A stretch of 37,619 nt of DNA from Methanobacteriota archaeon (GTDB lineage Archaea; Thermoplasmatota; Poseidoniia; Poseidoniales; Poseidoniaceae): positions 18,792 to 56,410 of the forward strand of contig PAZU01000005.1 in NCBI GenBank assembly GCA_002715725.1, read 5' to 3'. Below are positions 1-37,619 of the stretch, piece after piece. Under the pieces are notes generated by a model. The model ran no database searches, was not told where the DNA came from, and saw only the letters and a list, made by a program, of their open reading frames with translations. The position numbers were made by a program, and so were the translations under genes. How positions within the stretch are numbered: position 1 is the first letter of the stretch; each line of letters opens with the position of its first letter.

Positions 1-266
1 GTTTCCAAATCAACTAATTCTTTACTTGCAACTGGGGAAAAGTCGGCTGGTTGATTTGTTTCTTCAGTTTGTGCAGCACCTGCTTTGAAAGCGGCAAGTT
101 GAGATTCTATTTCGGCTAACCCAACCCCGTGGGTTCTACTTACAGTATCCATCTCTAGCATTTGGTCATAGCCAGTAAGACTTGCAAGTCGAGCCAGTAC
201 TTCATGCGGAAGCGCCATGAAAGGTCTGGCACCCTCATTCCCATTGAAGGTTCGTTTTGAGTGCAT
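1..266 (-). CDS. Partial hypothetical protein (N-terminal ~88 aa; continues beyond window start)
   Basis: Minus-strand open frame starting ATG at 266: MHSKRTFNGNEGARPFMALPHEVLARLASLTGYDQMLEMDTVSRTHGVGLAEIESQLAAFKAG..., no stop before the window edge. Internal ATG at 218 is an alternative start. Confidence 0.55.
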   Translation of the reverse strand, partial: MHSKRTFNGNEGARPFMALPHEVLARLASLTGYDQMLEMDTVSRTHGVGLAEIESQLAAFKAGAAQTEETNQPADFSPVASKELVDLE

Positions 267-326
267 CCAAAAATACAGATTCATTCTGTGAGGAAATTTC
301 AACAACAACTCACCGGTAGGAGTATT

Positions 327-1121
327 ATGGCGAACTCTCCTCGTTTGTGGGCAAATCCTCCTGGAAATTCGCCGCTACCATTGCCCTCTAAGCCAATGTT
401 TTTCTCGGCATCAGAATTGAGTGAAATGTCATTTCCAATTATGCCTGAAGCTGAAAGCATAGATCTATCTGGTTTCAAAGAATATGTAGGAGAATTCATC
501 CTTGAGAATGGTAAGATGGTAAAGGATGTAATCAATTTAGATAATCGTAGACCTTTACTTATTGTCGGCGAATTGGCAAATCCATATCGATTGTGTGACC
601 TAATGGCGCCGGATATGCCAATCATTCCTGTAAGATTGGAAGGAATCTGCAGAACTTGGGCTGATAATCTAGATGCTAGAGATATTCAACCGGGGATTCA
701 TCATGTAACTCTGGCAAGATCTCCTGGCTGGTGGGAGCGTTCTTTCATCACTTTACTTGAGTTACCTGACATGAAGAAATTGGTCTCTTGGCTAGATGGT
801 CCAAACTCTATGACATGGGCTCCGAAAAGACTAGCTGAAGGAGTTATTCGACTAGAAAATGACATGGATATAATGCCCCCGAAATTTGAAGAAATTTCAT
901 GGGACGGGATAGAAGAAAGGGTTGAAGTCGATGTTCCCGCACCTAATGGCCCTACTCTTGATTTGTCGACAATAATGGTGCCAATTAATACCCGCTCTGG
1001 GTGTTACAATAGTCGTGGAAGAGTGATTCGCTGTGCACACTATCCACAGACAGAATTCCATGAAACACTGTTCAGAAGAGGTTCTTCATTCAAGTGGAAC
1101 CAGATGTTGAATTATTTGTGA
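327..1121 (+). CDS. Hypothetical protein (~264 aa)
   Basis: Long ORF; ATG at 327 (MANSPRLWANPPGN...) preferred over the 261 start, which overlaps the divergent gene. No family recognised. Confidence 0.65.
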   Translation: MANSPRLWANPPGNSPLPLPSKPMFFSASELSEMSFPIMPEAESIDLSGFKEYVGEFILENGKMVKDVINLDNRRPLLIVGELANPYRLCDLMAPDMPIIPVRLEGICRTWADNLDARDIQPGIHHVTLARSPGWWERSFITLLELPDMKKLVSWLDGPNSMTWAPKRLAEGVIRLENDMDIMPPKFEEISWDGIEERVEVDVPAPNGPTLDLSTIMVPINTRSGCYNSRGRVIRCAHYPQTEFHETLFRRGSSFKWNQMLNYL

Positions 1122-1133
1122 AATTCAACATCT
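1102..1133. terminator. Perfect inverted repeat between convergent genes
   Basis: AGATGTTGAATT (1102-1113) / AATTCAACATCT (1122-1133), 12 bp with 8-nt loop, followed by TTTAATTT; spans the TGA at 1119-1121. Confidence 0.7.
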
Positions 1134-1134
1134 T

Positions 1135-2082
1135 TTAATTTGAGAATTGGGTTAAAAACTGCCAAATAAGCTGATATGTTTCAGTTCCAGATATTTCTCC
1201 GGGCCAAGTATGGCCGCCAAATTCTAATCCATAATGCTCGATAAGGACGCCGTTAGAACAGTCACTATGTACAATGTGTTCAATGTCTAAATGATAGTGT
1301 GAATTTTCATCCTGACAGTTTGATTTATCAGCCCAATAATCGATCATGCCGGGAATATTACTCATGGTTCCAACGCCTTCATGCTCACCATCTTTCCAAT
1401 CCCAATCTTCATCATAATCGATAATTAAATCCAATTTACCATGTATGTGCATAACCGCCATACTTCCGTACAAATCACAAGTAGCAGGGCTTACTGGCAT
1501 AGTTCCAGCAAATGATGCAACCGCTGCAAATCTGCTATTCAATTGGCATGCTACTTCGTAAGTGAACATAGAACCTAATGAATATCCAATTGCATACAAT
1601 TTATCTTGGTCTACACAATACACCTTTGACAATTCATCGACAATTGTTTCTGCAAAATCATTGTCGTCCCTTGAGGTTGCAGCACTATTTAGGAACCATT
1701 CGCCCTCTGAAGCGGTTCTATCATCTTCTGCAATAACATAAGCCATTATGAATTTCTCTTGCTCAGCTAAATCATCAAATTCTTCCTGCTGTGGGAAATC
1801 CTCTTCTGCATCGCCACCACCGTGGAAGGCTAAGATTACCGGTAATTTTGTTCCGGCATCAGAACTAGGAGCTGTTAATCGGAAATATCTCTCTTCTCCA
1901 TTAACTAAAACCACAGTCATTGATTGGTTAATTGGTTCAGAAGGAGCTGAACAGGGCGTTTCCACTTGGACTAACTCTTCAGCATCTATTTTTGGCTCAT
2001 CGACTATTTCTTCTGTGCAGCCTGCAAGAGGAAATGCCAACAAGATACAAACTACCATCAACGGCATCAAAGGTTTGCCCAT
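1135..2082 (-). CDS. Secreted lipoprotein, alpha/beta-hydrolase / PHB depolymerase (LpqC)-like esterase
   Basis: Lipobox LAGC after hydrophobic N-terminus; LAFHGGG oxyanion-type motif; GYSLGSM nucleophile elbow; C-terminal GGHTWPG. Confidence 0.8.
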   Translation of the reverse strand: MGKPLMPLMVVCILLAFPLAGCTEEIVDEPKIDAEELVQVETPCSAPSEPINQSMTVVLVNGEERYFRLTAPSSDAGTKLPVILAFHGGGDAEEDFPQQEEFDDLAEQEKFIMAYVIAEDDRTASEGEWFLNSAATSRDDNDFAETIVDELSKVYCVDQDKLYAIGYSLGSMFTYEVACQLNSRFAAVASFAGTMPVSPATCDLYGSMAVMHIHGKLDLIIDYDEDWDWKDGEHEGVGTMSNIPGMIDYWADKSNCQDENSHYHLDIEHIVHSDCSNGVLIEHYGLEFGGHTWPGEISGTETYQLIWQFLTQFSN

Positions 2083-2218
2083 GTTAATACCAATTAGTAA
2101 AATGTTAATAATTTAACCCAAATGTAATTTCCTATTCTCCGCTAATTCAAACCACTGAATGCACATTGGAATAAATTACAGCACCGTCTTGGGGCCCCCG
2201 GGATTACCCGAATTACGT

Positions 2219-2226
2219 CAATATAT
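2219..2226 (+). promoter_or_regulatory. Putative archaeal TATA box of the wHTH gene
   Basis: AATATATT about 25 nt upstream of ATG 2248, consistent with a leaderless transcript. Confidence 0.4.
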
Positions 2227-2247
2227 TCTCATGTCGTATTACATTAC

Positions 2248-2496
2248 ATGAATGGAAGGGGCTCTCAGAAAACAGCAAGACTAGAACGTTTGAAGATGGA
2301 AATTACAGAGTATGTTACTAGAAACCCTGGTTGCTCGGCTGCAGATATTGTAGATCATCTCTCTAACACTCTACGTATGCGTAATCATGGACTGACATCA
2401 AGAAAGGTTGGATTCTTTATTCCGAGATACCTGAAGAATATTGTCTTGTTCAAACTTGACCGTTCTACTGGTAAGAGAATATACAGCACAGCATGA
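2248..2496 (+). CDS. Small winged-helix-like DNA-binding protein (82 aa)
   Basis: ITEYVTRNPGCSAADIVDHLSN...RKVGFFIPRYLKNI pattern typical of wHTH; upstream TATA-like element. Confidence 0.55.
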   Translation: MNGRGSQKTARLERLKMEITEYVTRNPGCSAADIVDHLSNTLRMRNHGLTSRKVGFFIPRYLKNIVLFKLDRSTGKRIYSTA

Positions 2497-2528
2497 AAAG
2501 GTCAAATCGATGTGTGTAATGGGATGCT

Positions 2529-3188
2529 ATGATGAGCGCCCCTAATGCAGAGGAACTTTGGCCTTCACTCGATGAATCGATAGGGCGTCAACCTTGCTTT
2601 CCTTCAGGCCCTGCATGGGCGATTTTGCCTACTTTGAAAGGGCAGATTGAGGACATGTTAGGAGAAATTGGTCCGAATCATCGCGAAGGCGTTAGCATTG
2701 ATTCCTCGAAAGGGATTGTTCACATCGATGATTCTGCGATTATTGAGCCGGGAATTCACATAATTGGCCCAGCATACATTGGACCAAATGCAACAATTCG
2801 ACACGGAGCATATATCAGAGAATATTCATGGATTTGTGCGAATTCGTTAGTAGGACATGCTAGTGAAACCAAACATAGTGTTCTACTTCCTGGTGCAAAG
2901 GCGCCTCATTTCAACTATGTTGGAGACTCCATACTCGGGCCAAATGTAAATCTTGGAGCGGGAGTTAAACTATCAAATCTAAGAAACGATGGTGGTGAAG
3001 TTTACACTCGATTGAATGGTGAAAGAATCGCTACTGGGTTAAGGAAATTTGGCGCAATAATTGGTGAGTCGTCACAGCTAGGGTGTAATGCTGTAACTAA
3101 TCCAGGAGTAGTATTGGGGCCAAGATGTATGATTATGCCTAATTCCACGATAACGGGAATCCATGATTCAGATTCTACAATCAGGTGA
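2529..3188 (+). CDS. Left-handed beta-helix acyltransferase similar to the GlmU C-terminal domain
   Basis: Hexapeptide-repeat pattern; HASETKHSVLLPGAKAPHFNYVGDSILGPNVNLGAGVKLSNLR; overlaps/adjoins glmM-like gene. Confidence 0.8.
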   Translation: MMSAPNAEELWPSLDESIGRQPCFPSGPAWAILPTLKGQIEDMLGEIGPNHREGVSIDSSKGIVHIDDSAIIEPGIHIIGPAYIGPNATIRHGAYIREYSWICANSLVGHASETKHSVLLPGAKAPHFNYVGDSILGPNVNLGAGVKLSNLRNDGGEVYTRLNGERIATGLRKFGAIIGESSQLGCNAVTNPGVVLGPRCMIMPNSTITGIHDSDSTIR

Positions 3189-3192
3189 TAGA

Positions 3193-4713
3193 ATGCTATT
3201 CGGCACCGATGGAATCCGTGGCGAAGTTGTGGACTCTCCAAACAACGATGAGGATGCAATTTCGTATTTAGTAGATGAACGTAAGATTTCTCCTAGACTG
3301 ATGAAGTTGGTTGGTGAAGCACTCTCTAGAAGTGTACCGGTCGGTTCTCAAGTGATTATCGGCTGGGATGACCGGCCTAAGAATGCGGAATTGGTCGCGT
3401 CGCTAACTGTAGGGTTACATTTGGGGGACTGCAAAGTAATTCACGGCGGCATATGCGCTACTCCGGGGCTACATAACGCTCTACTAGAAACCAAATCCGC
3501 ACTTGGTTGTATGATTACTGCGAGCCACAATCCAGTTTCTGATTCTGGAATCAAAGTGTTTGATTCTTCAGGATTCAAAACCAGCCCGTCTTTGGAGGGA
3601 AAAATTTCAGAATTAGTAGTGCAATTGGCCGCTGAAGACAGAGAGGTTGACGAAAGTGAAGTCGTAGGTTTAGCAAACCCTGACTCGTTTTTCGAGGCCG
3701 ACTTGGCGCACCAAAATTTGTTAATCGTTAGACTAGCCGAATTCGCAGGAATGTTTGCACCTCCTTCAATAGATCAGATTTTAATCGATTCATCCAAAGG
3801 CGCTGCAAGCGAATGGTTGTCTAAATTCCTTGGTCAAGCAGGTGTTGAGGCTGAGGAGGTTTCTGTCCATGCAAGTGCATTAAACCTAAACTGCGGTGCT
3901 GGCGAGTTTAGTCCTACAGACACTTGGACTTGGGAAGAAGCCGCAAAAGATTCGCATGTTCTCATCAATTCACTACAAAAGACAAACAAAGGCCAGATTA
4001 TTGCGGCTGCATTAGATGGAGATGGCGATAGGTGCCTACTTATCGAATCAACAGAAGATGGCTGTAGAATTGTGGATGGTGATGAAATGGCAGACCACAT
4101 TTTACGTTCTGCTAATGGTAAGTGGCATTTGGCTGCAAGTATTGAATCTGACTTGTCTCTAGCATCATCGCTCGACCGATTAAATGCGGATGTCGAATTC
4201 TCTCAAACAGCGGTTGGTGATAGATGGTTATCGCATGCGCTAAGGGCGTCTGAATCTAGAGTCTTAGGTGTTGAAGATTCGGGGCACTTAGTGATGTCTT
4301 CTCCAAACCTCCACGGAGGGAGGTGCCTCGTAGGAGATGGCGTAGCGAGTCTTTTAGCAGTACTTTGTGCTATGTCTTGTGAAGACAGGAGTCCTGCATT
4401 TACAAAAGGATTCAAACGACGAATTTCAGTTTCTCCATCTAATCGTTCTAAATGGACGGGGAATAATGATTTGGCAAATACTGTCGAACACATCGCCACC
4501 AAAAATCTAGGTGAAATGAAACGTAGCGGATTGGTTGGCGAATCTAATCTGATGTTACTAGAAAAAGATGGCATATCATTAGGGATTCGAAATTCAGGCA
4601 CTCAGGCGAAAACAAATGTTTCACTACGCGTTGCATCAGGCAAGGATTATTTGCAATCATTAGAGGCGATGGAGCAAATTCTTGCGACATTACGAGAAGA
4701 ATTATCTAACTAG
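3193..4713 (+). CDS. glmM: Phosphoglucosamine mutase / phosphomannomutase family
   Basis: MLFGTDGIRGE start, MITASHNPVSDSGIKVF phosphoserine loop, DGDGDR metal-binding loop, C-terminal RNSGTQAK. Confidence 0.85.
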   Translation: MLFGTDGIRGEVVDSPNNDEDAISYLVDERKISPRLMKLVGEALSRSVPVGSQVIIGWDDRPKNAELVASLTVGLHLGDCKVIHGGICATPGLHNALLETKSALGCMITASHNPVSDSGIKVFDSSGFKTSPSLEGKISELVVQLAAEDREVDESEVVGLANPDSFFEADLAHQNLLIVRLAEFAGMFAPPSIDQILIDSSKGAASEWLSKFLGQAGVEAEEVSVHASALNLNCGAGEFSPTDTWTWEEAAKDSHVLINSLQKTNKGQIIAAALDGDGDRCLLIESTEDGCRIVDGDEMADHILRSANGKWHLAASIESDLSLASSLDRLNADVEFSQTAVGDRWLSHALRASESRVLGVEDSGHLVMSSPNLHGGRCLVGDGVASLLAVLCAMSCEDRSPAFTKGFKRRISVSPSNRSKWTGNNDLANTVEHIATKNLGEMKRSGLVGESNLMLLEKDGISLGIRNSGTQAKTNVSLRVASGKDYLQSLEAMEQILATLREELSN

Positions 4714-4730
4714 GTGTTAGCTAATTCTTC
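4696..4730. terminator. Inverted repeat covering both stop codons of convergent genes
   Basis: GAAGAATTATCTAAC (4696-4710) / GTTAGCTAATTCTTC (4716-4730), 14 of 15 positions complementary, 5-nt loop TAGGT. Confidence 0.65.
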
Positions 4731-7700
4731 CTCAAACTTTTGACCTAACCAGGTGACTAATCCGAGTAACACAGCCGTTGCCATCAACATTATCAGAAGC
4801 ATCAATGATGTTGCTCCTGAAAGCATTAACACACCAGCAATTATCCACGCTAAAATTAGGTCAAGTGCTCCGAATACTCTCCAGCCACGGCGCAAAGTTA
4901 CAACGCCAATCAGCCAAGATGTTGTTGAAACCACTAACATCAGAGTCATCATCAAAACAGTAGTGTGCTCATAGTGTCCAAATGCTCCAGAGGGTATCAA
5001 AAGATGGCCGATCCATAGACCAGATGATATCCAAACTTGGTTGTCGCTTACGACACAATAAACCGAATATAGTAAACCGATAGATCCAGATGCAATCATG
5101 AATATTGCTGTGGTTCCATCAAGAATAGAAATCCATTCTCCCAAGGCATTCCAACTGATTGGCAAGAACAATGTGACACCGACTAATACTGCAGGTTGAA
5201 TCCATTTTATTGCATTCTTAAGAGCAAATATACTTGCTAAAATACCGGCTATTCCAAATGAGATTGCAATGGCCATAACTGCCCAAGATATCCTCCCCAC
5301 TGCCCCTCTGTGGTCACCTAACCCGCGCTTTATCCTCTCGGATTCAACCCATTCAAACAGTAATACTGCTATGACTAAGAATACCTCCAAAGAAATCACT
5401 GGAACAATCCACGATAGTTCATCGCTAAATGTTGGAACAAGTTGAATGGTATCTACTCCCATTAGCGAAGTAAGAACTCTAGAACTCAGCAATAGAAGGA
5501 CAATCCCCTCTAAAACAGAAGGAATTCTCAACCCGAGATCCTTTCTGCCTAGTAATGAGATTCCAGCTAAAAGGATTAATGCGCCAAGTAGAACAAGTAC
5601 TTCCCACTGATATTCCGCTGATACATTGGCATCTCCTAATCGGCCTGCAATTTGGATCAGTGTTAGACCGCCCATCGTTATTGCAACGGGTGACTCGATT
5701 CCCATAATGTCTGGAAGTTGTAAATTGACTTGGTCTGCCCTCCAACGAGCGATGCCGATGAACAGTACCGAAATGAAGGAGGCTATCGCGATTGCTGAAA
5801 GAGATTCGCCGCTGGTCCAAGCAAAGAATACTCCGACAAGGATAGTTACAATGATGAATGAAATTACAATAGTAGGTTTGTGGTGTATATCGCCCACAAC
5901 CAAATCATAATCTCCAGATGATGAGCGACGACGTGAACGCTTTTTCTGCATCTCAGATAACTGAAGTAATTCCGCATCGACCATTTTTATCTGTGAACCT
6001 TCGCTCTCCTCTTCAATTTGAGATTTCAATTCTTGGCGTTCGAGATATTTCTCCAATCTCTCTTCTCGCTGAGAAACTTGGCGTAATCGAGACCTGATTT
6101 CGCCTTGTGCAGCGAGCCATGCTCCGGTAATTACGAAACTAATTCCTGTAAGGTAAAGAGTCATGTCATCCTCAAAACTGAGCGCTGCTAAGCCTATAGT
6201 AACTAAAACAGCTATACTTGCTACTGCAGAAGGAAGTAATCTCTCCAAGGTAGATGCTCGCGGCAGATATAGTCCAAATACGGTACAAATTGCTGCCAAA
6301 CCAGATAGACGCAGATTGGTAATATCATTAGGTAAAATGTCGCTATGGGATAGTGTTGATGTCAATGGTTCGTTCAATCCAATAATCATCAGCATAATTG
6401 CTATGAAGCCTAAAACAATCGAAATTAAATTTCCAGGCATTAATGCCTGATGAGAGAGTTTCTCGCCTTCCATTAATCGCTTAGCATTCATTTCTGACCA
6501 GTTGATTATCAGAACCGCTGAAATTCCAAATAATGCAATCCATATCGCTCCGAAGCCATATCTCCATTGGAGCACTAAAGCTGCTATTGCCCAAGATACA
6601 AGGATTGTTCTTGGAGTGCCTTGATGTCTATCCATTCTCATAGCAATTGAGTGATAAATTAACAAGAATCCCATTACTGAAATCATTCCATATGATGGAA
6701 CAACTCCCGGATTAGTAATGAATAACATTGAACAAATGATTGTGATGAAACTAATGTTCCACAATCGCATCATTCCACTATCTCTCATTCTTGCACTTAA
6801 TTCAGACATTCCCACTAATCGACCTGCAAGATTAACTCCACTCTCTCCAAGTTTGAAGTTCAATGGCACCTGAATCAATAACAATGTGATTAAGTAAATT
6901 GAAACATCTAATTCAGAGAAATTCATTGGAAGTATATCTACTGAAATCAACCTTCCTTCCAAATTGCTTGCAAAGAGAATCAGCCAAATCCACGGAACTA
7001 AAGTCGCAGTTCCTGCTAAAGAAGGCGAGTCTCTTTGTATAGCTAAGAATGCTAGTCCTACCCAAACTATGGCTTGGCACGCCAATAGAACCCTGGCCAT
7101 ACTCGTTTCTTCTGCAGGAATCAACAGGGTCAGTAAAATTGCAATCACTATTGACCCGATCCACAATACATGGTCTGATACCGCGTGCTGATGATTCAAT
7201 ATTGCGAAAGTAGTAATTCCAGCACTGAATACAGCGTATATCGACCATGGTTCAGAAAACGGGGTATCGATTATTCCTCTTACCATCAAAATTAGGATTC
7301 CCAATAATACAGGTGCAGGCCACAAAGCATAGCGTTGCAATCTTTGCCAATCTTCCCCTCGAACTACAAGATATGATGGTGTAAATGCTGACAATAGTAG
7401 TATCAATTGAGCAAGAGCGTACCCCGTTTCAAGACGGTTTGAAGCGATTGCAAGTAGTGCTCCTATCATGCCCAATCCTACTGATACTGACCAGAGCCCT
7501 GGCTTTCCAAGTCCCATCGCTTTGAAAGCTGATGAAAACCAATTCTCTGCTTTTGCAAACCTAGTAGCTGTTACGGCATTTATTCCAGTAACAGCAAACA
7601 TCAGCAAGAATAGAAGTAACTCATCGTCGAACGGTTTTATCTCAATGCCAAAGAGTGTCCAATCATTGCTGATTGCATGCAATCCGATCCATAGATATGA

Positions 7701-8555
7701 GACCGCAATCCCCAATGAAGCAAGATTTCCTGAACTCCTAAGGTAAGCAAGGCCGTGGAAAAGTAAAGTTCCAATTCCAATCATTATTGCTACGCCCTCT
7801 TCACCATATGGTCCGCCTGCAGCGGAGCCTATTGCAAGTAAAACGAGTGTGGCTTGAGTAGCGATTGCATCTTCATTATGGTACTGTGCAACCGCAATAT
7901 TAAGCGCTACTAGACCCAGTAATGATGCACCTAATTCCGATTCTCCAATCCAATCCCATGCATACATCGAAATTGCCAAGCCATACAGAATTTTCATCGA
8001 AATGATAACCCAAGTTATTCCGAGTAGATGCATTCTTTCTCGCGGAATCCATATTTGGCCCAGCCACATTCCAAAGCCAGCCATGAGTAACAATCCAATC
8101 GCTGAAATTGTATGACTAAAGATTGGTGAAGTTCCTACAATTGTGCCTATAGCAGACCAGACTACAATCATCGAAATCATTAGACCATAATGCAATCTTT
8201 TCTCTCCTTCCATCGCATACTCGGTTACACTGTCGACTTCAGGGGCCGTTTCTACCGTTCCATCGCGTTTAATACGACTAGGTATATCGCCCCGCGAAAA
8301 TATCTCTGCAACTTCCCCGATAGCAATATCGACTTCTTTAGATTCTGTTTCTAAAGATTCTTTTTCTGGTTCTTCTTCGATTGAATCTTTAATCAAAAAT
8401 TTGTCAATATTGACCCCTGAATCTTTCTCAAAATTTCTTTTGGAGAGGATTTCATCTTCGGTTTCCTTCTCCATTGGTGGGGCACCAACTGAATTGGCTT
8501 TCAATATCTCCCTTCGAGGATTGATTATAGGAAGTATTCGCGTGTTTTTTTTCAT
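4710..8555 (-). CDS. Large polytopic membrane protein of unknown function (1281 aa)
   Basis: Many hydrophobic segments throughout, acidic N-terminal region, one long central charged/coiled segment (RLRQVSQREERLEKYLERQELKSQIEEE...). Confidence 0.8.
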   Translation of the reverse strand: MKKNTRILPIINPRREILKANSVGAPPMEKETEDEILSKRNFEKDSGVNIDKFLIKDSIEEEPEKESLETESKEVDIAIGEVAEIFSRGDIPSRIKRDGTVETAPEVDSVTEYAMEGEKRLHYGLMISMIVVWSAIGTIVGTSPIFSHTISAIGLLLMAGFGMWLGQIWIPRERMHLLGITWVIISMKILYGLAISMYAWDWIGESELGASLLGLVALNIAVAQYHNEDAIATQATLVLLAIGSAAGGPYGEEGVAIMIGIGTLLFHGLAYLRSSGNLASLGIAVSYLWIGLHAISNDWTLFGIEIKPFDDELLLFLLMFAVTGINAVTATRFAKAENWFSSAFKAMGLGKPGLWSVSVGLGMIGALLAIASNRLETGYALAQLILLLSAFTPSYLVVRGEDWQRLQRYALWPAPVLLGILILMVRGIIDTPFSEPWSIYAVFSAGITTFAILNHQHAVSDHVLWIGSIVIAILLTLLIPAEETSMARVLLACQAIVWVGLAFLAIQRDSPSLAGTATLVPWIWLILFASNLEGRLISVDILPMNFSELDVSIYLITLLLIQVPLNFKLGESGVNLAGRLVGMSELSARMRDSGMMRLWNISFITIICSMLFITNPGVVPSYGMISVMGFLLIYHSIAMRMDRHQGTPRTILVSWAIAALVLQWRYGFGAIWIALFGISAVLIINWSEMNAKRLMEGEKLSHQALMPGNLISIVLGFIAIMLMIIGLNEPLTSTLSHSDILPNDITNLRLSGLAAICTVFGLYLPRASTLERLLPSAVASIAVLVTIGLAALSFEDDMTLYLTGISFVITGAWLAAQGEIRSRLRQVSQREERLEKYLERQELKSQIEEESEGSQIKMVDAELLQLSEMQKKRSRRRSSSGDYDLVVGDIHHKPTIVISFIIVTILVGVFFAWTSGESLSAIAIASFISVLFIGIARWRADQVNLQLPDIMGIESPVAITMGGLTLIQIAGRLGDANVSAEYQWEVLVLLGALILLAGISLLGRKDLGLRIPSVLEGIVLLLLSSRVLTSLMGVDTIQLVPTFSDELSWIVPVISLEVFLVIAVLLFEWVESERIKRGLGDHRGAVGRISWAVMAIAISFGIAGILASIFALKNAIKWIQPAVLVGVTLFLPISWNALGEWISILDGTTAIFMIASGSIGLLYSVYCVVSDNQVWISSGLWIGHLLIPSGAFGHYEHTTVLMMTLMLVVSTTSWLIGVVTLRRGWRVFGALDLILAWIIAGVLMLSGATSLMLLIMLMATAVLLGLVTWLGQKFEEELANT

Positions 8556-8599
8556 CGGCGAACCGCAAGGGACAAAGAGCGAGTGCGGGTCGAGGAACT

Positions 8600-10192
8600 A
8601 TGGCCGAGATAGTGGGCGTCCCTTCAGGCGACCTATCCCAAAGTGGCATCGAAACCGATGCCATGGTTTATTGGAACTTGGACAATATTACTCTAATCGA
8701 CCTTGCTGTCGAGAGAAATGAAGGTTTTCTCACCTCAGATGGAGCTTTAGTTACGGAAACCGGCGAAAGAACTGGCCGTTCTCCTAATGACAAATTTATC
8801 GTCGATGAACCTACCACAAATCAAGATGTGAATTGGGGAGATGTGAACATCTCAACTGATGAAGCAGTGTTCAATAGGTTGAAGGGGCAAGTTATCGATT
8901 ATTTGTCACAAAGGGATTCTTTATTTGTACAAGATTTGTTTTGTGGATCTGAAGAAAGTGAAGCACTACCGATCAGAGTAATTAATCAGAATGCTTGGCA
9001 TAATGCGTTTGCTCGGAACATGTTTGTGCGACCAACCAGTGAACAACTTGAATCCCATAAGCCTCAATTTACTGTGTACCATGCGCCGCACTTTGAAGCA
9101 AATGATGAAGATTTGAATTCCCAGTGCTTTGTAATTGTAAATTATCAACTCGGAGAAGTGATCATCGGTGGAACCAGATATGCTGGTGAGATAAAGAAAT
9201 CAATTTTCAGTGTAATGAATCTGATTCTTCCAAAGAAGGGGATTCTCCCTATGCACTGTTCCGCCAATACCAATGGCGAAAATACTGCGATTTTCTTCGG
9301 ATTATCTGGAACTGGAAAGACTACTTTGTCCGCTGACCCTAAGCGCGCCCTAATCGGTGATGACGAACATGGATGGGGAGCCAATGGAGTGTTCAATTTC
9401 GAAGGGGGATGCTATGCTAAACTAATCAACCTCTCTGAAGAGGATGAGCCAGAAATTTTTGGAACTACAAGACAGAAAGGTACTGTCTTGGAAAATATCG
9501 TTGTTGACTCTGGCGGGATTCCAGATTTCTTTGATACCAGCAAAACGCAGAATACTCGTGGGTCGTATCCAATTGAAGCAATAGAAAATAGAACATTGGA
9601 TAGTAAAGGTGGTCATCCTCAAAACGTGATTTTCCTTACATGTGATGCATTTGGAGTTCTTCCGCCGATAAGCAGACTGTCGCCTTCGCAGGCTGCTTAC
9701 CACTTTATCTCAGGCTACACCGCTAAAGTGGCTGGAACTGAAATCGGAGTCACCGAACCACAAGCAACTTTCTCAGCATGCTTTGGTGAGCCTTTCATGC
9801 CAATGCATCCAGGCGTTTATGCAGATTTGTTATCCAGTAAAATGGCTGAACATGGCTCTACTGCTTGGCTAATCAATACGGGATGGTCCGGAGGGTCTTA
9901 CGGTGTTGGAAGTCGCATGAAGATCAAATACACTCGTGCAATGTTGAATGCTGCATTAGATGGTGAACTCGACGATGTTGAATACACCACAGATGAACGT
10001 TTTGGATTTGAAATTCCTAAATCATGCCCAGGAGTGCCTTCGGATGTATTGGTGCCAAGACAAACATGGGGCGATGGTGTTGCTTACGATGCTACAGCAG
10101 ACAAGTTAGCTGCTATGTTCAACGAGAACTTTGAGCGGTACTCTGCTGGCGTTTCCGATGAAGTGAATGCCGCAGCGCCAAGCGTTGTTTGA
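8600..10192 (+). CDS. pckA: Phosphoenolpyruvate carboxykinase (ATP)
   Basis: TGRSPNDKFIV; GLSGTGKTTLSADPKRALIGDDEHGWG kinase-1/2 motifs; FISGYTAKVAGTE. Confidence 0.95.
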   Translation: MAEIVGVPSGDLSQSGIETDAMVYWNLDNITLIDLAVERNEGFLTSDGALVTETGERTGRSPNDKFIVDEPTTNQDVNWGDVNISTDEAVFNRLKGQVIDYLSQRDSLFVQDLFCGSEESEALPIRVINQNAWHNAFARNMFVRPTSEQLESHKPQFTVYHAPHFEANDEDLNSQCFVIVNYQLGEVIIGGTRYAGEIKKSIFSVMNLILPKKGILPMHCSANTNGENTAIFFGLSGTGKTTLSADPKRALIGDDEHGWGANGVFNFEGGCYAKLINLSEEDEPEIFGTTRQKGTVLENIVVDSGGIPDFFDTSKTQNTRGSYPIEAIENRTLDSKGGHPQNVIFLTCDAFGVLPPISRLSPSQAAYHFISGYTAKVAGTEIGVTEPQATFSACFGEPFMPMHPGVYADLLSSKMAEHGSTAWLINTGWSGGSYGVGSRMKIKYTRAMLNAALDGELDDVEYTTDERFGFEIPKSCPGVPSDVLVPRQTWGDGVAYDATADKLAAMFNENFERYSAGVSDEVNAAAPSVV

Positions 10193-10273
10193 GCGTTTTT
10201 TGCGTGATTATGGATAATACGGCAAATCCGTAGTTTGATAGCGAACCAATGTTAGGGGCCTTTGTTGAGGGCC

Positions 10274-13200
10274 ATGCGTACACGTACTATCCTTCTTGCC
10301 AGCCTAATGATTATGATGTCTATGACTCCGCTAGTTTCAGCGGATTACGACAAGGGAATTGAACAAGGAAAGGAGTATGATGACTCTTCAATTTTCAACC
10401 TACCAGCCAAAACGATAGACGCGTTTGGACCAAGAATTGACACCGGTGCTTCTGGTCGCGCTCCATGTAGTGCTGTACAGACTGATGCTGGTTCTGCAGG
10501 TGATGCTGGAAACACTAGTGCAACTGCCAAGAGTCTTGGTACAGACCCAACAAATGGCCCAAGCGGAGTGACTGGCTGTGTAGATGCTAACGATCCTGAA
10601 GATATGTACAGCATCACCACTACTTCCGGAAAAGAAGTCGATGTAGAACTAGTTGTTCCTACCGGAGCGGATTTCGACCTATACCTAGTGGATGCAACCA
10701 AGTCGACATTTTACGATTATTCAGAGTATAACGACCCGCTAGAACAAGTAACTACTGGCGGCACAGCATTGGAAGGAAATGCCACGACATTCTATGTATG
10801 GGTTAACGCATACAGTGGAGATGGAACCTATACTCTACGTGTTTGGACAAACAACAGCGTTCCTAAGCCTGACATAACCATCACTATGGTAGATGTTCCT
10901 GTAAAGGCGCAAGCCGGAGATACTGTTTCAGTAAATTACACTGTAGAAAACCTAGCAAACAACTCTAGTGCAACCACTGGAGCGTTTGATGTTTTCTTTA
11001 TCTTATCAACCGATACAACCTATGATGCCGGAGACGAGTTACTTGACGATGTATCCAAAGAAGCGGACTTAGGTGCTGGTGCAACGAGAAATACTACTAT
11101 GAGTATTACACTTCCTGCTAATTTGACAAACGATTCCTACTACTGGTTAGTATGGGCAGATGGCTACGGGAATATTACTGAAAGTGATTCTTCAAACAAC
11201 AACATGTGGTCAACTGGGATAACTATTGTTGGGAATGATTGTGCCGACCTGATGGGTGGGACTCAAAATGACGGCGGGCTGGGTGCAGATGCTGCAGGCG
11301 ATACTGCAAATGCAACTAACATGGGCAGCAACATCACTGCAACTTACACTGGATGTATGGATGGAGTAGATGGCGACGATATTTTTGCCTTTGATGTTCC
11401 AGCAGGATATTTCCTAGAAATTGAATTAGATGCTGAAGACCAGACTTCAGATCTAGATATTTTTATCCATTATTCAAATGGTTCAGAAGTTGATAGAGGA
11501 TATACCTCTTCATACCCTGAAACCGCTACTGCCAAAATGACGGATTATGAAGGTGTAGGTGGGACATATTACGTCAACGTATCACACTACTCTGGTGTTT
11601 CAAATTATACACTAGATGTTTGGACTAACCAAAGTATCCCTGCACCTGATTACGTCATTGATTCTGTTACAAGTGCCGGCAGTGGACAGCCTGGAGATAT
11701 GTTTGATGTAACTGCAGTTCTAGAAAACCAAGGAACTGTTGATGGTGTATCAGGTGTGGAATTGGTAGCCATACTTTCGGTAAATACTGGTGTTGAATGG
11801 TATGACCACGAGATCGGTTCAATAACTACCAGCGGAATCCCAATCGATACCAACACAAGTGTAACGATCAGTTCTACTATTCCAGCAGATATAGTTGAAG
11901 GAGATTATTACCTCTATGTTGTTGCTGACCAAGATGACTTAATCTTGGAGAGAGATGAAACAAACAACCAAGGTTCTCGGACTGGCCAATTCTCGATTGG
12001 TAATGCTGAGACTTCCTGTGTAACACAGAATGATGCTGGAATGGGCGGCGATGCTGCCAACAATACAGCTGGGGCATACGACTTAGGAAATTATGCTGAT
12101 GCTGAATACCGTGGATGTATTGATTCGGGTGACACTAGCGATTACTACAAAATCACCCTAAGCGCTGGACAAAACCTGAATGTCACTTTAGTCGACCCTC
12201 CATCGGGTGCTGTAAACCTAGTAATGGTGGATTCTAGTGGTAACGTAGTCGATTCTGATTCTAGTTGGTTTTCCGATGCCGAAGTTTCGACTTTTGGTAC
12301 TTCTAGTGAAGGGCTGGCGGGAACTTACACTCTAATGGTAAACCGCTCCACATCATGGCTTGAATCCGGTGGCGCAGGAACCTACAGGTTGCTTATTGGA
12401 AGCCCTGCTGGATATGTAGCCCCATTCACATGCACAGGCCATTCTGATGCTGGAACAGGCACAGATGCTGGAACTGATATGTCGAATGCTATCGTATTAG
12501 GAACAAATCCTGCTTTAATGGGACAAGGTTGCCTTGATGGCCAAGATACTTCTGATGCTTACCAATTCGATCTTGAAGATTACAACAACATCAACGTGAT
12601 GTTCTCACCTGATGCGGGCTCACCTTTCACTGCGAACCTGTATGATGAAGAAAGCAACATGGTTGCGGGTTGGAATGGCACTGAGTGGATGTCAATGGGC
12701 GATTCTGAATACGAAGGACAGAATGGGATGTTTATCTTAGTCATCGACTCCGCAGGAGGAGAAGGTTACTACAATCTTTCAATCAATTCAATGCCGCCTG
12801 CTCCAGCAGACCTTGCGGTTAGCAACTTATCCTGTGGTGGAGAAATGGTTAGCAATGATGAATTATTCTATTCATTCGAAATTCACAATCTACGTGGCCC
12901 AGCAGTTGGTGACTTCAATTGGAGTATCCATCTAACTGATGAAAATGGGGTAATCGTAGAGGAGATTGATTCCTCAGCAACGAGTACATACTCAACATAT
13001 GGACAATTAGTTCTTGAAAGAGCTTCTTCTACCTTCATTGATGCAACTACTGCATCGGGAACTTATTCATGCCATGTCATGATTAACATGGACCGCGCTG
13101 TCGATGAAATGGAACTCATCAACAATGAGTTGATGGGCGAAAACTTCACAATTCAGAACGAAGAAGAATTGTGGGCTAACGATGCTGATAGAGACGGTTA

Positions 13201-14047
13201 CAACACCACTGATACTGGCGATGGGATCGTTGACGATTGTCCAGACAAGTATGGTGAAAGTTGGGGCGACCGCTATGGATGTGCTGACCTTGATGGAGAT
13301 GGATGGTCTAACTTGAATGACTTCTCGCCATTGGATGAAAGCCAATGGGTTGACGAAGATGAAGATGGATTTGGAGACAACAGCACTGGATATCTAGGCG
13401 ACCAATGTCCTGGTGTATACGGTGTCGAAAACGGAGAAGGCGGAGATGGATGCCCTCCTCCATTCGTCGATTCTGATGAAGATGGAGTCCAGAATTCCGA
13501 TGATGATTGTGATGCTACTCCTGCAGGAGTAACCGTTGATGAAAACGGCTGTGAAGTCGATACTGATGGTGACGGTGTAGTAGATTCTATGGACGATTGT
13601 CCAGCTACTGGAGTCGGCGTAACTGTGGACTCGATGGGTTGTGAAGTCACCGATAACAATGGCGGCGGAAGCGGCAACAATGGCGGCGGAACAGGAGATG
13701 GTGGATCCGATAACAATGGTAACTCTGGAGACGATGGAGAAAGCACTGATGATTCAGCAGAAGGTGGTACTGACGCTGTAATGATCGGAGGAATCGGGTT
13801 CGGAGTAGTAGCTATCATACTGCTTACATTCTTGATTATCCGCAAGGGTCGTGGAAACAATGACCTCGCAGAAGATGCATTTGCAAATGCTGCATTCAAT
13901 CAGCCGATGGCTGGAATGGCTGCTGCTGACCCGAGTATTACCCCGGAACAATTGCAATATGAACAGCAACTTCTGGCTCACGGTTACACTGCAGAACAAG
14001 CAAGAGCATACGCTGACCAGCACTTCCGCCCTTGGCTAAACCAGTGA
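10274..14047 (+). CDS. Large secreted, membrane-anchored surface protein with PPC-like repeats, CARDB-like domains and TSP3-type Ca-binding repeats
   Basis: Signal peptide MRTRTILLASLMIMMSMTPLVSA; four PPC-like modules; CARDB-like segments; DxDxDG repeats near the C-terminus; single TM (MIGGIGFGVVAIILLTFLIIRKG) and cytoplasmic tail. Confidence 0.8.
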   Translation: MRTRTILLASLMIMMSMTPLVSADYDKGIEQGKEYDDSSIFNLPAKTIDAFGPRIDTGASGRAPCSAVQTDAGSAGDAGNTSATAKSLGTDPTNGPSGVTGCVDANDPEDMYSITTTSGKEVDVELVVPTGADFDLYLVDATKSTFYDYSEYNDPLEQVTTGGTALEGNATTFYVWVNAYSGDGTYTLRVWTNNSVPKPDITITMVDVPVKAQAGDTVSVNYTVENLANNSSATTGAFDVFFILSTDTTYDAGDELLDDVSKEADLGAGATRNTTMSITLPANLTNDSYYWLVWADGYGNITESDSSNNNMWSTGITIVGNDCADLMGGTQNDGGLGADAAGDTANATNMGSNITATYTGCMDGVDGDDIFAFDVPAGYFLEIELDAEDQTSDLDIFIHYSNGSEVDRGYTSSYPETATAKMTDYEGVGGTYYVNVSHYSGVSNYTLDVWTNQSIPAPDYVIDSVTSAGSGQPGDMFDVTAVLENQGTVDGVSGVELVAILSVNTGVEWYDHEIGSITTSGIPIDTNTSVTISSTIPADIVEGDYYLYVVADQDDLILERDETNNQGSRTGQFSIGNAETSCVTQNDAGMGGDAANNTAGAYDLGNYADAEYRGCIDSGDTSDYYKITLSAGQNLNVTLVDPPSGAVNLVMVDSSGNVVDSDSSWFSDAEVSTFGTSSEGLAGTYTLMVNRSTSWLESGGAGTYRLLIGSPAGYVAPFTCTGHSDAGTGTDAGTDMSNAIVLGTNPALMGQGCLDGQDTSDAYQFDLEDYNNINVMFSPDAGSPFTANLYDEESNMVAGWNGTEWMSMGDSEYEGQNGMFILVIDSAGGEGYYNLSINSMPPAPADLAVSNLSCGGEMVSNDELFYSFEIHNLRGPAVGDFNWSIHLTDENGVIVEEIDSSATSTYSTYGQLVLERASSTFIDATTASGTYSCHVMINMDRAVDEMELINNELMGENFTIQNEEELWANDADRDGYNTTDTGDGIVDDCPDKYGESWGDRYGCADLDGDGWSNLNDFSPLDESQWVDEDEDGFGDNSTGYLGDQCPGVYGVENGEGGDGCPPPFVDSDEDGVQNSDDDCDATPAGVTVDENGCEVDTDGDGVVDSMDDCPATGVGVTVDSMGCEVTDNNGGGSGNNGGGTGDGGSDNNGNSGDDGESTDDSAEGGTDAVMIGGIGFGVVAIILLTFLIIRKGRGNNDLAEDAFANAAFNQPMAGMAAADPSITPEQLQYEQQLLAHGYTAEQARAYADQHFRPWLNQ
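13655..13691 (+). repeat. Short tandem repeat encoding Asn/Gly-rich linker
   Basis: AACAATGGCGGCGGAA at 13655-13670 and again at 13676-13691. Confidence 0.6.
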
Positions 14048-14060
14048 TTAGTAGATAGTA

Positions 14061-14090
14061 AGGGTCATCAACGGGCTTCGCCCAGACCCT
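14061..14090 (+). terminator. Two-tier hairpin between surface protein gene and cyclophilin gene
   Basis: AGGGTC (14061-14066) / GACCCT (14085-14090) enclosing GGGC-TTC-GCCC; ends 3 nt before ATG 14094. Could be a terminator or 5' element. Confidence 0.5.
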
Positions 14091-14093
14091 ACC

Positions 14094-14576
14094 ATGACAG
14101 ACGTCATGATGCAAACAAGTGCCGGTAATATTCGAATCCGACTATTTACCGATGAAGCCCCAGATACAACCGCTAACTTCCTTCGCCTAGTTGATGATGG
14201 ATACTACAACGGACTACACTTCCACAGAGTCATTGAACAATTCATGATTCAAGGAGGATGCCCGCACTCAAAGGATCCAATGAGCCGAATGGCAGGAACT
14301 GGCGGCCCTGGCTGGAAGATTCCTTGTGAGTCAAGCGCTCTAAACATGGCTCACGACCGCCCTGGAATTCTATCCATGGCAAATGCAGGAAGAAATACTG
14401 GCGGTTCGCAATTCTTCCTCACGACTGTTTCTACTCCTTGGTTGAATGGAAACCACGCTGTATTCGGAGAAGTTGTTGAGGGCATGGATGTAGTCAAGGC
14501 TATCGAGGGGTGCAGAAAACTTCCCGGCGACAGACCAGCAGAGCCACAACAAATGATCTCAGTTTCTAGAGCATAA
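14094..14576 (+). CDS. Peptidyl-prolyl cis-trans isomerase, cyclophilin type
   Basis: FHRVIEQFMIQGGCP, SMANAGRNTGGSQFFLTTVSTPWLNGNHAVFGEV. Confidence 0.95.
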   Translation: MTDVMMQTSAGNIRIRLFTDEAPDTTANFLRLVDDGYYNGLHFHRVIEQFMIQGGCPHSKDPMSRMAGTGGPGWKIPCESSALNMAHDRPGILSMANAGRNTGGSQFFLTTVSTPWLNGNHAVFGEVVEGMDVVKAIEGCRKLPGDRPAEPQQMISVSRA

Positions 14577-14585
14577 GGTGAGTTG

Positions 14586-15533
14586 ATGGTTGGCCTCGCC
14601 ATTCACGGTGGAGCTGGCGGAGATGGTCCTTGGAAAGGCCCAACTGATTTAGATCCTCAACGAATTGCCTGTATGCACAACGTGCTTGCTACAGTCGGCT
14701 CGATGTTAGAAGACGGGATTGATGCTCTCGAAGCGGTTACAATTGCAGTTGAAATGATGGAAAATGAACCACTATTCAACGCTGGAATTGGCTCGGTTAT
14801 CGCTGCAGATGGCAGTGTGACAATGGATGCTAGTATCATGCGTGGCTCTGATGCTGCTGCCGGTTCGGTAGTCAATGTCAAGAAAGTCCGACATCCGATT
14901 AGGGCTGCGAAATTGGTTCTAGACAATAATTGGCCTGTTATGTTAAATGGGCAGGGAGCAGATGATTTTGCAATTAGAAATGGGGTTGAAGAAGTATCCC
15001 AAGAATGGTTGATTACAGATTTGCGTCAAGCACAATGGAAGAAATGGAAGGCTGCAAAATCAAGGCCGGGGTCGACTGATGAAGATGATGAAGCGATGCT
15101 TGATCACGATACTGATGGCATGGGGACCGTAGGTGCAGTCGCTATAGATTCGAAAGGCGTATTGGCTGCTGCAACCAGCACAGGAGGGATGACTGGAAAG
15201 CCAAATGGCAGGATTGGAGACACTGCGATTATTGGCGCTGGAACGTGGGCAGATAACAGAGTGGCCGTCTCTTGCACAGGGGTTGGTGAAGCGTTCATCA
15301 GAACATGCGCTGCTCACGAAGTTGCTAGTAGACTGAGGTTGGGTGAATCGCTAACTGAGGCGTGTGAAAATATGTTGGAAATGGTTGCGCCTCTGGGCGG
15401 GCGTGGCGGCGTTATCGCCATTGATTGCAATGGACATATCGAAATTCCTTTCCAAACGATGTTGATGTATCGAGGGTTTTGGAAAGATGGGGAGATTATG
15501 ACTGGAATAGGCCCCGATTTAACTTCTCAATGA
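14586..15533 (+). CDS. Isoaspartyl peptidase / L-asparaginase (Ntn-hydrolase, type 2)
   Basis: LAIHGGAGG N-terminus; GMGTVGAVAIDSKGVLAAATSTGGMTGKPNGRIGDTAIIGAGTWAD autoprocessing Thr region. Confidence 0.92.
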   Translation: MVGLAIHGGAGGDGPWKGPTDLDPQRIACMHNVLATVGSMLEDGIDALEAVTIAVEMMENEPLFNAGIGSVIAADGSVTMDASIMRGSDAAAGSVVNVKKVRHPIRAAKLVLDNNWPVMLNGQGADDFAIRNGVEEVSQEWLITDLRQAQWKKWKAAKSRPGSTDEDDEAMLDHDTDGMGTVGAVAIDSKGVLAAATSTGGMTGKPNGRIGDTAIIGAGTWADNRVAVSCTGVGEAFIRTCAAHEVASRLRLGESLTEACENMLEMVAPLGGRGGVIAIDCNGHIEIPFQTMLMYRGFWKDGEIMTGIGPDLTSQ

Positions 15534-16235
15534 GTTGTATATTTCCAGGTCGTTCTTGTTTGCATCTTCTATTCTTAGTTCAGTTGGAGGTTGGAACTTT
15601 TTCTTCTTCAGATAATTGAATAATCTAAACCATCTAAATTTTGCAAATAGAATCATTGCTCTTTTCTTATCTCCAAAGGTTGGGTGTGTAGTATCACTTT
15701 CTTTAGGCCAACCAAGTTCATCTAATGCTTGCATGCCGTCTTCTGCGATTATAATGTGGTCAAACAATCCAAGATTTGTCTGTGCTTTACCGAGTTCTAA
15801 TTCTCCACGCGCAAAAATTTTCGTGTAGTATTCGGAAGAGGAATGGAGGTGCCCTTCTGCTAGATATTCTTGGTATGAAGATGCTTTAGTCCACATCCAG
15901 TAGTGATCATAATTGTAATTTGAAACCAGTCTCTTAATTGGGTGTCTTAGGCAAGTTAAGAGGGTCACTCTCTCGTCCTGTGCAAGCGTTTTGAAATCTG
16001 GTCCACCCCACTCGCATGCAACGAATGTGACTCCTTTTTGTTCGCATTCATCGATAAAGGAAGTCAACTCGTTTGAATCCATATCCCACAATGGCATTAC
16101 TTCACCATTTTTGACTGGATTTCCATTTTCATGCTCAGGCCAAAATGACTCTCCGTTGGCCATTGCTCTTCTAATCACATATGTGCCAGCGGCCTTATGC
16201 AAGTGCTGGAACCATACGAGTCGGTAGGCGGCCAT
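15519..16235 (-). CDS. Sulfotransferase-family protein
   Basis: LVWFQHLHKAAGTYVIRRAM resembles a PAPS-binding N-terminal loop; LTCLRHPIKRLVSNYNY typical of the sulfotransferase RxPxxRxxS region. Confidence 0.75.
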   Translation of the reverse strand: MAAYRLVWFQHLHKAAGTYVIRRAMANGESFWPEHENGNPVKNGEVMPLWDMDSNELTSFIDECEQKGVTFVACEWGGPDFKTLAQDERVTLLTCLRHPIKRLVSNYNYDHYWMWTKASSYQEYLAEGHLHSSSEYYTKIFARGELELGKAQTNLGLFDHIIIAEDGMQALDELGWPKESDTTHPTFGDKKRAMILFAKFRWFRLFNYLKKKKFQPPTELRIEDANKNDLEIYNSLRS

Positions 16236-16313
16236 TATTCTCTGCTCGAGATTCACCCCTTTGACGCTTACTAGAGGGAAAGGGACATGGACGGTCGGCT
16301 ATGTCGGAAGTAT

Positions 16314-17705
16314 ATGGGAGAGGTGCGAATTGAAGCTGACACCATGGGTGAACTAGAAGTCCCTGCAGACAGATACTATGGTTGTCAAACCGCTAGGTCG
16401 CTAATTAATTTCGATATTGGTGATGATAAAATGCCAAGAGGAGTTGTACGCGCATTCGGCATTCTCAAACAGGCTGCTGCCAAGGTAAATTCAGATTTAG
16501 GACAACTAGATTCCGATGTTGCTAAACTCATTATTTCGGCCGCTGAGGAAGTAATCAATGGTGAGTTGGATGACCATTTTCCACTAAGGGTTTGGCAAAC
16601 TGGTTCCGGTACTCAATCCAATATGAATGCCAATGAAGTAATCGCCAATAGAGCGATTGAAATGGCTGGCGGAGTTCTTGGTTCAAAATCTCCAGTTCAT
16701 CCAAACGATCACGTGAATCGTGCTCAATCATCCAATGATACCTTTCCTACTGCTATGCACATCGCAAGTGCTGAAGCGATAACTCATGACCTGATTCCTA
16801 ACCTAACTTTGCTTAGAGACTCGCTTTCACAAAAATCCGAACAGTGGTCGGATATTGTCAAGATAGGTAGAACTCATCTTATGGATGCAGTGCCACTTAC
16901 TCTAGGACAAGAAGCGAGTGGATGGGTTGCCCAACTTGATGCAGACCTAAGGAGAGTAGAGTTTGCATTGGAGGATTTGCATGAGTTGGCATTGGGCGGT
17001 ACAGCGGTAGGAACCGGTTTGAATACTCACCCTGAATTCGCTAAGCGTGTAGCTTCTGCAATAGCACTGAAGACAAATCTTCCTTTCACAACTGCGCCCA
17101 ACAAATTTTCACAATTGGCTGCGCATGATGCAATTGTTGCTGCAAGTGGTGCATTAAACACTCTAGCAGTAAGTTTGATGAAAATTGCAAACGATGTCAG
17201 ATGGTTAGGATCTGGACCCAGATGTGGATTACAGGAACTATCTCTGCCTGCAAACGAACCAGGTTCTTCGATTATGCCGGGCAAGGTAAATCCGACTCAA
17301 TCTGAAGCTATGACGATGGTTTGCTGTCAAGTTATGGGGAACCATACCGCAATAACTGTAGGCGGTAGCCAAGGAAATTTTGAGTTGAATGTATTCAAAC
17401 CCATGATGATTCACAATCTTTTACACAGTGTTAGAATTCTTTCAGATTCTATGCGCGCATTCAGGACGAAATGCATTGAAGGCATTGAGCCGAATGAAGA
17501 AGTGATCAGAAATCACCTTGAAAATTCATTAATGTTGGTAACAGCTTTGAACAATCATATTGGTTATGATAAGGCTGCAAAGATTGCGAAAAAGGCCCAC
17601 GAAGAAGGTACTACGTTAAGGGAAGCCGCTCTAGAACTTGATTATTTGACCAATGAAGAATTTGATCAATGGGTTCGGCCAGAAGAAATGACCGGCTCAA
17701 AATAA
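16314..17705 (+). CDS. fumC: Fumarate hydratase class II
   Basis: [52 protein letters not shown]; upstream in-frame ATG at 16287 possible. Confidence 0.93.
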
Positions 17706-17706
17706 T

Positions 17707-17721
17707 CACTTTGTAAAAGTG
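17707..17721. terminator. Hairpin at the 3' end of the candidate ncRNA and of fumC
   Basis: CACTTT-GTA-AAAGTG; on the minus strand it is followed by ATTATTTT, resembling a hairpin plus U-rich terminator. Confidence 0.5.
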
Positions 17722-17744
17722 GTTGTAAGATAGGAAATGACCCT

Positions 17745-18662
17745 TAACAGTCATAAGCGGAATGCACTGGCACCCGATTACCTGTGAGAGCAGGATGGGA
17801 GAACTGGCAAGGGGGTTTCATCCGGGTGGGATATCCGCCCCCTTGCCAGCCTCCGCTGGTGGCTGCCGGGTCGTCGTCACCTTCGTTTACTCCGAAGAGC
17901 ATCTTCCAGATCGTTGACGCCTTGTTGCCAAGACGCCTCCTTCCCAGCGGCCGGGTTTCTGTTCGCCTTCCACCGAAGTGGTTAGCTCCCAGGGTGGTTT
18001 TGATTCCTGCATCCCGAAAGATGCGTTCCTCTCTACCGGTTGCTGGTTCTCGTATTTCCACCGAAGTGGTCCTATTTGTTCCAGCGGTGCTGTCCGTTTT
18101 CTGAAGCAATCCTCAGACGCGGTTTCAGCGTGGAGGTCCGTTTCCATCTGCCTCCGAAGAGGCAGATGGCGCGGTTTCCGTCCGTGGCGTCCGTTTCCAG
18201 TTCTGTTTCCCGAAGGTCTCTTTCCTGGCGCGGTTTCGCCGTGCCGTTATTTGTGACAGAGGTTGTCCCGAAGAACTGTTACTGTCACTCCTACCGGCGA
18301 TGCACAGTCGTTGGTACTTCTGCGACTAGGTCGCAGCCCTCCCTGTTCCACATTTCCCGAAGGTTGTGTGGCTGACTCTTTGCCGAAGCTCCGAGCCATC
18401 CTGCGGGCGGGGGAACTTACGATCTCCGAAAAGTCCGTATCTTCCCTGACGCCTCACTTACTCTGTCTCCAGAGTTTGTGACCAACACTTTGCTCGGTTT
18501 GAGCAGGCCGGTTGGCAAGGGTCCCGGAGGCCTTCCGAGGAAGTCCTCCACCACTCCTTGTGGAGCGGCAATATTTCGTTGTGGCGAGGAGGCTGATAAA
18601 CTTTACGCTTTTTTAGGCCCTTTTCCAGCGGAAATGGGGGCTTGCGAGCAAGGTTTCCACTG
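17745..18662 (-). ncRNA. Candidate large structured noncoding RNA (~0.9 kb), family not recognised
   Basis: No convincing CDS; GC-richer than flanks; eight CCGAAG (minus strand cUUCGg) motifs at 17892, 17973, 18061, 18154, 18210, 18268, 18357, 18383, most flanked by complementary arms; perfect helices 18144-18154/18159-18169 (11 bp) and 17804-17815/17838-17849 (12 bp); TATA-like sequence upstream on minus strand. Boundaries approximate. Confidence 0.75.
18092..18237 (-). repeat. Three tandem modules inside the candidate ncRNA
   Basis: Plus-strand GTCCGTTTYC at 18092, 18136, 18189 each followed by a variable hairpin segment and GRCGCGGTTTC at 18116-18126, 18168-18178, 18227-18237. Confidence 0.7.
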
Positions 18663-18679
18663 CTTCCACTGGAAGAATT

Positions 18680-18700
18680 TGACAATAAATAACATTATTT
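18680..18700 (-). promoter_or_regulatory. Putative TATA-like element for the minus-strand ncRNA
   Basis: Minus-strand AAATAATGTTATTTATTGTC, AT-rich, ~25 nt upstream of the first hairpins (around 18660). Confidence 0.35.
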
Positions 18701-19717
18701 TCGTAAGGATCTGAGTTTGGCTGCAAGTGCTGAATTCCTACTATTTTCTTCTACGCTTTCTTGCTTAGAACGACGCTGAAATAATTCTCTTTCCCAAATC
18801 AAGATTTGTCCATCTTCAAAACCAAACCCAATTCGATTTTCAGAGGAATCTGATACTCTCGGCCTGGAAGTTTCTGCTGAAACCACTAGAGCTCCAATCT
18901 CGTCTCTAACCTCAATTTGTCCACGCATGGAATTCCATCTCCCGCACCAGTGTAAATCGTCAAAGCCTGCTATTTGTGTTGTGATTTGTGGCCCACTGGC
19001 AGTCCACATCTCTACGGATTCTGGAGTTCTAGCGACTAATTGGCCGTTTTCTAAAGCCGCAACGAATCCTTTCTCTAAACAAGTAAGAGATTCGATAGAG
19101 AATGGTTCTTTGCTAATCTCTTCGCCTTTAGAAGACGATACTGTCCCATCAGCATGGCCTAACAAGATGTTTTTTCGCCCAGACAAACCACACATTACTG
19201 GCGACATACTGGGTAAATCCCTATGCTCACCGTTAACCAATAGTCCGCATTTAGGCCGGCCAAGTGCAAGTGTCAAATCTTGGCCTGAATGCAAAAACCA
19301 TGGCCTCTCATCCATGCGAGTCACTTCGATTAACTCTCCATCAAGAGAAAAACGCCATATTGCGCTTTCCATAAAATCTCCATGCTCGATATCATAAACA
19401 CTTGAGGTGGCAACGATATTACCATCATGATATGCTAACAAATCTGCCGATCCTTCCAATGGATTGCTCCAAAGAATTTCCCCCGCTTTCACACAGGTGA
19501 TATGTAAACCAGAAGTCACTACTACAATTTCATCGATTCGTAATATTGCTTCGATTCGGTCTTCGCATTGAGTAGACCAAAGAATATCACCATCGCCATT
19601 CCACATCTTGAGAGCGCCATTCCACCCTCCTGCAATTATCGAATCTTCTTCGATGTCTAAGGAACTGACTGGTTGGCCTAAATCTCGAATCATCCAGGCC
19701 GCCTGAATCAAATCCAT
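18695..19717 (-). CDS. Beta-propeller (WD40/PQQ-like) repeat protein
   Basis: Recurring short repeats such as SIIAGGWNGALKMWNGDGDILWS..., LGHADGTVSS, IGFGFEDGQILIWERE. Confidence 0.7.
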   Translation of the reverse strand: MDLIQAAWMIRDLGQPVSSLDIEEDSIIAGGWNGALKMWNGDGDILWSTQCEDRIEAILRIDEIVVVTSGLHITCVKAGEILWSNPLEGSADLLAYHDGNIVATSSVYDIEHGDFMESAIWRFSLDGELIEVTRMDERPWFLHSGQDLTLALGRPKCGLLVNGEHRDLPSMSPVMCGLSGRKNILLGHADGTVSSSKGEEISKEPFSIESLTCLEKGFVAALENGQLVARTPESVEMWTASGPQITTQIAGFDDLHWCGRWNSMRGQIEVRDEIGALVVSAETSRPRVSDSSENRIGFGFEDGQILIWERELFQRRSKQESVEENSRNSALAAKLRSLRK

Positions 19718-19756
19718 AGTAACCCTAAACCGGGTTGAGTCAATAGGATGTCGGCT

Positions 19757-20629
19757 TCAAGCGTCTAGAATAATTGACTTACGAGGTACTGTGAAGGTTA
19801 GGGCGAATGCCATTACAGAGAACAAGCAAGCGCTGTAATAATGCCCTGCTGTGAAGAATACTAAAACACAAGATGTCTGAATCATCCCTCGAGATCCTTT
19901 CTTGATTCCAAAGAATGCAAATCCTGCCGAAATCAATGCCAGACCAATCATTGCCCAGCCTATCATGATGTACAGGCCGGCTGCAGATTGGTCGAGTAGA
20001 GGGAAGTCCATCTGTTCATCGAAATAGCTGATTAACCTAACACAGGAACCATTGGCGTAATTGCCTTTACACTCCACTTCTGAAAATTCACTGGTTGCAG
20101 GGAAGTCGAAATCAATGGTTGTGAAACCTGTTTGCTCTAGAGGCGAAGGAGGGTTCAAAATGAGCCTATGCCTGACTGCATCATTTTTACCATCGTCATT
20201 ATATCTTGTAATTTCAATAGAAGTAAGGCCTGGAGTCGCCCCTGTGAATTGGAAAAAACCATCTTCATCGGTTTGTGCCTCTAAAGGCACGTCGATGATT
20301 CCATCTGCGTTTCTATGTTCCAGCAATACTGTTGCATTAACCAAGGGCTCGCCATCAGAGGTAATAGTGCCAGAAAATTCTGCAGAATCATGAGGGGCCC
20401 CCTGGGCCATTCCATTTATCCATTCATGGGGCCGGACTAATCCTGATTCTGGATTGATAAAATCTAAGCCGTTTGCGAAACCAAGTGCGCAAATAACGAA
20501 AACGAAAATTCCAATCATGCGTAAGACTGGATGGCCGTCTTCGCTTTTGACCTCAAAAGCGATCCCGCTTGATTGGAAAACCGGCTCTTCTTCAGGAAGA
20601 GATGGTGTATCCTCAAGCAGTTCGGACAT
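19757..20629 (-). CDS. Membrane protein with carboxypeptidase-regulatory-like beta-sandwich domain
   Basis: SGTITSDGEPLVNATVLLEHRN...TDEDGFFQFTGATPGLTSIEI flanked by hydrophobic TM segments. Confidence 0.7.
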   Translation of the reverse strand: MSELLEDTPSLPEEEPVFQSSGIAFEVKSEDGHPVLRMIGIFVFVICALGFANGLDFINPESGLVRPHEWINGMAQGAPHDSAEFSGTITSDGEPLVNATVLLEHRNADGIIDVPLEAQTDEDGFFQFTGATPGLTSIEITRYNDDGKNDAVRHRLILNPPSPLEQTGFTTIDFDFPATSEFSEVECKGNYANGSCVRLISYFDEQMDFPLLDQSAAGLYIMIGWAMIGLALISAGFAFFGIKKGSRGMIQTSCVLVFFTAGHYYSACLFSVMAFALTFTVPRKSIILDA

Positions 20630-20650
20630 GTTTGGGCCTAAGCGGCGGTC

Positions 20651-21976
20651 CTACTTGATTGAAATGCGTCCTTCTGATTTCGAAATTAACTTTTGAAGTT
20701 CGGCTTGACCGCACCACAAAGTCATCTCCAACCCGTTTTTCTCTGTTACAATCCCCAAATCGTAAATTTGACTGACATAGGCTTCAGCATTGCGTTGATC
20801 GTGTTCAGATTCTGAGACAACGAGTGTCGTTTTAGGGCCGTATAATGAATACATAATCGCTTCACGCAATTCATCGAGCCCTTCTCCATTATGAGAAGAG
20901 ATTACCAATGGTTCAGACATACCCATTGCGGATACTATCTCTATTGCAGCATCTATGTCTCCGCCCAAATCGCTCTTTGTCAGAACTACTTTCAGACTAA
21001 TCCCTGATTCGTCCCCTCTATCGAGAACCTCTCTCCTCGTGGTTGACAGTTTTCTCTGAAACTCATTGGTTTCATCGCTGCTATCTACTACTAATAGTAA
21101 CAAATCGCATTGTAAGGATTCGTCCAAAGTAGCGTGGAATGCATCTAGTAAATCAGAGGGAAGTTCGTCAATAAAACCAATTGTGTCGGCTAATAGAATC
21201 CTGGGGCTCATCTCCATTCGGCCAACCGTTGTTTCGAGTGTGGAGAACAATTTGTCTTCGATTAATACTTCCTTACCAGATAACGCCAGAAACAAGGATG
21301 ACTTTCCTGCGTTAGTATAGCCTGCTAAGCCAACGGTTCTTGCTCCGCCTCTGGTTCTTTGCCTCCTTCTCTCTTTGCGCGCTAGAGCATGCTTTCTCTG
21401 CTTTTTCCTCAATTGAGTTAACTCTCTTGAAACGGTTGCCAAAACGCCTTGGATCGCTTGCTTTCCACCTGCACCGAAACCTGCTCTCTCCCCCGTAGTT
21501 TGCTGGTTAACTAATTCCCGAAGCACACTTCTATCTGCTTGCAATTGGGCTAATCTAACCTGAGTCTTTGCCTCAACGCTTCCGGCATGAGAAATAAACA
21601 ATGAGAGCAACAATCTAACTCTATCCCATACTTCTACTTGGACCGATTCATGAATATTTACGAGTTGTCTAGGTGATGAATTTGAATGTATGATTACCAA
21701 GTCTACGCCGTGCCATGGATGCCCTTCAACAGCAGTAGATATTTCGTCGGCTACATCCTGTAAACGACCCTTTCCAAAATACGTTCTCGGGTCATCCTTG
21801 CCTTTCTGATACTGGACATCAAGTACGTCTATCCCCATCGTTTCTGCCAAAGCAATCAATTCAGTAGGGTCGCCTTCCCTATGAAGCAACACAGCCTTGC
21901 GTCCTTCATGATTAGTTCGGGCTTCGCCCAATGCTACGCCACCAGTTCCCGCGAGAACACGGATTGGCTCATCCAT
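20651..21976 (-). CDS. hflX: GTPase HflX
   Basis: SPRQLVNIHESVQVEVWDRVRLLLSLFISHAGSVEAKTQVRLAQLQ; GLAGYTNAGKSSLF G1; LADTIGFIDELP G3. Confidence 0.93.
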   Translation of the reverse strand: MDEPIRVLAGTGGVALGEARTNHEGRKAVLLHREGDPTELIALAETMGIDVLDVQYQKGKDDPRTYFGKGRLQDVADEISTAVEGHPWHGVDLVIIHSNSSPRQLVNIHESVQVEVWDRVRLLLSLFISHAGSVEAKTQVRLAQLQADRSVLRELVNQQTTGERAGFGAGGKQAIQGVLATVSRELTQLRKKQRKHALARKERRRQRTRGGARTVGLAGYTNAGKSSLFLALSGKEVLIEDKLFSTLETTVGRMEMSPRILLADTIGFIDELPSDLLDAFHATLDESLQCDLLLLVVDSSDETNEFQRKLSTTRREVLDRGDESGISLKVVLTKSDLGGDIDAAIEIVSAMGMSEPLVISSHNGEGLDELREAIMYSLYGPKTTLVVSESEHDQRNAEAYVSQIYDLGIVTEKNGLEMTLWCGQAELQKLISKSEGRISIK

Positions 21977-22052
21977 GGTGCTGTGAAGAGATGTCGTTCA
22001 AAAGTGATTCCAAAATCGTAACTCTCATTGAGGGGGTGCTCTAGTTCGGTAC

Positions 22053-22265
22053 ATGGCCGATGAATGCTCAACCACATTAAAGTGGCACGGCTCAATGGAA
22101 ATTGGCCTTAGATTATCAAATCTAATTCCAGACGGTTTCGAATATGAATTGACTGAAGAAGACGGTTTTGCAATTCTAATCGTGAATGTCTCAGCTAATG
22201 ATCTAGAAGCCCTAAGAAAATCTGTAGATGATTTGCTGACAATTTTTTCTGACCAAGATCAATGA
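22053..22265 (+). CDS. Pcc1-like (KEOPS subunit family) small protein
   Basis: 70 aa with LTEEDGFAILIVNVSANDLEALRKSVDDLLTIF, similar to archaeal Pcc1 pattern (ALRKSVNDLLR). Confidence 0.6.
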   Translation: MADECSTTLKWHGSMEIGLRLSNLIPDGFEYELTEEDGFAILIVNVSANDLEALRKSVDDLLTIFSDQDQ

Positions 22266-23035
22266 AGGTCTAGGATAACTGGAGCGTGGTCGCTCACTTC
22301 CAAACCACCTTGGCGGTCGATTTCTACTGAAACTAGTCTGTCTCTTGCTGCTTTATTTCCTAGCAAATAATCAATTCTCCAACCTCTATCTTTGACTCGC
22401 GCTTGTCCTCGATTTGACCACCATGAGAATATCTTAGCCTCTGGGCCTACGTACTCTCTGAATAAATCATGCCAACCATCGCTCAACAACTCACTAAACC
22501 ACTCTCTTTCATGTGGTAAAAAACCACTTGTTTTTGCATTGCCTTTGGGGTTCCAAATATCATTCTCAGTATGTGCGATATTCAAATCGCCAGCAACGAT
22601 AACCGTCTGGTCGGATTCTAACAAGGGCCGAATGAAATCTCGCCACTGAGACATCCATGTTTCCTTGTATTGCTGTCTTTCTTCTTTTGAAGAACCGCTT
22701 GGAAGATATGTGTTAACCAACAATATGTCACCATGCTTTGTAACTAAAACTCGGCCTTCTGAATCATCAGGGTCTAAGCTTCCCTCCATTCCCCTGCCTA
22801 ATTCTGTCATTTGTACTCTAGAGATTGTAGCAACACCCGAGTAACCTTTCTTTTGAGCTGGGTGAAGAATCATTTCACTACCCTTGGGTATTGACCAGTT
22901 TGGGGGGAGTTGTTCTGGAAGGCATCTAAATTCTTGAAGCAACCACACGTCCGCATCGATTTTGTCTACAAATTTGTCGAAACCCTTGCGGATTGCTGCT
23001 CGGATCCCATTGACATTCCAGGTTACGATTCGCAT
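22259..23035 (-). CDS. xth: Exodeoxyribonuclease III / AP endonuclease
   Basis: MRIVTWNVNGIRAAIRKGF, LLQEFRC, VAGDLNIAHTENDIWNPKGN, RIDYLLGN, SDHAPVILDL. Confidence 0.95.
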   Translation of the reverse strand: MRIVTWNVNGIRAAIRKGFDKFVDKIDADVWLLQEFRCLPEQLPPNWSIPKGSEMILHPAQKKGYSGVATISRVQMTELGRGMEGSLDPDDSEGRVLVTKHGDILLVNTYLPSGSSKEERQQYKETWMSQWRDFIRPLLESDQTVIVAGDLNIAHTENDIWNPKGNAKTSGFLPHEREWFSELLSDGWHDLFREYVGPEAKIFSWWSNRGQARVKDRGWRIDYLLGNKAARDRLVSVEIDRQGGLEVSDHAPVILDLH

Positions 23036-23062
23036 ATTTCCACCTCAATACTAGCCGGTGCT

Positions 23063-23956
23063 TCATATGACCCCATCAGAAAGATGACCTCTTGAATCTG
23101 TTAATGTAATTGATTTGTTCTCTCTTTTTGTGATTATGTGAGAGCGCCACCCGGATACTCTCTCATCTAATAGGGCCTCAATCGCATCTACTCCGCCAGA
23201 GAGGGCAATGCACGAAAAATGGCTCATTCCTGGTGCCTTTTTCGAGTGTATTGCAGCCAAATCTAGAACCCCAACATCTCCTTTGACTAAGCCATGCAAT
23301 CCTTTGAGTGGGCGGTTGTCTAATACTACGTCCAATGTTGCAACTTTTATTGCATCGCCAACGGGGGCCCCATCACACATTCGTACCTCGTCTGCTTCAA
23401 TTTTCAGGCCCTTGGAAGTAACTACTCCTCCCTCGTATCTCTCTGTTATCTTTATTCCCGTTTGAATTGGCACGCCTACTTCCTCCAAAGTTGACGCTAA
23501 GCGACCAATCAATCCTGACCAACCCTCTCCAACAACGCATAAGCGGCCCTTCAACAAAGCTTTGCGCCTTTCTGGGAGATCTTGGCCCCAGCCTGAAATT
23601 AGGCGTAATGCGTTCTCCCTAACCGGATCTTTTCCCATTTTCAAATTCAGCATTTCTTTGGGATTATTTAATGGATAAAGAATCCCATGACCAACCACCA
23701 AAACCTTGTTTGGCCTGAGTGGTCTAAGTGAAGGTTTTACTTTACTCAGTTTCTTCACCATCTTGTGTAACTCCCCTCCATTGAGCAAAAGATGAGGGCC
23801 GTGTTCTAACTGATGCCCAAACGATTCTTCACTAGTTCCTCTGCCTCCAATTCTTTTGCGTTTCTCAACGATAAAAACCTGGTTTTTTGCTATATGTTCG
23901 CGAGCTGCGGTAACAAGTCCATGGATGCCAGCCCCCACCACTAATACTCGCTTCAT
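23063..23956 (-). CDS. FAD/NAD(P)-binding oxidoreductase-like protein
   Basis: MKRVLVVGAGIHGLVTAAREHIAKNQVFIVEKRKRIGGRG dinucleotide-binding fold. Confidence 0.75.
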   Translation of the reverse strand: MKRVLVVGAGIHGLVTAAREHIAKNQVFIVEKRKRIGGRGTSEESFGHQLEHGPHLLLNGGELHKMVKKLSKVKPSLRPLRPNKVLVVGHGILYPLNNPKEMLNLKMGKDPVRENALRLISGWGQDLPERRKALLKGRLCVVGEGWSGLIGRLASTLEEVGVPIQTGIKITERYEGGVVTSKGLKIEADEVRMCDGAPVGDAIKVATLDVVLDNRPLKGLHGLVKGDVGVLDLAAIHSKKAPGMSHFSCIALSGGVDAIEALLDERVSGWRSHIITKRENKSITLTDSRGHLSDGVI

Positions 23957-24009
23957 GTACATCCCACGAGGTGCATAACCATCAAATCCTCGCACCTATA
24001 GCCACGAAT

Positions 24010-24951
24010 ATGCCCGACAATCAACGACCCCCTCATGATAGGGGCTCAGAATTGTGGGGGGCGTCAGAAGGAGCAAGTAGGCTTCTACTTTCCAGTATGG
24101 ATAGGTGGACCAGTGCCCTGCTTGCAGATGATGGAGTAGATATGCCGTTCATGGGCGGAAGCGATAAGGTCGATGCAAAAATAATCGCAAAATCTAGTGG
24201 AATTCTAGCTGGCTGCGCTGCTGTTGACCATATGATTCAGATTTGGGCTGGAAGTTTACAAATTTCATGGAGCCATGGTGAAGGAAGGAGTATTGGTGCT
24301 GGCGATGAAGTCGCTACAATTACTGGTGATAAAGAAGCAATTTTAGCCTTAGAAAGAACAATTCTAAACATACTGGGGCAATTATCAGGAATTGCAACTG
24401 AAGCCAAAAAATGGTCATCGAAAGCACCTGGTCAAATCGCTTGCACTCGCAAAACGATTTGGGGGCTACTTGACAAGTGGGCTGTTCATCTAGGAGGGGG
24501 TCTTACGCACAGACTAACAAAGCAAGATGCGTTGATGATAAAGGAAAACGACCTTGCAGTAATGTATCCAAATGTCAATAGTAATGGTGCTAGAATCTCA
24601 AAATTCTTAGGTGAAATTGACCCTTCAGAGGCAGGAGCATTTATTGAAATCGAAGTTCGTGAAGAAAAAGAAGCGATAATGGCCGCATTCACTTGGTCTG
24701 AAAGGCGCATGATTGAAGGCTTTGACAGATTAGTAATTATGCTCGATAATTTCAGCCCCGAGAGATCTAAAGCGGTAGCGGACGAACTTGTAGAAATGGG
24801 CCTTCGGGAACATGTTGTCCTGGAAGCGAGTGGAGGCATAATACTTGAGAATCTAGAAGATTGGAGAGAATGTGGGCTTGATGTGCTTTCAACGAGTACA
24901 ATTAATCGCGGAACAACTCCATTGGACTTATCGATGCTAATAAATGAGTAA
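24010..24951 (+). CDS. nadC: Nicotinate-nucleotide pyrophosphorylase (quinolinate phosphoribosyltransferase) family
   Basis: ERTILNILGQLSGIAT, CTRKTIWGLLDKWAVHLGGGLTHR, IKENDLAV, VVLEASGGI. Confidence 0.88.
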   Translation: MPDNQRPPHDRGSELWGASEGASRLLLSSMDRWTSALLADDGVDMPFMGGSDKVDAKIIAKSSGILAGCAAVDHMIQIWAGSLQISWSHGEGRSIGAGDEVATITGDKEAILALERTILNILGQLSGIATEAKKWSSKAPGQIACTRKTIWGLLDKWAVHLGGGLTHRLTKQDALMIKENDLAVMYPNVNSNGARISKFLGEIDPSEAGAFIEIEVREEKEAIMAAFTWSERRMIEGFDRLVIMLDNFSPERSKAVADELVEMGLREHVVLEASGGIILENLEDWRECGLDVLSTSTINRGTTPLDLSMLINE

Positions 24952-24963
24952 TGAGGAATTAAA

Positions 24964-25716
24964 ATGACTGATGATGAGAATTTTGTAGACCCGTCACACC
25001 CACGATATGAATCGTTGATGATTAGGAAGAAAGTTGCTGAGGCTGGAGTAAAAGGTATGCTTGCTGATTCAGCAATGATTGCACACGGAAGAGGGGAGGC
25101 TTTCGATTATCTATTGGGTGAACAGACTATTCCTTCAGCCGAAGAAGCCACTAGGGAAGCTGCTGCGAGATTAGTTCGAGCGAAGAATCCTGTGCTTTCA
25201 TTAAATGGAAATGCTATTGCTCTTGCAGGTCAAGATTTTTTGACAATTGCTAGCCAACTAGACTGTCCAGTTGAAATCAATATTTTTTACCGCACACCAG
25301 AGAGGATGGGTGCACTCATAGGGCACCTGAAAATGTTGAATACAAAGTTAGGACTTGATGTTGAAATTCTCGGCGGAGTTCCTGATGCTAGAATTGAAGG
25401 GCTTGAAGGCCCTAGAGGTGCTTGCCAAAGCGACGGTATTTTCCGATCTGACACAATATTGGTGCCTCTAGAAGACGGGGATCGCTGTGAAGCTTTGGTT
25501 GCTATGGGGAAAGAGGTTCTTGTGATCGATCTGAACCCCCTTTCACGGTCAGCCAGAGGAGGAACTGTGGGTATTGTGGATGAAGTAACAAGAGTAGCAA
25601 AGAATCTGATTCAAATGATTCCTGAAAAGCCTCCGGTTACAGATTGGGATAACAATAAGTCGCTGCAATCTGCTTTAGACCACATCACAACTTCGATGTC
25701 AAACAAATTCGAGTGA
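24964..25716 (+). CDS. 4-phosphopantoate--beta-alanine ligase (archaeal CoA pathway)
   Basis: HPRYESLMIRKKV, GRGEAFDYLLGE, LSLNGNAIALAG, NIFYRTPERM, GACQSDGIFRSDTILVPLEDGDRCEAL, DLNPLSRSA. Confidence 0.9.
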   Translation: MTDDENFVDPSHPRYESLMIRKKVAEAGVKGMLADSAMIAHGRGEAFDYLLGEQTIPSAEEATREAAARLVRAKNPVLSLNGNAIALAGQDFLTIASQLDCPVEINIFYRTPERMGALIGHLKMLNTKLGLDVEILGGVPDARIEGLEGPRGACQSDGIFRSDTILVPLEDGDRCEALVAMGKEVLVIDLNPLSRSARGGTVGIVDEVTRVAKNLIQMIPEKPPVTDWDNNKSLQSALDHITTSMSNKFE

Positions 25717-25741
25717 TTCAAAGTTCTCGTAATTTTGTTGA
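25699..25741. terminator. Imperfect inverted repeat spanning the stop codons of convergent genes
   Basis: TCAAACAAATTCGAG (25699-25713) is largely complementary to CTCGTAATTTTGTTGA (25726-25741), including exact CGAG/CTCG and AATT arms. Confidence 0.5.
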
Positions 25742-26899
25742 TAGGATATTGCTAATGGATTCGCCAACATCGCTACAAGATGCTGAGCCGCCTAAATCAT
25801 AGGTCAGTGAATTACCGCCTCTTAGATGGTCTGCGACACTATCATCGATTAACTGAGCCACCTGTACAAGTCCTTCATCTCCATTCTTGCGGCCCAACCA
25901 ATCTAGCATCATTTGTATTGAATTAATGCTGGCAATCGGATTCACTTTGTTGAGGCCTGCGTGTTTTGGAGCGCTACCATGAACTGGCTCAAAGAAAGCG
26001 TGATTGTCGCCTACGTTACCTGAAGCCGCCATGCCCATTCCTCCTTGTAGAACTGCCCCTAAATCGGTAGCGATATCGCCAAACATGTTTGACAGTACAA
26101 CGACATCATAGAATTCTGGAGTTCTTGTCAGCCACTGCATGAATGCATCGATGTAGCCATGGTCTGTTTCAATTGAAGAGTGTGATGAAGCTACTTCATC
26201 AAACACCCTACGAAATAATTGACACCCTCTAGTTACATTGCTCTTGTCGATACAAGATACGCGGCTTACACCGTCTACGGGAGCTCCACTTCGAGTTTGG
26301 GCGATTTCGAATCCCATTTTGACTAACCGTTCGGTTCCTTTGGCCGATATAGGACGAGGGTCGTATGCTACTTCTCCCTCCAATCCCGGGAATGACATCT
26401 CAGGAGGCGTGTATTCTTCTCGTCCAAGTGCTCTATCGGCACTTCGGCGAAGTAATGAGTGATACAATCCCTCTGTGTTCTCCCTTAGAACAGTCATATC
26501 TACCATCCCGGGCTCCCAAATTTGTGTGAACCGCCCGTGTACCTTGTGAGGAACTCCTTCGTACAATTTAATCGGTCTAACATTTGCATACAAATCCAAA
26601 CCTGCCCTCATTCCAAGAATCACAGAGCCGCCCGCTAAATCTCCATTTGGAAGTCTGGCTCCAGGGTAACCAATCGCTCCTAAGAAAATCGCATCTGCTT
26701 CATCACGACAAAATTCAAACGAGCCCTCAGCCCACTCTTCACCAGTTTCTTTGTAGTGTTGGCCACCACAAGGAATCATGACCTGTTCGAATCCATGATT
26801 CGTGTGTGCTTGAACGGTGTCTAAGATCCGCATCGCTTCAAGAGCGACTTCTCTGCCAGTTCCGTCGCCAGGCAAAATTGCGATGCGGTGGTCGCTCAT
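25718..26899 (-). CDS. Isopropylmalate/isocitrate dehydrogenase family (LeuB-like)
   Basis: IAILPGDGTGREV; GLDLYANVRPIKLYEGV; LRENTEGLY; DKSNVT; VVLSNMFGDIATDLGAVLQGGMGMAASGNVG; EPVHGSAPKHAG. Confidence 0.88.
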   Translation of the reverse strand: MSDHRIAILPGDGTGREVALEAMRILDTVQAHTNHGFEQVMIPCGGQHYKETGEEWAEGSFEFCRDEADAIFLGAIGYPGARLPNGDLAGGSVILGMRAGLDLYANVRPIKLYEGVPHKVHGRFTQIWEPGMVDMTVLRENTEGLYHSLLRRSADRALGREEYTPPEMSFPGLEGEVAYDPRPISAKGTERLVKMGFEIAQTRSGAPVDGVSRVSCIDKSNVTRGCQLFRRVFDEVASSHSSIETDHGYIDAFMQWLTRTPEFYDVVVLSNMFGDIATDLGAVLQGGMGMAASGNVGDNHAFFEPVHGSAPKHAGLNKVNPIASINSIQMMLDWLGRKNGDEGLVQVAQLIDDSVADHLRGGNSLTYDLGGSASCSDVGESISNILSTKLREL

Positions 26900-26971
26900 A
26901 CCCACGGCAAAAGGCGCACCTACATGAACGCGCGCCCGAGCAATGTTTCAGTAATTCAGACGGTTGTGTCC

Positions 26972-27023
26972 ATTGGAATAAGTAAACCATGTCCGCAACC
27001 GCGCAGTAATACACTATTCCAAT
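26972..27023. repeat. 9-bp inverted repeat in promoter region
   Basis: ATTGGAATA (26972-26980) and TATTCCAAT (27015-27023) upstream of the 27085 gene. Confidence 0.5.
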
Positions 27024-27084
27024 AGAAGTGTACCTGTATACGTCATACTGTACCTTTATGGAGCGCCACTACGAGCATAATATC

Positions 27085-27699
27085 ATGGCTGAGGACAGTC
27101 GCGATAAATCTGAGAGAAGATTGCGAGTGGACCAGATGCCTCTTGCTGTCAAACGTCTTGTGGATACGATGATAGGAATTGATCCTAACTTCGAAATCGA
27201 AGATTGGTTAATCCAAAAAGCAAATGAGGATTTGGCGCTAATTCAGTTAGATATTCAAAGAGAAAGGAGACAGTTGGAACAACGAATTCATCGGTTAGAG
27301 TCTCTTGCCAAAAGGCTGAATCCAGAAGATATGAGAGAAATTCCTAAAGGACAAACTAACCTTTTCGATTGCTTTGATATCCCTCTTCCATTAAAGCACC
27401 TTACGGATAGAATTGAAGAAATTGAAAACGAAGAGCCGCACCCTGCAGGGACTTTCATCAATCTACTTCCTAATGGAGGATGTGATGATCCTTTGCTCGC
27501 AGTTACAGCACAAATGATGCTGATTATAGCTCAAGAAAAGGTTGGAAGGGGCGCTAACTGGATTGATTTAGATGACCTTTTCTCTCCACTCCTCGAAAAC
27601 GGAATCTCGCAGGAAGAATGTGACGAAGCGCTGGACCATTTATTGATGACCAGCCAAATTCACGAGATTGATGATGATTGCTTCATTCCCGACGAGTGA
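27085..27699 (+). CDS. Hypothetical protein with coiled-coil segment
   Basis: ATG at 27085 (MAEDSRDKSERRLRVDQMPL...); IQRERRQLEQRIHRLESLAKRL helix; upstream TTTATGG TATA-like element. Confidence 0.65.
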   Translation: MAEDSRDKSERRLRVDQMPLAVKRLVDTMIGIDPNFEIEDWLIQKANEDLALIQLDIQRERRQLEQRIHRLESLAKRLNPEDMREIPKGQTNLFDCFDIPLPLKHLTDRIEEIENEEPHPAGTFINLLPNGGCDDPLLAVTAQMMLIIAQEKVGRGANWIDLDDLFSPLLENGISQEECDEALDHLLMTSQIHEIDDDCFIPDE

Positions 27700-27761
27700 A
27701 AGTGGGCTCCCTTGGACTCCCTACTTCGGTTCAATATATGCCGGATGCGTAATAATTTGTC

Positions 27762-28337
27762 ATGGGGCTAATAAGATCAACAATAATTGGAATTTCTGCA
27801 TGGTGGGTGATGGTGATCTTAGAGGTCAAGCCACATGTGGCTATTGGCGTGGGAATCTTTGCTGCCTTTATGTCTGAATCAATGATTCAGGCAAGTGCAA
27901 GAAGTCATCTGCGTCATAAAGCGACATCACTTGAAAGCGAATTAAATATTGCAATTGGCCAAATTACAGATATGAAAAGAGCCCTAGATCTTACCACCAA
28001 AGACCTGAGAGAAGCATTAGACGAACTACATCGAAGAGATGCAATTGGCAGTCCTGCTGCTAGAGAATTACTAGCGAGACAAGAAGAGGCTATGGAGGCT
28101 CAAAGGACTGCGCTTGAAGTATCGACAGATCGTTCATTCGAAACCCTGGAATCACTTGAAAGAATGATTATTTCTCAAGGTCAACAAACTGCAAGAGTTC
28201 AGGAAGTTCTTTCGATGGTCTTAGAGAAGTTAGCTCTGGAACCGCGCCAACACATCAGTATGAGGGATTCTGTACTCACGCAGGAGAATAATTCAACACC
28301 TGCTATGACAGACGAGATAATATCCCTGATGGGTTAA
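27762..28337 (+). CDS. Membrane-anchored coiled-coil protein
   Basis: N-terminal hydrophobic segments then heptad-rich region (HLRHKATSLESELNIAIGQITDMKRALDLTTKDLREALDELHRR). Confidence 0.65.
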   Translation: MGLIRSTIIGISAWWVMVILEVKPHVAIGVGIFAAFMSESMIQASARSHLRHKATSLESELNIAIGQITDMKRALDLTTKDLREALDELHRRDAIGSPAARELLARQEEAMEAQRTALEVSTDRSFETLESLERMIISQGQQTARVQEVLSMVLEKLALEPRQHISMRDSVLTQENNSTPAMTDEIISLMG

Positions 28338-28345
28338 GTGGTTTT

Positions 28346-29017
28346 ATGCACGACTCGATGCTTGAACTAAAGCGCCTAAAATTGCGCTCAAAAATTTATA
28401 CTCCATTCATCATTATCGGCATAGTTGGGATTACTTTTGCAATGATTGTGGGTCTTGGCAAAGAAGACCCTTTGGTTTTTGATACACATGTTTTCATGCT
28501 AATTGGAGGGGCAACATGTACATTATTTGGAATGATGTTGTACCAAAATGAAGAAAGTTTCGCCCAGAAATATGACATGACTCACCTCTTGGACATGGAG
28601 GATAAAGAAGAGAGGTATCAAGCATATCTCGAACATTTGTCAGATTGGATTGCCAACGATATCGAAGAAGTTAATCCGATAAGAACCAGAGGGTCCGACC
28701 CCTTGGGACCTGATTGGGGTAAAACGGATTTCAAACTCGGGCACAAGCCAATCAGGCGTGATGCAATCGCAGAAGGTAAGAAATATACAGGAATGGAAGA
28801 TGAATTGACTGCTGGCGAAAAAATGGTTGCTGATGCAAACAAAAAATACGCTACAATGGCTCAAGAGAGGTGGGAAGTTGCTGAATCTAATGATCCTGAT
28901 TTGATAGAATACGGTGTCGAAAAATTGGGGGACCTTGTAAGAACAGATTACTTTGACAAAAACGCCGAAGAAGGTGGATTCTCTAAAGTAGCAAATCCAG
29001 ACTCTGATACCCATTGA
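28346..29017 (+). CDS. Hypothetical membrane protein with cytoplasmic C-terminal domain
   Basis: Two N-terminal hydrophobic helices (IYTPFIIIGIVGITFAMIVGLG; VFMLIGGATCTLFGMMLYQ), then charged region. Confidence 0.65.
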   Translation: MHDSMLELKRLKLRSKIYTPFIIIGIVGITFAMIVGLGKEDPLVFDTHVFMLIGGATCTLFGMMLYQNEESFAQKYDMTHLLDMEDKEERYQAYLEHLSDWIANDIEEVNPIRTRGSDPLGPDWGKTDFKLGHKPIRRDAIAEGKKYTGMEDELTAGEKMVADANKKYATMAQERWEVAESNDPDLIEYGVEKLGDLVRTDYFDKNAEEGGFSKVANPDSDTH

Positions 29018-29048
29018 TACAATAAGTCTGCACTACGAGGCGCATAGG

Positions 29049-29747
29049 ATGAAAGCCATAATCGTGGCAGGAGGTCATGGGAGCCGCTTGTATCCTATGA
29101 CTAACTTCACTCACAAGACATTGCTTCCATTATGTGGCCGGCCTATCATCGATTACGTTCTTTCAACAATTAGACACGCAGGGATTACAGACATCACAAT
29201 TATCGGAAACAAGTTCATCGATAAAATTCGTAATCATGTGGGCAAGGATGTGCGCTATGTTCTGGAAGAAGAGCCGAAAGGCGTTGCACCGGCTCTGCAA
29301 TTGGCTAGAGATGGCAATGAAGGATGTCCGTTGCTGATTTGGTTTTCTGACAACATCACAAATATCAATCTAAAATCTGATGTTGAGTCTTTCAAACAAG
29401 GTGCTATTTTCCTAACAAGATTAGTAGATACGCCTAGTGAATTCGGCATAGCTGTTGTCGAAGACGGCAAGGTAGTCGATGTCATAGAAAAACCAACTAA
29501 TCCTCCTGGGAATTTGGCTATTGGAGGAATCTACATTTTTGATGAAAGGTTTTGGGAACGGCTAGATTCTGTACAAGATTCCCCTAAATTCTCCATCTCA
29601 GATGTCACCAGACAATACCTTGTAGAAGATGAAGGCAGGGTTATTTCTGTGGGAGAGAACACATGGATAGATTGTGGAACTCCTGAAAGCCTTCACAGAG
29701 CAGCACAAATGGTAGAGGACGGTCTATTCACAATTAGAGGGGATTGA
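29049..29747 (+). CDS. Sugar-phosphate nucleotidyltransferase (NDP-sugar pyrophosphorylase family)
   Basis: MKAIIVAGGHGSRLYPMTNFTHKTLLPLCGRPIIDYVL; VDVIEKPTNPPGNLAIGGIYIF. Confidence 0.88.
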   Translation: MKAIIVAGGHGSRLYPMTNFTHKTLLPLCGRPIIDYVLSTIRHAGITDITIIGNKFIDKIRNHVGKDVRYVLEEEPKGVAPALQLARDGNEGCPLLIWFSDNITNINLKSDVESFKQGAIFLTRLVDTPSEFGIAVVEDGKVVDVIEKPTNPPGNLAIGGIYIFDERFWERLDSVQDSPKFSISDVTRQYLVEDEGRVISVGENTWIDCGTPESLHRAAQMVEDGLFTIRGD

Positions 29748-29748
29748 A

Positions 29749-30570
29749 ATGCGAATCGGAATAATCGGCGCAGGTATTGTCGGAGGAACAATGGAACATT
29801 GTTTCAATGATAAGCACGAATTATTTGTTCACGACCCTCGAAGGGGAACTGAATTGTCTGATGTAATCGAAAATTGCGAAATGGCATATATCGCAGTTCC
29901 AACTCCTGCTAATGATGATGGTTCTTGTGACACCAGTATTGTTGAAGGGATTTTAGATGAATTACCTGACGGATTTATCGCCGTGATTAAGAGCACGGTA
30001 ATTCCAGGAACCACAGCAAGGTTACAATCAGAATATCCTCGACTCAAATTAGCTTATTCTCCTGAATTTTTAGTTGAAAGAAATCGCTTACAAGATTTCG
30101 CTAATCAGAAAATTTTGGTTGTTGGAAGTGATCATGAAGATGTTGCTTCACTAGTTTTTCAACATCATAAAATTGCAGATGTCCTTGATAGGGCAAAGAT
30201 GTTTCATGTCACCAATACGGAAGCAGAGATGGTCAAATATACCAAGAATAATTTCTATGCACTGAAAGTGATTTTTGCTAATCAGATGTATGATATTTGT
30301 AATGCGATGGGCATTGAATGGTCTGTCATCAAAGAAATAATCACCGCTCCACAAGACCAGCCAATAGGTAACTCGCATCTTGAACCGATGATGGGTTTAA
30401 TGAGAGGTTTCGGAGGGAAATGTTTGCCCAAAGATACTCTGGCATTGCGAGAACTGGCTAGGAGCTTAGGTGTAGATTACGATTTACTCGATGCTATGCA
30501 AAGCGATAATGCAGCGCTTAGGAACACGCCCACAGGAAAGCCATCCGATGTGTCTACGGAGGATGATTGA
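29749..30570 (+). CDS. UDP-glucose/GDP-mannose dehydrogenase family, short form
   Basis: GIIGAGIVGGTMEH Rossmann motif; YIAVPTP; KSTVIPGT; YSPEFLVE; catalytic-type GFGGKCLPKDTLAL. Confidence 0.85.
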   Translation: MRIGIIGAGIVGGTMEHCFNDKHELFVHDPRRGTELSDVIENCEMAYIAVPTPANDDGSCDTSIVEGILDELPDGFIAVIKSTVIPGTTARLQSEYPRLKLAYSPEFLVERNRLQDFANQKILVVGSDHEDVASLVFQHHKIADVLDRAKMFHVTNTEAEMVKYTKNNFYALKVIFANQMYDICNAMGIEWSVIKEIITAPQDQPIGNSHLEPMMGLMRGFGGKCLPKDTLALRELARSLGVDYDLLDAMQSDNAALRNTPTGKPSDVSTEDD

Positions 30571-30989
30571 TGTTAGGAGAACATGGTTCGTTTCGTAGAT
30601 ATATAATGACTGCAATGGTTAATTTCATTGCATTTTATTCACTTTGGGAATTATTTGTTTTCTTTTTACCTAGTGACGATTATTGGCCAACTGTTGCTTG
30701 GTCGATTGCTTGGTTTCTAGGTTCACTACAAGCCCACTGGACTCATAGAATTTGGACATTTGATTCTGAAAGAGACATCAGGTGGACAATACCCACTACA
30801 ATGGCTTTGTACACAATTGGAGGGGTCGGTTCGACTGCTTGTTACTACATTGGAACCGTGTCCTGGGGCTTCAATGAACGAATTGTATTTCTACTAAATT
30901 CAAGCCTGTGGGGATTCCTGAATTATTTGGGACAAAGAGAGATTGCATTCAAAGAAATCAATACTTCTCCCCTTTCAGAAACCGAATAA
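30567..30989 (+). CDS. GtrA-like membrane protein
   Basis: Four hydrophobic segments; VNFIAFYSLWELFVF, AWSIAWFLGSLQAHWTHRIWTF, SLWGFLNYLGQREIAF. Confidence 0.65.
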   Translation: MMLGEHGSFRRYIMTAMVNFIAFYSLWELFVFFLPSDDYWPTVAWSIAWFLGSLQAHWTHRIWTFDSERDIRWTIPTTMALYTIGGVGSTACYYIGTVSWGFNERIVFLLNSSLWGFLNYLGQREIAFKEINTSPLSETE

Positions 30990-31278
30990 TCTTCTGCAAT
31001 ATTCCTACTTTGGGCTTATTCACCAAACCCAATCGCCAATCTAATTCTCCAGCCTTGTCGAATCGAACAACATCATCGAATCCGCCGATCCATTCGCCGC
31101 CGATAAACACCTGTGGGATTTTTTTCGAGTTTTTTGTTCGAACTGCGAATTCGATATCTGTTTTCCTAGATTTACCTAATCTCTTTTCGACATAATCGAT
31201 GCCTTTGCGGTCTAGATAATGTTTGACGTTTACGCAGGCCGGGCAACCTTTGTTGGTATACACCTCGACCTCGACCAT
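30958..31278 (-). CDS. Glutaredoxin-like protein
   Basis: VEVYTNKGCPACVNVKHYLDRKGIDY; KKIPQVFIGGEWIGGFDDV. Confidence 0.88.
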   Translation of the reverse strand: MVEVEVYTNKGCPACVNVKHYLDRKGIDYVEKRLGKSRKTDIEFAVRTKNSKKIPQVFIGGEWIGGFDDVVRFDKAGELDWRLGLVNKPKVGILQKIIRFLKGEKY

Positions 31279-31357
31279 GCTTTTGCTCTCCAATATTCAC
31301 TTTTGAATTGCTCGTTCTAGCGTGGGATTCAAGTCCTGCGACGGACACGCCATCATC

Positions 31358-31789
31358 ATGCTGCCTGATACGGTGCACAAGTTGCCTCAATCCGAAAGAT
31401 TCGCTTATGCTAGACTGCTAGCGTACATGACAAGAGTTGACAACGAATTGACTGTCGAAGAAATGTCTATGTTTGAGCAAAGACTTGGAACTGCACTACT
31501 ATCTCCAAAGCAAAGGCAGATGATTCGTGCTGATCTGAAGAATCCCCCTCCATTGGATGAATGCTTAGAGGGCATGGGAGATGAAGCAGGCAGGCTCGCA
31601 TTGAGAGATGCTGTATTGATGGCTGCTTCTGATGGAACTGTAGATGAAGATGAAAGAGAGGCTCTAGAAGATATAGCTGAACATCTCGACCTTGCTCCAG
31701 ATGCCATCAATAGATTGCTAAACTGGACTGTGGAAGGTTATGCCTGGATGCAGGCAGGATACGATTTACTGAATGACCTATCTAGGTGA
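31358..31789 (+). CDS. TerB-like domain protein
   Basis: AASDGTVDEDEREALEDIAEHLDL motif typical of TerB-like fold. Confidence 0.6.
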   Translation: MLPDTVHKLPQSERFAYARLLAYMTRVDNELTVEEMSMFEQRLGTALLSPKQRQMIRADLKNPPPLDECLEGMGDEAGRLALRDAVLMAASDGTVDEDEREALEDIAEHLDLAPDAINRLLNWTVEGYAWMQAGYDLLNDLSR

Positions 31790-32243
31790 TATTCTGCTTC
31801 CAGATGCTGCTCTTGCATTAGCTGAAGAACAGCGTAGAAAGATTGCCTGCGCACTAGTAATGGTTGCTGCCTCAGATGGCGCTCTAGTTAGAGAAGAAAT
31901 CTCTGCCATTGAGTCGGCCATGGGCCTAATGATGTTACATCCGGAAAGTCGGGAAGAAGTTCGGCAATTACTAACACAGCCGCCTGACCTCGATTCTATA
32001 CTAAATGGAATGGAGGTCTCTTCAATCAGACTGGCATTGAGGGACGCCGCTCTACTAGCATCTGTTGATGGAGATTATGATGATGCTGAATTGGCTGCTC
32101 TTCGAAAAATATGTGATGCTGCCGGATTATCAGAAAAGGAATTATCTAAAATTCTCGATTGGGTATCTGATTATTGGAGAATGAGTGCGAATGGTCGCTC
32201 GATAATTTCCCTGCCACTACCCGGGGATGAAGACATTCTGTGA
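31773..32243 (+). CDS. TerB-like domain protein (tandem paralogue)
   Basis: VMVAASDGALVREEISAIESAMGL and ALLASVDGDYDDAELAALRKICDAAGL; overlaps the preceding ORF by 17 nt. Confidence 0.6.
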   Translation: MTYLGDILLPDAALALAEEQRRKIACALVMVAASDGALVREEISAIESAMGLMMLHPESREEVRQLLTQPPDLDSILNGMEVSSIRLALRDAALLASVDGDYDDAELAALRKICDAAGLSEKELSKILDWVSDYWRMSANGRSIISLPLPGDEDIL

Positions 32244-32401
32244 TTACTTAAATTCAAAAATCTAGGCGCTAAAATTTACGGATTTTGGTTTTGAGTTTCC
32301 GGAAACCCGAAAAAAGGTGAATTCTCCCCCACACTTTATTATCAGTACCTCCCTCGAAGCAACCAGCGCAATTCGCATTTTGCGAAAAGAGAGTGACACT
32401 A

Positions 32402-32986
32402 ATGGGAATACATCCAAAAATCGGAATCACTGGGCTACCAAGGTCAGGAAAATCCGCTGTCTTAGCAAAAGTTCTAGAAATGCTAGAAGATGAGAGGCGC
32501 CGCGAGATAAATGCTAGAGGTGGAGATGGAGCAAATACCGATATCATCGGAGGCATGCGTACAGAACCGTTGGTAGAAAATTCCGAAAGAGCAGGATACA
32601 AAGTCATCAATATTACAACTGGTGAGGAAGCGATTATGGCTCACAAATCAATCGATAGTAGGTTGCGCGTTTTGGGCTATGGCATAGATACTGAAGCCCT
32701 GAATAGTGTTGCGATCCCTGCTATTGAACATGCTCGAGATTATTCAGAGGTCATCGTAATTGATGAAATTGGAAAATTTGCAGTCGAATCTGAAGAATTT
32801 GTAGAGGCGGTAAGATCTGCACTAGAAGTTGACAAGCCAACCCTCCTAGCTTTACACAAAAAGAGTCGCCATCCTTTACTTCAAGATATAAGAAGAAGGG
32901 ATGATGCTCGAATTTTGGAAGTTACTCCTGTAAACAGAGCCTTGCTACCTTACAAGATTCACAAATTAATGCGTGAAACTTACTGA
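32402..32986 (+). CDS. Nucleoside-triphosphatase, THEP1-like
   Basis: IGITGLPRSGKSAVL Walker A; VIVIDEIGKFAVES Walker B; LLALHKKSRHPLLQDIRRR. Confidence 0.82.
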   Translation: MGIHPKIGITGLPRSGKSAVLAKVLEMLEDERRREINARGGDGANTDIIGGMRTEPLVENSERAGYKVINITTGEEAIMAHKSIDSRLRVLGYGIDTEALNSVAIPAIEHARDYSEVIVIDEIGKFAVESEEFVEAVRSALEVDKPTLLALHKKSRHPLLQDIRRRDDARILEVTPVNRALLPYKIHKLMRETY

Positions 32987-33028
32987 TTCATGCGTTGGGT
33001 TCATGCCATATAGTGTATTGCGAGTTAT

Positions 33029-33367
33029 ATGACCCCAGCAAGTAGTGCCCGCAGGTTACTACTTGGTACAGGGCTCGGTCTATTCTTAGCGGGTGGATTC
33101 GGCCTGATTTCTGGAGTTATACACCTAGATGAACCCAGCATTGGTTTCGTTATCCCATTACTAGGACTAATTCTTATCGCACTATCTGGCCCTACTGGTC
33201 GAGGCGAAGGGCCACTTTCGAATTGGTTCCCAAATGAAGACAATGAAACTCTGGCTGTAAGGGTTGAAGCTGATTTGAATCAAGAAAAACAAAATGAAGA
33301 TGTTGGAAATGCCTGGGCAAAATTAGAACATTCAATGCTCTCGAAAGAACTGGAGGGAGAAGAATGA
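33029..33367 (+). CDS. Small membrane protein
   Basis: Two N-terminal hydrophobic segments; 4-nt stop/start overlap with the next ORF. Confidence 0.6.
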   Translation: MTPASSARRLLLGTGLGLFLAGGFGLISGVIHLDEPSIGFVIPLLGLILIALSGPTGRGEGPLSNWFPNEDNETLAVRVEADLNQEKQNEDVGNAWAKLEHSMLSKELEGEE

Positions 33368-33906
33368 GTTTGCAAATCCCTGAAGACGAAGGAGCCAAGA
33401 AGAGGGCGGGATATTGGAATTCCTCTGTCGCTTTGGGGGTACTCGCACTAGTCCTATTTTTCATCGGAGGGAATAGGTCCAACGGAGCAGACATGATTGC
33501 TTGCGGATGGGCTTCATGCTGTTTTTCTCTGGTCTTTGCAATAAGCGCGTTAAGCACCAAAAATGATGAGCGCGTGATTATAATTCAACAACCTCCACAA
33601 TACGTTCCTGTTCAAGAACAGCCTGTAATCCAACAAACCAGGCCGCTGCCTCCTCAACAAAAAACGCCTAGCGCCCCTGCAAAAACAATGGAGATGTGGG
33701 TGAAGGAAGCACAAAATTTGGAACTAGCAAGAAATTGGGAAGGTGCTGCTGAAGCATACGAGAAAGCTGGTTTGTATGCTGAAGCTGGAAGGATTAGAAA
33801 AGAACATCTTGAGAATACCCAACCTGTTGTTCAGATAGGCAAAGTTGGCGATACCATCCTGCATGATTCAGTAATGATTTCCGAGGATTCTGATAAAGTA
33901 GAATGA
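33364..33906 (+). CDS. Membrane protein with TPR-like cytoplasmic segment
   Basis: Two hydrophobic segments followed by Pro/Gln-rich linker and AQNLELARNWEGAAEAYEKAGLYAEAGRIRKEH. Confidence 0.65.
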   Translation: MSLQIPEDEGAKKRAGYWNSSVALGVLALVLFFIGGNRSNGADMIACGWASCCFSLVFAISALSTKNDERVIIIQQPPQYVPVQEQPVIQQTRPLPPQQKTPSAPAKTMEMWVKEAQNLELARNWEGAAEAYEKAGLYAEAGRIRKEHLENTQPVVQIGKVGDTILHDSVMISEDSDKVE

Positions 33907-33929
33907 ATGAAATTGAAGGATTCATTCTA
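33899..33929 (+). terminator. Perfect 10-bp inverted repeat spanning the stop codon
   Basis: TAGAATGAAT (33899-33908) / ATTCATTCTA (33920-33929), 11-nt loop. Confidence 0.6.
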
Positions 33930-33987
33930 AACTGACAGCAGAAAGGTTTGATTTGCTTGTCCGTCTCCAAGGGGTTGGGGGAGAAGT

Positions 33988-34371
33988 ATGAGTGAAGTCC
34001 CAGATGGCCTATACTATACCAAAGAACACGAATGGATTAGAGTCGAAGGAGACGAGGTAGTGATTGGAATTACCGATCATGCCCAAGATGCTTTGACCGA
34101 TATCGTATACATCGAACTACCTGAAGTTGGCGAGACCTGTGAAGAAATGGGTGAGTTTGCAGTTGTTGAATCTGTAAAGTCTGCATCACCAATTTTTGCT
34201 CCACTTGCTGGAGAGATTACCGCTGTAAATGATGAATTAGACGATGCTCCAGAATTAATGAATCAAGAGCCGTATGGTGCAGGTTGGATTATTCGAATGA
34301 AATTGAATGATGCTTCTGCTGTATCTACATTGATGTCGCCTGCAGATTACAAAGCTGAAATTGGCGAGTGA
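33988..34371 (+). CDS. gcvH: Glycine cleavage system H protein
   Basis: YTKEHEWIRVEGDEVVIGITDHAQDALTDIVYIELPEVG; lipoyl site VVESVKSASPIFAP. Confidence 0.95.
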   Translation: MSEVPDGLYYTKEHEWIRVEGDEVVIGITDHAQDALTDIVYIELPEVGETCEEMGEFAVVESVKSASPIFAPLAGEITAVNDELDDAPELMNQEPYGAGWIIRMKLNDASAVSTLMSPADYKAEIGE

Positions 34372-34378
34372 AATTGCA

Positions 34379-34903
34379 ATGTTTCACATCTATGTTGATG
34401 GTTCTTGTTTAGGTAACCAAAATGTGGATAGTGATACGCCTGCAGGTTGGGGTGTAGTCGTAATTACAGGCTCGAACGATTTAGGCCGTGGTAATGGAGA
34501 AATTCTCCATGAATTCAATGGCAAAGTAGTCACTGATTCCAGTGATTCAAAATTCATTGGTGCCGAAGTTGGCTCCAACAATACTGCCGAGTTGACTGCT
34601 TTTGCAGAAGCTTTGAGATGGGTTTTGAGTGAGGGTGGAGAGTCCGATATCATCATCAAAACCGATTCGCAATACGCCGGAAATCAAGCCACTGGTGCTT
34701 GGAAAGCAAAGGCGAATCGAGAATTGGTTGCACATGTTCAAGCCTTGTGGAATGAAGTTACTCAAATTAGAGAATTGTCTTGGGAGCACGTTAAGGCACA
34801 TAGTGGCCACCGTTGGAATGAAAGGGCAGACCATCTTGCAATTCGCGCCGCTAATGACGAAACGCCGGTATCTCTTTCGTTTTGGAAACCTGGTCAGCGC
34901 TGA
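34379..34903 (+). CDS. rnhA: Ribonuclease HI
   Basis: FHIYVDGSCLGN; NNTAELTAFAEAL; IKTDSQYAGN; VKAHSGHRWNERADHLA. Confidence 0.9.
   Translation: MFHIYVDGSCLGNQNVDSDTPAGWGVVVITGSNDLGRGNGEILHEFNGKVVTDSSDSKFIGAEVGSNNTAELTAFAEALRWVLSEGGESDIIIKTDSQYAGNQATGAWKAKANRELVAHVQALWNEVTQIRELSWEHVKAHSGHRWNERADHLAIRAANDETPVSLSFWKPGQR
34894..34903. repeat. 10-bp palindrome containing both stop codons of convergent genes
   Basis: TCAGCGCTGA is self-complementary; both flanking proteins end ...QR-stop. Confidence 0.8.
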
Positions 34904-35751
34904 AGTCTGTCTTTCAACCAATCCCTGATTTCATCAGCCATGTCTTCGCGTCCGAGGGCATAATCGATTTGGCTTTTTAGCCAAGGCAAAGGCGCCCCAG
35001 AATCGTACCATTGGAAACCATGTAGTTCGACGCCTACCAAACCATCATTCTCCATCCAATGCTTTTGCAATGCTATGGATTGCAATTCTCCATATTCTTC
35101 AAAACTATATTTTGATAGCAAATTTGCAGTATCCTCGGTAAACAAATATCGGCCACAAAGAACCAAATTTGATGGGGCATCATTTCGATTTGGTTTCTCT
35201 ACGATTTCTTTCACAAGTTGGCCTTCCATTGAGACCACTCCGTAATTTTCTGGATCCTCTACCGCCGCCAATCCTACGCATGGCAGAGAGGTTTTCTCAT
35301 ATGCCTCAACCAAAATTTTCGATGCATTAGAAGGATTGTAGTTGGATACCGATGAATAAGAATCTAGTAGAATATTGTCGCCAAGTAAGACCATGAATGG
35401 CCCACTAATCGAATCTAATGCACAACTAAGTGCATCTCCAAAACCACGGGGCACCTCTTGCACATGGACTAGCACTTCCACATCTGCAAATGGAGAAAGT
35501 AGTTCTTTGCTAATATCAGGTCGCTTATCCAAAGCCCAAGAATTATCCTTCAGCAAACTTGTGAAATCTTTAGTTGGAGACGTAATTATGTGCAATCGTT
35601 TAGCTCCTGCCTCAACCGCTTCGCGTGCTAAATGCGAGATTGCAGGAATGTCTACCAAAGGTAGTGCTTCTTTTGCAATGGCAGCACTTGCAGGCAACAT
35701 TCTCGAACCGATGCCGCCGGCCACTAATACCGCATCCTCAACCGCTGCCAT
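34894..35751 (-). CDS. galU: UTP--glucose-1-phosphate uridylyltransferase family
   Basis: DAVLVAGGIGSRMLPASAAIAKEALPLVDIP; FGDALSCALD; LLGDNIL; VEKPNRNDAPSNLVLCGRYLF. Confidence 0.87.
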   Translation of the reverse strand: MAAVEDAVLVAGGIGSRMLPASAAIAKEALPLVDIPAISHLAREAVEAGAKRLHIITSPTKDFTSLLKDNSWALDKRPDISKELLSPFADVEVLVHVQEVPRGFGDALSCALDSISGPFMVLLGDNILLDSYSSVSNYNPSNASKILVEAYEKTSLPCVGLAAVEDPENYGVVSMEGQLVKEIVEKPNRNDAPSNLVLCGRYLFTEDTANLLSKYSFEEYGELQSIALQKHWMENDGLVGVELHGFQWYDSGAPLPWLKSQIDYALGREDMADEIRDWLKDRLQR

Positions 35752-35804
35752 CAGCACCCTAACACCCCCATTGCTTTCAAGCGTGGTGCCCCACAGGCTA
35801 GGTT

Positions 35805-36212
35805 ATGGGCGCAAAGACAGAGTGGCGAGTCTTTGCCGCCGTGGGAACAGTTCTGGTCGCTATTACATTCACAAATTGGTCTCCAGAAGGACCGTGGAAC
35901 GATTCGACTTTTACTTCGGGTTCACTTGGATTAACTGGCATGATGTTGCTTTATTTGGCATGGTTTAGATTGACATTTGAATCCAAAGGTGTCGTGCCGA
36001 CTATGGATATGTGGAAGGACCCGGAAGGAACTTCTCCATTGGTAATAGGTGTTGGTCTAGTCATTTTAGGCATAGCATATGCTGTTGGTAGAATTGATTT
36101 CTTTCCTGGGCCAGCTGGACTAATTTTGTCACTTGTGGGATTGTTAGTAGCAACCAATGGCGTCTATGTTTGGCTATCAAGTGCCGGGCCGCTTTCTAGG
36201 GAAGAAGAATAA
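35805..36212 (+). CDS. Small multi-spanning membrane protein
   Basis: Hydrophobic segments (GLTGMMLLYLAWF, VIGVGLVILGIAYAVG, AGLILSLVGLLVATNGVYVWL). Confidence 0.6.
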   Translation: MGAKTEWRVFAAVGTVLVAITFTNWSPEGPWNDSTFTSGSLGLTGMMLLYLAWFRLTFESKGVVPTMDMWKDPEGTSPLVIGVGLVILGIAYAVGRIDFFPGPAGLILSLVGLLVATNGVYVWLSSAGPLSREEE

Positions 36213-36227
36213 TCACTCTTCTTCTTC
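36201..36227. terminator. Inverted repeat across abutting convergent stop codons
   Basis: GAAGAAGAA (36201-36209) / TTCTTCTTC (36219-36227), 9-nt loop. Confidence 0.45.
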
Positions 36228-37619
36228 AGTATATTCAGATGTGCGCATCATTACTAACAAGTACACCAATAATGCGAGTATGATTATTGTTAGAATTACT
36301 GTTGCTGCAGTGTCCTTGTCATCTCCACTGCGCCCTTTGCTACTTTCTTTTTCATCGTCTTGTTCATTGCCATTCTCATCGCTGTCATCATCATCCTCGA
36401 CAACAGTTTCGACATAATCCCAAGTTAGAATGAAGCCTATTTCATCAGCACCATCTACAATTAATCCTAGGCATTTTTCTTCTGATTGATTTGCACTGAA
36501 AGATAGCGCCCAATCTGACTGAGAATAGAGAGAGGTACCTTCACCATCGATGTCTTGACAAGAAATATTGGACACTGTAGAAGAAGTGGAGATGACAATC
36601 ATATCCCCTTCATGCATTGCCCCTAGAGAGATCATTGCGCCATCGCTCAGATTTGCTCTTTGTCCTGTGGTTGTCATTACACTGGAAGTGAAATTAACCA
36701 CAACCACCTCAACTTCCTCTTCGGTTTCTCTGAGAGGTTGTGATTGCGAGTTTTCATCTGCAAACAATCTTTCATCGTGCCATGGATTTTGCTCAGAACC
36801 CCAAGCGGCTACGATTGTAACTGCATACCAGGCTTCATCTTGAGCGTTTAGCGGGTTGTGTGTAAATTGTTCATTTGATAGGTTTGTAATTCCTAATTCT
36901 TCTGCATCATCTAAAGAATCAATTGGGCCGCTGATTGAACGCCAAACCTTTGCTAAGGCATTGGGATTATTTGTATTATCATCCCAAGAAATAACAACTG
37001 TTCCGTCTACATATCTTTCTGCATCAATTCCCGAAATTGTAGTTGTAGAAATCGTTGTTTCAATAACTGGGTCTGATACTGGAGAAGATTCTGTCAATTC
37101 CATTATTTCGTTACCTTGAGAATCTTGCAGTGATATAGCATACCATGATTGGCGGTGTTCGCCGAATGGGACTTCTATTTCGTATGATGATTGGGAGGCG
37201 TCAACTGTAGCTACGAGGGTGTTTGAATCGATTGATTCAGGAGCCATGTTGCTACGATAGATATTGATTGTAAGATCGTCATCTTGAACTCCTTCTTCCC
37301 AATCGATAGTGGTTTTATCGGTTTCAGTGTCGAATGTTGCTGACAATTCTCCAATGAATAATGGTGCTACATTATCCTCCCAAACAGGAGTTTCCAACGT
37401 ATTCGAGCCAAGGAAACGGGTGTCCTCAGAAGTAGGATACAATAGTGTAACGGAATAGTAAATATCTCTTTCAACCGATGTGTCTGAATGGTCAATTTGG
37501 TAGCTTGTAGTTCCCGCAGGGACGCTGCTGCTGACAATTGTCTTTGGCATCTCATTCCAGTTTTCTCTAGTTGCTGGAGAATCATGGCTGTAAATCATAA
37601 TTGAATGGTTCATATCCAA
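36213..37619 (-). CDS. Partial large surface/secreted protein (C-terminal part) with FN3-like repeats and C-terminal TM anchor
   Basis: Repeated beta-sandwich-like segments (TTIDWEEGVQDDDLTINIYRS; VVISWDDNTNNPNALAKVWRS), acidic linker, TM VILTIIILALLVYLLVMM. Frame runs to the window edge, so the true start is outside. Confidence 0.7.
   Translation of the reverse strand: MDMNHSIMIYSHDSPATRENWNEMPKTIVSSSVPAGTTSYQIDHSDTSVERDIYYSVTLLYPTSEDTRFLGSNTLETPVWEDNVAPLFIGELSATFDTETDKTTIDWEEGVQDDDLTINIYRSNMAPESIDSNTLVATVDASQSSYEIEVPFGEHRQSWYAISLQDSQGNEIMELTESSPVSDPVIETTISTTTISGIDAERYVDGTVVISWDDNTNNPNALAKVWRSISGPIDSLDDAEELGITNLSNEQFTHNPLNAQDEAWYAVTIVAAWGSEQNPWHDERLFADENSQSQPLRETEEEVEVVVVNFTSSVMTTTGQRANLSDGAMISLGAMHEGDMIVISTSSTVSNISCQDIDGEGTSLYSQSDWALSFSANQSEEKCLGLIVDGADEIGFILTWDYVETVVEDDDDSDENGNEQDDEKESSKGRSGDDKDTAATVILTIIILALLVYLLVMMRTSEYTEEEE

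Follow-up and report, generated by a model that had tools for sequence, protein, structure and literature searches.

The window analysed here, a stretch of 37,619 nucleotides from a Poseidoniaceae genome, contains a gap of approximately 0.95 kb between fumC and a beta-propeller protein gene, as a sequence-only reading of this DNA had described. The fumC gene (16287–17705, plus strand) encodes a class II fumarase with PF00206 and PF10415 matches, and the beta-propeller gene occupies positions 18695–19717 of the minus strand. The earlier observations on the gap were reproduced: it was richer in GC than the window as a whole (0.57 versus 0.44) and carried eight exact CCGAAG motifs on the plus strand, corresponding to cUUCGg on the minus strand. 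We found that the gap holds a large structured noncoding RNA gene on the minus strand (17739–18575), directly downstream of the beta-propeller gene and convergent with fumC. Its length of approximately 835 nt is an estimate, as the 5' end was placed from promoter spacing and the 3' end near 17739 marks only the limit of alignable conserved sequence. The range originally proposed, 17745–18662, had its 5' boundary set too far upstream; because a promoter and a dyad element occupy 18591–18672, the upper part of that range is promoter DNA. Such an RNA gene explains a recurrent annotation gap.

The BLASTN search revealed copies of the RNA with approximately 71–96% identity in most genomes of the same genus, and 16 of these Poseidoniaceae copies were aligned with MAFFT to derive a consensus structure. 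The existence and strand of the RNA are well supported. The minus strand of the locus folded with a z-score of −10.05 and the plus strand with −4.46, each relative to only 20 dinucleotide shuffles, and the consensus folding energy of the alignment was −248 kcal/mol in the sense and −213 kcal/mol in the antisense direction. In each of the 16 homologues, the RNA strand carried 3–12 cUUCGg motifs and the other strand none; likewise, UUCG and GNRA loops appeared in the sense consensus structure and were absent from the antisense one. The minus-strand orientation suggested beforehand was thus borne out. No conserved open reading frame was found in the alignment, where 230 of 244 gap runs were not multiples of three and stop codons were present. 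On this evidence a protein-coding role is excluded, and the coding reading of the gap was rejected, in agreement with the earlier view that it lacks a convincing CDS.

The structure of the RNA is under selection. The 16-copy consensus comprised 207 pairs in 41 helices, and standard pairs made up 97.6% of all cells at these positions. Double-sided compensatory changes were found at 76 pairs, compared with 36.6 ± 3.3 in shuffled alignments, and the double-change cells numbered 226, compared with 63 in the shuffles. Upon sliding the partners by 1–3 columns, pairing fell to 35–44%. Deriving the structure from this alignment biases the comparison in its favour; nonetheless, both the shuffle and the slide controls remained far lower. 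A second alignment of 17 Thalassarchaeaceae copies (genus g14, mostly approximately 600 nt) gave 140 pairs, 39 of which had double changes versus 15.0 ± 2.2 after shuffling. With several hundred nucleotides, an elaborate structure supported by covariation in two separate alignments and no protein coding, the RNA has the structural and noncoding features by which a large ornate noncoding RNA is described, as had been proposed; a further feature, transcription as a discrete stable RNA, is predicted from its promoter. All nine hairpins and helices named in the sequence-only reading were present in the covariation-based consensus, most of them with double compensatory changes. In particular, such changes affected nine pairs of CUGCCUC-UUCG-GAGGCAG, five of CUGCGAC-CUA-GUCGCAG, four of GCAUCU-UUCG-GGAUGC and three of the GNRA hairpin, and GUUC-UUCG-GGAC was nearly invariant.

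Three parts of the fold, all on the minus strand, were distinguished. The 5' hairpin, GCCGCUCC-ACAA-GGAGUGGU (18550–18569, helix 1), was 100% paired and is kept in both families, including the Thalassarchaeaceae copies. Helices 24–29 of the consensus make up three hairpin modules in tandem (18092–18237), whose internal loops are GAAACCG / GGAAACGGAC; we dropped a kink-turn interpretation of the recurring loops because it disagreed, by eye, with the consensus. The most widely conserved element is the 3' core hairpin (17787–17866), GCGGAG-stem-GAAACCC-stem-CUCCCA, which includes the 12-bp helix noted earlier. In a 29-copy alignment, this hairpin was 98.8% paired and showed 63 double-change cells versus 14.8 after shuffling. 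We also observed that certain unpaired purines were invariant and that GNRA loops were conserved among the copies, and this pattern of conservation suggests tertiary contacts. In genus g15, two tandem 3' core domains were found inside a longer RNA of approximately 1.25 kb (L047, 370–448 and 701–779; L090, 3900–3978 and 4201–4279).

Upstream of the first hairpin, we found a putative archaeal BRE/TATA promoter element (GCGTAAAGTTTATCAGCC) at 18591–18608 on the minus strand, with a predicted start site near 18573. In 47 of 51 loci, its TTTA(T/A) preceded the first hairpin by 32 nt; this count covers loci in which both were recognised and is not unbiased, since the search expression missed 10 of 61 loci. 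Further upstream on the same strand was a conserved dyad, CCAGTGGAA...TTTCCGCTGGAAAA (18621–18672), which a profile search placed upstream of the RNA in both families. The dyad pattern, located upstream of the TATA box, had a single occurrence in the genome, and the idea that stable RNAs in general use it as a promoter element was therefore rejected. The element is probably a transcription-factor site, and its unique, conserved character suggests a dedicated transcription factor. These elements bear on whether the structure might be a cis-acting 3' untranslated region that controls the stability or translation of the beta-propeller mRNA, with no separate RNA gene. The RNA always lies downstream of the beta-propeller gene on the same strand, even where fumC has moved, as such a region would. 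However, the conserved dyad and BRE/TATA element follow the stop codon and precede the first hairpin at a fixed spacing, and the beta-propeller gene occurs without the RNA in many genera. Moreover, 3' untranslated region elements are usually far smaller than an ornate structure of 600–1250 nt. Taken together, a 3' untranslated region appears rather unlikely.

Profile searches of fumC-flanking loci recovered the promoter region and the 3' domain of the RNA in the second family, and a covariance model (R2), built from 29 sequences of the 3' core hairpin, was used for a search across the order. The distribution that emerged is well supported. The 3' core was detected in 119 of the 245 sampled Poseidoniales genomes, with approximately one copy per genome in most carriers. 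It was present in all 11 sampled genera of one family (f2) and in three (g1, g2 and g7) of the 11 sampled genera of the other (f1); we infer that these are Thalassarchaeaceae and Poseidoniaceae, respectively, the two families of the order. As the covariance model did not find the core in the remaining 8 of 11 Poseidoniaceae genera, the RNA is not essential to the order. Outside Poseidoniales, a phylum-wide sample yielded only weak matches (G290, 30 bits; G402, 24 bits), which lay inside long open reading frames and were taken as chance. A broad pattern scan of genome contigs was too permissive and returned mostly chance bacterial matches. The searches gave zero matches in phage or viral contigs, and a phage or mobile origin was rejected.

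The position of the RNA is conserved along with its sequence. Among the matches listed for both features, 69 genomes had the two on one contig, and in all 69 the beta-propeller gene was upstream and the RNA downstream on the same strand, the 3' core lying 473–1308 nt (median 704) past the end of the gene. The beta-propeller gene itself was found in 226 of 245 Poseidoniales genomes, many of them lacking the RNA, and thus does not depend on it. Where the RNA is absent, the gap is absent too, and the propeller gene abuts the next gene (examples in g3 and g11). The fumC gene is often the convergent neighbour but is not adjacent in g7 and part of g19; of the two flanks originally named, adjacency to fumC is not essential and the beta-propeller gene matters more. 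In genus g19 (L176, L177 and L185), fumC has moved relative to the propeller–RNA unit, which stayed together. A fumC-linked function was judged unnecessary because synteny follows the beta-propeller gene instead. The convergent orientation, and a 3' core that in g20 and g21 ends only approximately 24–33 nt from the end of the fumC match, would suit an antisense regulator of fumC. Antisense pairing would nonetheless leave the conserved structure unexplained, and the RNA of g7 and of part of g19 keeps its place by the beta-propeller gene although fumC lies elsewhere or is turned round; we regard this role as extremely improbable.

Judged by Rfam, where it matched no family, and by open-licence papers, this large noncoding RNA of Poseidoniales had not been classified before. 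At the gathering threshold there was no match in the window, and with lax filters nothing significant was obtained for the locus or six relatives, which agrees with the proposal of a class outside known families. The archaeal RNase P model (RNaseP_arch, RF00373) and the archaeal SRP model (Archaea_SRP, RF01857) found this genome's copies at G000:C24:13124-13420 and G000:C45:8512-8817, respectively. These RNAs are also structured, archaeal and chromosomal, but they are located elsewhere and their models did not match the new locus; on these grounds, identity with RNase P, SRP or another Rfam RNA was rejected. The size and multi-domain fold would be compatible with a ribozyme or with a divergent version of a known RNA (RNase P, SRP, an intron or an rRNA fragment). 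Against this, Rfam covers those families and finds nothing, the RNase P and SRP RNAs are accounted for, and the locus is not flanked by an interrupted gene, which makes such an origin very unlikely.

OLE, GOLLD and ROOL are large ornate RNAs of bacteria and bacterial phages whose functions are mostly unsettled. Their Rfam covariance models did not match the RNA locus, yet they are the nearest kind to the new RNA (PMC12286853). Like OLE, a large bacterial RNA found in a ribonucleoprotein, the new RNA is hundreds of nucleotides long, ornate, chromosomal, single copy and located beside protein genes; unlike OLE, it is archaeal, its neighbour encodes a beta-propeller rather than an OLE-associated protein, and there is no sequence or Rfam similarity. 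GOLLD and ROOL share a length of approximately 600–850 nt and many hairpins with it, and GOLLD has a conserved 3' region and a less conserved remainder, as does the new RNA (PMC12286853). These likenesses, together with the dense structure and A-rich loops, would fit a protein-free homo-oligomer comparable to the GOLLD and ROOL nanocages. However, GOLLD and ROOL occur in phages and prophages of bacteria, frequently close to tRNA islands, whereas the new RNA is archaeal and chromosomal, with conserved synteny, apparently vertical inheritance and no phage, viral or Rfam match. A nanocage of this type is, in our judgement, unlikely. Another structured RNA of the same order is Tan1, an abundant noncoding RNA of Ca. 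Thalassoarchaea that ranked fifth in Red Sea RNA-Seq (PMC5069720). Its reported length, 229 nt, is far shorter than that of the new RNA; Tan1 may be a part or fragment of the large RNA.

A trans-acting structural RNA, transcribed independently, best fits a core that is conserved where the periphery varies, unpaired purines that do not change, GNRA loops and approximately one copy per genome, and the copy number and conserved synteny together resemble those of a chromosomal housekeeping-type RNA. We consider it probable that the locus encodes an unclassified large noncoding RNA with its own promoter that serves as a trans-acting scaffold in a ribonucleoprotein or a homo-oligomer. Under this scaffold reading, the RNA would be transcribed on the minus strand from its own archaeal promoter, downstream of the beta-propeller gene. 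It would fold into several domains, among which the 5' hairpin and the 3' core are conserved and the periphery, capped by UUCG and GNRA loops, varies between lineages. Like OLE, GOLLD or ROOL RNA, it would most likely serve as a stable scaffold acting in trans, and the scaffold would sit in a ribonucleoprotein particle or a homo-oligomer. A class of similar size to these, present in all sampled Thalassarchaeaceae genera, would add abundant marine archaea to the hosts of large ornate RNAs. The RNA is kept under selection across many marine Poseidoniales, and its job is now testable: a promoter has been mapped, and domains, a conserved core and a candidate partner protein have been identified, which opens its transcription, structure and binding to direct study.

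The candidate partner is the beta-propeller protein. The protein of the window had no Pfam match above the cut-off, and its AF2 model (pLDDT 91.2) revealed a confident PQQ/WD40-like propeller with C-terminal helices. The Poseidoniales family shares the conserved motifs SSVYDIE..D, ERPW and GRPRCG, and the C-terminal helix carries an invariant LRxLR tail (LRxRLRxLR-type). The RNA might form the core of an abundant archaeal ribonucleoprotein or RNA-only particle with this tailed protein as its partner, which would constitute a large-RNA machine specific to abundant surface-ocean archaea. Since the beta-propeller persists without the RNA, a dedicated partnership is only a candidate, and we view this proposal as speculative and rather unlikely. 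Elsewhere in the window, a gene for an HflX-like GTPase (20651–21976, minus strand) scored just above the NCBIfam cut-off (TIGR03156, 223.5 versus 216.75 bits) and appeared ordinary.
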